The position numbers were made by a program, and so were the translations under genes. A model generated the notes under the pieces. It was not told where the DNA came from. It saw nothing but the letters and a program-made list of their open reading frames with translations, and did not search any database. From Gammaproteobacteria bacterium (GTDB lineage: Bacteria > Pseudomonadota > Gammaproteobacteria > RBG-16-57-12), in assembly GCA_021647245.1 (NCBI GenBank), contig JAKIVC010000024.1, forward strand, positions 1 through 52,593: a stretch of 52,593 bases of DNA, given 5' to 3'. Numbering within the stretch: the first letter of the stretch is position 1; each line of letters opens with the position of its first letter. Below are positions 1 through 52,593 of this stretch, one piece after another.

Positions 1-36
1 AAGAACAACGAGGGCGTTATTCTGCTTCTTTAGCTT

Positions 37-63
37 GAGGGTGGGTGATAATCCACCACCCTC
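37..63. terminator. Hairpin upstream of the cbbL promoter region
   Basis: GAGGGTGG (37-44) pairs with CCACCCTC (56-63), an 8-bp GC-rich stem. No T-run follows on the + strand, so a rho-independent terminator for an upstream gene is only possible. Frame 1 reads open from base 1 to a TAG at 31-33 just before it, which could be the tail of an upstream gene. From 64 to 289 I see no gene. This stretch must hold the cbbL promoter and any CbbR site, but I could not pick a convincing -35/-10 pair. Confidence 0.35.
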
Positions 64-289
64 AGGCCAATAAGTGATCACTTTTTGGGGGGGTGATTTG
101 CGGTATTCTTACTTGCAGGATTTAGGTAAGAAGTAAAAAGGTTTGCAAAATAGTGAAGGGATCCTCTGTTTTCTATCCATTGGTGATCGTAGATGAAAAG
201 TATTGAAACTATCGATTGGCATTAGGGTTGAATCGTATATACTCTTGGCTTCGACGAATTCAATCAACCACAGCAGGAGTGAGCTGACT

Positions 290-1702
290 ATGGCAAAGAA
301 ATATGATGCCGGTGTAAAAGAGTACCGCGATGTGTACTGGGCTGCGGATTATGTTCCGCTTGATACTGATCTTTTGGCATGCTTCAAAGTTACACCCCAA
401 GACGGTGTTCCTAATGAAGAGGCTGCTGCTGCTGTTGCGGCTGAGTCGTCAACAGGTACCTGGAGTACTGTATGGTCAGAGCTGTTGACTGACATGGAGT
501 TCTATAAAGGTCGTGCGTATCGCATTGAAGATGTTCCTGGTGACAAAGAGGCTTTCTACGCGTTCATCGCATATCCTCTCGATCTGTTCGAAGAGGGTTC
601 AGTTGTAAACGTATTGACTTCATTAGTAGGTAACGTATTCGGCTTTAAAGCGATTAAGTTTCTGCGTCTGGAAGATATTCGTTTCCCAATCGCATTTGTT
701 AAGACTTGCCTTGGCCCACCAAGCGGCATCCAGGTGGAGCGTGACAAGTTGAATAAATACGGCCGTCCAATGCTGGGTTGTACTATCAAACCTAAGCTGG
801 GTCTTTCTGCTAAAAACTACGGTCGTGCTGTTTATGAGTGCCTGCGTGGTGGTCTTGATCTGACTAAAGATGATGAGAACGTTAACTCTCAGCCATTCAT
901 GCGCTGGCAGAATCGTTTCGAATTCGTTGCGATGGCAGTAGAGAAAGCACAGGCAGAGACCGGTGAAGTTAAGGGTCATTATCTGAATGTTACCGCTAAT
1001 ACACCTGAAGAGATGTATGAGCGTGCTGATTTCGCTAAAGATCTAGGTCAACCCGTTATCATGCATGACTTCCTGACCGGTGGTTTCACTGCTAATGGTG
1101 GTTTGGCTGCATGGTGTCGCAAGCACGGTATTCTGCTGCACATTCATCGTGCAATGCATGCGGTAATCGATCGTAATCCTAAGCACGGTATCCACTTCCG
1201 CGTTTTGGCTAAATGTCTGCGTCTGTCAGGTGGTGATCATCTGCATACCGGTACGGTTGTTGGTAAGTTGGAAGGTGATCGTGCTTCGACGCTTGGTTAT
1301 GTTGATCTGTTGCGTGAGTCATTTGTTCCTGAAGATCGTCGTCGTGGTATTTTCTTCGACCAGGACTGGGGCTCAATGCCAGGCGTATTCGCAGTAGCTT
1401 CTGGTGGTATCCATGTATGGCACATGCCTGCACTGCTTAACATCTTTGGTGATGACTCTATCCTTCAGTTTGGTGGTGGTACTCAGGGTCACCCATGGGG
1501 TAACGCTGCAGGCGCGGCCGCTAACCGTGTTGCTTTGGAAGCGTGTGTTAAAGCGCGTAACGAAGGTCGCGAGTTGGAGAAAGAGTCAAGAGACATCATG
1601 GAGGGCGCAGCTCGTAACAGCCCAGAGCTTGCAGTTGCGATGGAGACTTGGAAAGAGATCAAGTTTGAGTTCGAAACTATGGACAAGCTGGACCTTAACT
1701 GA
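290..1702 (+). CDS. cbbL: RuBisCO large subunit, form IA (carboxysomal)
   Basis: Catalytic large subunit of ribulose-1,5-bisphosphate carboxylase/oxygenase, which fixes CO2 in the Calvin cycle and is here packed in the alpha-carboxysome. The 470-residue length is normal for form I. The active-site motif [11 protein letters not shown], with the carbamylated lysine at about residue 193, is intact, as are [10 protein letters not shown] and the C-terminal [15 protein letters not shown] loop. The frame is open from base 203, but the ATG at 290 ([17 protein letters not shown]) is preceded by AGGAG at the right distance and matches the family N-terminus. It is the first gene of the cso operon, and being followed at once by cbbS and csoS2 marks it as the carboxysomal (IAc) type. 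Confidence 0.98.
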
Positions 1703-1735
1703 GTTTGTCACGTCATCAAAGATTAGGAGAAAGTA

Positions 1736-2083
1736 ATGATTTCAAATAACACTATGGGTGATTATCGTACTACCCAGACTCTGGAAACTTTTTCTTTCCT
1801 GCCACCGCTGACGCAGCAGGAAGTTCATGACCAGATTGCTTATATGATCGCTGAAGGTTTGACCCCTGCGATTGAGCACGAGGATCCATCAAAAGCGACT
1901 AGCTACTACTGGACCATGTGGAAACTACCGTTCTTCGGTGAAAAAGATTTGAATGCGGTAGTTGCCGAGCTTGAATCTTGTCATCGTACATACCCTGATC
2001 ACCATGTACGTCTGATCGGTTATGACAGCTACACCCAAAGTCAGGGTGTCTGCTTTGTCGTATACCGTGGTAAGACGTGGTAA
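1736..2083 (+). CDS. cbbS: RuBisCO small subunit, form IA
   Basis: Small subunit that caps the L8 core to give the L8S8 holoenzyme. It has 115 residues, the usual size for form IA. Recognisable parts are [10 protein letters not shown] near the N-terminus, the [13 protein letters not shown] segment and the C-terminal [11 protein letters not shown] strand. The ATG at 1736 has an AGGAGA ribosome-binding site about 6 bases upstream. It lies 33 bases after cbbL, and the two are surely cotranscribed. An inverted repeat follows it, before csoS2. Confidence 0.97.
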
Positions 2084-2097
2084 GGCGTGGTTGATGG

Positions 2098-2137
2098 ATT
2101 GGCAGTAGTGCTAACGTGTTAGTTAGTTGCTGCCAAT
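2098..2137 (+). other. Intercistronic hairpin between cbbS and csoS2
   Basis: ATTGGCAG (2098-2105) pairs perfectly with CTGCCAAT (2130-2137). An inner CTAAC/GTTAG pair extends the fold. There is no T-run, so it looks like a processing, stability or partial attenuation element rather than a full terminator. Its position, after the highly expressed RuBisCO genes and before the scaffold gene, would suit differential transcript levels in the operon. That role is inferred. Confidence 0.5.
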
Positions 2138-2170
2138 CAGGGTTTGTCAGTAAAAGATGGGGTAATAGTA

Positions 2171-4105
2171 ATGGCCATTAAAGATTTATCAGGACGTAAT
2201 GCCGCCAAAGCCCGTCGCGATGCGCAACTTAACGGCACAGCGACACTGCCGGCTAAGGCCAGCTCGAGCACTGCTCCACGGGTTCGCCCAAAGAGAAGTG
2301 TAAGTGCTGATAGCCAGCCTTCGGTCACTGTGACAGCCAAGCCAGCTATTAGTAACGCACCTCGTGCCAAAGTGAAGACAGCGAGTGCCGGTCGTGAGGC
2401 ATCACGCGCACGCCGTCACGCGATGTCTTCTCGTGGTAAAAGTGGCGTTGCCAGTAGTGATCGTCAGCGTGTTTTGGATGTTGCGCGCACTGCTCGTAAT
2501 AGTGCTCAAGCTCAAGATTGCGGTTGTGGCTGCAAAGGTAAAGGCGATTGTGGTGATGCCAGTGTTGCGATTAATACGGCGTCAGCGGTATCGACAGCAA
2601 AAGCATCGGCAACACCACGCCGTAGTCGCCATGATGTCAAGGTGGTAACGCCGAGTAGCGCAGGTCGTATCAATTCAAAGATGCGCCGCGATGCGATGGC
2701 CGCACATGGTAAAACAGGTGTGGATAGCTTTCGTAAAGGTGTTAGTTCAGCGCAGATGGTGCGCAAACAAAACCCAGATATCACCGGTCGTGAGTTGGCG
2801 CGTACAGTGCGTACTCAGCGAAGCGCAAATGGTGGTAGTCAAAGTGCGGTGCGCTCAACAGGTCGCCGTCGTCCAGAACGCCCTGGGAAAGACGTGAGTG
2901 GTACTGTTGTATCGCACAGCGAAAAAACCACGGGTGATGAGACGGGGCTTTGTCGTTCAGTTACCGGTACAGATTACTTCTCAAGTGAGGTTTTTACTGA
3001 GTTTTGTCAAGACGAGGCGCCCAATGTGCCGCGTAAAGTCGAAGCCAGTGAGAATTTGAGTGGTGGTATGATTACCGCGAGTGGCAAGGTGGGTCTTAGT
3101 GAAAAGGTGACAGGTAATGACCGTGGTAGTTGTAATGCGGTGACCGGTATTGAGTATGTGGGTCGTGAGCAGTATGACAACTTTTGCAGCAGTAAGCCTG
3201 AGCCAGGCAGTGCAAAAGTGAGTTTTTCACAGACTACACGTGGTCAGATTGTATCGGGCTCTAAGCCGGCAAGATCAGAGCGGGTTAGTGGCAACGAAGC
3301 AGGTTCATGCGAAGTTGTTACCGGTACACCCTATACCGGTACTGAGCATTATCAAAAGTACTGTGATACGGGTGCTGTCAAGCAAGTTGAGCTGCGCACT
3401 GTGCCTCCTGCGGCGGCTAATGCCGGGCGTGATATTACCGGTGTTCAGCCTGGTATCACTAGTTTGACGGGTGCTGGCAAAGGGGTCTGTAGCGAAGTGA
3501 GTGGTACGGCATACCTTGGTGCTGAGCAGCAAGTTGCAGCTTGTGGCGTGTCACCGGCGGCAGTAAATGAACCAGACTTTCCGCAGCCATTATCTGATGC
3601 CCCTTGGGGTGCGTTCAGTGTGGTTGCTCCCGCTCAGGCGAGTCAGCCTGTTCAGGAGAGTCGACCAACAGCGAAGCCGGAGACAGTTACCGGTATGCGT
3701 TATGAGCAAGGCCGCGTGAGTGGTACTTTCTCTCTTGGTGAGGGCAAAGTTACTGGAACGGAACAGTTTCGTTTCGGTAGTCAAAAGAGTCGCAATGAGA
3801 CAGTGGCTGCCAGTGCGAAGGTTGCACCGGTGGCAGATGTCGTCTCAAAAGTGACGGGTGAAGGTCTTGATGCAGGTTTGAAAATAACCGGCAATGATTG
3901 GAACCGAGGTGATCAAGTGACAGGGACGGAGGGTAGGTCTGCGGCTAAGCGCAACCCTACACGACGAGGCCCTGTTAGTGCGATGCCTTCTTCAGAGCCT
4001 AAGCGTAATGAAGATGTTGATCGTAATGATATCAATGTTACCGGCGGAAGCGGCAGCACAGAAAGTGGTGCCTTGGTAACGCTATCAGGCGGAGCCCGAG
4101 GGTAA
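2171..4105 (+). CDS. csoS2: Carboxysome assembly scaffold CsoS2 (short form)
   Basis: Intrinsically disordered scaffold that bridges RuBisCO and the shell in alpha-carboxysomes. The N-terminal region has four RuBisCO-binding repeats (about residues 7-18, 73-92, 163-183 and 204-218) with basic SGR..ARR-type helices. The middle region (about 240-460) has about four M-repeats built on VTG pairs and spaced cysteines, for example GSCNAVTGIEY. The C-terminal region (about 500-644) keeps the VTG and GTEGRSAAKRN motifs. A Cys-rich stretch CGCGCKGKGDCG lies near residue 116. At 644 residues it is shorter than the roughly 870-residue Halothiobacillus protein as I recall it, mainly through fewer M-repeats. 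The frame is open from a TTG at 2144, but the ATG at 2171 gives the family start MAIKDLSGRNAAKARR. I found no in-frame slippery heptamer for programmed frameshifting. Confidence 0.95.
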   Translation: MAIKDLSGRNAAKARRDAQLNGTATLPAKASSSTAPRVRPKRSVSADSQPSVTVTAKPAISNAPRAKVKTASAGREASRARRHAMSSRGKSGVASSDRQRVLDVARTARNSAQAQDCGCGCKGKGDCGDASVAINTASAVSTAKASATPRRSRHDVKVVTPSSAGRINSKMRRDAMAAHGKTGVDSFRKGVSSAQMVRKQNPDITGRELARTVRTQRSANGGSQSAVRSTGRRRPERPGKDVSGTVVSHSEKTTGDETGLCRSVTGTDYFSSEVFTEFCQDEAPNVPRKVEASENLSGGMITASGKVGLSEKVTGNDRGSCNAVTGIEYVGREQYDNFCSSKPEPGSAKVSFSQTTRGQIVSGSKPARSERVSGNEAGSCEVVTGTPYTGTEHYQKYCDTGAVKQVELRTVPPAAANAGRDITGVQPGITSLTGAGKGVCSEVSGTAYLGAEQQVAACGVSPAAVNEPDFPQPLSDAPWGAFSVVAPAQASQPVQESRPTAKPETVTGMRYEQGRVSGTFSLGEGKVTGTEQFRFGSQKSRNETVAASAKVAPVADVVSKVTGEGLDAGLKITGNDWNRGDQVTGTEGRSAAKRNPTRRGPVSAMPSSEPKRNEDVDRNDINVTGGSGSTESGALVTLSGGARG

Positions 4106-4128
4106 TCGTAAAGCGATCTATAGTGTCG

Positions 4129-4167
4129 AGTGGTGAGGTGCGGTTTGTACCTTACCCCTCAACTCTT
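4129..4167 (+). other. Hairpin between csoS2 and csoSCA
   Basis: GAGT plus GTGAGG on the left pair with CCTTAC plus ACTC on the right with small bulges and one wobble. It follows the csoS2 stop and lies about 45 bases before csoSCA. Without a T-run it reads as a possible mRNA-processing or stability element. The evidence is only the fold that I can draw by eye. Confidence 0.3.
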
Positions 4168-4212
4168 AAATAAAATGATGTTTAACAAGAATTTTGGGTA
4201 GGCGGGTTGAGA

Positions 4213-5718
4213 ATGTTCAACAAAAAGACAAATAGCAGGCGTCCAATGCAACGGCAACAGCCGATGCAACGGAATGCGCGGCCCTTGGGCCACGCGGCAG
4301 CCAGTGGCGGTTTGTCGAGTAATGCACCGCACCCGTTTACCCGCAGTGCTGAAAATAGCCGTCTGTTTGCATATGAACAGCAGGTGAAGCAGGCTTTTTC
4401 AGGTATTGAACCTTTTTTGCAGCGTCTTTCTGCGATGCAGCACGAGGCTGATTTTGAAGTGCGTGCTCAACAGCTTGCGAGTAGTGAGCTTGGATTTGAA
4501 TTGCCGGTAACACTGCTGGTTGATAGCTGGATTAAACCACTGGATATTGGCCAGCTCTACACATGGTGCGTCTTTGAGACCTTCCGTGGCATGTCAGATG
4601 ATTTTTTTGATAGCAAGCCGTTGGCCGATGGTGACGATGCAGAGTTTCAGGCATTTTTAGAACAGTGTGGTTTTCACACTCTAGATGTTTCACCCTGTGC
4701 TGATGGTCGTTTGGCCCACGTTATTCGCTATGTGTTGCGCTTGCCATATAAAGCAGTTCGCCGTAAATCATATGCGGGTGCCATGTTTGATGTTGATGAT
4801 AGCTTGCAAAAGTGGAGCGAGACGGAGATGCGTCGCTACCGTGAAGGGTATCCGAATCAGGCTGACGCACCGACACGCTATCTAAAAGTTGCCGTCTATC
4901 ACCACAGTTCAAGTCAACCCGATTGTGAAGGGTGTGCAGCACATGGTAGTGATACTCAGCGAGCGGCAGATGCCGCGTTGGAGCGCCTAAAGGATTTCCG
5001 CCAAGGTGTTGAAAATAGTTTTTGCTGTGGGGCATCAATTGATTTGCTGTTGATTGGTCTGGATACGGACAATGACGTGATTCGCCTGCATCTACCCGAT
5101 GCCGATGGTGAAATAGATGCTTCGGGTTATATTGATGCGGCTGAGCTGCATCAGGCAACAAAAAATTCTTCGGCGAGCAGTGCTGAGGCGGTGGTTGGCG
5201 AGTACCTGAAAAAACAGTGTAGCTCGTTGCCCAGCGATGGCATGGTGCAGTTGGCAGCACATCTACTCTGTGGCAATTTGTCGCAAATTGATTATGTACG
5301 CCAGTACCACAATGGTTGTTACCAGGATATTGGGCATCAAGAGTGTTTCATCGGTATGGGAATCGGTTTTGAAGAGGTACAGCTGCGTAACCTGACTTAC
5401 TTCGCTTACCTGCAAACGGTAGAAGAAGGGGCTAAGGATATGGATGTGGGTATCAAAATCTTCACCGGGTTGAATGCCAATCGGGGTTTGCCGATTCCTG
5501 TGGTGATTCGCTATGACTATCACAGCCATGTGCCCGGCGCGAAAGCGCGGGCTGAGGCGCGTTGCCACCAGCTGGATACAGCACTACGCAGTCGTTTTAG
5601 TGAATACGTTGAACGTGGTCTGCTGCATACGTTGTTGATGGTGCGGGATTGCAGTAACGATGCTAAAGCAGAGACGGTTGGTAGCTCTCTAAAACTAAAT
5701 GAACAGGTAGCTCACTAG
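4213..5718 (+). CDS. csoSCA: Carboxysomal carbonic anhydrase CsoSCA (CsoS3)
   Basis: Shell-associated carbonic anhydrase (epsilon class, a divergent beta type) that converts bicarbonate to CO2 beside RuBisCO inside the carboxysome. It has 501 residues. The CADGR zinc-site motif is at Cys162, a His pair at 230/231 and cysteines at 238 and 241. Together they supply the Cys-His-Cys zinc ligands expected from the Halothiobacillus enzyme. The basic, disordered N-terminus (RRPMQRQQPMQR) resembles the RuBisCO-binding tail of the family. An in-frame TTG lies two codons upstream, but the ATG at 4213 fits MFNKKTNSRR better. Its stop shares one base with the GTG start of csoS4A. Confidence 0.95.
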   Translation: MFNKKTNSRRPMQRQQPMQRNARPLGHAAASGGLSSNAPHPFTRSAENSRLFAYEQQVKQAFSGIEPFLQRLSAMQHEADFEVRAQQLASSELGFELPVTLLVDSWIKPLDIGQLYTWCVFETFRGMSDDFFDSKPLADGDDAEFQAFLEQCGFHTLDVSPCADGRLAHVIRYVLRLPYKAVRRKSYAGAMFDVDDSLQKWSETEMRRYREGYPNQADAPTRYLKVAVYHHSSSQPDCEGCAAHGSDTQRAADAALERLKDFRQGVENSFCCGASIDLLLIGLDTDNDVIRLHLPDADGEIDASGYIDAAELHQATKNSSASSAEAVVGEYLKKQCSSLPSDGMVQLAAHLLCGNLSQIDYVRQYHNGCYQDIGHQECFIGMGIGFEEVQLRNLTYFAYLQTVEEGAKDMDVGIKIFTGLNANRGLPIPVVIRYDYHSHVPGAKARAEARCHQLDTALRSRFSEYVERGLLHTLLMVRDCSNDAKAETVGSSLKLNEQVAH

Positions 5719-5969
5719 TGAAAATTTGTAAGGTTGAAAAACCCCTGGTGGCGACAAATCGCATCCCTGGCATGGAACACAAGCATCTGCAAGTTGTGTT
5801 GGATGGAAGCACCCGTATGGTCGCTGTGGATGCGGTGGGTTGTAATCCGGGTGATTGGGTGATCTGTGTAGGCAGTTCTGCTGCTCGTGAAGCGGCTGGA
5901 AGTAAAGAGTATCCGAGTGATCTGACTATTGTTGGTATTATCGATTATTGGGGTGAGGCCGAGGACTGA
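5718..5969 (+). CDS. csoS4A: Carboxysome shell vertex pentamer CsoS4A
   Basis: BMC-P family (EutN/CcmL-like) protein that forms the pentamers closing the icosahedral vertices of the shell. It has 83 residues, the usual CsoS4A length. It opens with MKICKVEKPLVATNRIPGM, has the conserved GCNPGDWVICVGSSAAR loop and ends DLTIVGIIDYW. The start is GTG, and its G is the last base of the csoSCA stop, which implies translational coupling. It overlaps csoS4B by one base (TGATG). Confidence 0.95.
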   Translation: MKICKVEKPLVATNRIPGMEHKHLQVVLDGSTRMVAVDAVGCNPGDWVICVGSSAAREAAGSKEYPSDLTIVGIIDYWGEAED

Positions 5970-6259
5970 TGGAAATTTTGCAAGTGACGGGCTCACTGGT
6001 TTGTACTTTACGTCACCCGGGGCTTTATCAAAATAGCTTGCGGGTGTTGCGAAGCAGCAGTGGCAAGTTACAGGTTGCAGTAGATACCTGCGGTTGCCGG
6101 GATGGTAACTGGGTGTTTGTAGTGAGTGGTTCTGCCGCACGTTATGCATGTGGTGACCCGACACTGATGACTGATCTGACGATTGGTGGGATTATCGATT
6201 TTTGGGATGAAGAAACAGGACAGACGGAGCCGTCTGCCGAAGGTGGCGCTCTAAGTTAG
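5969..6259 (+). CDS. csoS4B: Carboxysome shell vertex pentamer CsoS4B
   Basis: Second BMC-P vertex protein, a paralogue of csoS4A with the same layout: VTGSLVCTLRHPG start, GCRDGNWVFVVSGSAAR loop and DLTIGGIIDFW end. It has 96 residues, with an acidic tail of about 15 residues beyond the common fold. The ATG overlaps the csoS4A stop. In characterised alpha-carboxysomes both pentamers are minor shell parts and loss of both leaks CO2. The same role is inferred here. Confidence 0.94.
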   Translation: MEILQVTGSLVCTLRHPGLYQNSLRVLRSSSGKLQVAVDTCGCRDGNWVFVVSGSAARYACGDPTLMTDLTIGGIIDFWDEETGQTEPSAEGGALS

Positions 6260-6313
6260 GGCGCGAGAATTTTAAATTAACAAGTAACGATTTACCAAGA
6301 CGGAGATAGAGCA

Positions 6314-6616
6314 ATGAGCGAAAACAATTATGGTATTGCACTGGGCATGATTGAAACACGTGGTTTGGTTCCTGCTATTGAAGCAGCAGACGCAATGACT
6401 AAGGCTGCTGAAGTACGCCTGATCGGACGTGAGTTCGTTGGCGGTGGTTACGTGACTATTCTGGTTCGTGGTGAGACTGGCGCTGTTAATGCTGCTGTCC
6501 GTGCGGGTGCTGATGCCTGTGAGCGTGTAGGCGATGGCCTAGTTGCTGCTCACATCATTGCGCGTCCACACAAAGAAGTTGAGCCTGTACTGAGCATGAG
6601 CATGAACGCTAGCTAA
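6314..6616 (+). CDS. csoS1: Carboxysome shell hexamer CsoS1 (copy 1)
   Basis: BMC-H shell protein that tiles the carboxysome facets as hexamers with a small central pore. It has 100 residues in a single BMC domain: GIALGMIETRG, the EVRLIGREFVGGGYVTILVRG strands and the HIIARPH C-terminal part. Residues 6-93 are identical to copy 2 downstream. The proteins differ only in the first five residues and the C-terminal tail (SMSMNAS here). An A/G-rich leader (AGACGGAGATAGAGCA) supplies a strong ribosome-binding site. The order matches csoS1C-csoS1A of Halothiobacillus, but I cannot say which copy is which. Confidence 0.95.
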   Translation: MSENNYGIALGMIETRGLVPAIEAADAMTKAAEVRLIGREFVGGGYVTILVRGETGAVNAAVRAGADACERVGDGLVAAHIIARPHKEVEPVLSMSMNAS

Positions 6617-6659
6617 ACCCTGTAACTTTAAATTTTTTGATTAATGAAGGAGTATCACC

Positions 6660-6953
6660 ATGGCAAATGAAACATATGGTATTGCACTGGGCATGATTGA
6701 GACCCGTGGTTTAGTTCCTGCTATCGAAGCAGCGGACGCAATGACTAAAGCGGCAGAAGTACGTCTGATCGGACGTGAGTTTGTTGGTGGCGGTTATGTG
6801 ACTATCTTGGTTCGTGGCGAAACAGGTGCTGTTAATGCGGCTGTTCGTGCAGGCGCTGATGCCTGTGAGCGTGTTGGTGATGGCCTTGTGGCAGCACACA
6901 TCATTGCACGTCCGCACAAAGAAGTTGAGCCGGTACTTGGTAGCAACAAGTAA
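6660..6953 (+). CDS. csoS1: Carboxysome shell hexamer CsoS1 (copy 2)
   Basis: Second BMC-H facet protein, 97 residues, with the same 88-residue core as copy 1 but ending GSNK. Many codons differ synonymously from copy 1, so the identity of the proteins reflects selection rather than a fresh duplication. GAAGGAG lies about 9 bases before the ATG. A long hairpin follows the gene and may set the shell mRNA level. No third csoS1B-like copy with a C-terminal extension is present. Confidence 0.95.
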   Translation: MANETYGIALGMIETRGLVPAIEAADAMTKAAEVRLIGREFVGGGYVTILVRGETGAVNAAVRAGADACERVGDGLVAAHIIARPHKEVEPVLGSNK

Positions 6954-6970
6954 AAAGGCAATACGACGAT

Positions 6971-7026
6971 GAGTCAGGGTATGACTGGAAGTTCTCCCTC
7001 TTTTTTACTCCAGTCACACCCGACTC
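6971..7026 (+). other. Long inverted repeat after the shell genes
   Basis: GAGTCAGGGTATGACTGGA (6971-6989) pairs with TCCAGTCACACCCGACTC (7009-7026), giving a stem of about 17 bp with two single mismatches. The loop contains CTCTTTTTT. On the + strand no U-run follows the stem, so it is probably a 3'-stabilising or read-through-limiting structure. It separates the abundant shell transcripts from the accessory genes downstream. Confidence 0.55.
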
Positions 7027-7056
7027 AAAATCGCTTATAGAGAGGTGTCTAACATT

Positions 7057-7500
7057 ATGACACAGGATCCAGTCGTTCTCGGATATCTGGGACGCGGACT
7101 AAGCTTTGAGTTGTCTGCGGTACAGCAGTATATGTCGCTGGCAAAGCTATTAGAGCTACGTGGTATGCCTCAGGCCGGGAAGAAGTTCCGACATGAAGCA
7201 ATGACTGAAATGGAGCATGTAGAGCGCCTGATTGGTCGAATGCTGGCTTTGGGGGTTTCGCCCAACACCAGTTGTCTAAAACGCCCGCGCCTTAACGGTG
7301 CGCTACCAGAGCTGATTAAACATATCGGTGACCTGGAGGGTGAGATTATCAATTTTTATGAACAGGCCGTGCTCTATTGCAGCCAACGCCAGGATCATGA
7401 AAACCGAATTTTTTTTGCAGCGTTGCTCAAAGATGAGCAGCAACATGCTACTGAGCTTAATAGCTGGTGGCAGAGCATCATGGAAGAGAAATCCATTTAG
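7057..7500 (+). CDS. Carboxysome-associated ferritin-like (bacterioferritin-like) protein
   Basis: Four-helix ferritin-like protein, 147 residues, of the bacterioferritin-like type often found just after the csoS1 genes. Metal-site features of the fold are visible: ELSAVQQYM in helix A, EAMTEMEHVERL in helix B, DLEGEIINFYEQAV in helix C and LLKDEQQHATEL in helix D. The frame opens at a GTG at 7045, but AGAGG overlaps that codon, so the ATG at 7057 is more likely. The role in carboxysomes (iron or redox handling) is not settled, and its place in the operon is the main clue. Confidence 0.85.
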   Translation: MTQDPVVLGYLGRGLSFELSAVQQYMSLAKLLELRGMPQAGKKFRHEAMTEMEHVERLIGRMLALGVSPNTSCLKRPRLNGALPELIKHIGDLEGEIINFYEQAVLYCSQRQDHENRIFFAALLKDEQQHATELNSWWQSIMEEKSI

Positions 7501-7535
7501 CATATAGATTAGTGAGTTGATCGAGGAGAGACACC

Positions 7536-7811
7536 ATGGGCTTGAATTGGAGTTTGCGAAAAAACCCAGTACGCCTTGAATGCCGTGTTGAGTTTTCTGA
7601 TTATGATGAGACTCGTGACTTTCTTGATCGTGCTGCGGAGTTAGCGGAAAAGCAAGGATACTATCCTGATATGAGCTTTGGCCGGACTCATGTCTCAATA
7701 ACACTCAGTCCGCAGGATGACTCAGGCATTATCAGTGATGAGTTGAAAGGCTATGCCGATTTGATGGACGAGTTAGTCTCCACTGAGCAGACTGTCGACG
7801 AAACCAAGTGA
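7536..7811 (+). CDS. Alpha-carboxysome RuBisCO assembly factor acRAF (PCD-like)
   Basis: Small pterin-4a-carbinolamine dehydratase-like protein, 91 residues. In alpha-carboxysome operons this family acts as a RuBisCO assembly chaperone (acRAF) rather than as a dehydratase. The RVEFSDYDETRDFLDRAAELAEKQGYYPDMSFGRTHVSITL segment (residues about 17-57) shows the PCD fold, with an acidic tail after it. GAGGAGAGA precedes the ATG. The position between the ferritin-like and McdB-like genes is typical. No cbbQ/cbbO activase pair is in the window. Confidence 0.88.
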   Translation: MGLNWSLRKNPVRLECRVEFSDYDETRDFLDRAAELAEKQGYYPDMSFGRTHVSITLSPQDDSGIISDELKGYADLMDELVSTEQTVDETK

Positions 7812-7833
7812 TTAATGGCAAAAGGATAACAAA

Positions 7834-8130
7834 ATGACTGTTAATGAAAAAAAAGAGGGTGGCTCAAAAAGTACCACAGTAGCCGCAAAACCGGTGGCTA
7901 CAAAATCCCCCACAGTTGCCAAGCCGCAGCCTAAAAAGGCAACTCCAACTACCCGTGCTAAGTCGAAACCATCAACAGCTACGGTTGCGCCCAAGAAACC
8001 CCAGGCAAAAAAGCCGACCCCCGCAGCGGCCAAAAAGTCGTCTGCCACAAGAACTGTTGCTCGCTCTAAGGTGCAGAGTTCAGAAAGCCCAGATTCAATG
8101 TCTATTTCTAGCCGAGTTTGGCCTGATTAA
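7834..8130 (+). CDS. McdB-like carboxysome positioning protein (no adjacent McdA)
   Basis: Disordered basic protein of 98 residues, rich in Lys, Ala, Pro and Thr, with repeated KPxxKKxT-like segments. It ends SSRVWPD. Alpha-carboxysome McdB proteins are disordered, lie at this point of cso operons and, as I recall, carry a nearly invariant tryptophan near the C-terminus. A second ORF at 51112-51264 ends RTWPD and follows an McdA-like ATPase, which supports this reading. AAAGGA precedes the ATG. The usual McdA gene is missing from this operon. The alternative is a histone-H1-like basic protein, but the WPD end argues against that. Confidence 0.68.
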   Translation: MTVNEKKEGGSKSTTVAAKPVATKSPTVAKPQPKKATPTTRAKSKPSTATVAPKKPQAKKPTPAAAKKSSATRTVARSKVQSSESPDSMSISSRVWPD

Positions 8131-8256
8131 AATAGCTAATGTGTCGTTGCGCTGATCATTCATATGTCTGGTTTTATTTATAACGAAACCATAACTGTCC
8201 TGAGACAATGTAGGTTGTTTTGGCACCACCTAACGGTGAGTGTAAGGAGCTAAAAA

Positions 8257-9297
8257 ATGTCGAATCTGAGCAATTTACTGTTACCCGCAGTACTGTTTTT
8301 TGCGCTTGGTGTCATCGCTAGACTAATCAAGTCAGATCTTAAATTCCCCCCTGATCTAGCAAAGGTTCTCTCTATTTACCTGTTGATGGCGATAGGTCTA
8401 CACGGTGGTTACGAATTGGCCAAGGCCGATTTAGTGATAGCGATGAACTCCATTATGTGGGCGCTTATTTTGGGCTTTACCTTGCCAATAATTGGCTATC
8501 TGGCACTGGTGATGACACGTAAAGTTAATCCACTGGATGCCGCTGCCATCTCAGCTCATTACGGCTCAGTGAGTGCAGGCACCTTCCTTACCGCTATCGC
8601 CTATCTTGATAATGTCGGCGTAACCTACGAGACCTACCCTTTAATCATGCTGGCGGTAATGGAGTCGCCTGCGATTGTTGTGGGTTTGATTCTTGCCGCC
8701 AAAGCGCGCCATAGCATCGCTGCTCGTGAAAAAGCGCCCACCTCAGGTGGAGGTGCTGATCTTACAACTACTACTGTGGCCACTGACAGTCCGGGTGGAA
8801 AGTTTAGCGATTTACTCCGTGAGGCCTTCACCAATGGCAGTGTCGTGGTGCTGATAGGCTCCATGGTCATTGGTGCGATCTCTACTCCAAGTGGCATGCA
8901 GCAGCTTTTCCCTTTCATCGATGAGATCTTCATGGGTGTACTCTGCTTGTTCTTGTTTGATATGGGAATGGTCGCAGCACGTCGTATTGGCGACTTTCGT
9001 CAGGTCGGGTGGTTGTTGGCTTTGTTTGGGGTTGTCATGCCACTTTTTGGTGGTGTCATAGGTGCCTATGTTGGCCACGCCATTCTCGATTTCAGTGTGG
9101 GTGGCGCAACGTTGGTCGCGGTACTGGGTGCCAGTGCATCTTATATTGCGGTGCCACCCGCTATGCGGTTGGCAATACCAGAGGCTAACCCATCATTTTA
9201 TCTCACCCTCTCACTGGGAATAACCTTCCCCTTTAATGTGATAGTGGGTATACCAATTTATCACAGCTTGGTACAGGCGATGGCAGCAGCCGGTTGA
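8257..9297 (+). CDS. sbtA: Sodium-dependent bicarbonate transporter, SbtA family
   Basis: Inner-membrane permease of the SbtA (DUF897) family, 346 residues. It would take up bicarbonate with Na+ to feed the carboxysome. About ten hydrophobic segments lie in two halves, split by a polar loop (about residues 150-190) rich in Ala, Thr and Gly. Family motifs include ISAHYGSVSAGTF, MESPAIVVG and, in the second half, LGASASYIAVPPAMR. AAGGAG lies 8 bases before the ATG. It follows the McdB-like gene by 126 bases, in which I see no gene. The gene after it encodes a PII-like partner, as for cyanobacterial SbtA-SbtB. Confidence 0.93.
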   Translation: MSNLSNLLLPAVLFFALGVIARLIKSDLKFPPDLAKVLSIYLLMAIGLHGGYELAKADLVIAMNSIMWALILGFTLPIIGYLALVMTRKVNPLDAAAISAHYGSVSAGTFLTAIAYLDNVGVTYETYPLIMLAVMESPAIVVGLILAAKARHSIAAREKAPTSGGGADLTTTTVATDSPGGKFSDLLREAFTNGSVVVLIGSMVIGAISTPSGMQQLFPFIDEIFMGVLCLFLFDMGMVAARRIGDFRQVGWLLALFGVVMPLFGGVIGAYVGHAILDFSVGGATLVAVLGASASYIAVPPAMRLAIPEANPSFYLTLSLGITFPFNVIVGIPIYHSLVQAMAAAG

Positions 9298-9334
9298 GGC
9301 TGCTTTACTCAAGAGAATAACAAGAGGCGATCTA

Positions 9335-9649
9335 ATGATAACGTTGTACCCTGAAAAACTGTTGAGCATCATCACCAATGACTCGATGCAGGAGCGCTTG
9401 GAGTGCATGTTCAAGAAATATGGCATTTCCGGCTTTACCGTTCTGCAAGCAACTGGGGAAGGCTCCTCAGGAATGGAGTCAGCAATGTCCGGCTTCGATG
9501 GCAATATTCTGGTAAAAGTAATTGTCACTGAGAGTCAGCTGCAAGTCCTGCTCGAGAGCGTTGAGCGTAAGCTGCGAAAAGGTTACCACCTTACGGTTTT
9601 TGTCTCTGATGTTCAGGTCATGACACCTGAAAAATTTGCGCAAAATTAA
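9335..9649 (+). CDS. PII-like regulator of SbtA (SbtB type)
   Basis: Small PII-superfamily protein of 104 residues that probably binds and gates SbtA in response to adenine nucleotides. It shows a ferredoxin-like beta-alpha-beta order and a flexible T-loop stretch, GEGSSGMESAMSGFDGN (about residues 46-62). It lacks the tyrosine-bearing T-loop of GlnB/GlnK, and no CxxC redox tail is visible. It lies 37 bases after sbtA, and its end overlaps the extended reading frame of the LysR gene. Function is inferred from pairing with sbtA. Confidence 0.83.
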   Translation: MITLYPEKLLSIITNDSMQERLECMFKKYGISGFTVLQATGEGSSGMESAMSGFDGNILVKVIVTESQLQVLLESVERKLRKGYHLTVFVSDVQVMTPEKFAQN

Positions 9650-9689
9650 AGTAGTATCAGGAGATAAAGTAGCTGGCCGGGAACAGAAG

Positions 9690-10724
9690 ATGACTGAACA
9701 GAGTGGTTCCAGATCTAAAAATGGGTTGCCAGATTACCTGATTCGCCATACAACTTTCAGGCAGATGCAAATTTTTGAAGCGGTCGCACGCTTGGGCAGT
9801 TTTACCCGAGCGGCTGAAGAGCTGTTTTTGACACAGCCGACCGTTTCGACTCAGCTTAAAAAAATGACCGATGTGATGGGGTTGCCATTACTGGATCAAT
9901 CTTCTCGCCAAATCAAGCCAACGGAGGCGGGGGAAGAGCTGTATCGTGCGGTACGGAAGATATTTGATTCCTTATCTGATCTTGATACGCGGATCGCGGC
10001 ACTCAAGGGGCTACAGCATGGTCGCTTGCGCTTAGGGGTTATCACTACTGCCAAGTATTTTGCCCCAGAGATACTGGGAGATTTCTGGCGTGAGTACCCT
10101 GGTGTGGATATCTCGCTAAAAGTGACCAACCGCAACCGTATCATTGAACGCATTCAAAATAATGAGGATGATCTCTATATTTTGGGGCAACCACCGGATA
10201 AAGAGTTTAATCTTGCGGCTTATCCATTTGCACCTAACCCGATGGTCGTGATTGCGGGAAAGGAACACCCCCTCTTTCAGGCGTCTAATATCTCCATTGA
10301 GCGCTTGTCTGAAGAGCCTTTTATCTCTCGTGAAGTTGGCTCAGGTATCCGTGATACCACTATGAAACGGTTTTCTGAGCATGGGCTTGCACCCAATATT
10401 CGCATGGACTTGGGCAGTAATGAAGCGATTAAACATGCAGTCATTGGCGGTTTAGGGGTGGCTATTCTCTCCCTACACACACTGGTGCTGGATGGGGCAG
10501 ATGGCCCATTAGGGGTGCTCGATGTTGAGGGTTTTCCCATCGAGAGGAAGTGGTATCTTGCACACCCGAAAGATAAAGAGCTCTCTCCCATGGCAAAGAC
10601 TTTTCTCGACTTTGCCAGAGCGAGTGAACCCGTTATCAGCGAGCGCATGCGGAGCTTGTATGCGCAGTTTTCTGCTCGCCACAAGAGCATGGCGATTCTA
10701 AATAATAGAGCTAAGCAGAAATAA
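9690..10724 (+). CDS. LysR-family regulator, CbbR/CmpR-like
   Basis: LysR-type transcription regulator of 344 residues. An N-terminal winged helix-turn-helix (FRQMQIFEAVARLGSF, then LFLTQPTVSTQLKKM) is followed by a two-lobed effector domain. Its place in an operon of carbon-uptake genes and its resemblance to CbbR/CmpR suggest it senses Calvin-cycle metabolites and controls sbtA or the cso genes. The frame is open from a TTG at 9636 inside sbtB, but the ATG at 9690 (MTEQSGSRSKNG) is the better start. It is transcribed with sbtA-sbtB rather than divergently from cbbL, which is less common for CbbR. Confidence 0.85.
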   Translation: MTEQSGSRSKNGLPDYLIRHTTFRQMQIFEAVARLGSFTRAAEELFLTQPTVSTQLKKMTDVMGLPLLDQSSRQIKPTEAGEELYRAVRKIFDSLSDLDTRIAALKGLQHGRLRLGVITTAKYFAPEILGDFWREYPGVDISLKVTNRNRIIERIQNNEDDLYILGQPPDKEFNLAAYPFAPNPMVVIAGKEHPLFQASNISIERLSEEPFISREVGSGIRDTTMKRFSEHGLAPNIRMDLGSNEAIKHAVIGGLGVAILSLHTLVLDGADGPLGVLDVEGFPIERKWYLAHPKDKELSPMAKTFLDFARASEPVISERMRSLYAQFSARHKSMAILNNRAKQK

Positions 10725-10756
10725 TATTTTAAATTTCGAGGCGATAGAAGCGCAAT

Positions 10757-11398
10757 ATGATCAAGTTACGAACCTACATATTTATTGATTCGCTACAGCC
10801 TCAGCTAGCCGTCTATCTTGGCACTGTTTCCCAAGGCTTCTTGCCAGTACCCGGTGATGCCTGTCTGTGGCTTGAGGTTGCGCCCGGTATGGCCGTGCAT
10901 AGACTCACCGATGTGGCGCTTAAATCTACCCGTGTCCATTTAGGCCAGCAGGTTGTTGAGCGTGCTTTCGGTTCGATGATTTTTCACCATCGTGACCAGA
11001 GTGATGTTATCGAGGCGGGCAGTGCGGTTTTAAACCTGCTTAAAACCACCGAAGATCAACGTCAAAAATGTCGTGTTGCCTGGAGTGAGGTAGTACGTTC
11101 GATTACACCTGATCACGCGGTTCTGATTAATCGTCAAGATCGTAAAGGGTCGATGATTTTGCCGGGTCAAAGTTTGTTTATTTTAGAAACCGAACCGGCT
11201 GGGTATATTGTTTATGCAGCTAATGAGGCAGAGAAAGCTGCAAATATTACACTGGTTGATTGTCGCGCAGTGGGCGCTTTTGGTCGACTTACTCTTGCGG
11301 GAAAAGAGGCTGATATTGATGCGGCGGCCCACGCTGCAGTGGCTGCTGTACAACGTCTCTCCGGTGTTGTAGCCCACGCGCAAGTTCACCATCACTAA
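10757..11398 (+). CDS. csoS1D: Tandem-BMC carboxysome shell protein CsoS1D
   Basis: BMC-T (pseudohexameric trimer) shell protein of 213 residues. Two BMC folds run about residues 1-105 and 106-208, the second with [23 protein letters not shown] and [22 protein letters not shown]. CsoS1D trimers stack to form a gated large pore for metabolites such as RuBP. Here csoS1D is parted from the main shell genes by sbtA, sbtB and the LysR gene. It ends in a His-rich tail (AQVHHH). Confidence 0.9.
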
Positions 11399-11399
11399 T

Positions 11400-11413
11400 T
11401 TGACCTAGATCAA
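11400..11413. promoter_or_regulatory. Candidate FNR-family box upstream of sulP
   Basis: TTGACCTAGATCAA matches the FNR/ANR consensus TTGAT-N4-ATCAA at 9 of 10 defined bases. It starts right after the csoS1D stop and lies about 68 bases before the sulP ATG. A TATAAA at 11453-11458 would put the box near -59 from a start site, a workable class I position. It could tie DIC uptake to oxygen or redox state. A single match by eye is modest evidence. Confidence 0.4.
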
Positions 11414-11480
11414 GGTTGCTTTAGGCCACTGTGGTTGACTGTTCTACCTCTCTATAAAAATCTGTAGGGCGTACGTGCAT

Positions 11481-11894
11481 ATGAATAAAGCACCACAGAA
11501 TGGACTAAAAGGCCTCAAGCATTGGCGTTACGACCTGCTGGCAGGTCTACAAGTTGCGCTGGTCTCACTGCCTCTCTCGCTGGGTATCGCTATCGCTTCG
11601 GGTGCCCCCCCGGTCACCGGTCTTATCTCCGCTATTATCGCCGGCTTTATTTTTCCTTTTTTAGGGGGCGCTTATGTCACCATTAGCGGTCCTGCGGCCG
11701 GGCTGGCTCCCGCGCTATTAGCCGGTATGCTGCTGCTGGGTGGTGGTGATCTGGCGGTGGGTTATCCGCTGTTGTTGGTGGCTATCTGCCTGACCGGTCT
11801 GTTGCAAATTATATTGGCTTTTTTAAGACAGGCCGCTACGCAATTTTCCTTCCTGTTACCGTGGTTGAGGCGATGCTCGCAGCCATTGGTCTGA
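11481..11894 (+). pseudogene. SulP-family transporter, 5' part (frameshifted)
   Basis: N-terminal part of a SulP-family anion permease. It reads MNKAPQNGLKGLKHWRYD, then the first hydrophobic segments (LSLGIAIASGAPPVTGLISAIIAGF and the GGAYVTISGPAAGLAPALLAG region). SulP proteins beside carboxysome loci in sulfur oxidisers can move bicarbonate. The frame is lost at a run of six T near 11819-11824. One more T would continue as FKTGRYAIFLPVTVVEAML, the proper SulP sequence. Codons after about 11824 to the stop at 11894 are out of frame. A GTG at 11475 is an alternative start. Confidence 0.8.
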
Positions 11895-12537
11895 TGATTA
11901 TTATCAAACAGATACCCTCTTTGATGGGCGCCGTTTCGCCCGCATCACAAAGCATGTTGGAGACAATCAGTAAACTACCTTTGGCGCTTCCTCAGCTGGA
12001 GTGGAGTATCTTCTTTATTGGTGCTCTGAGCCTATTCTTGATGTTTTATCTGAATGCCTCGCGTCACGACTGGATGCGTAAAATCCCACCGCCGTTATTT
12101 GTTGCCTGTCTTGGTATCGGCTTGGGTTATCTTTTCAATCTTGATGGTCGATTTTTGATTACTATGCCGGAAAATCTACTGGAAGGTGGGATTACATTCC
12201 CCGCTTTTGACGAGGTATTGAACCGCCCTGAGTTGTGGTGGAGTGTATTACTGGTGGTAATTACGCTGACGCTGATTGATGGCGTTGAATCACTGGCAAC
12301 TATCAAGGCGGTAGATAAAATTGACCCTTTTCAGCGTAAGTCAGATGCCAATATTACCTTGCGCACCATGGGCATCTCCAATTCACTCTCCAGCATTTTT
12401 GGTGGCTTAACGATCATCCCAGGTGGTGTCAAAAGCCGCGTTAATATCGATGCTGGCGGGCGTACATTGTGGGCAAATTTTTATAACGCCATTTTTCTGC
12501 TTATTTTCCTGTTTGTGGCTATCGATGTGATTGCTAG
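11861..12537 (+). pseudogene. SulP-family transporter, middle part (cut by an insertion sequence)
   Basis: Continuation of the SulP permease in the +1 frame. The homologous frame is already in place from about 11826 (GRYAIFLPVTVVEAMLAAIG). The transmembrane core shows LTLIDGVESLATIKAVDKI and the signature SSIFGGLTIIPGGVKSRVN. The gene is cut at CTAG (12534-12537) by the insertion sequence. The open frame runs on to 12574 only by reading into the element. Rejoining at the second CTAG gives DVIARVPLAAIAAILIYVG without a gap. Confidence 0.8.
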
Positions 12538-14123
12538 CAGCCTGTCGGGCTTGCGCCTGACAGGCACCTTTTAAAATGATTGTGCGCGCCAGCATGTTTT
12601 TTGGCCGTTGACGACCTCCAGAATGGCCTGTTCGGATTCATGCAGGCCGTCTTTCGGCCCTTGTGTACCGATTAAAGGGCAAATGACCCTCACAGTGCCA
12701 TTCTCAGCACATTCATGCGCTTCACATTCCACGCTAGGGTCGCTAACGTCCATTCGCCCGTCACCTTGTCCAGACCTCGCATCGAGAACTGCCGCAACCC
12801 CATCACCTGTTTGATGATGCCGAACACCGGTTCCACTGTTTGCTTTCTCAATGCGTACAGGGCTCGCCCTGATTCGGTTTTCAGTTGATGCTTCATCAGC
12901 GCCACCGGATCTTCCGTTTTTGGCGTTGGGTCGTCAGGGGCAAATCGGTCAAACACAGATAGATTGTGATGGTCTCGTGCCACGGCCAGTGAGGGCTGGA
13001 TGTTGTCCCCTAAACACGCCTTTACATTCGCCTCGCTAAAATACCCTGTATCAGCCAGCAGGTCAGTTACCGTGCCCAACGCTTCGGGCAGAGAACATAG
13101 CTTGGTCAGGGCGGGTGCTATCTGTTGTTTGTCATTTGTCGCCTGCGTCATGTGTGAACTGACAACAAGCATCGTATCGACGTCCACACTGGCCTGTGCG
13201 TTGTAGCACTGTTCGAAGCCGCCACCGGACACCGGCATAATGCGTGATTCTTCATCGGTTAAATTTACCTGGTCTTTATCCCGAGGGCCGGGAAGCGGTG
13301 GCTTAGGCTCCCGACCCCGGGGTTTTTTTCCTGTGTCCCTCTGAGCCTGCCGTTTGGCTTGTTTTTCCTGATATTCGGCCTGTTCACGTTCAAAACGTTC
13401 TTGCGCCCGCGCCTCTATCTTCCTTTTCGCCTCAGCCAAGACTTTGAGCCGTGTTTCGCGCCGGGAAATCTCCGCGGGAACGTCCATGCCATCCGCCACA
13501 GGCGTTTGATCTGCCGCTTCCGCCTGTGCAGTGAGAGCGCTAACTTCTGCTTTGAGTTGCGCTTCGATTTTTTTCGCGTGCGCGTAGGAAAGCGCCTTAT
13601 GTTTGCTGGCGTTCGCTTTTACTTTGGTGCCATCCAGAGCGATCCGCCCCAGCTTCATGAGCTTCATCTCACGCGCCAACAGCAGGACCTGAACAAACAA
13701 AGCTTCAAGCTGGGGTAAAAACCGGCGGCGAAACGTGGCTATCGTGTCGTGATCCGGGTGCGTATTAGCCGCCAGATAGCGAAATGCAATCGAGTCGTGG
13801 GTGGCGCGCTCAATCTTGCGGCTGGAGAAAACGCCGGTGGCGTAACCGTAGATCAGCAAACTGAGCAGTACGCCTGGATGATGGGCCGGTGAGCCTCGTC
13901 CCGCATACTGCCGAGTAAGTTCAGACAGGTCGAGTTGGTCAACCACTTCGACGACAAAGCGTGCCATGTGATCTTCAGGAAGCCAATCCTGCATAGAGGG
14001 AGGAAACAAATAGTCTGTCTCTCGATCAGCAGTTATAAAATTCCCCATCACTTTGCTCCTATCTCTCCCAGCGTGGCCATCATTATCTCACTTCGATACA
14101 ATTAGGTTAAGTCCGACAGGCTG
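12538..14123. mobile_element. Complete IS1182-family-like insertion sequence, 1586 bp
   Basis: The left end CAGCCTGTCGGGCTT (12538-12552) and the inverse complement of the right end (14109-14123, CAGCCTGTCGGACTT) agree at 14 of 15 bases. CTAG flanks both sides (12534-12537 and 14124-14127) as a target duplication of a palindromic site. Removing the element plus one CTAG restores the sulP frame exactly. One intact transposase gene fills most of it on the minus strand, so the insertion is probably recent. Confidence 0.92.
12690..14051 (-). CDS. Transposase, IS1182-family-like (DDE)
   Basis: DDE transposase of 453 residues that catalyses movement of the element around it. The N-terminal half has a DUF772-like domain (FPPSMQDWLPEDHMARFVVE, HHPGVLLSLLIYGYATGVFSSRKIE). 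A charged, Lys/Glu-rich coiled segment runs from about 165 to 260. The C-terminal catalytic region has SGGGFEQCYNAQASVD, LLADTGYFSEANV with a catalytic Asp, and QTVEPVFGIIKQ with the Glu. There is no internal stop. The family name is from recognition and was not checked by search. Confidence 0.88.
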   Translation of the reverse strand: MMGNFITADRETDYLFPPSMQDWLPEDHMARFVVEVVDQLDLSELTRQYAGRGSPAHHPGVLLSLLIYGYATGVFSSRKIERATHDSIAFRYLAANTHPDHDTIATFRRRFLPQLEALFVQVLLLAREMKLMKLGRIALDGTKVKANASKHKALSYAHAKKIEAQLKAEVSALTAQAEAADQTPVADGMDVPAEISRRETRLKVLAEAKRKIEARAQERFEREQAEYQEKQAKRQAQRDTGKKPRGREPKPPLPGPRDKDQVNLTDEESRIMPVSGGGFEQCYNAQASVDVDTMLVVSSHMTQATNDKQQIAPALTKLCSLPEALGTVTDLLADTGYFSEANVKACLGDNIQPSLAVARDHHNLSVFDRFAPDDPTPKTEDPVALMKHQLKTESGRALYALRKQTVEPVFGIIKQVMGLRQFSMRGLDKVTGEWTLATLAWNVKRMNVLRMAL

Positions 14124-14128
14124 CTAGG

Positions 14129-15337
14129 GTGCCTCTGGCTGCAATCGCTGCAATTCTGATCTATGTTGGTTGGAAATTATGTGAATACAAAGTATTCACC
14201 AAAACCTATGCTATTGGCCGTGATCAGATTGTAATTTTCGTTATCACGGTGCTCGCTATTTTAGCGACAGATCTGCTGTCTGGAATTTTAATGGGTGTTG
14301 CGGCTGAGGTGTTGATGCTGCTCTATCTGCTGACACCATCCTTTCGTGCCGTATTGACAGGGCGACTAGGGCTGGGGCAATCTTTCTCATTGGTGTGGGG
14401 CAATCTTCGAGGACTGTTTTGTGACCCAGTAATTTCCGTTGTCCAGAAAGAGCGTGATGGCGAGCAACACTATGAGGTGACATTATCATCCGTTGTCTGC
14501 TTCAATCTGATACACCTTGATAAGCTGCTTGCCAACCTCCCTCGGCAGGCGGGTGTGACGCTGATTATTACTGAGTCTGGTCGTATTATAGATCATACGG
14601 GTATGGAGTATCTTCATCAGTTCCAGGGTGAGTGTATGCGCGATAAGCGATATTTTGAGCTGTTGGGGCTGGAAAACTTTTTCCAATTCACCACTCACTC
14701 ACTTTCAGCCCGTATGCAGGATTCAATACTGCTCAAGGAGGAGAGGAAACGCTCAGAACGTGAAATTCAGATGGAAAAGTTTGCACAACAGTGGGGGCTT
14801 AAGCTAGAGCTGGGTACGGTCACAATTCATAATGAGTACGACTTTATCTATCTGCGTCGGGGTTCAGACAAACAGGAGAGTAATGTGATGTCAGGTAGTG
14901 TCCACGGTTATGATGTTCGATTGGCCGACTACAGTCATACGGCCGCACCAGACTACTATTCAAAACATTGGCACACCACGATCACTTCACAGTGCCCTGT
15001 TTCAGGTGTTGCTGATTTTGTTATTACCCCTGGCCACTATCTGCGACGTTATCTGGCTGATTATCGTGAAATAGAGTTGGCAGGGGAGAGTGCTCTTCCT
15101 GCTAACTATCGACTTTACGCTAAAGAAGGAGACGACCCCTCACCCTGTATCTCTTCTGGATTACTCGCTTTTTTACAAAGTAATGAGGGGTTCTATCTGG
15201 AGGTTAGAAAGGGCAAGATACTGGCTTTCAATCGAAATAAAGAGCGGCTCAATGCAGCGGAAATGGAGCAGCTGTTTGCGCTGGTAGAGGCGTTAAACGG
15301 GGCCTGTGGCGAGGCGTTGAGTCAAGGCGAAGAGTAA
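14129..15337 (+). pseudogene. SulP-family transporter, 3' part
   Basis: C-terminal part of the same SulP gene: last membrane segments (VPLAAIAAILIYVGWKLCEY, then TVLAILATDLLSGILMG), a STAS-like domain (about 14430-14720) and a further soluble domain to the stop. It could start at the GTG at 14129, but that codon is simply Val in the uninterrupted gene, and no ribosome-binding site precedes it. The whole gene without the element and with the missing T would encode 755 residues. A stray membrane-anchored fragment could still be made. Confidence 0.78.
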
Positions 15338-15367
15338 GCGGAAGCGATAACCTGTCCGCTCACTCGA

Positions 15368-15919
15368 TTATGCTTGCATGCGCCGAATTTTCTGTACCAT
15401 GCGATGGAGTGAGCGCGCATGGTTAAAGTGAGAAACCCGGTCGAGTGGTATCCAGCCAATCTGATGGGACTCATCGTTACCCGGAATGGGTATTGAATCA
15501 TCAATCTCCAGCAAAAAACGGATATCAAAGTGTTGGTGGCGCTCATCATGTGCATTGGGGTGAATGGTATGCACATCCACATCAAAAATATCATCACTCA
15601 CCAGTCGTATATTCTCCATATCAACACCGGACTCCTCCGATGTCTCCTTCAATGCCACGCGAATAATATCGTGATCCCCATCGGCATGCCCACCGGGTTG
15701 AAACCATCGATCGAGTTTACGGTGGTGCAGCATGAGAGCGTGGGTTCGTGAAGGGTTAACCACCCAAGCTGAACCCGTCACGTGGCCTGCACTTAGGCTG
15801 CGGTCAAAACAGTTCTGATGTTGTGCGACAAAACGACGGGAACGTGCCACCATGGCAGCCTCTTCCATAAAGGGTGTTTTGTAGTCAGTGAGTAGCTGCA
15901 GAAGTTGTTGTCTATGCAT
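15368..15919 (-). CDS. NUDIX hydrolase
   Basis: NUDIX-fold hydrolase of 183 residues that would cleave a nucleoside diphosphate linked to another group; the substrate is unknown. The NUDIX box reads GHADGDHDIIRVALKETSEE, then SGV. The catalytic core KETSEESG is intact apart from Lys for Arg, but the outer Glu of G-x5-E is His here. It is convergent with sulP, with only about 30 bases between. It faces away from the parA-like gene, with a 221-base AT-rich divergent region in between. Confidence 0.85.
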   Translation of the reverse strand: MHRQQLLQLLTDYKTPFMEEAAMVARSRRFVAQHQNCFDRSLSAGHVTGSAWVVNPSRTHALMLHHRKLDRWFQPGGHADGDHDIIRVALKETSEESGVDMENIRLVSDDIFDVDVHTIHPNAHDERHQHFDIRFLLEIDDSIPIPGNDESHQIGWIPLDRVSHFNHARSLHRMVQKIRRMQA

Positions 15920-16140
15920 GGTAATAAATATCTACATCGATGAAAGAATTGGCCGCTAGAAGAATAACTGTTTTTTTTAATATACGCGAATCTGAGCTGG
16001 CTTTAATCTTCTAATTTTCTCTATTTTAAGCCGAAAATCTGGAGGGCTCAACAGAGTTTATTGTCGAGTTTAATGTGGTTTGGCGTGATACATGCATCAT
16101 ATTTTAGGGTGTGTAAAATTTTTGACGCGAGGGGGCTTGA

Positions 16141-16938
16141 TTGAACATATGGGCGGTTGCCAATCAGAAGGGGGGGGTGGGTAAAACAACCAGCACTGTC
16201 TCCCTGGCAGGGCTCCTTTCCGCCAAGGGGTACCGCACCTTGGTGGTTGACATGGACCCCCACGGCTCGTTAACAGTCTATTTTGGACATGACCCGGATA
16301 CTATAGAGATGAGTGTCTACTCGCTGTTTCAAGTGCCTAATATTGCCACCAGCGATATGCCTAGGCGCGTGATAAAACAGACACGTTTTGAAGGTCTTGA
16401 TCTACTGCCCGCCTCGACGGCTATGGCAACACTTGACCGCCAATTGGGAACACAGGATGGTAAAGGGCTGGTGCTGCTTAGGGCGCTACAACAGTTGGCT
16501 GACAGCTATGACTATGTTTTGATCGACTGCCCACCGATTTTAGGGGTTTTGATGGTTAATGCCATGGCAGCCTGTCAGAGCTTGTTGATTCCGGTGCAGA
16601 CGGAGTTTTTGGCGCTTAAGGGGTTAGAGAGAATGATGCGTACTACCGCGATGATTACACGAGCACGCAGAGCCCCGCTGGGGTTACACATCGTTCCCAC
16701 TATGTTTGATCGACGCACCCGCGCTTCTCATGAGGCACTCAAGCAGCTACAAAAAGATTACCCTGAGCAGCTATGGGACGCCGTGATACCCATCGATACC
16801 CAGTTTCGTGAAGCGAGCCGCAAAGGGGTGCCGCTACCCATTATGCGAGCAAATAGCCGAGGCTCAATTGCTTATCGTGAGCTATTGACCTGGCTGCAGA
16901 ATATCTATCCAGCTGACAGCAGAACAGCCGAGTCGTGA
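16141..16938 (+). CDS. ParA-family ATPase, ParC-like (chemotaxis array positioning)
   Basis: ParA/MinD-type P-loop ATPase of 265 residues. The deviant Walker A KGGVGKTTS is at about residues 10-18, with DMDPHGSLT (switch I) and VLIDCPPILG (Walker B). Its place before a CheW-domain ParP-like gene, cheW and DUF2802 marks it as the ParC type, which sets chemoreceptor arrays at the pole. The start is TTG, with GAGGGGG about 5 bases before it; no ATG is in frame. It overlaps the next gene by 4 bases. It is not the McdA of this genome, which is better placed at 51267-51899. Confidence 0.85.
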   Translation: MNIWAVANQKGGVGKTTSTVSLAGLLSAKGYRTLVVDMDPHGSLTVYFGHDPDTIEMSVYSLFQVPNIATSDMPRRVIKQTRFEGLDLLPASTAMATLDRQLGTQDGKGLVLLRALQQLADSYDYVLIDCPPILGVLMVNAMAACQSLLIPVQTEFLALKGLERMMRTTAMITRARRAPLGLHIVPTMFDRRTRASHEALKQLQKDYPEQLWDAVIPIDTQFREASRKGVPLPIMRANSRGSIAYRELLTWLQNIYPADSRTAES

Positions 16939-17639
16939 TGGCACAATTTGAGGATGAAAACGATTTTAATGCGCTGGTAGAGCAGAAGCAGGCGTTAAGC
17001 AGTTATCTGGATGCACTGTTCAGAGAGGTGCCAGTGATTGAGTCTGAGCCGACAGCTACCCCGGTATCGGATGAGGTTGTTGTGGTTGCTAAAGCAGTCG
17101 CAACGGATCTGCCTAAAGAGCCTGCCGCGGCACCCACGGAGGAGGTGACTGCTCAGGCGGCTGCAAATGAAGAACCAGTGCCCGCATATTTCCAGCCTAC
17201 GGCACCGTTTCAGGTGCTGTTTTTTAATCTTGGTAAGTTGAATCTTGCCGTACCATTGGAGCATCTCTCAGGTGTTTTGAAAGTTGGCGATGAGAAGGTT
17301 ACTCCGGTTCCCGGCTACGCGGAGTGGCACCTTGGTTTGATGAAGTACCACGGCGCAATGGTGAGCGTTGTTGATACGGCAAGGTTGATTATGCCTGCTC
17401 ACCGCCAGGAAGTTGTGCAGGATCAGCGTAAATACCGCTATTTTATCCTACTGGGCGATCGCCGCTGGGGGTTGGGTTGTCACGCTATAGCCGAAGTAGT
17501 TAAGCTTGATCCCGATGAGGTGAAGTGGCGTAAAAATCGTACCCTTCAGCCATGGTTGGCGGGTACAGTCATCAATAAAATGTGCGCATTGATTGATGTT
17601 GATGGTTTCCTTAAACTTCTATCTAAAGGTCGCTTATAA
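16935..17639 (+). CDS. CheW-domain coupling protein, ParP-like
   Basis: Protein of 234 residues with a low-complexity Ala/Glu/Pro N-terminal half (about residues 30-90) and a C-terminal CheW-like domain (about 95-230: PFQVLFFNLGKLNLAVPLEHLSG...). ParP proteins link ParC ATPase to the chemoreceptor-CheA array, and the low-complexity region plus partner order fit that. The start overlaps the ParC-like stop (ATGATG; the second ATG at 16938 is an alternative). Confidence 0.8.
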   Translation: MMAQFEDENDFNALVEQKQALSSYLDALFREVPVIESEPTATPVSDEVVVVAKAVATDLPKEPAAAPTEEVTAQAAANEEPVPAYFQPTAPFQVLFFNLGKLNLAVPLEHLSGVLKVGDEKVTPVPGYAEWHLGLMKYHGAMVSVVDTARLIMPAHRQEVVQDQRKYRYFILLGDRRWGLGCHAIAEVVKLDPDEVKWRKNRTLQPWLAGTVINKMCALIDVDGFLKLLSKGRL

Positions 17640-17714
17640 AGCTTTGTTATTGATTGACGATACAATCAACCTTAGAAGTAGAAAGAATTCATCCTAAGTA
17701 TGGGGATAAAGTAG

Positions 17715-18188
17715 ATGAGCGAAAGTGCAACGATGGGCAACGATGCTAACCGTTGGGTCACCTTTAGGCTTGAGAGTGAGACCTACGGAATTAATGTGAT
17801 GCAGGTGCAAGAGGTGCTGCGTGTCTCCGAAATTGCACCGGTACCGGGTGCCGCTGATTATGTGATCGGCATTATCAACCTGCGGGGGAATGTGGTTACC
17901 GTGGTTGATACCCGTCGCCGCTTTGGTATGGTTGAAAAAGAGGTTGATGATCTCTCGCGTATTATCATTATTGAAACAGAAGAGCAGGTAGTGGGTATTC
18001 TGGTTGATAGTGTTGCAGAAGTGGTTGAAATACCCGCATCTGAAATTGAAACGGCACCCAATGTTGGCACCGAAGAGAGTGCTAAATATATCCTTGGGGT
18101 CACCAGTCGTGAGAACGAGCTGCTGATTCTTGTTGATCTGAATAAATTTCTCAGTGAAGAGGAGTGGAATGAGGTGGGTCAGTTTTAA
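17715..18188 (+). CDS. cheW: Chemotaxis coupling protein CheW
   Basis: CheW adaptor of 157 residues that couples methyl-accepting receptors to the CheA kinase. Conserved parts are WVTFRLESETYGINVMQVQEVLR, APVPGAADYVIGIINLRGNVV and VGILVDSVAEVVEI. GGGGATAAAGTAG gives the ribosome-binding site. It lies 75 bases after the ParP-like gene, and its stop shares a base with the DUF2802 start (TAATG). No cheA, cheB or motor genes are in the window. Confidence 0.96.
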   Translation: MSESATMGNDANRWVTFRLESETYGINVMQVQEVLRVSEIAPVPGAADYVIGIINLRGNVVTVVDTRRRFGMVEKEVDDLSRIIIIETEEQVVGILVDSVAEVVEIPASEIETAPNVGTEESAKYILGVTSRENELLILVDLNKFLSEEEWNEVGQF

Positions 18189-18577
18189 TGACAGAGTGGT
18201 CTGTAGTCGTGCTGCTGATGGTACTCGCTGCTTTGCTGGTCACAGTTTTTGTGGTCACACAAAAGCAGCAAAAACAACTGCAACAGCAGTTGCGCCAACA
18301 GCGTTCAGAGTGCGAGCAGTTGCAGTCGCAATTTAAACTCTTGGTGAGTGGTGCCCAGGGAATGGGCGAGAGAATCCACTCTGTGGAGCATGCTCTTTCG
18401 ACTTCAAAAAGAGCCGCTACGCAAAGCAGCCTGGCTACGAGCGGGGATGTCTCGGTACGCCAGGCAATTGAACTGGCCCGAAAAGGCGCGACAGTGGATG
18501 AGTTAGTTGATATTTGCGGTTTATCTCGTGGCGAGGCTGAGCTGATGAGTACCATTCATAATATAGAGGCTCGTTAA
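18188..18577 (+). CDS. DUF2802 family protein
   Basis: Protein of 129 residues with one N-terminal membrane segment (about residues 5-20), a Gln-rich coiled coil (about 25-55) and a C-terminal helix-turn-helix-like motif (RQAIELARKGATVDELVDICGLSRGEAELM). DUF2802 genes regularly follow cheW in the flagellar-chemotaxis clusters of gammaproteobacteria. The molecular role is unknown. Its stop codon overlaps the stop of the convergent FlhB-like gene. Confidence 0.8.
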   Translation: MTEWSVVVLLMVLAALLVTVFVVTQKQQKQLQQQLRQQRSECEQLQSQFKLLVSGAQGMGERIHSVEHALSTSKRAATQSSLATSGDVSVRQAIELARKGATVDELVDICGLSRGEAELMSTIHNIEAR

Positions 18578-18850
18578 TGGCCACTAGCAGGCCTTCTATC
18601 ACTGAGCCAATAAGCAAAGTCAATCATTTCCGCAACGGAGAGGTAGAGATCCTCAGGAATTTCATCTCCCAAGTTCAATGCAAGCAGTAGCTCTACCAGA
18701 TAGGCATTTTCCACTAACGGAATATCACTTCTCTTTGCTAACCCAATAATCTGCCCAGCAAGCTCCCCGTGCCCTATTGCACTGACGGTAGGTGTGTGTT
18801 GCTGGTCGCAGCTGAGTGCTATTGCGCTGCGGATTTTTCACTTTTTTCAT
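18574..18850 (-). pseudogene. FlhB-like C-terminal-domain protein, frameshifted
   Basis: Homologue of the free-standing FlhB C-terminal domain that accompanies flagellar genes. The body reads HTPTVSAIGHGELAGQIIG, then RSDIPLVENAYLVELLLALN, LGDEIPEDLYLSVAEM and IDFAYWLSD. The ATG at 18850 begins MKKVK, but a run of five A shifts the frame. With four A it would read MKKVKIRSAIALSCDQQHTPTVSAIG, about 91 residues. As it stands the body has no usable start. A sequencing error is as likely as a true mutation. No fliK partner is next to it. Confidence 0.7.
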
Positions 18851-19095
18851 GTCTCTTAATGAAGTTTTTCGTTATCATGATGGTCACGACTCAGTGTATT
18901 CATCTTTCACCTCAACGCGGGGTTATTTTCGTACCCAACCGGTCACATATGCCCTGTATGATCCCTCTTTCCGTGCGAAGATGCTTCGATTTTAGGTAAA
19001 AAATAGTTACTCATAATTAAAGGGAATAACGTTCGATGAAACAGGGAAGAGATAAACGGGGACAAGCCGCTCCTAAGCTCATATAATAATGCGTT
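18851..19095. other. Intergenic region with no gene seen
   Basis: About 245 AT-rich bases between the FlhB-like start and the DUF455 gene. They must hold divergent promoters, but I saw no convincing repeats, terminators or reading frames. Confidence 0.4.
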
Positions 19096-19914
19096 ATGAA
19101 TGAATCAGTTGAAAAAGTTGCCCCCTCACTCTTTACTGAGGCTCGTCGCTGCCTGGATGCGAGCAACCTAGAAGAGAAAGCCAGCCTTACCCAGCAACTG
19201 GCAGCGGCTTGGCGGAGTGGAGAACTCTCGTTGCGGGAGGAGCAGCCACCACAAATAGCCGTCACGGCGGGTCATCCGCAGAACCCTCAACTGGTTGCCC
19301 CCCGAGACCTTCCCAAGCGTTCGTTTTATACTCCCGTGGGCCGGGCGGCACTTTTTCACTCTATTGCTCACATCGAATTTAATGCGATTAACCTTGCGCT
19401 AGATGCTGTCTATCGCTTTCGTGGTATGCCAGAAGCGTTCTATGGCGACTGGCTAAAGGTTGCCGAAGAGGAGGCTTATCACTTTGGGTTAATTCGGGCC
19501 CACCTGCAGCAGTTGGGTTATGAGTACGGTGACTTTGCAGCACACAATGGCTTGTGGGAGAGTGCTCAGCAAACGGCATATGATGTGATGGTGCGAATGG
19601 CCTTGGTGCCGCGTGTTTTGGAGGCGAGGGGCTTGGATGTTGCACCCGCAATCATGGAGCGCCTAGCGCGTACTGGGGATGACGAGGCGGTTGACATTTT
19701 AAAAATAATTCAACGTGATGAGATCGGCCACGTTGAAATTGGCAGCCACTGGTTTCACTATTGCTGCTCAGAGAGGGGGCTGGACTCCGAGGCAACTTTT
19801 TTCGATTTGATTAATCAGTATATGAAGGGTGTTTTAAAAGGGCCGTTTAATATTGAAGCACGTATTAAGGCTGGTTTCAGTGCCAGTGAATTAAATAAAC
19901 TTCAGGGAGTTTAA
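19096..19914 (+). CDS. DUF455 ferritin-like family protein
   Basis: Protein of 272 residues with a ferritin-like di-metal helical bundle of the DUF455 type. Metal-ligand helices are visible: FHSIAHIEFNAINLALDAVYRF, VAEEEAYHFGLIRAHL, LEARGLDVAPAIMERL and IIQRDEIGHVEIGSHWF, which carry the Glu/His ligands. The biochemical function is unknown; related MiaE-like enzymes are hydroxylases. The following lipoprotein gene starts one base after its stop, so they are probably cotranscribed. Confidence 0.85.
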   Translation: MNESVEKVAPSLFTEARRCLDASNLEEKASLTQQLAAAWRSGELSLREEQPPQIAVTAGHPQNPQLVAPRDLPKRSFYTPVGRAALFHSIAHIEFNAINLALDAVYRFRGMPEAFYGDWLKVAEEEAYHFGLIRAHLQQLGYEYGDFAAHNGLWESAQQTAYDVMVRMALVPRVLEARGLDVAPAIMERLARTGDDEAVDILKIIQRDEIGHVEIGSHWFHYCCSERGLDSEATFFDLINQYMKGVLKGPFNIEARIKAGFSASELNKLQGV

Positions 19915-19915
19915 T

Positions 19916-20584
19916 GTGAATAGGTGGTTTAAAGTTTTGTTGCTGGCACTATGTGGTTTGGGAGTGACAGCATGCAGTACAACAATCAGTAAAGTCTCTG
20001 ATGCGCGTGGCACACTGCTCGATTTTAATGAAAGAGTTGGTGAGTATCGTACCAACCTTGTCTATATGGTTCATGCGGACCTGGTGAGAGTCGATTATGG
20101 CGATAGCGGTAGCTACACACTTTTTGATCGCCGAACAAAAACGATCTATGACATTAATGACCGGGAGCAGACGGTTGCGGTGATCAAGGGTACTAAGCCG
20201 ATTTTGAGCGAGCAAGCGCTGGGTGTCACCATCGTTGAGAGTGATAGCGGTTTGGTTGGTGATGGCTCTAGCACACACTTCCTCTTCAAGCGGGGTGATG
20301 AAGTTTGCCTTAATGTGGTTGGCTTAAGTGACTTTTTGCCCGCAGTTGAAGTGGCAATGGATGAAATGGCCGCGGTACGTGCCAATGATCCGCGCTTGGC
20401 GGATATTGATCCTCAGAGTTGTGAGTACATAGTACGTGTATTTGCCAACTCGAAAACGGCGGTACTGGGGATGCCCGTGCGTCAGTGGAGTAACAGTGGT
20501 TACAGTAAATTCTTGAAAACCTATCAAGTTCAACTAGATCTTACTGAAAACACCGAGTGGTACAAACTTCCCGAGTGGTATTGA
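19916..20584 (+). CDS. Putative lipoprotein of unknown function
   Basis: I do not recognise this family. It has 222 residues. An N-terminal signal (MNRWFKVLLLALCGLGVTAC) ends in a lipobox with Cys20, so the protein is predicted to be membrane-anchored in the periplasm. The mature part contains LFDRRTKTIYDINDREQTVAVI, which looks like beta-rich repeats of a DUF4412-like type, and ends WYKLPEWY. GTG start directly after the DUF455 stop; rsmE starts 21 bases after its end. Confidence 0.7.
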   Translation: MNRWFKVLLLALCGLGVTACSTTISKVSDARGTLLDFNERVGEYRTNLVYMVHADLVRVDYGDSGSYTLFDRRTKTIYDINDREQTVAVIKGTKPILSEQALGVTIVESDSGLVGDGSSTHFLFKRGDEVCLNVVGLSDFLPAVEVAMDEMAAVRANDPRLADIDPQSCEYIVRVFANSKTAVLGMPVRQWSNSGYSKFLKTYQVQLDLTENTEWYKLPEWY

Positions 20585-20605
20585 ATCTGATTGAGCAGGC
20601 AGATT

Positions 20606-21334
20606 ATGCGCATCCCTCGTTTCTACATTGATGAGCCACTGAAAAATGGCCTCAAAGTCGAGTTGCCGGGTGCGGTTGCTAACCACTGTGTAAGGGTATT
20701 GCGGCTGAAGCTAGGCGCTCGATTAACCCTTTTTAATGGGCGGGGTGGCGAGTTTGGCGCGCATCTGGTTTTAGTGGAGAAGCGCCGTGCAACAGTCTTG
20801 TTGGATGAGTGGCGTGAGCGAGAAGCAGAGTCTCCTCTGCATGTGGAAATTGCGCAATGTATCTCCCGGGGCGAGCGCATGGACTATACCGTTCAAAAGG
20901 TAGTTGAGCTGGGCGCAAGTGCCATCACCCCGATAGTCGCTGAGCGCACCGTAGTTAACCTGAAGGGAGAACGCGCCGAAAAACGCCGACGGCACTGGCA
21001 GGGCGTGGTGGTAGCGGCCTGTGAGCAGTCGGGGCGCAATCGGATTCCAGAGGTGCGGCCGCTGACTCACTTCAAACAGTGGGTCAGCCAACCCCGTGAA
21101 GGATTGAAGTTGGTATTGCACCACCGCGCAACGCAGGATATGCGCAGTATGGTACATCCGGAAAAGGGAGTGACACTGCTGATTGGCCCTGAGGGCGGCT
21201 TGAGTGAGCAGGAGATTGCGCTGGCGGAGCAGGCAGGGTTTGTATCCGTCTGTTTGGGGCCACGGGTACTGCGAACAGAGACCGCAGCACTGAGTACGCT
21301 CTCATTGCTGCAACTGTTATGGGGCGATTTCTGA
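20606..21334 (+). CDS. rsmE: 16S rRNA (uracil-1498-N3)-methyltransferase RsmE
   Basis: SPOUT-class enzyme that methylates U1498 of 16S rRNA with SAM, 242 residues. N-terminal PUA-like part (MRIPRFYIDEPL ... ANHCVRVLRLKLGARL), QKVVELGASAITPIV and EQSGRNRIPEV in the middle, and the knot signature LLIGPEGGLSEQEI with LGPRVLRTETA at the end. The open frame begins at a TTG at 20591, but the ATG at 20606 fits the family. No terminator is visible after it. Confidence 0.95.
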   Translation: MRIPRFYIDEPLKNGLKVELPGAVANHCVRVLRLKLGARLTLFNGRGGEFGAHLVLVEKRRATVLLDEWREREAESPLHVEIAQCISRGERMDYTVQKVVELGASAITPIVAERTVVNLKGERAEKRRRHWQGVVVAACEQSGRNRIPEVRPLTHFKQWVSQPREGLKLVLHHRATQDMRSMVHPEKGVTLLIGPEGGLSEQEIALAEQAGFVSVCLGPRVLRTETAALSTLSLLQLLWGDF

Positions 21335-21440
21335 TTTTCTACAATATACTATACCTTCTCCAGTTGTACAGACTGGCCCACATTAATATTTCGAGACCTC
21401 TTCACAAGTCAATGCACTGATAAAAAAACCTAAACCACCA

Positions 21441-21478
21441 GACAAGTGAGATTGTGCATAATTTATGAATTATCCGGG
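21441..21478 (+). repeat. Truncated copy of the ~161-bp MITE-like repeat
   Basis: ACAAGTGAGATTGTGCATAA and the following TTTATGAATTATCCGGG match the right-hand end of the elements at 44004-44164 and 35547-35707. Similarity reaches back only to about 21425, and no left terminal repeat is found near 21318 where a full copy would end. It is therefore a solo end. It lies between rsmE and the patatin-like gene. Confidence 0.65.
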
Positions 21479-21549
21479 CTAAACGACCGACTTAGTATGC
21501 ATACAGCTTCGGATACTACGCTAGTGCCTGCTGCGATACGGGAGTCACA

Positions 21550-22764
21550 ATGAAACTAGGTCGATTCTACAAAAGTGAAAAGAGCGGTGTCCGACCTGAA
21601 AAAATCGGACTGGTGCTGGCGGGAGGTGGTGCGCGAGCAGCCTATCAGGTGGGTGTCTTGAAAGGGATCGCCGAGTTTGTTCCGGTGGGTGAGTCTAACC
21701 CGTTTCCCATTATCAGTGGCACCTCCGCCGGAGCGATTAACGGCGCGGCACTGGCGATCTATGCACCACATTTCCATGGCGCTGTCCGCAGGCTCTGCTC
21801 TGTGTGGGAGAACTTCCATGTCTCTCATGTCTTCCGCTCAGACCCCGCAGGGATGTTACAAAATGGTAGCTTATGGATGTTGGCGATGTTGCTGGGTGGT
21901 TTGGGTAAGCATAATCCGCAAGCGTTGTTGAATCGGCAGCCACTTCATGAATTATTATCAAAAAGATTACCTTGTGCGCGTATTCAAAAATCGATTGATG
22001 ATGGTTTTTTAGATGCTTTTGGAGTGAGTTGCTCTGGTTACAGTAGTGGCCAGTCGGTGACTTTCTTCCAGGGGCGAGAAGATATTAGTGCCTGGCAGCG
22101 GGTTCGGCGGGTGGGTACGCGCTCGGTGATTACCACTGAACACCTTATGGCTTCATCCGCATTGCCCTTTATTTTTCGGCCTGAAAAAATTCATCGTGAA
22201 TATTACGGTGATGGCTCGATGCGCCAAATGGCACCACTAAGCCCGGCACTGCATATGGGGGCCGAGCGTCTTTTGGTGATTGGGGTGCGGCTGGATGATG
22301 GTCAGCAACCCGAGCGAACGGTAGATGCCGTGATTCCCACTGTAGCACAAGTGGCGGGCCATGCACTTAACAGCATTTTTCTTGACTCACTGGATGCTGA
22401 TCTTGAGCGGCTGCACCGCATCAATAAAACTGTGGAGCTGATTCCCCGCCGCAAAGGGAGTGAAACATCGTTGCGCCGAGTTGAAAGCCTGGTCATTTCA
22501 CCTAGCCGTCACTTGAGTGAAATTGCAGAAGAGTATGCGGCACTACTGCCTAGGTCGGTTGCTTACTTTTTTCGTGGTATCGGTGTTTACAAAAAAGATG
22601 GTTCCGATTTTTTAAGTTATCTGCTATTTGAGCGGGAGTATTGCCAGGCGCTCATTGAGCTGGGCTACCACGATGCCATGGCGCAGCGTGAAAATATTGT
22701 CAGTTTTCTGAATGATAAGGAGTATCAGACCCCCGTGGAAGAGGCTGAGGGTACTGATTTTTAA
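21550..22764 (+). CDS. Patatin-like phospholipase (RssA-type)
   Basis: Patatin-fold acyl hydrolase of 404 residues that would cleave phospholipid acyl chains with a Ser-Asp dyad. The oxyanion loop is GGGARAAYQVGVL (about residue 26), the nucleophile elbow GTSAG (Ser at about 59) and the acid DGSMRQ (about 225). The N-terminal half of the catalytic region and the AALP-like LMASSALPFIF are typical. The C-terminal part has a 100-residue extension. The end overlaps the convergent DUF3307 gene by 4 bases. Confidence 0.88.
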   Translation: MKLGRFYKSEKSGVRPEKIGLVLAGGGARAAYQVGVLKGIAEFVPVGESNPFPIISGTSAGAINGAALAIYAPHFHGAVRRLCSVWENFHVSHVFRSDPAGMLQNGSLWMLAMLLGGLGKHNPQALLNRQPLHELLSKRLPCARIQKSIDDGFLDAFGVSCSGYSSGQSVTFFQGREDISAWQRVRRVGTRSVITTEHLMASSALPFIFRPEKIHREYYGDGSMRQMAPLSPALHMGAERLLVIGVRLDDGQQPERTVDAVIPTVAQVAGHALNSIFLDSLDADLERLHRINKTVELIPRRKGSETSLRRVESLVISPSRHLSEIAEEYAALLPRSVAYFFRGIGVYKKDGSDFLSYLLFEREYCQALIELGYHDAMAQRENIVSFLNDKEYQTPVEEAEGTDF

Positions 22765-23126
22765 GAGAGTACTGCACTCGGTGTATAGGCTAACGCGGCA
22801 CAATAGATCACTTTGCAGAGCAGGTGCAACGCCTGGTCTTGATGAAAGCTCAGCTTTCCTTCGCACTTTAGAAAATCGATAATGGTATGCAGTAAGGTTT
22901 CAATGAAACCCAATAACAAACTCTCGGTTACCAGTAAAACAATTCCGCCGTGAATCAATGTATGCGCCCCCAGCCAGTATTGCCAAGGTGGGAAGTGTTT
23001 GCCTTTGCGCTTATGGATCGCGCCATGGCGGCTTTTAGCTGCCGCCATCACATCACCCTGCAAAACAAAGTCTGCCAGGGCATGGCCTGCAATCAGTAAA
23101 AAAAACAGTGTAAGGAATTCCGTCAT
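22761..23126 (-). CDS. DUF3307 family membrane protein
   Basis: Small inner-membrane protein of 121 residues with three to four hydrophobic helices. FFLLIAGHALADFVLQGD and GAHTLIHGGIVLL are the family's conserved His- and Asp-bearing segments. The function is unknown. It is convergent with the patatin-like gene and faces away from the PEP-CTERM genes. Confidence 0.8.
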   Translation of the reverse strand: MTEFLTLFFLLIAGHALADFVLQGDVMAAAKSRHGAIHKRKGKHFPPWQYWLGAHTLIHGGIVLLVTESLLLGFIETLLHTIIDFLKCEGKLSFHQDQALHLLCKVIYCAALAYTPSAVLS

Positions 23127-23259
23127 GGCAGTGCTTGTTCGTCAGTGTTGTCGCTTAAAGTCTTAATGGTTAGCGGAGGCTGTTACACAACTTTAGCATG
23201 ACCGGGGCATTTATCGGTTTTACAGATTAAAAATAGAGTCAGGGGTCTCATTTTCGCCT

Positions 23260-23290
23260 ATTTGTCGATTTTTTTTACAGTTGACGGCGG
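23260..23290 (+). promoter_or_regulatory. Upstream block shared by the two PEP-CTERM genes (copy 1), possible enhancer
   Basis: ATTTGTCGATTTTTTTTACA, then GTTGACGGCG, lies about 87 bases (from GTCGA) before the -24 GG of the sigma-54 promoter. The same block stands at 24515-24550, 89 bases before the second promoter. Conserved sequence at this distance is where a sigma-54 activator such as PrsR would bind. The activator assignment is inference. Confidence 0.4.
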
Positions 23291-23349
23291 TGTATGATTT
23301 ACCTGTTATTTAAGTCATTAAAAACAAATAGTTATGAGTTTTTGTTTTG

Positions 23350-23366
23350 TGGTATGTATTTTGCTT
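23350..23366 (+). promoter_or_regulatory. Sigma-54 (-24/-12) promoter of PEP-CTERM gene 1
   Basis: TGGTATGTATTTTGCTT has GG at 23351-23352 and GC at 23363-23364, the exact 12-base GG-GC offset needed for sigma-54. It matches TGGCACG-N4-TTGCT except for two bases. The start site would be near 23376, leaving a 60-base leader before the ATG at 23436. The paralogue has the same element. Confidence 0.7.
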
Positions 23367-23435
23367 GCTTTATGGTCGTATTTATATTTTTTTGAACCAT
23401 GTTTAAGTAAAAAACAATAAATGGAGAGTTTTCAT

Positions 23436-24362
23436 ATGAAAAATGGTATTTGGGCTGCGCCCTTTCAGAAAAATGCACTATCAGCAGCGGTCTGCCTCGG
23501 GTTGATTGCGGCGGCATCCAATGCGCAGGCGACTATTCTTACCGCAGGTGCAACGGTTGATCTTGATATAGCAACCACGGTGAGTACCACCGGTACCGAT
23601 CCGGTACATGTTAATGTCTCTGAATATTTATATGATGCTAACGGTGGCGGCTATGCTTCTGGCTGGGGTAATGACAGTGGCAGTATGTTCTCCAGTGCCA
23701 GTGGTAATGGATTCTTTTCTGCCGAGGGTCATATTCAGCAGAGTGTGGAGTTCACCAACAACAGCGGTGTAGCACAGAGCTACTCTTTCGATTTCACCAT
23801 CAATAATGGCGCCTTGAGTGCTTATGCATATGATACGTTGGTTGGCGGTGAGTATGTGCAGGCGGGTAATACCGTTGCGATTCAATTAAACGGCGTGGAT
23901 ATTTATACCAGTAATGCAACCTTGCTAACGGATGCGAGTGGCTCCGACCTGACAACAAGCGGTGCGGTGCTGGGTAGTTATACTGCTGGGTCTAGTTCGT
24001 ATAGCTGGGGAACCTACACCGGTACGCTTGATCTGGGGATTTTTAACCCGGGTGAGAGCTTTTTGCTTGAATACGATATATTCACCTTTGCCGAGAGTAA
24101 TGTTGCTGGGTTGATTGCTACTGACTGCGGTTTTGATGGTCCCGAACAGGACTGGTGGGCAGAGGAGTGTGGTAGTTGGTTTGTAACCTCTGGCGGTTCA
24201 CGTTTCGGTGATCCCAACGGTATCAATGGCATGCCGATCACAAACAATACTGTAACCGGCAACCCGCCGGCATCGGTTCCTGAGCCAGGTTTGCTGTTCT
24301 TGTTGGGCGGCGGTGTTGCGGGCCTTGCTTTTGCAAGAAGAAACCGCGCGCGTAAGGGCTAG
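23436..24362 (+). CDS. PEP-CTERM sorting domain protein (copy 1)
   Basis: Exported protein of 308 residues. The signal peptide is unusual in that MKNGIWAAPFQKNALSAAV precedes the hydrophobic core (cleavage near SNAQA). The body is Ser/Gly/Thr/Asn-rich and beta-predicted. The end is the sorting signal VPEPGLLFLLGGGVAGLAFA followed by RRNRARKG. PEP-CTERM proteins are cut by exosortase and usually linked to exopolysaccharide or biofilm matrix. The ATG at 23436 has GGAGAG 8 bases before it; the ATG at 23421 is less likely. No exosortase is in the window. Confidence 0.92.
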   Translation: MKNGIWAAPFQKNALSAAVCLGLIAAASNAQATILTAGATVDLDIATTVSTTGTDPVHVNVSEYLYDANGGGYASGWGNDSGSMFSSASGNGFFSAEGHIQQSVEFTNNSGVAQSYSFDFTINNGALSAYAYDTLVGGEYVQAGNTVAIQLNGVDIYTSNATLLTDASGSDLTTSGAVLGSYTAGSSSYSWGTYTGTLDLGIFNPGESFLLEYDIFTFAESNVAGLIATDCGFDGPEQDWWAEECGSWFVTSGGSRFGDPNGINGMPITNNTVTGNPPASVPEPGLLFLLGGGVAGLAFARRNRARKG

Positions 24363-24436
24363 TTTTTACCGCTGCTTTGGCATGTTGGCCTCTTTAAATA
24401 GAGGTGGCTGGTAGCGGGATTTAAAAGTCTGAAAAT

Positions 24437-24464
24437 AAAAAAGGCACTTAGCGGTGCCTTTTTT
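24437..24464 (+). terminator. Terminator of PEP-CTERM gene 1
   Basis: AAGGCAC (24441-24447) pairs with GTGCCTT (24454-24460), with A-rich sequence before and a T-run after. It is nearly the same as the terminator after copy 2. TTATTGGCTGAGCAG follows, identical to the last codons of the glycosyltransferase gene, a mark of the duplication. Confidence 0.85.
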
Positions 24465-24514
24465 ATTGGCTGAGCAGCCCGCTGTGGGTAGATAAATTTA
24501 CCTTTAAGGGTATC

Positions 24515-24550
24515 AATTTGTCGATATTTTTTACGATTGATTTGATGGCG
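24515..24550 (+). promoter_or_regulatory. Upstream block shared by the two PEP-CTERM genes (copy 2), possible enhancer
   Basis: AATTTGTCGATATTTTTTAC, then GATTGATTTGATGGCG, matches the block before copy 1 and sits the same distance from the sigma-54 promoter. Surrounding sequence is less conserved, which suggests that this block is kept by selection. Confidence 0.4.
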
Positions 24551-24607
24551 TTAATTACATTATTTTTTTTGATATAAAAAACAAATGCTTGTGCTGTCTG
24601 TTTTTAA

Positions 24608-24624
24608 TGGCCTATATCTTGCTT
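24608..24624 (+). promoter_or_regulatory. Sigma-54 (-24/-12) promoter of PEP-CTERM gene 2
   Basis: TGGCCTATATCTTGCTT has GG at 24609-24610 and GC at 24621-24622, again exactly 12 bases apart, with TGGC and TTGCTT near consensus. The start site would be near 24634, 43 bases before the ATG at 24677. Confidence 0.72.
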
Positions 24625-24676
24625 TGTTATTCAATAAGCATTTGTGGTTAAAGAGCGATATTTAAGGAGTTACTGT

Positions 24677-25603
24677 ATGAAGAGTTCAATCTGGGCTGCG
24701 CCCTTTCAGAAAAATGCACTATCAGCGGCTGTCTGCCTTGGATTGATTGCGATGGTACCTGCTGCACAGGCAACCATTTTGACCGCCAGCGCTACCGTTG
24801 AATTGCAATCATCTGCTCCGCTAACGGATATGGCAACAGGCCCCTCATCAGTGAGTGTCTATAGCAACGGTGCTGATAGCACAGGCTACGCTTATGGTGC
24901 GGCTTGGGGCAATGACAGTGGTGATATGTTTTCCCGTGCCAGTGGTAATGGGTTCTTTTCTGCTGAGAGTCATATTCAGCAGGCAGTGGAATTTACTAAT
25001 GACAGCGGTACTGCACAGAGCTACTCTTTCGACTTCACCATTAACAGTGGCAGTTTGTGGGCACAAAATTATGCCACTTTTGGCGCTGGTGAGTACGTGC
25101 AGGCGGGTAATGCGGTTGCGATTAAGTTAAACGGTGTAAATGTTTTTACCAGTGATGCAACACTATTGAATAGCGAGGGTGGCATCAATCTCTCTACGAA
25201 CGGTGTGGCACTGGGTAGTTACGTCGCCGGTTCAAATAACTATGGCTGGGGGACTTACACCGGTACGCTGGATCTGGGAATCTTTAATGCGGGTGATACC
25301 TTTCTGCTTGAATATGATATTTTCACTTTTACAGACAGTAACGTAGCGACGCTATCCAATTGTGAGGATGGCTATGGCGGATGGGGTGAGGAGATTGGCG
25401 GAGATAATGAAATATCATGTTGGTTCAACTCTGATGGCTCTTCACGCTTTGGTGATCCCAATGGCATCAATGGTATGCCGATCACAAGCCATACTGTAAC
25501 CGGCACCCCGGCATCGGTTCCTGAGCCAGGTTTGCTGTTTCTGCTGGGTGGTGGCGTTGCAGGACTTGCGTTTGCTCGTAGAAATAGAGCACGTAAGGGG
25601 TAA
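24677..25603 (+). CDS. PEP-CTERM sorting domain protein (copy 2)
   Basis: Tandem paralogue of copy 1, also 308 residues. The signal region (WAAPFQKNALSAAVCLGLIA), the block WGNDSGDMFSRASGNGFFSA and the tail VPEPGLLFLLGGGVAGLAFA are almost unchanged. The central loops and the stretch before GSSRFGDPNGINGMPIT differ. TAAGGAG lies 8 bases before the ATG at 24677; the open frame from 24644 is an over-extension. Probably secreted and processed by an exosortase encoded elsewhere. Confidence 0.92.
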   Translation: MKSSIWAAPFQKNALSAAVCLGLIAMVPAAQATILTASATVELQSSAPLTDMATGPSSVSVYSNGADSTGYAYGAAWGNDSGDMFSRASGNGFFSAESHIQQAVEFTNDSGTAQSYSFDFTINSGSLWAQNYATFGAGEYVQAGNAVAIKLNGVNVFTSDATLLNSEGGINLSTNGVALGSYVAGSNNYGWGTYTGTLDLGIFNAGDTFLLEYDIFTFTDSNVATLSNCEDGYGGWGEEIGGDNEISCWFNSDGSSRFGDPNGINGMPITSHTVTGTPASVPEPGLLFLLGGGVAGLAFARRNRARKG

Positions 25604-25637
25604 TTTTTTCGCGGCACCGGTATGTTGACTATATAAT

Positions 25638-25665
25638 AAAAAAGGCACCATCTGGTGCCTTTTTT
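25638..25665. terminator. Bidirectional terminator between PEP-CTERM gene 2 and the glycosyltransferase
   Basis: AAAGGCACCA pairs with TGGTGCCTTT around a two-base loop, with an A-run on one side and a T-run on the other. It can end both convergent genes. The T-run overlaps the glycosyltransferase stop codon. Confidence 0.88.
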
Positions 25666-26860
25666 ATTGGCTGAGCAGTGCTTCGCAGGCGAAGACTATT
25701 TCATCCAGTTGTTGTTGCGGATCAAACCCTTTGTAGTGCTCTGCAAATTGTTCTGCCTGCTTTTGGCAGGCCTCATCGTTGAGAGTGGATCTGATCTGCT
25801 CAGCGAAATCGGGCTGTTTAGCTCCTCTGGGGTCGATAGAGTGGGCTAGTTTGAAATGGCTTAATTTGCCGGCTAACAGCAGTTGTTCTAGCTGGGTAGG
25901 CAGTAGTAGCAGTGGTATGCCCATCAATAAACAGGCGGCTACCGTTCCATGTCCCGCATGAGATATGACCAGATCAGCTTTTCCGGCAAGGCTTTTTATG
26001 CGAACGGGCTCTGCTGAAAATTGAATATTGTTGGCGCTGTAGTGATCGGTAACGGCACCCTCCACCCCTGAGCAGTGAACAATAAAATTTGCATCGACAC
26101 GGCTTAAGCTTGATAGCAGCGTATCCAGCAGTTTGTAGCGGTTATTGATGTAAACAAATATATTTTTTCGGCCATTTTGTGGCCAATCGGCTTCCACTCC
26201 ACGGCTATCGGTAAAGCGGGGGCCCCAGTAAGCATCCATACTGCGCTGTTCATAGTGATCAAGTTCTGGCAGTGTGCATAAAAAACTCTCCTCCACATCA
26301 AACAGCTGGTGCAAATAATCCAGTTCCGTCGTATCAAAGTGGCGCAATACGTCATTTATGATATCTAATACGCTCTTTTCCAGGTGGAGCAAAAAATCTG
26401 GCTGGGTGTTGAGCCAGGGTGTGATTGGTGGGAGTGGATAAATTGGGGGAGGTGAAGAGAAACCGGTGCCTGAAAGTGCGACGGGTAATTTGAGTGTTTT
26501 CGCTGCAATTAAAGCGGTGGGCGAGTGGTCCGCGATGATTAGCTCGGTAGTGTATTCACTAAATCGCTCTCGCCACTGCTGGACTAGCGGCAGTAGAGAG
26601 TCTGTAGAGTCGTATCCGCAGCGGCTGAGAATGTCAGCATAGCTGATAGTGGGTGAATGATACTTTTTTGTCGGTATCCAGTGGGGGGCTTGCTGCGAGT
26701 TGACTACAGAGGTATCCAGAAATTTATCGGCACTGCGGGTGTCACGCAGTAGTGCCGAGAGGGTGTGCCCTCTGCGGGTTAAGGATTGTGCCAGTGGCGC
26801 GATGGAGGCCAAATGGCCATAGCCAGCACCGAGCTCCCAGCAAAATGTGATATTGGGCAT
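25664..26860 (-). CDS. Glycosyltransferase, UGT/MurG-like (GT-B fold)
   Basis: Predicted GT-B glycosyltransferase of 398 residues. The N-terminal domain begins FCWELGAGYGHLASIAPLAQ, with the Gly/His acceptor-side motif. The C-terminal donor domain has LAGKADLVISHAGHGTVAAC, then LLMGIPLLLLPTQLEQLL, the nucleotide-sugar-binding signature of UGT-like enzymes. Donor and acceptor are unknown. Convergent with PEP-CTERM copy 2. A link to the matrix is possible from context only. Confidence 0.82.
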   Translation of the reverse strand: MPNITFCWELGAGYGHLASIAPLAQSLTRRGHTLSALLRDTRSADKFLDTSVVNSQQAPHWIPTKKYHSPTISYADILSRCGYDSTDSLLPLVQQWRERFSEYTTELIIADHSPTALIAAKTLKLPVALSGTGFSSPPPIYPLPPITPWLNTQPDFLLHLEKSVLDIINDVLRHFDTTELDYLHQLFDVEESFLCTLPELDHYEQRSMDAYWGPRFTDSRGVEADWPQNGRKNIFVYINNRYKLLDTLLSSLSRVDANFIVHCSGVEGAVTDHYSANNIQFSAEPVRIKSLAGKADLVISHAGHGTVAACLLMGIPLLLLPTQLEQLLLAGKLSHFKLAHSIDPRGAKQPDFAEQIRSTLNDEACQKQAEQFAEHYKGFDPQQQLDEIVFACEALLSQ

Positions 26861-26935
26861 GTTGAAGTAGACTCTTTAAGTAAGTATGAAGGGAGTGGTA
26901 TCGCTCGAGGGTATCCAATATTCACTCTATCTTGT

Positions 26936-28603
26936 TTATTGAATTTGCGCCGAGCCAATACCTCTGGGGTCACTTGCCGCTGTCACTTTGTCTGTTTTTT
27001 TATCCCACAAAATAGCTTGCATCCCCCCATATTGATGGTTGAGTTGCTTCATTTCGTGTCCGCGTGCTTGCAGGTCGCGGATCAGTTCATTACTGAGTGC
27101 ACCGGGTTCATACTGGATCTGGTCGGGTAGATATTGATGGTGAAAGCGCGGGCGACTCACCCACGCATCAACTGAGCTATTTTCTGCAAATTCTAGTGTT
27201 GCCAGTAGTAGCATGCTGATAATGCGACTGCCGCCGGGGGTGCCTAAAATGGCCACACGTTCCGCTGTTTCCAGAAAACTCGGGGTCATGCTGGAGAGTG
27301 GGCGTTTACCGGCTTCGATGGCATTGGCTTCGGCACCGACGAGGCCGTAGGCGTTGGGTGTGCCCGGTTTGCTGGAGAAGTCATCCATCTCATCATTCAA
27401 TAAAACCCCGGTGCCAGGAGGTACAAAGCCGGAGCCAAAGGGATAGTTGATACTCATCGTTGCCGAAACGCGATTACCCTGTGTGTCAATGATTGAGAAG
27501 TGAGTGGTATCACGTCCCTCTTCATAATCATCCATGGCTCCTGGCAGTAGTTTGCTGGGGGTGGCTTGACTGGGGTGAATGGCGGCACGCAGCCCGGCGG
27601 CGTACTGTTTGCTGGTGAGTAGTTGCTGGGGGACTTCAATAAAATCACCATCACCCAAGTACTCGGCACGATCACGGTAGGCGCGCCGCATCGCCTCCAC
27701 TATGAGATGAGTGCGTTGAGCACCATCCATGCTATCCAGCGGGTAACCCTCCAGAATGTTCAGCATGGTGGATAAAACAATGCCACCGGATGAGGGCAGT
27801 GCCGCTGAAGTGAGGGTAATGTTGCGGTACTGGCTACGAATCGGCTCTCGTACAATCAGTGTGTAATTTTCCAGATCTTGATGTGTCCAGATCCCCCCCG
27901 CCTGCTGAACACCGTCAATAAGTCGTTTGGCGACATCACCTTGGTAAAAGCCTTTAGCCCCCAGTGTTGCAATGGCTTTAAGGGTGTTGGCAAGGTCGGG
28001 TTGCTTGAGGATAAAATGATCGGTGGGTGGTTGATTTTTCTCAAGGAAGGTGGCGGCCGCAGCGGGTGAATCTTGTAACGCTTTGAGGCGGAATTTAGCC
28101 ATTCTTTGGTAAGGCTTGTCGATGTTAAACCCATGCTCTGCATAACGGATAGCCGCTGAGAGTGACTGGCTAAGGGGGAGCTTTCCATATTGGTTAGCAA
28201 GGTACTCCATGGCTGCCGGTGTGCCGGGAATCCCGGCCGCCAGCGGGCCATTCATGGAGAGGTTGGGGATCACCTCACCTTGCGCATCCAGATACATATT
28301 GCGGTGTGCTTTACCGGGAGCCATTTCACGCCCATCAATCATCCACGCTCTGTTCTGTTGGGCATCATGAATCAACCAAAAGCCACCGCCGCCTAAACCC
28401 GAGCCGGTGGGTTCTACGACCGCTAGCGCGGCAGTTACCGCTACCGCCGCATCAAATGCATTCCCCCCCTGCTCAAGAATCTCTATGCCTGCTTGAGTAG
28501 CCAGTGGGTGGGCACTGGCAACCGCTGCCTGGGGTGGGCTCGCTTGAGCGAGGCAGAGGCCGCTGGCAAAAAATAGAGTGATAAGGCTTAGGGTGCGTTG
28601 CAT
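26936..28603 (-). CDS. ggt: Gamma-glutamyltransferase
   Basis: Periplasmic N-terminal nucleophile hydrolase of 555 residues that transfers or hydrolyses the gamma-glutamyl group of glutathione. It has a signal peptide (residues 1-21, ending CLAQA) and TGSGLGGGGFWLIHD near the start. The self-cleavage and nucleophile site is DTTHFS, with Thr367 starting the small subunit; then NDEMDDFSS, RPLSSMTP and GTPGGSRI. All key motifs are present. It lies 75 bases upstream of the glycosyltransferase on the same strand. Confidence 0.95.
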   Translation of the reverse strand: MQRTLSLITLFFASGLCLAQASPPQAAVASAHPLATQAGIEILEQGGNAFDAAVAVTAALAVVEPTGSGLGGGGFWLIHDAQQNRAWMIDGREMAPGKAHRNMYLDAQGEVIPNLSMNGPLAAGIPGTPAAMEYLANQYGKLPLSQSLSAAIRYAEHGFNIDKPYQRMAKFRLKALQDSPAAAATFLEKNQPPTDHFILKQPDLANTLKAIATLGAKGFYQGDVAKRLIDGVQQAGGIWTHQDLENYTLIVREPIRSQYRNITLTSAALPSSGGIVLSTMLNILEGYPLDSMDGAQRTHLIVEAMRRAYRDRAEYLGDGDFIEVPQQLLTSKQYAAGLRAAIHPSQATPSKLLPGAMDDYEEGRDTTHFSIIDTQGNRVSATMSINYPFGSGFVPPGTGVLLNDEMDDFSSKPGTPNAYGLVGAEANAIEAGKRPLSSMTPSFLETAERVAILGTPGGSRIISMLLLATLEFAENSSVDAWVSRPRFHHQYLPDQIQYEPGALSNELIRDLQARGHEMKQLNHQYGGMQAILWDKKTDKVTAASDPRGIGSAQIQ

Positions 28604-28787
28604 GGCATTTCCTGGTTTATGTTGTGGTAGATAACACGGTAGTTTATGGCTCTTTCTGCTATTTGGGTGGCAGAGTTATTTGGCCTGTATTCATCCAGCT
28701 CTGTACAATAGATTCTCACACGTGAGTTGCGTTGTACTCAACCGTTATGTTGTCAGTCAGCTAATGGTCGCGGTAACTTATAAGGGG

Positions 28788-29270
28788 ATGGTATTGAAGC
28801 GATTAGTGAAATGGATGCTCTGGGGTGTCGTCCTGCATGGCTTGCTATCCGTTGCGACTGCGGCGCAGCCACCGGACTGGAACGATGCCGCGATTGAGTG
28901 GAATGGTTACACCCAGGGCATGAAGATTGCGAAACAGAATAATAGACCGGTCATGATGATTTTTTATGCTGATTGGTGCCCTACCTGCCACGCTTATAAA
29001 AACATCTTTTACAAGCCATCGGTGATCTCTTTAGCTAAAAAACTGGTAATGATTAAGGTGAATGTGGATCAATATCCTCAGCTCAGTCAGCAGTTTGAAT
29101 ATGACGGTAGCTATGTGCCACGCACTTTTGTGATGAGTGGCGACGGGGTGTTGTTCGATGCCTTGTATTCAGAAAAACGCTATAAATATTTTATCAAATC
29201 ACAGGATGTTGAGCGTTTTGAAAAATTGATGGCGGCGGCTTTGGCGCAGGCGGGTCAAAAGAGCCGCTAA
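28788..29270 (+). CDS. Thioredoxin-like protein, exported
   Basis: Thioredoxin-fold protein of about 160 residues with an N-terminal signal (LVKWMLWGVVLHGLLSVATAAQ). The redox motif is WCPTC in FYADWCPTCHAYKNIFYK, with the cis-proline region YVPRTFVM. It probably reduces or shuffles disulfides in the periplasm, like SoxW or DsbD-C-terminal-like proteins. Start choice is open: the frame runs from 28680, but ATG 28788 or TTG 28794 (with AAGGGG upstream) gives a proper signal peptide. Confidence 0.82.
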   Translation: MVLKRLVKWMLWGVVLHGLLSVATAAQPPDWNDAAIEWNGYTQGMKIAKQNNRPVMMIFYADWCPTCHAYKNIFYKPSVISLAKKLVMIKVNVDQYPQLSQQFEYDGSYVPRTFVMSGDGVLFDALYSEKRYKYFIKSQDVERFEKLMAAALAQAGQKSR

Positions 29271-29327
29271 CGCACACTTCAAGTGCTGAAAGCACACACC
29301 ATCAAAGAATATTTAGTCTCTAATGCG

Positions 29328-29567
29328 CTATTTTATCAGCAGGTTATATATTTCGTCCTTGAGTGCCAGGCACTGCTTCTTTTTATTCTCAGTATATTCA
29401 TCAGAGGGTGTTTCGATCTGCTGTTCGATACGATAAATCTCTTTAGCTACCGCCTCATATTCCGATACCAATTTGGAAAAGTGCATATTGCTGGATTTTA
29501 ATTGGTGGATCTTATCTTTGAATTTTGGAAATTCAGCGGCAAGGTCAGAGTGGTGTTCACCAAACAT
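29328..29567 (-). CDS. DUF465 (YdcH-like) protein
   Basis: Small helical protein of 79 residues of the YdcH/DUF465 family. It begins MFGEHHSDLAAEFPKFKDKI and continues HQLKSSNMHFSKLVSEYEAV, a long coiled-coil hairpin. The function is unknown. GGAG lies just upstream on the minus strand. An open frame on the other strand (29283-29501) is a shadow. Confidence 0.85.
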   Translation of the reverse strand: MFGEHHSDLAAEFPKFKDKIHQLKSSNMHFSKLVSEYEAVAKEIYRIEQQIETPSDEYTENKKKQCLALKDEIYNLLIK

Positions 29568-29708
29568 GGTGTGCTCCTTTTAGTTAGCATTATGAATTGT
29601 GTTTAGGTTGTGTCTCTCTACCTTTAAAGTATGGACCTATCTGCTCTGTTTTGACAGGCGTTAAATGAGTTTATGGATGCTTTTTAATGCAATATAAAGG
29701 TGTGCTTT

Positions 29709-30212
29709 TTACGCGGTTTCGGGGTAGTTTATTCCAACCACATAGAGCTGTTTTTCTCCTTGGGGTGTGGTGACGTTTATCTCATCATCTAGGCACTTTT
29801 TTAACAGGGCACGGGCCATGGGAGAATCTACACTAATACGGCCAGATGCGGGGTCAATCTCATCGGGCCCAACAATTTGATAGCGTACCTGTTCTCCGTC
29901 AAGATCTTCCACGCTGACCCATGCACCAAAGAATATTCGATTTTTGTCAGCAGGGGTGTGGTGCACAACGGTAAGTGCAGGCAGGCGCTGTTGTAAGTAG
30001 CGGATACGCCGGTCAATACCGCGTAGCTCTTTTTTGCGATAGATGTACTCGGCGTTTTCAGAGCGGTCTCCCTCGGCAGCGGCAGCAGCCAGGGCCACCG
30101 TAACATCGGCGCGCCGTTTCCAAATGGATTTCAACTCGTCCTGTAATACTCGGTAGCCTGCGGGGGTGATGTAGAGAGATGTTTTTTGCATGGGTGGTCG
30201 GTATCGAGGCAT
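29709..30212 (-). CDS. greB: Transcription elongation factor GreB
   Basis: Gre-family factor of 167 residues that reaches into the RNA polymerase secondary channel and stimulates cleavage of backtracked RNA. It has an N-terminal coiled coil with the acidic tip EGDRSENAEYIYRKKELRGID and a C-terminal FKBP-like domain (RIFFGAWVSVEDLDGEQVRY, SPMARALLKK). The motif and length favour GreB over GreA. An in-frame ATG seven codons in is an alternative start. Confidence 0.92.
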   Translation of the reverse strand: MPRYRPPMQKTSLYITPAGYRVLQDELKSIWKRRADVTVALAAAAAEGDRSENAEYIYRKKELRGIDRRIRYLQQRLPALTVVHHTPADKNRIFFGAWVSVEDLDGEQVRYQIVGPDEIDPASGRISVDSPMARALLKKCLDDEINVTTPQGEKQLYVVGINYPETA

Positions 30213-30290
30213 GGCTTTAGCTCTGTTCTCAGGTGGTTTGAAAAAGCTGAGTGGTTATTTTACGGCAATACAGATAATAATGGGTGAATT

Positions 30291-31055
30291 ATGGGCTCCA
30301 CTGCAAATGTATTAGAGAAACTTAAGCAAAATTTCATCAGTGAACTGCCCGAAAAAATCGATGCTATCGAAGAGCATATTCTTGCTTGCAGCGAGGGTGA
30401 TGATTTTGAGGCAAGCTTTCAGGAGGCTTATCGGAAAACCCACTCACTCAAAGGGATTGGTGGAACGTTTGGTGTGCCCGTTATTACATCGATATGCCAC
30501 CAGTTAGAAGATGTTTTAACGCTATGGGATAAAGAGTCTCTTGGCATGGCGGGGCCACATCAAAGCCGCTGCTTGGATTATGTCGACCTGCTTCGCCAAT
30601 CACACGAAGTGCTGCGGGAAGGCGGGGGTGATTTTGAGGCTGTTCGCGAGCACCTGCGTCAGTTTCAAAAAGAGGACTGTAAAAATAAACTGCGGGTGCT
30701 GTTAGTCGATGGCTCTCGCACTACCCGTGAAATCTGTAAAAAAACCATCGCCCCCTATCATGTCGAAATTGTTGAAATGTCGGATGGTTATGAGGCGTTG
30801 GGACGATTATTGAATGAACATTTTGATGTGCTGATTGCCAGTAAAGAGATTGGCTTGCTGAGTGGCCAGATGTTGATATCCATTGTCTCTGGGCTAGCCC
30901 TGGATAAGCGTGATATGAAAACGATTATGATTACCTCTTCTAACAAAAACCTCCACTCAACACATCAAGCGACCCCCACCTTGGTGGTGAAAAAAGGGGT
31001 TGCGATGATTGGCGAGCTGGAGGCTCAGTTTGATGCTATTTCTAATCGCAAGTAA
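30291..31055 (+). CDS. Hpt domain fused to a degenerate receiver domain
   Basis: Two-domain signalling protein of 254 residues. Residues about 1-115 form an Hpt domain with the phospho-His site in AYRKTHSLKGIGGTFG. Residues about 133-250 look like a CheY-type receiver (KLRVLLVDGSRTTREICKK). The acidic pair is Asp-Gly rather than Asp-Asp, and the phospho-Asp position in FDVLIASKEIG is Ser. Thr/Ser (MITSS) and Lys (VVKKG) are still present. It is probably a phosphotransfer protein with a non-phosphorylatable receiver. No kinase gene is adjacent. Confidence 0.82.
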   Translation: MGSTANVLEKLKQNFISELPEKIDAIEEHILACSEGDDFEASFQEAYRKTHSLKGIGGTFGVPVITSICHQLEDVLTLWDKESLGMAGPHQSRCLDYVDLLRQSHEVLREGGGDFEAVREHLRQFQKEDCKNKLRVLLVDGSRTTREICKKTIAPYHVEIVEMSDGYEALGRLLNEHFDVLIASKEIGLLSGQMLISIVSGLALDKRDMKTIMITSSNKNLHSTHQATPTLVVKKGVAMIGELEAQFDAISNRK

Positions 31056-31093
31056 ACGAGTTGAGAAGGCGCACTCCCAGTTGAAGCGGCGGT

Positions 31094-31582
31094 TTAGTGA
31101 TCGTGCGAACAGTCGCCACTATGAACATGTCCGTGGGAGATCTCCTCCTCAGTCGCTTCACGAATATCGATCACATTAACTGCAAAATTAAGCGCGGTAC
31201 CCGCAAGCGGGTGATTGCCATCGACGGTGACCGTTTTATCATCAATTTCAGTTACCGTGACCACAACCATTTGCCCTTCAGCTGACTGAGCGTGAAATTG
31301 CATACCCACCGTAATCTCTTGATCGGTTTCAAACATCTCACAGGGCACTTTCTGTATTAACTCTTTGAGGTGCTCGCCATACCCTTGCTCTGGCTCAACG
31401 TGAACAGTTAATTCATCACCCGTATTTTTTCCTGCTAGCGCATTCTCCAGGCCGGGCACGATGTTACTGGCGCCATGAAGGTAGGTGAAGTCACCACGCC
31501 CCTCCGAGCTATCCAGTACAGTGCCCTGGTCATTGGTCAGGGTGTAGTCGAGGGTGACCGCACAGTTGTCAGTGATTTTCAT
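31094..31582 (-). CDS. slyD: FKBP-type peptidyl-prolyl isomerase SlyD
   Basis: Cytoplasmic prolyl isomerase and chaperone of 162 residues. FKBP domain (DYTLTNDQGTVLDSSEGRGD, LHGASNIVPGLENALAG) with the inserted IF domain (about residues 70-120), then NHPLAGTALNFAVNV. The tail is short but His/Cys-bearing (HGHVHSGDCSHDH), so it can bind nickel. It lies downstream of purE-purK on the same strand. Confidence 0.94.
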   Translation of the reverse strand: MKITDNCAVTLDYTLTNDQGTVLDSSEGRGDFTYLHGASNIVPGLENALAGKNTGDELTVHVEPEQGYGEHLKELIQKVPCEMFETDQEITVGMQFHAQSAEGQMVVVTVTEIDDKTVTVDGNHPLAGTALNFAVNVIDIREATEEEISHGHVHSGDCSHDH

Positions 31583-31641
31583 AAGTGGATCCTTTTGTTC
31601 AGTGGAGAGGTTTACAGGGTTGATTAATAGGGGCAGTCACA

Positions 31642-32718
31642 CTAAAGCTGCGATTGCAGCGCTTCAAACTGTTGATCAAAGTGTAGCTTATCCTCACAGC
31701 AGAGGTTGATGTGGCCAATTTTACGCCCATCGCGTGCTGCTTTGTCATACAGGTGCAGGTGTACGTCTGGTAGGGATAGTATGCTATTAATGTTCGGTAG
31801 CTCGCCGATTATGTTTAGCATGGCGATATGCCCTAGTGGGCGGGTGCTACCCAGTGGCAGGCCGCACACCGCACGCAGGTGATTCTCAAACTGGCAACAT
31901 ACCGCACCATCTTGTGTCCAGTGTCCCGAGTTGTGTACCCGAGGGGCAAACTCGTTAGCCAGCAAGTGATCACCCACCTGAAACAGTTCCAAAGCCAGAA
32001 CCCCCACGTAATTCATCTCATTAAGTAGCTTGTTAACATGCCGTTCCGCTAGCGCCTGTAGTGGGTCATTCTGCCGGATAATTGAAGTGTGTAAAACACC
32101 TTTTTTATGGTTGTTTTCGGTCAGTGGATAGCAGCTTGTCTCACCCGTACGGCTGCGTACCGCAATGATGGAAAACTCTCGGTCAAAGGGGACGAACCCC
32201 TCCACAATGGCGGGTTTTCCCGCAATGGCTTGCCACCCCTTTGGAATATCAGCCGCACTGTCTAACCGTGCTTGCCCTTTGCCATCGTACCCCTCACGAC
32301 GGGTTTTAAGGATGGCGGGAAAGCCGAGGCTCTCCATGGCCTGCTCCAGGTCATCCAGTGTGTTCACTCTGTTATAGGGTGCCGTGGGGATGTTAAGGTG
32401 ATTGAAAATCCTTTTCTCATTGAGGCGATCTTGAGTGACAGCCAGCGCTTTGGCGGGGGGGTAGCAGGGGATCTTGTTTGAAAGCAGGGTGACACTATCG
32501 GCGGGTATGTTTTCGAACTCAAAAGTGACCACGTCGGCTTTATCGGCCAGCTCTGATAGCAGGCGTTCATCATCATAAGCACCCAGCAGCTGTTCGGTCA
32601 CCGCTGCGGAGCAGGCATCTTTTGCGGGTTCGAGAGTGATAAATTTCAGACCTAACGGGTGGCCTGCCAATGCCAGCATACGTGCCAGTTGTCCACCGCC
32701 CAAAATACCCACAACCAT
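31642..32718 (-). CDS. purK: N5-carboxyaminoimidazole ribonucleotide synthase PurK
   Basis: ATP-grasp enzyme of 358 residues that makes N5-CAIR from AIR, ATP and bicarbonate in purine synthesis. N-terminal MVVGILGGGQLARMLALAG, ATP-grasp core KTRREGYDGKGQARLDSAAD and NEFAPRVHNSGHWTQDG, which binds metal and substrate. It begins 3 bases after the purE stop, so the pair is translated together. Confidence 0.97.
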   Translation of the reverse strand: MVVGILGGGQLARMLALAGHPLGLKFITLEPAKDACSAAVTEQLLGAYDDERLLSELADKADVVTFEFENIPADSVTLLSNKIPCYPPAKALAVTQDRLNEKRIFNHLNIPTAPYNRVNTLDDLEQAMESLGFPAILKTRREGYDGKGQARLDSAADIPKGWQAIAGKPAIVEGFVPFDREFSIIAVRSRTGETSCYPLTENNHKKGVLHTSIIRQNDPLQALAERHVNKLLNEMNYVGVLALELFQVGDHLLANEFAPRVHNSGHWTQDGAVCCQFENHLRAVCGLPLGSTRPLGHIAMLNIIGELPNINSILSLPDVHLHLYDKAARDGRKIGHINLCCEDKLHFDQQFEALQSQL

Positions 32719-32721
32719 GGT

Positions 32722-33228
32722 TTATACCTCGCGGGGATCAGCGTTGTTCAGTACGTTCTCGGTCTGTCTGGCACGAAACTGCTCTAGCGCTTCACGGAAA
32801 GGGGGGTATTTATTGCCCAGGATGGATGCAGAGAGCAAGCCAGCATTAATCGCACCGGCACGGCCAATGGCCAGTGTGCCAACCGGAATCCCGCCAGGCA
32901 TTTGAGCGATAGAGAGTAGCGAATCCATACCGTTGAGTGCTTTGGATTGTACCGGCACACCCAATACAGGTAATGAAGTCTTGGCCGCAACCATGCCGGG
33001 CAGGTGTGCTGCGCCGCCGGCCCCGGCAATAATCACTTCAATACCGCGACCTATCGCCTCTTCAGCATAACTGAACAGCTTGTCGGGGGTGCGATGCGCC
33101 GAAACCACATCCACTTCATAAGGGATATTCAGCTGTTCCAGCGTATCCGCTGCATTTTTCATGGTATCCCAGTCAGAAGTTGAACCCATGATGATGCCGA
33201 CCAGCGGCTTTTTTTCTGTTGATGCCAT
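32722..33228 (-). CDS. purE: N5-carboxyaminoimidazole ribonucleotide mutase PurE
   Basis: Class I PurE of 168 residues that converts N5-CAIR to CAIR. Motifs: [29 protein letters not shown] with the catalytic His, and [17 protein letters not shown]. The open frame extends to 33279, but the ATG at 33228 ([11 protein letters not shown]) follows AGGG at 7 bases and matches the family. Operon purE-purK. Confidence 0.97.
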
Positions 33229-33406
33229 TGTCATACCCTGCAAATGCTGTTGCCAATGGATGGCGGTTGAATTGACCATTGTACACCAGAAACGAGATGA
33301 TCGGCAGGGGCTATCCGGGGATTAGGGTGATGGGTTGCTTAACAGCTAAAACCTTGGTAAAAAGCAGATATAGAACGGTGTAGAGTTATTCGATAAGGGG
33401 TTAGGT

Positions 33407-33709
33407 ATGAAACTGTTTCGCGCTGTCAGTTTGATTGAAGGGTGCTCATTTCTTTTGTTGCTGTTTATTGCCATGCCAATGAAATACTATTTTGGTATGC
33501 CAGAGGCTGTTTCGTTAGCCGGCATGGTTCATGGCATTCTGTTTGTTGTATACACAATGCTCTCGCTTTCGCTGGCACAAAAGTATGGCTGGAGCACGGG
33601 TGAGTGGAGCGTGGTGTTGATTGCCGGCATGTTTCCGTTTGGATTTTTGATGATTGATGGTCGCCTTAAACGCGCCGGCAAGGCCGAGCTGGTTACTGAT
33701 GCCGCATAA
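33407..33709 (+). CDS. DUF3817 family membrane protein
   Basis: Small integral membrane protein of 100 residues with three hydrophobic helices: RAVSLIEGCSFLLLLFIAMP, VSLAGMVHGILFVVYTMLSL and VVLIAGMFPFGFLMIDGRL. The EG and HG positions are typical of DUF3817. The function is unknown. It is divergent from purE and 12 bases before cmoM. Confidence 0.82.
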   Translation: MKLFRAVSLIEGCSFLLLLFIAMPMKYYFGMPEAVSLAGMVHGILFVVYTMLSLSLAQKYGWSTGEWSVVLIAGMFPFGFLMIDGRLKRAGKAELVTDAA

Positions 33710-33721
33710 CCACCCCCTGTA

Positions 33722-34501
33722 ATGAGCAAGCGGGATCGTAACTTTGATCAGCTGGCGGGGCGCTTTAAGAAAAATATTTACGGCAGTGATAAAGGTAAAA
33801 TTCGACTTGCGGTGTTATGGCAGCACCTGATAACGCAAATGCCGCAGCTGGTGGATGGCCCCCGGTTGCGTATTCTTGATGCCGGCTGTGGCCTAGGCTT
33901 GTTTGCGCTGCGCCTTGCTGAGCTTGGCCACGAGCTGGTGCTGTGTGATATCTCTGCCGATCTGCTGGGGCAGGCGCGTGATGGATTTGCGGAGCAGCAA
34001 AAAGACGCCGTTGTTGAATTCCACCACCGGTCACTGTTTGAAATGGCAACACAGGATAAGCGGCAATATGATCTGGTACTTTGCCACGCCGTATTGGAGT
34101 GGTTGGCAGAGCCACAACGCAGCATTCCCGCATTTCAACAACTGGTAAAACCGGGCGGGCACCTCTCATTAATGTTCTACAATATCAACTCACTCATCTA
34201 CCGAAACCTGGTGCGTGGCAATCTGCGCAAGGTGAAGTCGGGCCACTTCTCAGGTGAAATAAACAGCCTCACACCGCAAAACCCACTCGACCCCACCGAA
34301 GTCTATGGGTGGTTTGACCATAGCCCGTTTACAATACGTGACCGTGCCGGTGTTCGCGTTTTTTACGACTATATGGAAAAGCGGGTAAAAGAGCGTCTGC
34401 CAGTTGCAGCGATTATCGAAATGGAGCTGGCCCATAGTCGCCAAGAGCCCTACCTTTCGTTAGGGCGCTATATTCACCTGCTGGCACAGCACCCCGTCTA
34501 A
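33722..34501 (+). CDS. cmoM: tRNA 5-carboxymethoxyuridine methyltransferase CmoM
   Basis: SAM-dependent class I methyltransferase of 259 residues that methylates cmo5U at the wobble base to mcmo5U. The family start NFDQLAGRFKKNIYGSDKG is followed by motif I LDAGCGLGLFALRLAELGH, the acidic loop CDIS, motif IV CHAVLEWLAEP and MFYNINSLIYRNL, typical of CmoM (SmtA). Confidence 0.92.
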   Translation: MSKRDRNFDQLAGRFKKNIYGSDKGKIRLAVLWQHLITQMPQLVDGPRLRILDAGCGLGLFALRLAELGHELVLCDISADLLGQARDGFAEQQKDAVVEFHHRSLFEMATQDKRQYDLVLCHAVLEWLAEPQRSIPAFQQLVKPGGHLSLMFYNINSLIYRNLVRGNLRKVKSGHFSGEINSLTPQNPLDPTEVYGWFDHSPFTIRDRAGVRVFYDYMEKRVKERLPVAAIIEMELAHSRQEPYLSLGRYIHLLAQHPV

Positions 34502-34557
34502 CGATACCTTCCGACTCAATAAATATCTGAGCGCTCTTTTTTGGGGTTAGGACGGGC

Positions 34558-35460
34558 TTATTTTAGCGCTTTTAATGGCTGAACCACGATCGGTTCCACT
34601 CTATTTTCGCTACCGATAATCTCCTCGCTATCGAAAGCAATATCACCCTCTTCAAACGGCATCTGCTGCGTTTTTAGGCCGATAAAGTCATACATTGCAG
34701 AGTCCATGAGGTGCGATGACTTGATGTTTTTTATTGCGGTAAACATGGTCTCTATTCGCCCCGGGTGACTTTTGTCCCACCCCTGTAGCATTCCTTTAAT
34801 AACCTGCCGCTGTAGGTTGGGCTGTGAGCCGCAGAGGTTACAGGGGATAATCGGATACTCCTGTATTTCAGCATAGCGGATAATATCTTTTTCTCGGCAG
34901 TAGGCGAGGGGGCGAATGATGATGTGCTGGCCATTGTCACTCACTAGCTTGGGTGGCATCGCTTTTAGTTTTCCGCCATAGAAAAGGTTTAAAAACAGTG
35001 TTTCGAGAATATCATCACGGTGGTGCCCCAGTGCTATTTTGGTGGCCCCCAGCTCGCTTGCGGTGCGGTAGAGAATGCCTCGGCGCAGCCGTGAGCAGAG
35101 TGAGCAGGTGGTTTTCCCTTCGGGTATCTTCTCCTTAACAATGGAGTAGGTATCCTCTTCAACGATTTTGTACTCCACACCCAGGGAGTCGAGATAGTTT
35201 GGCAGGATCTCTTCTGGGAATTCGGGTTGTTTCTGATCAAGGTTGACAGCAACAATATCAAAATGGATGGGGGCTATTTTCTGGAAATAACGCAAAATAT
35301 CGAGCATGGTAAAGCTATCCTTTCCACCCGAAAGGCACACCATGATCTTATCGCCCTCTTCGATCATGTTAAAGTCAGTAATCGCATTGCCCGCTTCTCT
35401 GCGTAGGCGTTTTTGAAGTTTATTGGCGCTGTAGCGTTGCTTGCCTGATAGTTGTTGCAC
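34558..35460 (-). CDS. ttcA: tRNA 2-thiocytidine(32) synthetase TtcA
   Basis: PP-loop enzyme with a [4Fe-4S] cluster that thiolates C32 of certain tRNAs. Motifs: [17 protein letters not shown] (PP-loop), [13 protein letters not shown] with the Cxx[15 protein letters not shown] and [17 protein letters not shown] with the further cysteines. The open frame reaches 35511, but the GTG at 35460 has GGGAG at 8 bases and gives [19 protein letters not shown], closer to the family start (300 residues). Confidence 0.94.
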
Positions 35461-35546
35461 GACCTGCTCCCGGCAAATGGCGTTGAAAATGAACGGTTGC
35501 TGATAATACACTAATAAAGAGAGCGTGTTTCGCAGAAGAGAGTAAA

Positions 35547-35707
35547 CGCGAATAATTTATAAATCATGCACAATTTCACTTGTTTGTGGGTTTTGCATGG
35601 GATATTTACTCTGCCGCTCGTAATCATAAATATGGGTATTTTTCCGAAAATTTCCCTGTAAAATCAAAAATATGAGTAATTTTTTATAAAATTTATGGGA
35701 TATCCGA
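35547..35707 (-). repeat. MITE-like repeat, full copy (~161 bp)
   Basis: The element runs from CGCGAATAATTTATAAATC to ATTTATGGGATATCCGA, bounded by GTAAA at 35542-35546 and 35708-35712, a likely target duplication. Its reverse complement matches 44004-44164 through the inside (TTTTACAGG, TCGGAAA, GGCAGAG, ACAAGTGA) and at both ends. It lies between ttcA and the 101-residue gene and must overlap the promoter region of both. Confidence 0.7.
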
Positions 35708-35776
35708 GTAAAGAACCCACTTTGTAGCACGCTATAAAGGGTTCCAATTAAATAACGTGAGGGAGCAGGAGTCGAG

Positions 35777-36082
35777 ATGAGTGAAGATTTTGATAAGCCA
35801 AAGTGGGATGTAGCCTTGGAAGCGTTGATCAACGAAGAGTTTGAGAAGCGTAAGCGACCGCTGACTATCAAAGACCTGCAAGGTATGGCCCTCCTACATG
35901 CGATTCGTTTTGATGATATTTTAGATACTCTAATGATTATGTGCATTGAGGGAGATTGGCGTTACCAAAATACCCAGGGCGAGGTACAGCTGATCAAACA
36001 AGAAGATTACGATGAGCTATTCAAAAGTGGTCGTACCACGGATGAAGGGGTGGCGGGCTATAATGGCCGTTGGTTAAAATAG
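35777..36082 (+). CDS. Hypothetical protein, 101 residues
   Basis: I do not recognise the family. It is a small soluble acidic protein with a helical first half (KWDVALEALINEEFEKRKRP) containing PLTIKDLQGMALLHAIRFDDIL, which resembles a helix-turn-helix, and a polar end (AGYNGRWLK). GGGAGCAGGAG precedes the ATG, and a good terminator follows at 36206-36237, so it is probably a real single-gene unit. Confidence 0.7.
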   Translation: MSEDFDKPKWDVALEALINEEFEKRKRPLTIKDLQGMALLHAIRFDDILDTLMIMCIEGDWRYQNTQGEVQLIKQEDYDELFKSGRTTDEGVAGYNGRWLK

Positions 36083-36205
36083 CGCCAGCGCTTTGCACGA
36101 AAAATAGCTCTCGCTCCAGCAAGGCGAAAATGAGACGTATAAAGCTCTCAACGCAACTGTTACGGTGCGTTTATTTTTCGCGTCCCCTCTCAATACTTAT
36201 AAATC

Positions 36206-36237
36206 GACCACTGGCCTCCCATGTCAGTGGTTTTTTT
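36206..36237 (+). terminator. Rho-independent terminator after the 101-residue gene
   Basis: CCACTG (36208-36213) pairs with CAGTGG (36225-36230), followed by TTTTTTT. It lies about 125 bases after the stop of the hypothetical gene. The rest of 36083-36394 holds no gene that I can support. Confidence 0.8.
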
Positions 36238-36394
36238 ATGCTTGAGGTTTTCCCTTAGTGCAGTGAACCTCTCCTCGCCCCCGCTAGCCACTGGATTATT
36301 ATTTTTTATTAAAAAATCAACCAATTGCTGGCGTTTTGCTGCAAACACTCGCAAAATGGGGTTATCTGTTTTGTATTTGAGTGAGGCTATCTTA

Positions 36395-36826
36395 ATGGGG
36401 TATATGGAAAAGCGAGAAGTTGTGACGGCTTTTTTGCGTTATGAGAACCGTATTTTACTGTTAAAACGCAGTGACAAAGTGGAGACCTACCCAGGTTTTT
36501 GGTCCGGGGTGAGTGGTTACCTTGGCGAAGACGCTATGAATCAGGCTCGTCAGGAGATTAGTGAAGAGACTGGCCTGGCAGATGAACAGCTCAGCTTTGT
36601 TTGTGGTGGTGAGCCACTTGATGTACCCGCCCCGGAGCTAGACACTTGCTGGCAAGTACACCCGTTTCTGTTTGATATTGCTGATCCGGACCTGGTAACG
36701 CTCAACTGGGAAAGCGAAACTTTTCGTTGGGTTAAAGCCGAAGATATTCACGGTATGGAGACCGTTCCGCTGTTGCTTAAAACCCTTGCGCGCTGTCTGG
36801 AACGTGAGCGTGGCCGTCGCCATTAA
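36395..36826 (+). CDS. NUDIX hydrolase, small
   Basis: NUDIX protein of 143 residues. It starts MGYMEKREVVTAFLRYENRI, and the box is GYLGEDAMNQARQEISEETG, with the catalytic Glu residues intact and Gln in place of Arg. The WSGVSGYL and TFRWVKAEDI parts are typical of MutT-like enzymes. It may sanitise oxidised nucleotides, which would suit its place 18 bases before mutY; this is inferred. The frame runs back to 36221, but ATG 36395 (GAGG at 8 bases) or 36404 is likely the start. Confidence 0.85.
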   Translation: MGYMEKREVVTAFLRYENRILLLKRSDKVETYPGFWSGVSGYLGEDAMNQARQEISEETGLADEQLSFVCGGEPLDVPAPELDTCWQVHPFLFDIADPDLVTLNWESETFRWVKAEDIHGMETVPLLLKTLARCLERERGRRH

Positions 36827-36844
36827 ATCCTGAGAGCACTCTGA

Positions 36845-37921
36845 TTGGACAGCGCCGATACCCCGTTCAGCCAGGCGATATTAGCTTGGTATGACCAGCA
36901 TGGTCGCAAATCTCTGCCTTGGCACCACAATGTCTCCGCCTATGGTGTATGGGTTTCTGAGATCATGTTGCAGCAGACTCAAGTCGCCACGGTTATCCCC
37001 TATTATCAGCGCTTTATGGCGCAATTTTCCGACGTGGAGTGCCTCGCCAATGCCGAGCTGGATGCTGTCCTGCACCAGTGGAGCGGCTTGGGCTACTACG
37101 CCCGTGGGCGCAATCTACACAAAGCGGCTCAATTGATTAGAGACGACCATGGGGGGCGCTTTCCAACCCAGTTTGAATCGTTGCTTAAACTGCCCGGAAT
37201 AGGGCGCTCTACTGCCGGGGCCATTCTGGCTTTTTCAACGGGCACGCGCCATGCAATCTTGGATGGCAATGTAAAGCGGGTGCTTTGTCGCTATCACGCA
37301 GTTGATGGCTGGCCGGGGCAGGCCGCGACTGCTAAGCAGCTTTGGCAATTGGCTGATCAGCACACCCCCCACACCCGTATTGCCGAATATACCCAGGCGA
37401 TTATGGATTTTGGCGCGAGCTGCTGCACTCGTCACAACCCTGGCTGTGCATCTTGCCCCTTGCAATCACAATGTATAGCATCTCTTCAAGAGAGCGTGGC
37501 GCAATATCCAACGCCTAAACCACGAAAAAAACTCCCGATTCGATCTGTTGATATGCTGCTGCTGATGAATGAACGGGGGGATGTTCTGTTGCAACAGCGC
37601 CCTCCCACGGGCATTTGGGGCGGCTTATGGAGCTTGCCAGAGCTGCCTGAGGGTGCGTCGATGAGTGACTGGTGCCATCACCAGCTGGGTTATCAGGTTG
37701 GGCGAGTGGCGGCGGGGGATATTGTCCGCCACACTTTTAGCCACTTTCATCTAGATATCCGCCCCCTCTACTTGCGGGTAGTGGCCGTGGCTAATGTAGT
37801 GATGGAATCAGGGGAGGGAGTCTGGTATAACTCACAGAATCCTGATCAGCGGGGCTTGGCTGCGCCGATACAGCGATTAATAAAACAGATCCCTCCTCAG
37901 ATAAAAGAGAGAATATTATGA
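36845..37921 (+). CDS. mutY: A/G-specific adenine glycosylase MutY
   Basis: Base-excision repair glycosylase of 358 residues that removes A opposite 8-oxoguanine. HhH-GPD core: [49 protein letters not shown] with the catalytic Asp further on. The [4Fe-4S] site is C-x6-C-x2-C-x5-C in [17 protein letters not shown]. The C-terminal NUDIX-like recognition domain begins near residue 230. The start is TTG with GAGAG upstream. It overlaps yggX by 4 bases. Confidence 0.96.
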
Positions 37922-38187
37922 GCCGTATGGTGCAGTGTATAAAATTGGGTAAAGAGGCTGAAGGCCTTGCGCGTCCAACTTATCCGGGAGAGCTGGGTAA
38001 AAAGATTTTTGAAAATGTATCGAAAGAGGCTTGGGGCGAGTGGCTAAAGCAGCAGACCATGCTGTTAAACGAATACCGCCTGACCCCCATTGACCCAAAA
38101 CATCGTGCGTTTTTAGAGGAGCAGATGGAGAAGTTTTTCTTTGATGATGGTGATGTCACACCTGGCGAATTTACCCCGCCGAAATAG
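37918..38187 (+). CDS. yggX: Oxidative-damage protein YggX (Fe(2+)-trafficking family)
   Basis: Small protein of 89 residues of the YggX family, which helps protect and repair Fe-S proteins. [20 protein letters not shown], with the single conserved Cys, and [20 protein letters not shown] are family hallmarks. The ATGA overlap with mutY is the classic arrangement in gammaproteobacteria. MutY itself carries an Fe-S cluster, so coexpression makes sense. Confidence 0.96.
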
Positions 38188-38237
38188 ATCAAAAATTCGG
38201 CAACTTAGTGTAAATACAATACATTTTAATATTGTAC

Positions 38238-38266
38238 TTGACGCGACTAGGCTTAAGCGGTTTAAT
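38238..38266 (+). promoter_or_regulatory. Sigma-70 promoter of tRNA-Phe
   Basis: TTGACG (38238-38243), a 17-base spacer and TTTAAT (38261-38266) make a strong promoter. The start would be near 38273, 8 bases before the tRNA. Confidence 0.7.
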
Positions 38267-38280
38267 ACGCAGCAAATAGA

Positions 38281-38356
38281 GCCCGGGTAGCTCAGTCGGT
38301 AGAGCAGTGGACTGAAAATCCTCGTGTCGGCAGTTCGATTCTGTCCCCGGGCACCA
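38281..38356 (+). tRNA. tRNA-Phe (GAA)
   Basis: The 76-base cloverleaf has acceptor arms GCCCGGG and CCCGGGC, a D-loop with AGCTCAGTCGGTAGAGC, the anticodon GAA at 38314-38316 in ACTGAAAATC, and a T-arm with GTTCGATTC. The 3' CCA is encoded (38354-38356). It stands alone, not in a tRNA cluster. Confidence 0.97.
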
Positions 38357-38367
38357 CAATTTAGAGA

Positions 38368-38398
38368 AAGCCAGAGCCGCTTAGGTTCTGGCTTTTTT
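38368..38398 (+). terminator. Terminator after tRNA-Phe
   Basis: AGCCAGA pairs with TCTGGCT around GCCGCTTAGGT, followed by a T-run. It closes the single tRNA transcript. Confidence 0.85.
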
Positions 38399-38950
38399 GC
38401 GTCTGTGCTGTAATAAGTTGAGTTGGTATGCAATTGATTGAGGGAAGTCTGATTAACTTTCGGAATGCAAAAACTTTATCGTTTCAGGCCAGGTTATAGG
38501 TAACAGAGGTGAAGGGTTTAAATTTAAGATCTGCGGCAGAGTGGTGGTGTCGATTTCCCGATAAAAATTGAGAGCATAAAAGGCTCGCACGCTGAAATTA
38601 CCGGTACTATAGAGGTCGCTCAGTTAGCAACCGCCACACTGCTAACCACCATTGGTATTGTGAACGCTAAATGCCCTGTTCTTAGGTGTGACCTTGATGC
38701 TGCTTTTGATGTGAGCGGTTTTGATCGGCTGGATGTTGGTCTCTCGATTGAATTTGATGGTGATGGAAACCACCCTAAAAGGCATTATAGTTGTTAACAT
38801 GTTGCTTTATCATTTATGGTTTTTGATTCCTACCGCTCCCTCGCCGCTGCTAATCGTTTAATAAAACCCCTCTCTTTGTCAGGGGAGGTTGGGAGGAGCC
38901 GTTAACCCGGCGGTGGTCACGGATGATTTATTTTTGGAGTGTTTGAAATA
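38399..38950. other. Gene-poor stretch with a possible gene remnant
   Basis: No full gene is visible. One frame is open on the + strand from about 38531 to a TAA near 38798, reading through VDFPIKIESIKGSHAEITG and VSGFDRLDVGLSIEFDGDGN. It has no ATG, GTG or TTG start until well inside. It may be the tail of a degraded gene; I do not recognise it. The last 100 bases form the leader of the transglycosylase gene, with GGAG at 38936. Confidence 0.3.
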
Positions 38951-40213
38951 ATGAGTATCTTCTGTTTCATAAGAGCTAAGGCAGGCTGTTTTCTGTTCTG
39001 TTCACTGCTTTTTTTGGTTTTCTCTGCTTCCTCTTTAGCTTCCAGTGAAGATGAGTTTGATGCTTTTGTAGCGCAGCAAGCGCAAGAGGTTGAGTTGGAG
39101 CAGCAGGCGTTTTTGCAATATCAACAAGCGTTGGAGGCGGGGTTTGACGCTTATCAAAAAGCGTATCAACAGGAGTTTGAGGCGTATAGCCGTGAAATCA
39201 CTCAACAGTGGGGTGAATTTTTAGAGTTAGGGCCAAAAACCTGGGTGAGTTATGTGGAAAATAATCAGGTGCGTCGGGTAGCTGATTTTGAGCAGGGGCG
39301 TGCCGAATTGACTCTGCTGCTTGGGGCGGGTGATACGGCGGATGGTGTTGAGCAACGAATCAATGGGCTTGTTCATCAGTGGCTTAATAGTACCGAAGCC
39401 GATGCGTACCAGGCGGATCAACTGTCCCAGCGCATTGAACAGCGTTTGCAGAATCACTCCTCTGTGGTTAAAACAGCGCAGCCCGGTGAGCAGCGTATTT
39501 TTGCACTGGAGGATATAACTGCGGCGGGCCTTGATAGCTCACCTTACGTTAAGGTGAGCCAACCAGTCAGCGCACCCGTTCAGTGGGAGATTACTAAAAC
39601 CATGAATGGCGAAAAAGCGGTAGTAACCGCTAGCTTTGTGATTCCTCATTCGGTACGAAAAAAGGCTAACCGCTTTTCTGAAGAGGTGACGGCGGCGGCG
39701 GTAAGAGAGCGGCTGCCACCGGAGTTGATTTTAGCCGTGATCGAGACGGAGAGCAGTTTTAACCCCATGGCCCGTTCACACATTCCCGCTTATGGCCTTA
39801 TGCAGATTGTACCGAGGTCAGCGGGTAAAGATGCTTCACGCTATCTCTATGGTGAGTCGAAATTACTGGCTCCCTCCTACCTCTATAAAATTGATAAAAA
39901 TATTGGTGTCGGTTCAGCTTACCTGCATATTCTTTATTATCGTTACATGAGAAAGGTGACGGATCCCATCAGCCGCCTCTATTGTGTTATTGCAGCGTAT
40001 AACACCGGCGCAAGTAATGTGGGTACTGCTTTTATCGGTAGAAAGAGCTTCTCGAAGGCGGTGGATACCATTAACGGTATGACATCAGACGAGGTGTACC
40101 AAGTGCTGATAAACGAGCTTGCTTATGAAGAGACCCGAAAATATTTAGCCAAGGTCACCCGTCGAATGAAAAAATACGTTAAGGAAGCGTCGAGCGAGTC
40201 TGATCAGATTTAG
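38951..40213 (+). CDS. Lytic murein transglycosylase, MltC-like
   Basis: Exported peptidoglycan-cleaving enzyme of 420 residues. The signal peptide is CFLFCSLLFLVFSASSLAS. A Gln/Glu-rich helical DUF3393-type region (about 25-90) follows, and a C-terminal SLT (lysozyme-like) domain from about 235. The SLT motifs are present: ILAVIETESSFNPMA with the catalytic Glu, AYGLMQIVPRSAGKD, and YCVIAAYNTGASNVGTAF. Unlike classical MltC there is no lipobox Cys at the cleavage site, so it may be soluble in the periplasm. The ATG at 38951 is preferred to the GTG at 38939. Confidence 0.9.
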   Translation: MSIFCFIRAKAGCFLFCSLLFLVFSASSLASSEDEFDAFVAQQAQEVELEQQAFLQYQQALEAGFDAYQKAYQQEFEAYSREITQQWGEFLELGPKTWVSYVENNQVRRVADFEQGRAELTLLLGAGDTADGVEQRINGLVHQWLNSTEADAYQADQLSQRIEQRLQNHSSVVKTAQPGEQRIFALEDITAAGLDSSPYVKVSQPVSAPVQWEITKTMNGEKAVVTASFVIPHSVRKKANRFSEEVTAAAVRERLPPELILAVIETESSFNPMARSHIPAYGLMQIVPRSAGKDASRYLYGESKLLAPSYLYKIDKNIGVGSAYLHILYYRYMRKVTDPISRLYCVIAAYNTGASNVGTAFIGRKSFSKAVDTINGMTSDEVYQVLINELAYEETRKYLAKVTRRMKKYVKEASSESDQI

Positions 40214-40218
40214 CGGGG

Positions 40219-40464
40219 TTATGGCTCATGGTGCGGTGGGTCGCTTCGTTGTTGCATCTCCTGCTTGGAAATAATGGTGCAACTTTCGTGTAACTCGCTG
40301 TAGAGGATGAAGGCTTCGCCTTGTGCTATCTGCGCGATCACCTGTTTAACTTTGCTCTGTTGTGAAATCTCATTTTCACCATAGTCGGTGCCCTCGCGGC
40401 TGACAAATTCATCAGCAAGGGCGTGGAGCGTATCGGCAGAAAGTTGTTGGTGGGGGATAATCAT
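40219..40464 (-). CDS. YheU family protein (UPF0270)
   Basis: Small protein of 81 residues. MIIPHQQLSADTLHALADEF, then VSREGTDYGENE and GEAFILYSELHESCTII, matches the UPF0270/YheU family. The function is unknown. It is convergent with the transglycosylase gene (6 bases between). Confidence 0.9.
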   Translation of the reverse strand: MIIPHQQLSADTLHALADEFVSREGTDYGENEISQQSKVKQVIAQIAQGEAFILYSELHESCTIISKQEMQQRSDPPHHEP

Positions 40465-40502
40465 GGTCTGTTATTTTAACATAAAATTTGCTGTCATTTA
40501 GG

Positions 40503-40928
40503 ATGAGAGCTAATCGGCCCGAAATGATTGCGGGTGATCCATCACAGCGTTCTCGCTGGTGGCTGGTGATTTTATGCTACCTGCTGTTGCTGCTGCTATT
40601 TGAGCCAGCGCTTGATCATTTTCTGAAAGTGATGGTATTTGAGCCTACTCCGGAAGGTGTCGCGGCGCTGAATGAGAAAAAGCTTCTATTGGCCACTTGG
40701 GGCTTTGTATTGCTGCGCTCGATCCCTTTGCTGCTGTTTATCTGGCTGGGTTGGCAGGTTGTACGCAGCAGGCGCTTGCCTTCGCCCGGGTTGAGACTCC
40801 CTTTTTCTGTGCTGTTGATTAGCGGGCAGCGGGCACAATTGATCGGTATGGTGATGGTTGCAGTGGCGCTGTTATCACTATTAAGAGAGCTGGGCCTTTT
40901 GGCCTCCGTGCTCAATACGCCTGGCTGA
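40503..40928 (+). CDS. Hypothetical membrane protein
   Basis: Not recognised. About 141 residues with three hydrophobic helices: WWLVILCYLLLLLLFEPAL, LLRSIPLLLFIWLGWQVV and LIGMVMVAVALLSLL. The start is unclear: TTG 40488, ATG 40503 or ATG 40524. The end is 2 bases from the convergent cytochrome gene, which lies on the other strand. Real coding is likely from its length, hydrophobic periodicity and fit between neighbours. Confidence 0.6.
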   Translation: MRANRPEMIAGDPSQRSRWWLVILCYLLLLLLFEPALDHFLKVMVFEPTPEGVAALNEKKLLLATWGFVLLRSIPLLLFIWLGWQVVRSRRLPSPGLRLPFSVLLISGQRAQLIGMVMVAVALLSLLRELGLLASVLNTPG

Positions 40929-40929
40929 G

Positions 40930-41478
40930 CTACGGTATGACGTTGTGGCAGCGCATGCAGTTGTTGGTGGGTGGGAAGGCGACTTTGCCATGACAGACAC
41001 CACACTTATTTCCGGTAAGAATGTCTGACATACTGATCTCGGTGGCATTGGCTTGCTCTTCAAAGAGCCCGCTATGGCAGCTATTGCAATCCATCTGGCT
41101 GGTGTGCTTGGCGTGAGAAAATCTCACGTTGGGCATATCGCCGGTATTGGTGCGGATAATGTCGAGGTCAAATATCTCACTCTCTTCGGTGCCGAGCCGG
41201 TTGGCCCGTGCCACCAGTTGCCCTGCTTCCAGTGTTTTAACCCAGTCAATAACGCCTACCGTATCGCGGGGGAAGTCTTTCATTGCGGTGGTGGGGTGCT
41301 GAAAGATATTAATGGCATCATTTTCAGGGTCATGGATGCCATCTTCAATGAAAGGGGTTGTTTCGCCATGAATCTGGAAGTTTTTAACCTCGGCATGTGC
41401 CGTGATGCTGACCCCAAGGAGAAGCAGCACGGTTAAGCTGAGGTTAAATGACAGTTTTGTTTTTTTATGTGTGGCCAT
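40930..41478 (-). CDS. Triheme c-type cytochrome (c7-like)
   Basis: Periplasmic multiheme cytochrome of 182 residues. The signal peptide is about residues 1-29 (LSLTVLLLLGVSITAHA). Three heme-attachment sites, CNSCH, CGVCH and CMRCH, lie in the last 60 residues, and FSHAKH supplies a distal His. This matches the c(7)-type triheme domain family. The partner in electron transfer is not known; a sulfur or respiratory chain role would fit the lifestyle. The ATG at 41478 (MATHKKTK) is preferred over the frame start at 41490. Confidence 0.9.
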   Translation of the reverse strand: MATHKKTKLSFNLSLTVLLLLGVSITAHAEVKNFQIHGETTPFIEDGIHDPENDAINIFQHPTTAMKDFPRDTVGVIDWVKTLEAGQLVARANRLGTEESEIFDLDIIRTNTGDMPNVRFSHAKHTSQMDCNSCHSGLFEEQANATEISMSDILTGNKCGVCHGKVAFPPTNNCMRCHNVIP

Positions 41479-41581
41479 GACTACTCTCACGTGGTCGCTT
41501 CGCTACGAAGTCTTAATGTTACCGAATGCTTGAATAGAAACAAGAGTTAGTTGCTACTCCTGATGCCTACACCTCAAATTA

Positions 41582-43294
41582 TCAGGCGGATAGCTGGCTT
41601 AACAGCTGGTGTGTGATCTCTTCCAGGCTAACATCACGACTCTCGCTATCTTGTCGTGCCTTGTATTCAACGGTGCCTGCTTTTAAGCCTCGCTCGCTAA
41701 TGACAACGCGATGGGGGATGCCTATGAGATCCATGTTTGCAAACATTACGCCGGGTCGCTCTTTACGATCATCCAGTAACACATCAATTCCAGATTTCAT
41801 CAATGCCGAGTAGAGCTGCTCGACACTCTCTTGTACCAAGGCTGATTTTTGCATATTGATGGGGACAATGCCCACCTGAAAAGGGGCGATTGACTCGGGC
41901 CAGATAATACCTCTGTCATCGTTGTTTTGCTCAATTGTCGCCGCGACGATGCGTGAAACGCCCATGCCGTAACAGCCCATGAGTGGCGTGGTGGCTTTGC
42001 CCTTCTCATCCAGCACCGATGCCTTGAGCGCTTGGGTATATTTATCACCCAACTGAAAAATATGCCCCACCTCAATACCGCGTTTAATGATCAGCTTGCC
42101 TTTACCGTCGGGGCTGGCATCGCCTTCGGTTACATTTCGCAGATCCGCTACCATGGGCTCAGCCAAGTCACGCCCCCAGTTTACGCCACTCAGATGTTTT
42201 CCATCTTGGTTGGCACCACAGACAAAATCAGCTGACTGAGCGGCACTGTGATCAGCAATCAGTGTAATTTTCAAGCCAACAGGCCCCAGTGAGCCACGAC
42301 TGCAATTTGCCGCCTGTTTGATCTCTTGATCCGATGCTAGGGTGAATGGGCTGGCGACTTGTGACAGTTTTTCTGCCTTTATCTCATTGAGTGTATGATC
42401 ACCGCGCACCACTAAAGCGACAACTTCGCCCTCCTCAGCACCTTTCACCAGCAAGGTTTTGATGATTTGAGTGGCGGGTATTTTCAGTAAAGCAGCGATT
42501 TCATCGATGCTCTGGCTGTGGGGTGTCTCAACGGTGTTCATGGGGTGTGTGGCGGCGGCACGCTCAGCTGTCGGTGCAACCGCTTCGGCCATCTCAATGT
42601 TGGCGGCGTAGTCACTGTCGCTGCTAAAGGCGATATCATCCTCTCCTGACTCCGCTAATACGTGGAACTCATGGGAGACTGAGCCGCCAATGGCTCCCGT
42701 ATCTGCCAATACGGCACGGAAGTTGAGGCCGATCCGCTCGAATATACGGCAGTAAGCGCTATGCATTAGCTCATAAGTCTCTTGTAGTGATTTAGAGTCG
42801 ACATGGAAGGAGTAGGCATCTTTCATCAGAAACTCACGGGCACGCATTACCCCAAAGCGCGGGCGGCGTTCATCGCGGAATTTTATTTGCAACTGATAAA
42901 AAATAGCTGGCAGCTGTTTGTAGCTATGCAGCTCACTGCGTAGCAGGTCCGTAATCACCTCTTCGTGGGTGGGGCCAAAGCAGAAGTCACGCTGGTGGCG
43001 ATCTTGAAGGCGCAACATTTCGCCGCCCATCTCATCCCAGCGCCCTGATTCCTGCCAGAGTTCAGCCGGTTGTATCGTGGGCATGAGCAGCTCTTGGGCG
43101 GCAACGCCATTCATCTCTTCGCGGATGATGGCCTCTACTTTTCGTAATACTCTTAGCCCCATGGGTAGCCAGGTGTAGAGGCCTGAGGCGAGCTTTCGAA
43201 TCATGCCTGCTCGTAGCATTAGCTGGTGGCTGATAACTTCAGCTTCAGCAGGGTTCTCTTTGAGTGTGGCAAGCAAAAATTTGGAAGCGCGCAT
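41582..43294 (-). CDS. proS: Prolyl-tRNA synthetase
   Basis: Class II aminoacyl-tRNA synthetase of 570 residues, bacterial (ProS type 1) architecture. Motif 1 region near [20 protein letters not shown], motif 2 with [21 protein letters not shown], the inserted editing (YbaK-like) domain about 225-380, motif 3 [18 protein letters not shown] and the anticodon-binding domain with [20 protein letters not shown]. Complete, with no anomalies. Confidence 0.98.
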
Positions 43295-43398
43295 AGATTG
43301 GTCTGATTACCTTTAAATGAAGTTTTTCAGTTGTTAGCGGTAGATTATAGCCCAGAGAGGGGTGTTGTCTGGATAAAAGCGGGCCGCTGTTGTACAAA

Positions 43399-43427
43399 CG
43401 CCCTTTTGTCAGGGAGACAAAAGGGCG
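43399..43427 (-). terminator. Probable terminator of the lipoprotein gene
   Basis: CGCCCTTTTGTC (43399-43410) and GACAAAAGGGCG (43416-43427) form a perfect 12-bp stem with a five-base loop. On the minus strand TTTGT follows, a weak U-run, so it would end the lipoprotein transcript upstream of proS. Confidence 0.65.
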
Positions 43428-43458
43428 CTCTGAACAAGTCGAGGCGTTTTATACTGAC

Positions 43459-43917
43459 TTACTCAACAACACTCACCTGATCGACAAAGATGATCTCATC
43501 GAAGGTTTTGCGGAGTGACTTACTGGTGAAGTTGCTCATCGGTGCGCCGCCAGCCCAAGCGATGGTGTCACCGGTTTTAACATTGACCGGAGAGGCCGCT
43601 ATCCAGGTGTTTTTACCATTGAACTCGATCTCCATGTAGGTATAACCTGCGGCGTGGGTCACGCTGATAACCTCTGCCTGATATTGATGGGCTGGTGCCG
43701 CTTGTGAGGGGGTGTGCCCCGGCATGGCTGGGTGATCTGCCGAATGACCACTGTGGTCGCCCATGGGCGGGTGAGCGGGTGCCGGTGTCGCAGGTGCAGC
43801 CTGTTGTGTTGGCGGCTGTGTGGCTGGGTCTGCGGTTGTTTCTTCGGCCTGCTCAGAACAGCCTGCGAGTAATACCAGGCAAGAGATTGCAATAATGCTT
43901 ACAGTTTTTTTCACCAA
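43459..43917 (-). CDS. Putative lipoprotein with His/Pro-rich linker
   Basis: Protein of 152 residues. The signal ends in the lipobox LLAGC (Cys20). Residues about 25-75 are a Pro/Ala/His/Met linker (HPPMGDHSGHSADHPAMPGH) that could bind copper or another metal. Residues about 78-152 form a small beta domain (QYQAEVISVTHAAGYTYMEI, NTWIAASPVNVKTGD) like NrfJ-related proteins. A role in metal handling or c-heme assembly is a guess from composition. Confidence 0.75.
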   Translation of the reverse strand: MVKKTVSIIAISCLVLLAGCSEQAEETTADPATQPPTQQAAPATPAPAHPPMGDHSGHSADHPAMPGHTPSQAAPAHQYQAEVISVTHAAGYTYMEIEFNGKNTWIAASPVNVKTGDTIAWAGGAPMSNFTSKSLRKTFDEIIFVDQVSVVE

Positions 43918-44003
43918 TCTTCTCCAAAAGATGAGTTATTGATCATTAGAGTCTTTTTGCTAGATTTTACTCTTCGCATAAATATCTCTACGAGGTTCTT
44001 TAT
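43918..44003. other. Intergenic leader of the lipoprotein gene
   Basis: AT-rich bases between the lipoprotein start and the MITE-like repeat. They presumably hold the lipoprotein promoter. No other feature seen. Confidence 0.3.
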
Positions 44004-44164
44004 CCCGGATATTTCATAAACGTGTGCAAAGACCGCTTAGGGTATTGGTTTTACAGGTAAGCTTCCGAAAGATATCCGTATGAGTGATTGCGGACGACAG
44101 AGGGAATATTTCCTGTGGAATCAATAGACAAGTGAGACTGTACATAGTTTATGAATTATTCGGG
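44004..44164 (+). repeat. MITE-like repeat, full copy (161 bp)
   Basis: The terminal inverted repeats are CCCGGATATTTCATAAA (44004-44020) and TTTATGAATTATTCGGG (44148-44164), agreeing at 15 of 17 bases. TTAT flanks both sides (44000-44003 and 44165-44168). The inside matches the element at 35547-35707, and the right end also matches 21441-21478. There is no coding capacity, so movement would need a transposase in trans. Confidence 0.75.
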
Positions 44165-44236
44165 TTATATACAATGCGTACTAAAATTTAACACGATTAT
44201 GATATCAGCGCATTACAAAATGGCTTAAGGGTGCCT

Positions 44237-45082
44237 CTATGGCTCATGAAAGCGCATCGAAAGATCGACCGCATTGATGTTTTTGGTAAGTAGTCCAACC
44301 GAGATAAAATCCACGCCGGTGCGGGCAATGCCCTGCACCGTTTCGAGGTTGACACCGCCGGATGCCTCCAAGTGGCAGCGCTGGGCCGTAATTGAGACGG
44401 CTTTTTGCATTGTGGCAATATCCATGTTGTCGAGCATGATGGTATCGGCATTGCTCTCAATCGCCTGTTGCAGCTCGCCAAGGCTCTCCACTTCAACTTC
44501 AACCTTAATGCCTGGGGAGAGGTGACGCGCTTGCGCGACAGCGGCTGCAATGGAACCGGCAGCCATGATGTGGTTCTCTTTGATCAGAATCATATCGTAG
44601 AGGCCAATGCGGTGATTGTGGCCACCGCCGCAGGTCACCGCATATTTTTGTGCTAAACGTAAACCGGGGATGGTTTTTCGTGTGTCGAGAATCTTACACG
44701 CTGTATCGGTAATCGCGCTAACGTACTGTTGTGTCAAGGTGGCGGTGGCGGAGAGGGTTTGCAAAAAATTCAATGCGCAGCGTTCGCCACTGAGAATGCT
44801 GCGGGCAGCCCCGTGCAGTGTACAGAGCGGTTGGTTGATCTTCACCCGCTCGCCATCGGTGGCGTGCCAGGTGATTTGTACCTGCGGATCAAGCTGTAAA
44901 AAGGTTTCATCAAACCAGGCGCAGCCACTGAGGGTGGCGTTATCCCGGCTGATAACCGTTGCCGAGCACTGCTGTTGTGCCGGTATCAGCGCGGCTGTTA
45001 AGTCGCCACTGCCGATATCCTCACGCAGGGCACGGTTCACATCATCGTAAACAGTGCTGGGCAGGGGGGCGGGCTTAGGCAT
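44237..45082 (-). CDS. nadC: Nicotinate-nucleotide pyrophosphorylase (QPRTase)
   Basis: Quinolinate phosphoribosyltransferase of 281 residues that makes nicotinate mononucleotide in NAD synthesis. Motifs: REDIGSGDLTAALIP, LSGERCALNFLQTLSATATL, DTRKTIPGLRLAQKYAVTCGGGHNHRIGL with the substrate-binding Arg, His and Lys, and LDNMDIATMQKAV. Complete and standard in length. Confidence 0.97.
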   Translation of the reverse strand: MPKPAPLPSTVYDDVNRALREDIGSGDLTAALIPAQQQCSATVISRDNATLSGCAWFDETFLQLDPQVQITWHATDGERVKINQPLCTLHGAARSILSGERCALNFLQTLSATATLTQQYVSAITDTACKILDTRKTIPGLRLAQKYAVTCGGGHNHRIGLYDMILIKENHIMAAGSIAAAVAQARHLSPGIKVEVEVESLGELQQAIESNADTIMLDNMDIATMQKAVSITAQRCHLEASGGVNLETVQGIARTGVDFISVGLLTKNINAVDLSMRFHEP

Positions 45083-45257
45083 CTTTAGGCTTCACTTTGA
45101 CTTCTATTTGCCGCACACAATAATGATACATGACGGGCATGGCAAGTTTTTAAAGCGGCTTATTGCTCACTAAAAGAGGTTTGCGGTTGATCGGGATTAG
45201 GGTATTACTATTGCCTGTCTATGTTTATGTGGTTAAAAAACTGAGGGTCAAGGGGCT

Positions 45258-45752
45258 GTGTTAATAAAAACGATGGGTATACTGTTGGCAATGTTCGCTA
45301 TTTTGATGGTTAGTACCGCTACTCAGGCAGTTGAGCCGGAAGCCGAAATATTTGCCGCAGCGACTCAAGGTAGGCTCGCTGAGGTGAGGCAGTTAATTTT
45401 GGACGGTACGCCTGTGGACGGTGTTAACGCCCAGGGGCGCACCCCAGTGATGGGCGCGGCCTTTTATGGGAATCTGCAAATGGCCGAATTGCTGCTCGCT
45501 GAGGGGGTGGACATTGCTCGGGCTGATAATCAAGGGATGACGGTGTTGATGCTGGCCGCTCAGTCGGGTAATCCTGAGCTGATCCGGCTGCTGGTTGCCA
45601 ACGGTGCTGATATGACAGCTGAAAATAGCGCCGGACAGACCGCAGAGCAAGTAGCCAAAATGCGCGGGCAGGCGACGGTCGTTGCTCTACTTGAGGCGTT
45701 AAAGAGTGCGGCCAGTGAGGCGGCGGATAATAAAAGTAACAAGAAGAAGTAA
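45258..45752 (+). CDS. Ankyrin-repeat protein, exported
   Basis: Protein of 164 residues. An N-terminal signal peptide (LLAMFAILMVSTATQAV) is followed by about three ankyrin repeats (residues 31-140) with the GRTPVMGAAFYGNLQMAELL and GMTVLMLAAQSGNPELIRLL consensus. The tail is Lys/Ser-rich. Ankyrin repeats mediate protein contacts; the partner is unknown. GTG start at 45258; the ATG at 45273 is an alternative. It lies 38 bases before the acyltransferase gene. Confidence 0.85.
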   Translation: MLIKTMGILLAMFAILMVSTATQAVEPEAEIFAAATQGRLAEVRQLILDGTPVDGVNAQGRTPVMGAAFYGNLQMAELLLAEGVDIARADNQGMTVLMLAAQSGNPELIRLLVANGADMTAENSAGQTAEQVAKMRGQATVVALLEALKSAASEAADNKSNKKK

Positions 45753-45790
45753 CCCGTAACCTATTGCCCGGATAATGAAGTAGCCAGCGT

Positions 45791-46468
45791 ATGTTTTATC
45801 TTTTCTGTTTCGTCACACTCAGCCTGTTGCTAGCGGTTTTTTTTCTGGCTCGCCAGCGGGCTATTGTCGACTGGCAACACCCTTGGTTAAACTGGATGGA
45901 TGGTCTTAATCGCCTCTATTGCCACCGCTTTCACCGCATACATAACCAGATGATTACGCTGCCGGAGCAGGGCGCAGCTATTGTGGTGGCTAACCATATT
46001 TCGGGGCTGGATCCACTGCTGTTGTTGGCGACGAGTACCCGGCGGCTGCGTTTTTTGATTGCATCAGAGGAGTATGAGCGTTTCGGCTTTACCTGGCTCT
46101 ATCGTTTGGGGGGCTGTATTCCAGTGGACCGTCAGGGTCGACCCGAAATTGCCTTTAAATCTGCATTGCGTGCCTTGGCTGAAGGGGAGGTGGTGGCGCT
46201 CTTCCCCCAGGGGCGTATACAGCATCCGCATGAGAGCATGACACGGCTGAAAAGTGGTGCGGTGCGCCTAGCCTATCTGAGTGGTGCACCAATAACACCA
46301 CTGCATATTCAAGGGGTACGGGGTGCCGGTGATGTTTTTCTGCCGCTGTTTCTGCGTGGACGTGTTGTGATTCAGCAGTATCCATCGGTTGAGGCGACAA
46401 GAGAGCAGCGAAAAGCTGTTTTGCAGCGCATTACTGACTGTATCAGTGGAGCCACTCCCAGTCATTAA
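45791..46468 (+). CDS. 1-acyl-glycerol-3-phosphate acyltransferase (PlsC-like)
   Basis: Membrane-bound lysophosphatidic acid acyltransferase family member, 225 residues, for phospholipid synthesis. N-terminal membrane helix (LFCFVTLSLLLAVFFLA), catalytic H-x4-D in ANHISGLDPLLLL, GGCIPVDRQG and the substrate motif FPQGRIQHPH (EGT-like position altered to PQG). It could be an extra acyltransferase rather than the main PlsC. Confidence 0.87.
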   Translation: MFYLFCFVTLSLLLAVFFLARQRAIVDWQHPWLNWMDGLNRLYCHRFHRIHNQMITLPEQGAAIVVANHISGLDPLLLLATSTRRLRFLIASEEYERFGFTWLYRLGGCIPVDRQGRPEIAFKSALRALAEGEVVALFPQGRIQHPHESMTRLKSGAVRLAYLSGAPITPLHIQGVRGAGDVFLPLFLRGRVVIQQYPSVEATREQRKAVLQRITDCISGATPSH

Positions 46469-46593
46469 ACACTCAAATACTTCACCCGGCATCTACTCCA
46501 ATAGATTCTGTTTTCCGATCATGTTTTCCTTGCTGGAATGAAGGCTGTTTTTCGCGCAAAGTTCTCCATTCGTATATAAAAATATCAATACAC

Positions 46594-46622
46594 CTTGAAG
46601 TCCTCTGAACGAACCCTATTAA
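46594..46622 (+). promoter_or_regulatory. Candidate heat-shock (sigma-32) promoter of clpB
   Basis: CTTGAA (46594-46599) and CCCTATTAA (46614-46622) are 14 bases apart, close to the sigma-32 consensus CTTGAA-N13/14-CCCCATNTA. It lies about 30-65 bases before the clpB ATG, as expected for a ClpB heat-shock gene. Confidence 0.55.
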
Positions 46623-46659
46623 GGGATTAATCAAGAGTAAATGTTGAGGAATAGAACAC

Positions 46660-49242
46660 ATGAGAACGGATAAATTCACCACTAAATTTCAGATGGCTTT
46701 GGGTGATGCGCAGAGTCTGGCTGTCGGTGCTGACAATCAATATATCGAGCCGCTGCACTTGATGGTAGCGCTACTGGATCAGGAGGGTGGCGCGACGCGA
46801 AACCTGCTGTTGAAATGTGATGTTAATGTGAATCTACTGCGTTCGGCACTGGGTGACGCGATAGATCGCCTGCCGCAGGTGCAGGGTACTCAGGGGGAGG
46901 TTCATCTCTCGAGTGATTTAGCACGTCTGCTCAATGTGTGCGACAAGCTGGCACAGCAACGTAAAGATCAATACATCTCCAGTGAGCTATTTGTATTGGC
47001 TGCGGTGGAGGATAAGAGCCGTGTCGGCGAGCTTTTGCGGAAAAATGGAGCCACCAAGCGGGGTGTTGAGCAGGCGATTGATGATATGCGCGGTGGTGAA
47101 AGTGTTAATGATCCCAATGCGGAAGAGCAGCGCCAAGCGCTGGAAAAATTTACGGTAGATCTCACCCAGCTTGCAGAGCAGGGTAAGCTGGATCCGGTGA
47201 TTGGTCGTGATGATGAAATTCGTCGCACCATTCAGGTTTTGCAGCGCCGCACCAAAAACAATCCGGTGCTGATTGGTGAGCCAGGAGTGGGTAAAACCGC
47301 AATTGTTGAAGGCTTGGCTCAGCGCATTGTTAATGGCGAAGTGCCAGAAGGGATTAAAGGCAAGCGGCTGTTATCTCTGGACATGGGGGCGTTGATTGCG
47401 GGTGCTAAATTCCGTGGCGAGTTTGAAGAGCGCCTTAAGGGCGTGATGAGTGATCTATCCAAAAGTGAGGGGCAGGTGATTCTCTTCATCGATGAGCTGC
47501 ACACCATGGTGGGTGCAGGTAAGGCAGAAGGGTCGATGGATGCCGGTAATATGCTGAAACCAGCACTGGCGCGGGGTGAGCTGCACTGCATCGGCGCAAC
47601 GACGCTGAATGAATATCGTGAGCATGTGGAGAAAGATGCCGCGCTGGAGCGGCGTTTCCAGAAGGTATTGATCAATGAGCCTTCAGTGGAAGATACCATT
47701 GCCATTTTGCGGGGCCTCAAGGGAAAATATGAAGTGCATCACGGGGTTGAGATTACCGATCCGGCGATTGTGGCTGCGGCCAGCCTTTCGTACCGCTATA
47801 TTTCTGACCGCAAACTGCCTGACAAGGCGATTGACTTGGTTGATGAGGCGGGTAGCCGTATTCGCATGGAGATCGACTCCAAACCTGAGAATATGGATCG
47901 CCTGGAGCGCCGCTTAATTCAACTTAAAATAGAGCACGAAGCGCTGGTTAAGGAGAGTGATAACGCCTCTAAACGCCGCCTTGCGGATGTTAAGCAGGAG
48001 ATCATTAAGCTTTCTCGTGAGTTCTCGGAACTGGAAGAGATTTGGAAAGCAGAAAAAGTGGCGTTGCAGGGAACCCAGCACATCAAAGAGGCGTTGGAAC
48101 ATGCGCGAATCGAGCTGGAGACAGCGCACCGTGCCGGTGATCTGACGCGCATGTCGGAGTTACAATATGGGCGCATTCCCGAGCTGGAAAAACAGCTGGA
48201 GATGGCGGCTCAAACAGAGACGCGTGATACCAAACTGATTCGTAACAAAGTAACGGATGAGGAGATTGCCGAAGTTGTCTCCAAATGGACAGGGATTCCT
48301 GTTTCCAAAATGCTAGAGGGTGAGCGAGAAAAGCTGTTGAGCATGGAGGATAATCTACGCAACCGTGTGGTGGGTCAACAGGAGGCACTCAAAGCGGTCT
48401 CTGATGCTATACGCCGGTCGCGTGCCGGGCTCTCAGATCCCAATCGACCCAACGGCTCTTTTCTATTTTTAGGGCCAACCGGGGTGGGTAAAACCGAACT
48501 CTGCAAAGCACTTGCCGACTTCCTGTTTGATACTGAAGAGGCGTTGGTGCGTATCGATATGTCTGAGTTCATGGAGAAACATTCGGTTGCGCGCCTGATT
48601 GGTGCGCCTCCTGGGTATGTAGGGTATGAAGCAGGTGGCTATTTGACCGAAGCGGTACGCCGTCGACCCTATTCCGTGTTACTGCTGGATGAGGTGGAGA
48701 AGGCGCACCCGGATGTTTTCAACATCCTGTTACAGGTGCTGGATGATGGTCGACTAACCGATGGACACGGACGCACGGTAGACTTTCGTAACACCGTCAT
48801 TGTGATGACCTCCAACCTAGGCAGTGCGCGGATTCAAGCGTTTGCCGGTGAGAAAAATTACGATGAGATGAAAGAGGCAGTAATGGAAGAGGTGTCGCAA
48901 CATTTTCGCCCCGAGTTTATCAACCGTGTCGATGAAGTGGTGGTGTTCCATCCGCTGGCTAAAGAGCAGATTAAGTCGATTGCTGATATTCAGGTCGACT
49001 ACCTGCGTCAACGTCTGGCTGATCGTGATATCGCCTTGAAGCTGAGCGATGCGGCGCTGAGCAATCTGGCAGATGCTGGTTTTGATCCAGTCTATGGTGC
49101 ACGGCCACTGAAGCGTGCTATTCAGCGCTATATTGAAAACCCGCTGGCGCAGCAGATCTTAAAAGGTGAATTTGTTGAAGGTGATACCATCGAAGTGGAC
49201 TTCAGGGAGGGTGAAATGCACTTTGAAAAGGCAGTCACCTAG
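46660..49242 (+). CDS. clpB: ATP-dependent chaperone ClpB
   Basis: Hsp100 disaggregase of 860 residues that works with DnaK to rescue aggregated proteins. N-terminal Clp repeat domain (1-145), first AAA+ module with Walker [14 protein letters not shown] (about 206) and [13 protein letters not shown], a coiled-coil middle domain (about 410-520) and a second AAA+ module with [14 protein letters not shown] (about 606) and [14 protein letters not shown]. Complete. Its end overlaps the convergent rnt gene by 4 bases. Confidence 0.98.
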
Positions 49243-49877
49243 TTCATATCAATGGCGAAGTTTTCAAAACTGCGTGAGAGTGTATCCCAGCGGTTAATGA
49301 TAGTGCAAAACAGCTCTGCGGTGCGCTCGGTATCATAGAGTGCACCGTGGGCCTGGCTATCATCCCATGAGAGCCCTGCGGCCTGTACCGCTCTGGCCAA
49401 CACTGTCTGACCATAAGCGAGCCCGCCTAAGGTGGCGGTATCAAACGTACCAAAATCATGAAATGGGTTGCGCTTTATATTGTTACGAGCCACTGCGGCC
49501 CTGAGAAAGTTCAGATCAAAAGCGGGGTTATGCCCCACCAATATGGCACGGCTACAGCCGCTGTTTTTCACCTCTTTACGCACCATCGTAAAAAGCTTCT
49601 CGATGGCATCATTTTCATGGATCGCATTACGAAACGGGTGGTAAGGGTCAATACCTGTAACATCCAGTGAGGCCTGCTCAATATTCGCCCCTTCAAATGG
49701 ATTAACATGACAGTGGATGCTCTCTTTCAGATGAATATCACCGCCATCATCCATATCCAGTGTGACGGCAGCAATCTCTAAAAGCGCATCCGTCTGATGG
49801 TTGAACCCACCTGTTTCTACATCCACAACAACCGGTAAAAAACCACGAAATCGCTGAGTAATCGCTGATTTTGACAT
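49239..49877 (-). CDS. rnt: Ribonuclease T
   Basis: DEDD-family 3'-5' exonuclease of 212 residues that trims tRNA and stable RNA 3' ends. Exo [21 protein letters not shown], Exo [18 protein letters not shown], Exo [22 protein letters not shown] with the catalytic His and Asp. Nine bases separate it from pyrC on the same strand, so they are probably cotranscribed. Confidence 0.96.
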
Positions 49878-49887
49878 ATTTTCCCTT

Positions 49888-50919
49888 TTACACTACTTGC
49901 CAGTTAACGGTTTTACCTGCCCGAAATGGCACAATAGTGCTCCCTGTCAATGGCAACACTTGCGCCATTTGCCAGCTGTTTTTTTGTAAAGTGATCGTGT
50001 CACTGTTGCGGGGAAGGCCGTAGAAGTCCGGCCCGTAATGGCTGGCAAATCCCTCCAGCTGTTTGAGTGCATCGGCTTGCTCAAAAATTTCGGCGTACCA
50101 CTCAATGGCCGCCGGCGCGGTAAAGATGCCAGCGCAACCACAACTGTTCTCTTTATTCTCTTTGCTGTGTGGTGCACTGTCGGTGCCAAGGAAAAACTTG
50201 CCAGACCCGCTGGTCGCAGCCTCAACCAATGCAATACGATGCCGCTCTCGTTTGAGAACGGGTAGGCAGTAGTGATGGGGTTTAATGCCACCCACCAGCA
50301 TGTCATTACGATTCAGTAGCAGATGTTGCACGGTGATAGTGGCGGCTACGTTTTCTCCAGCGTGGCGAACAAAGTCAGCTGCATCGGCAGTGGTAATGTG
50401 CTCAAACACCACCTTGAGCTTGGGCATCCGTACAATCAAAGGCTGTAATACGTGATCAATGAAGCGTGCTTCACGATCAAAAATATCAATTTCAGCGGCC
50501 GTCATCTCACCGTGAACCAGTAGCGGAATACCACACTCAGCCATCATCTCCAGTGCCGGGTAGATATTGGCAATATCGGTAACACCGCTATCTGAATGAG
50601 TGGTCGCCCCCGCAGGATAGAGCTTACAGCCGTAGATCAGTCCACACTGTTGTGCCGCAATAATATCTTCCGGGCGGGTGTTATCGGTGAGATAAAGCAC
50701 CATTAACGGTTGAAACGAGCTGCCTTCCGGTAGCGCCTGTAAAATGCGCTCACGATAGCGCAACGCCTGCTGCGTATCGGTTACCGGTGGCATGAGATTG
50801 GGCATAATGATTGCGCGGCCAAAAACACGCGCCGTGTGTGGAACAGTATCATTAAGCACCGCACCATCGCGAAGGTGCAGGTGCCAGTCATCTGGGCGGG
50901 TGATGGTTAGTCTGTCCAC
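49888..50919 (-). CDS. pyrC: Dihydroorotase PyrC
   Basis: Class II dihydroorotase of 343 residues that cyclises carbamoyl aspartate in pyrimidine synthesis. Metal ligands: [10 protein letters not shown] (HxH), [14 protein letters not shown] with the carbamylated Lys, HGE, FEHITT and the Asp in [10 protein letters not shown]. The start is GTG at 50919, with AAGGAACC upstream on the minus strand. Complete. Confidence 0.97.
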
Positions 50920-51111
50920 AAGGTTCCTTTAAGGCTGTTTGGTTGATGCGACAAGAAAACAAGCTTTTGATGCGCTAGAGAAACTGAAGAGTTGCCCCAT
51001 AAAATGCTTGAAATTTAAACGCCCTTTATGAGGCTTTGACGCGCTAACTAACGGGTGCTAACAACGCGATGTCAGTCAATTATGCGCTCATTTATTTTAA
51101 TTTAGAAGGCG

Positions 51112-51264
51112 CTAATCCGGCCAGGTACGCTTGGAGGGCAGTGGTGGCGGTGTTGCCTCTGGTGTGGCGGGTTGGGTTGTTGCCGTGGTTTTTCTTTTTT
51201 TCGGCTCTGCTTGTTGTGTTTTGATCTGACGCACACTATTGGCCAGTTTGTCTTGTAGCTTCAT
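51112..51264 (-). CDS. Short McdB-like protein (50 residues) paired with McdA
   Basis: Small ORF below the usual length cut-off. It reads MKLQDKLANSVRQIKTQQAE, a Lys/Thr/Pro-rich middle, then PPPLPSKRTWPD. It begins 2 bases after the stop of the ParA-type gene, in the order McdA then McdB. Its last five residues R-T-W-P-D match R-V-W-P-D at the end of the 98-residue protein in the carboxysome operon (7834-8130). Both are basic and disordered. I infer that it is the adaptor that recruits the ATPase to carboxysomes. A conserved tryptophan near the C-terminus is known of alpha-McdB as I recall. Confidence 0.72.
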   Translation of the reverse strand: MKLQDKLANSVRQIKTQQAEPKKRKTTATTQPATPEATPPPLPSKRTWPD

Positions 51265-51266
51265 GG

Positions 51267-51899
51267 TTATAAAAGCTCCTCTATGATGGATTCAATTTCC
51301 TGGGCGGCAGCCTTGCCTTGTTTGCCAAGGCAGAAGACGCTGGCACCTTCAATGGCGGAGGTTCGGTAAATTGCGCGGCGGCGCAAGCCCCTCTTGAGTG
51401 AGGGTATGTCGAACTCATCCAGTGCTTGTTGCATTGCGCGGGAGAGCGCACTGCGTGGCTCTTGCTGATTGATGACCAAATAGGCCTGTAGCTTGGGGTT
51501 GCCCAGTTTAGCCTGCTCTACGGTATCGGCCAGTCGCACGCTAGCCCACAGATCTATGGGGGAGGGTAGAACGGGTATCAGCAAAGTGTTGGCGGCCTGC
51601 ATCGCGTGCCTGACGGTTTCGCCCTCAAGGGTAGGAGGGCAGTCGATGACAATGTATTGATAGTCTTGGCGAAAGCGGTTGATTTCGTGAGCCAAATTGC
51701 CCGCAATGGAGATGACAGAGACCGGGAAGGGGCGGTTTTCGGGGGCCAGTCCGGTCCACTGTCCTGCTGATCTTTGTGGGTCGGCATCGATAATAAGGGT
51801 GCGGCCACGTTGTGCCAATCCGGCGGCAAAGTTCATGCTTAGGGTTGTTTTTCCGGTACCCCCTTTTTGATTGGAAATTGAAAATACTTTTGCGGACAT
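51267..51899 (-). CDS. ParA-type ATPase, McdA-like (carboxysome positioning)
   Basis: ParA/MinD-superfamily ATPase of 210 residues, the short form usual for McdA and orphan ParAs. The deviant Walker A is SNQKGGTGKTTLSMNF (about residues 8-23), the switch region IIDADPQRSAGQW and Walker B YIVIDCPPTLEG; a basic C-terminal helix could bind DNA. It is paired with the McdB-like ORF directly downstream. The pair probably spreads carboxysomes over the nucleoid. It is about 43 kb from the cso operon. An unrelated plasmid-type ParA is less likely because no parB follows. Confidence 0.78.
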   Translation of the reverse strand: MSAKVFSISNQKGGTGKTTLSMNFAAGLAQRGRTLIIDADPQRSAGQWTGLAPENRPFPVSVISIAGNLAHEINRFRQDYQYIVIDCPPTLEGETVRHAMQAANTLLIPVLPSPIDLWASVRLADTVEQAKLGNPKLQAYLVINQQEPRSALSRAMQQALDEFDIPSLKRGLRRRAIYRTSAIEGASVFCLGKQGKAAAQEIESIIEELL

Positions 51900-52516
51900 A
51901 CCCTCTACCCATTTTTGTCTGTGGTAGCGAGTTTAGCATGAGCTTTGCTGTTGGGGGCACCTCTAAATAACTCATGAATGCACATCTTGAGCTTAAAGCC
52001 TGCCGCTTGTGCATTGCAACGCCTCGCAATAGCCCGCTACAAGGTGTAGTTGAGCTAGCTCGAGAGAGGGTGCCATGGATGGTTGTCTACTCGTCTTGGC
52101 CAGCCTTCGAGGGCGGTGGCTTGAGGGAACGATTTGAAACCCAGTACGGCTGCACAGCGCTCCGTCATTTTAAAGGTAGCGGATATCGCGCAGGCAAAAG
52201 ATGTTTTTATGCAGCATAAACGGGCAGTGATGAAGTTGTTCATGGTATCGAGTTCTTAGTGTCAAGTGGTCATAAGCCTTGAGTTGTGCGCCCATTGGGT
52301 ATTGCCGCTTATCATCATGCAGCTAGAACGCAGTGGTGGCAGTGGAGCTAACCACTACAAATCACATAGAGCCAATAAATTTGGCGGCCATTCGGTTTCT
52401 CTCAGAATGCTTCTTTATATGTTGGGCTATTTTAACCTATCTTGGGTGGCTAAGTCCGACAGCCTCCTAGTACTCCTCCAAGGTGATATTGCCTAATACG
52501 GAATTGCCATCATCAA
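51900..52516. other. Intergenic or degenerate mobile-element region
   Basis: About 600 bases without a gene I can support. Frames at 51974-52219 and 52266-52496 (+) show no family that I know. TAAGTCCGACAGCCTCCTAG at 52451-52470 resembles the right end of the IS at 12538-14123 (18 of 20 bases, both ending in CTAG), so an IS end or a scar lies here. Confidence 0.35.
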
Positions 52517-52593
52517 TTAACACTTGTCATGAGTGATGCACGGATAAAGTTGCTTCAGTTTTATTCGTGCATCTTCTGTCGTAAAGCGCCAAT
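52517..52593 (-). pseudogene. C-terminal end of a transposase, IS630-family-like (partial at window edge)
   Basis: The last 24 codons read WRFTTEDARIKLKQLYP and end ITHDKC before a TAA. This is like the C-terminus of IS630-type transposases, as I recall. The rest lies beyond the window, so I cannot tell if it is intact; it is typed as a pseudogene only because it is a fragment here. Confidence 0.45.

Follow-up and report, generated by a model that had tools for sequence, protein, structure and literature searches.

An orphan McdB in an alpha-carboxysome operon keeps the WPD tail and lacks the N-terminal helix of McdBs that adjoin McdA

Introduction

Why should an alpha-carboxysome (cso) operon carry a gene for an McdB adaptor with no gene for the ATPase McdA beside it, when a second mcdB lies next to an mcdA elsewhere in the same genome? 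This question is raised by the gammaproteobacterial contig sequence of 52,593 nucleotides analyzed here in full (the window). The arrangement as such has a name: a 2021 review (PMC8262871; system of MacCready and co-workers, 2021) describes as alpha-McdAB type 2 those systems in which an orphan alpha-McdB without the charged N-terminus is encoded in the cso operon and mcdAB is found elsewhere, and it calls the need for two distinct alpha-McdBs undetermined. A 2026 review (PMC12918739) restates the extra McdB and calls its function open, but locates it outside that operon region. We found no experimental study of any type 2 McdB in the literature. The two ends of a type 1 protein have been mapped in Halothiobacillus neapolitanus, where the last 10 residues of McdB are sufficient for carboxysome association, the tail consensus of alpha-McdBs being R(V/I)WPD (PMC11321042), and where the first 20 residues are both necessary and sufficient for McdA binding, such that removal of residues 2–20 phenocopies deletion (PMC12204374).

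Results

The orphan gene and its surroundings

The features at the carboxysome end of the window are as follows.

290–7,500, forward strand: cso operon with a complete alpha-carboxysome set (cbbL, cbbS, csoS2, csoSCA, csoS4A, csoS4B, two csoS1 genes and a bacterioferritin-like gene)
7,536–7,811, forward strand: acRAF (Pterin_4a fold), the last conserved cso-operon gene ahead of the orphan mcdB (mcdB2)
7,834–8,130, forward strand: orphan McdB (alpha-McdB type 2), 98 aa, ATG start, rich in K, S, A, T and P, net charge +16, tail SSRVWPD
8,257–9,297, forward strand: SbtA-type Na+/bicarbonate transporter, the next gene downstream

The orphan reading frame starts after a gap of 22 bp from the end of acRAF, and in the window no mcdA is present between the end of acRAF (7,811) and the start of sbtA (8,257). 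A first-pass annotation of this DNA had reported an McdB-like gene, unaccompanied by mcdA, at the place usually held by mcdA-mcdB after acRAF, and the layout of open reading frames bears this out. The encoded protein ends in SMSISSRVWPD and thus carries the invariant C-terminal tryptophan of alpha-McdBs within R(V/I)WPD; K, S, A, T and P make up 71 of its 98 residues, which is the biased composition with low hydrophobicity expected of an alpha-McdB, and judged from this composition the protein looks disordered. No Pfam family rose above its cut-off for either this protein or the 50-aa McdB encoded elsewhere in the window, and a promoter and terminator scan around the orphan gene returned nothing above chance. 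A resemblance to the histone H1-like family Hc2 was weak and sub-threshold (E 0.15; 12 bits, with the cut-off at 135), and the retained RVWPD tail together with the position after acRAF led us to reject an unrelated histone-like protein.

Further downstream of sbtA (9,335–11,398) lie a P-II family gene (SbtB-like), a LysR regulator gene and a gene for a 213-aa protein with a single BMC domain (CsoS1D-like). Next to the carboxysome genes, a SulP-family anion transporter gene is broken in the window (11,475–12,574 and 12,538–14,121; frameshift pieces of 139 aa and 237 aa), with a DDE transposase inserted in it (12,690–14,051, reverse strand); the transporter is intact (about 755 aa) in both congeners, L010 and L011.

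One McdA and two McdBs in the genome

Three further features of the window bear on the question of which ATPase the adaptors could serve.

16,144 to about 16,941: a second ParA-family ATPase, 265 aa, not McdA-like
51,112–51,264, reverse strand: alpha-McdB type 1 (McdB1), 50 aa, N-terminal helix MKLQDKLANSVRQIKTQQ, tail KRTWPD
51,267–51,899, reverse strand: McdA, ParA-family ATPase, 210 aa, with KGGTGKTT; the only McdA of the genome

The McdA gene and the gene of the 50-aa McdB are separated by 2 bp, and the pair is situated on the same contig as the orphan at a distance of about 43 kb. The genome as a whole, 2.57 Mb in size and 99.46% complete, holds one McdA and two McdBs. When it was searched with McdA, the query found itself at E 7e-137, and all other matches, no better than E 6.5e-9, were other ParA/MinD proteins; the second mcdA with a partner of its own that the first-pass annotation had envisaged was not found by this search. 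The same annotation counted a single ATPase in the window, which is right for McdA but overlooks the ParA-family protein at 16,144 (E 7e-7 versus 7e-137 for the true McdA). Its two adaptors, of 98 and 50 residues and each with an R-x-W-P-D tail, are both real. R-x-W-P-D followed by a stop codon occurs only four times in the genome, three times in frame, and two of these occurrences are the 98-aa and 50-aa genes, which are unlikely to be chance matches because the pattern is so rare in frame across 2.57 Mb. The third in-frame occurrence was rejected as a further McdB, since its frame is just 14 codons long, and the fourth falls inside a long gene.

Distribution of orphan and in-operon McdBs

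An acRAF search of the genome collection yielded 19 loci, and in all 19 an open reading frame ending in RVWPD lies directly 3' of acRAF with no mcdA between the two. In 13 of these 19 genomes a close McdA is encoded elsewhere or further down the contig. In 12 of the 13 this McdA is complete and directly followed by an McdB with the N-terminal helix; the McdA of the remaining genome is divided between two contigs. A class-wide sample of 370 genomes, 76 of which have CsoS2, provided 73 cso loci outside the window's genus, whose arrangement was counted by hand. The mcdA-mcdB pair is within the cso locus in 41 of the 73 and an orphan mcdB stands alone after acRAF in 17; two have neither arrangement directly after acRAF, and in the remaining 13 the sequence is cut before that point.

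When 29 genomes with mcdAB in the operon were scanned for the pattern, a probable contaminant was the only convincing candidate for a second McdB. It would have made G130 an in-between genome with two mcdAB pairs; its extra pair (L230, G130:C56) is on a 4.1-kb contig and the McdB is identical to that of G061, so that contamination is likely. Additional RVWPD or RIWPD matches were dismissed as not McdB-like in G160 and G268 and as having no McdB-length frame in G054. Two genomes of family f50 (G352, locus L111; G071, locus L187) show yet another layout. No orphan follows acRAF in either; an ATPase that resembles McdA but has diverged strongly (E about 1e-20) precedes a WPD-tailed McdB in which the usual N-terminal helix is missing, and this pair is found after sbtA or some 40 kb away.

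The N-terminal helix is lost and the tail is kept

Among distinct sequences, the N-terminal helix (of the KLANSVRQxK type; K-L-x-x-S-x-R) was recognized in 72 of 74 McdBs that adjoin an McdA versus none of 33 orphans, the two exceptions being the very divergent f50 McdBs (L111 and L187); two loci in which McdA is cut by the contig end (L041 and L146) were allowed for in the final sorting into McdB1s and orphans. Given that this motif expression had been fitted after the sequences were viewed, the comparison was repeated with a profile trained only on in-operon McdB1s. With training windows still chosen by a similar expression, and with sequences whose shared ancestry makes p-values purely descriptive, 29 of 30 held-out McdB1s scored at least 11.8 and the top orphan 3.1, and in the window itself McdB1 scored 18.5 versus −5.8 for the orphan. 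An N-terminus without charge, as in the type 2 description, is not literally true of the window orphan, which has a few charged residues (EKKE) near that end; the helix motif is absent.

The other end of the protein behaves in the opposite way: all 33 orphans terminate in [RK]VWPD (RVWPD in 32, KVWPD in one), which also argues against the unrelated DNA-binding tail protein that the first-pass annotation had allowed for. Two orphans (L082 in G125 and L085 in G229) have tail-like segments, D-[AV]-[FY]-Q...RV, repeated ahead of the final RVWPD, as if the putative carboxysome-binding end had been multiplied.

Read together with the domain mapping in H. neapolitanus, this comparison of motif and tail suggests that the orphans retain the cargo end of McdB and lack its motor end. 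This bears on two proposals made earlier for this locus. The WPD tails had been taken as the part that would bind the ATPase, which runs contrary to the published work, where the N-terminus binds the ATPase and the tail binds the carboxysome. Likewise, two adaptors competing for one ATPase now appear unlikely, because the end predicted to bind the ATPase is missing from every orphan; the other half of that proposal, namely that the adaptors serve different steps, is the more plausible one.

Orphans in genomes without a detectable McdA

With the window and its two congeners added to the 17 of the class sample, there are 20 orphan-bearing genomes, and 14 of them encode an McdA elsewhere. This would be in keeping with the orphan as a second McdA partner, contacting McdA by some other segment or via McdB1 and thereby competing with or reinforcing it. 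The absence from all 33 orphans of the helix found in H. neapolitanus to be both required and sufficient for McdA binding speaks against such a partner, as do orphans that persist where McdA was not found, and we regard it as very unlikely.

McdA was not detected in six of the 20 genomes: G125, G229, G200 and G281 (each 99% complete), G202 (97%) and G121 (94%). G125 and G229, of lineage f104, belong to one genus and agree with each other; G281 is from f50 and G202 from f66. The best ParA matches in the six were no stronger than about E 2e-18, no WPD reading frame followed those matches where the neighboring DNA was read, and the other WPD-stop matches, as read out, were not McdB-like. These genomes are drafts, and an McdA that has diverged to the extent seen in f50 could have gone unnoticed, which makes the absence likely, not certain; still, they hint at a role of the orphan that is independent of McdA.

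One such role would be that of a tether: the disordered, lysine-rich body would attach directly to DNA or another surface and the tail to the carboxysome, resulting in a crude nucleoid association. It would suit these six genomes, the weak Hc2 resemblance described above and the positive net charge, which is +16 for the window protein and above zero in all 33 orphans. That charge, however, spans +2 to +25, a range that overlaps with that of McdB1s (0 to +20), and we consider a tether unlikely.

Evolution and selection

In the McdA phylogeny, the proteins from orphan-bearing genomes occupy two places: a group of 19 (one undetermined row; support 95) and the pair G317 and G238, which sits within the in-operon group. 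On a tree of six cso genes the orphan and in-operon states interleave and require five changes, at least four of which are forced by well-supported branches, with such counts being unable to tell gain from loss. The orphan state is therefore scattered over several cso lineages.

The interleaving of states would also be expected if the orphan were the decaying leftover of an earlier in-operon mcdB, without an important function once mcdA was lost. A possible relict of the helix motif (SIRKT in the G121 orphan) fits this, as does the relaxed constraint seen between the window and L010, where single pairwise estimates on short genes gave dN/dS of 0.34 for the orphan, compared with 0.07 for McdB1 and 0.13 for acRAF; low conservation outside the tail, too, would fit a protein with little function. 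Decay is at odds, however, with a dN/dS below 1 and with the finding that every sampled orphan, in several lineages, has retained its reading frame, its place in the operon and the RVWPD tail; it is the least probable of the accounts weighed here. Because dN/dS is 0.34, the orphan gene is constrained, albeit loosely and less than McdB1, a pattern one would expect of a protein whose tail is fixed and whose body is disordered.

Discussion

The first-pass annotation had regarded the layout of this locus as not previously described. It is in fact a clean example of alpha-McdAB type 2 (PMC8262871): the 98-aa protein is encoded in the cso operon without an adjoining mcdA, a separate pair of mcdA and type 1 mcdB is present at a distance, and the McdA-interacting N-terminus is missing from a disordered protein with a C-terminal tryptophan. 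We found no difference from type 2 in the window itself. With the type 1 McdB of H. neapolitanus the protein shares the R(V/I)WPD carboxysome-binding tail, the disorder and the biased composition, but it is neither directly downstream of mcdA nor equipped with the N-terminal helix. The beta-McdBs of cyanobacteria, for which a coiled coil is predicted (PMC8262871), are likewise disordered with a C-terminal tryptophan, whereas a glutamine-rich region is absent from the 98-aa protein, which belongs to an alpha-carboxysome operon.

We think it probable that the 98-aa protein acts as a type 2 alpha-McdB that coats the carboxysome without recruiting McdA directly, thereby tuning the pull of McdA and carboxysome clumping, with the 50-aa McdB1 as the ATPase partner. 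The cso operon itself would make a disordered, basic carboxysome adaptor whose RVWPD tail, judging by its conservation and by the H. neapolitanus experiments, docks on the carboxysome. Since the protein has no counterpart of the helix by which McdB binds McdA and releases it from DNA, it is not expected to recruit McdA alone, and McdB1 as the sole ATPase partner forms part of what we see as the best explanation. Most likely, the orphan would coat the carboxysome in step with shell synthesis and share or limit the tail-docking sites used by McdB1; the occupancy of these sites could then set both the pull of McdA on each carboxysome and the stickiness of the carboxysome. Alternatively, it may space carboxysomes as well as coat them. 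By analogy with H. neapolitanus, then, the two adaptors would most likely share or compete for the carboxysome, not for the ATPase.

More tentatively, and with somewhat less than even confidence, we suggest that type 2 McdBs in general may be McdA-independent adaptors, and that the orphan state may have arisen several times from in-operon mcdAB, always with loss of the ATPase-binding helix and retention of the tail, leaving the orphan as the sole Mcd protein in some lineages. We found no mention of orphan-bearing genomes without McdA, or of repeated changes of state, in the published reviews; the primary 2021 alpha-McdAB paper (Mol Microbiol; PMC8359340) was outside that search. If this suggestion is correct, these bacteria would manage their carboxysomes by means of an adaptor in the absence of a positioning ATPase. 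The near-complete orphan-bearing genomes without a detectable McdA offer natural cases in which a tail-only adaptor can be studied alone. The comparison of the two ends of the protein turns the puzzle posed by type 2 systems into a direct prediction, namely that the orphan should bind carboxysomes and not McdA.
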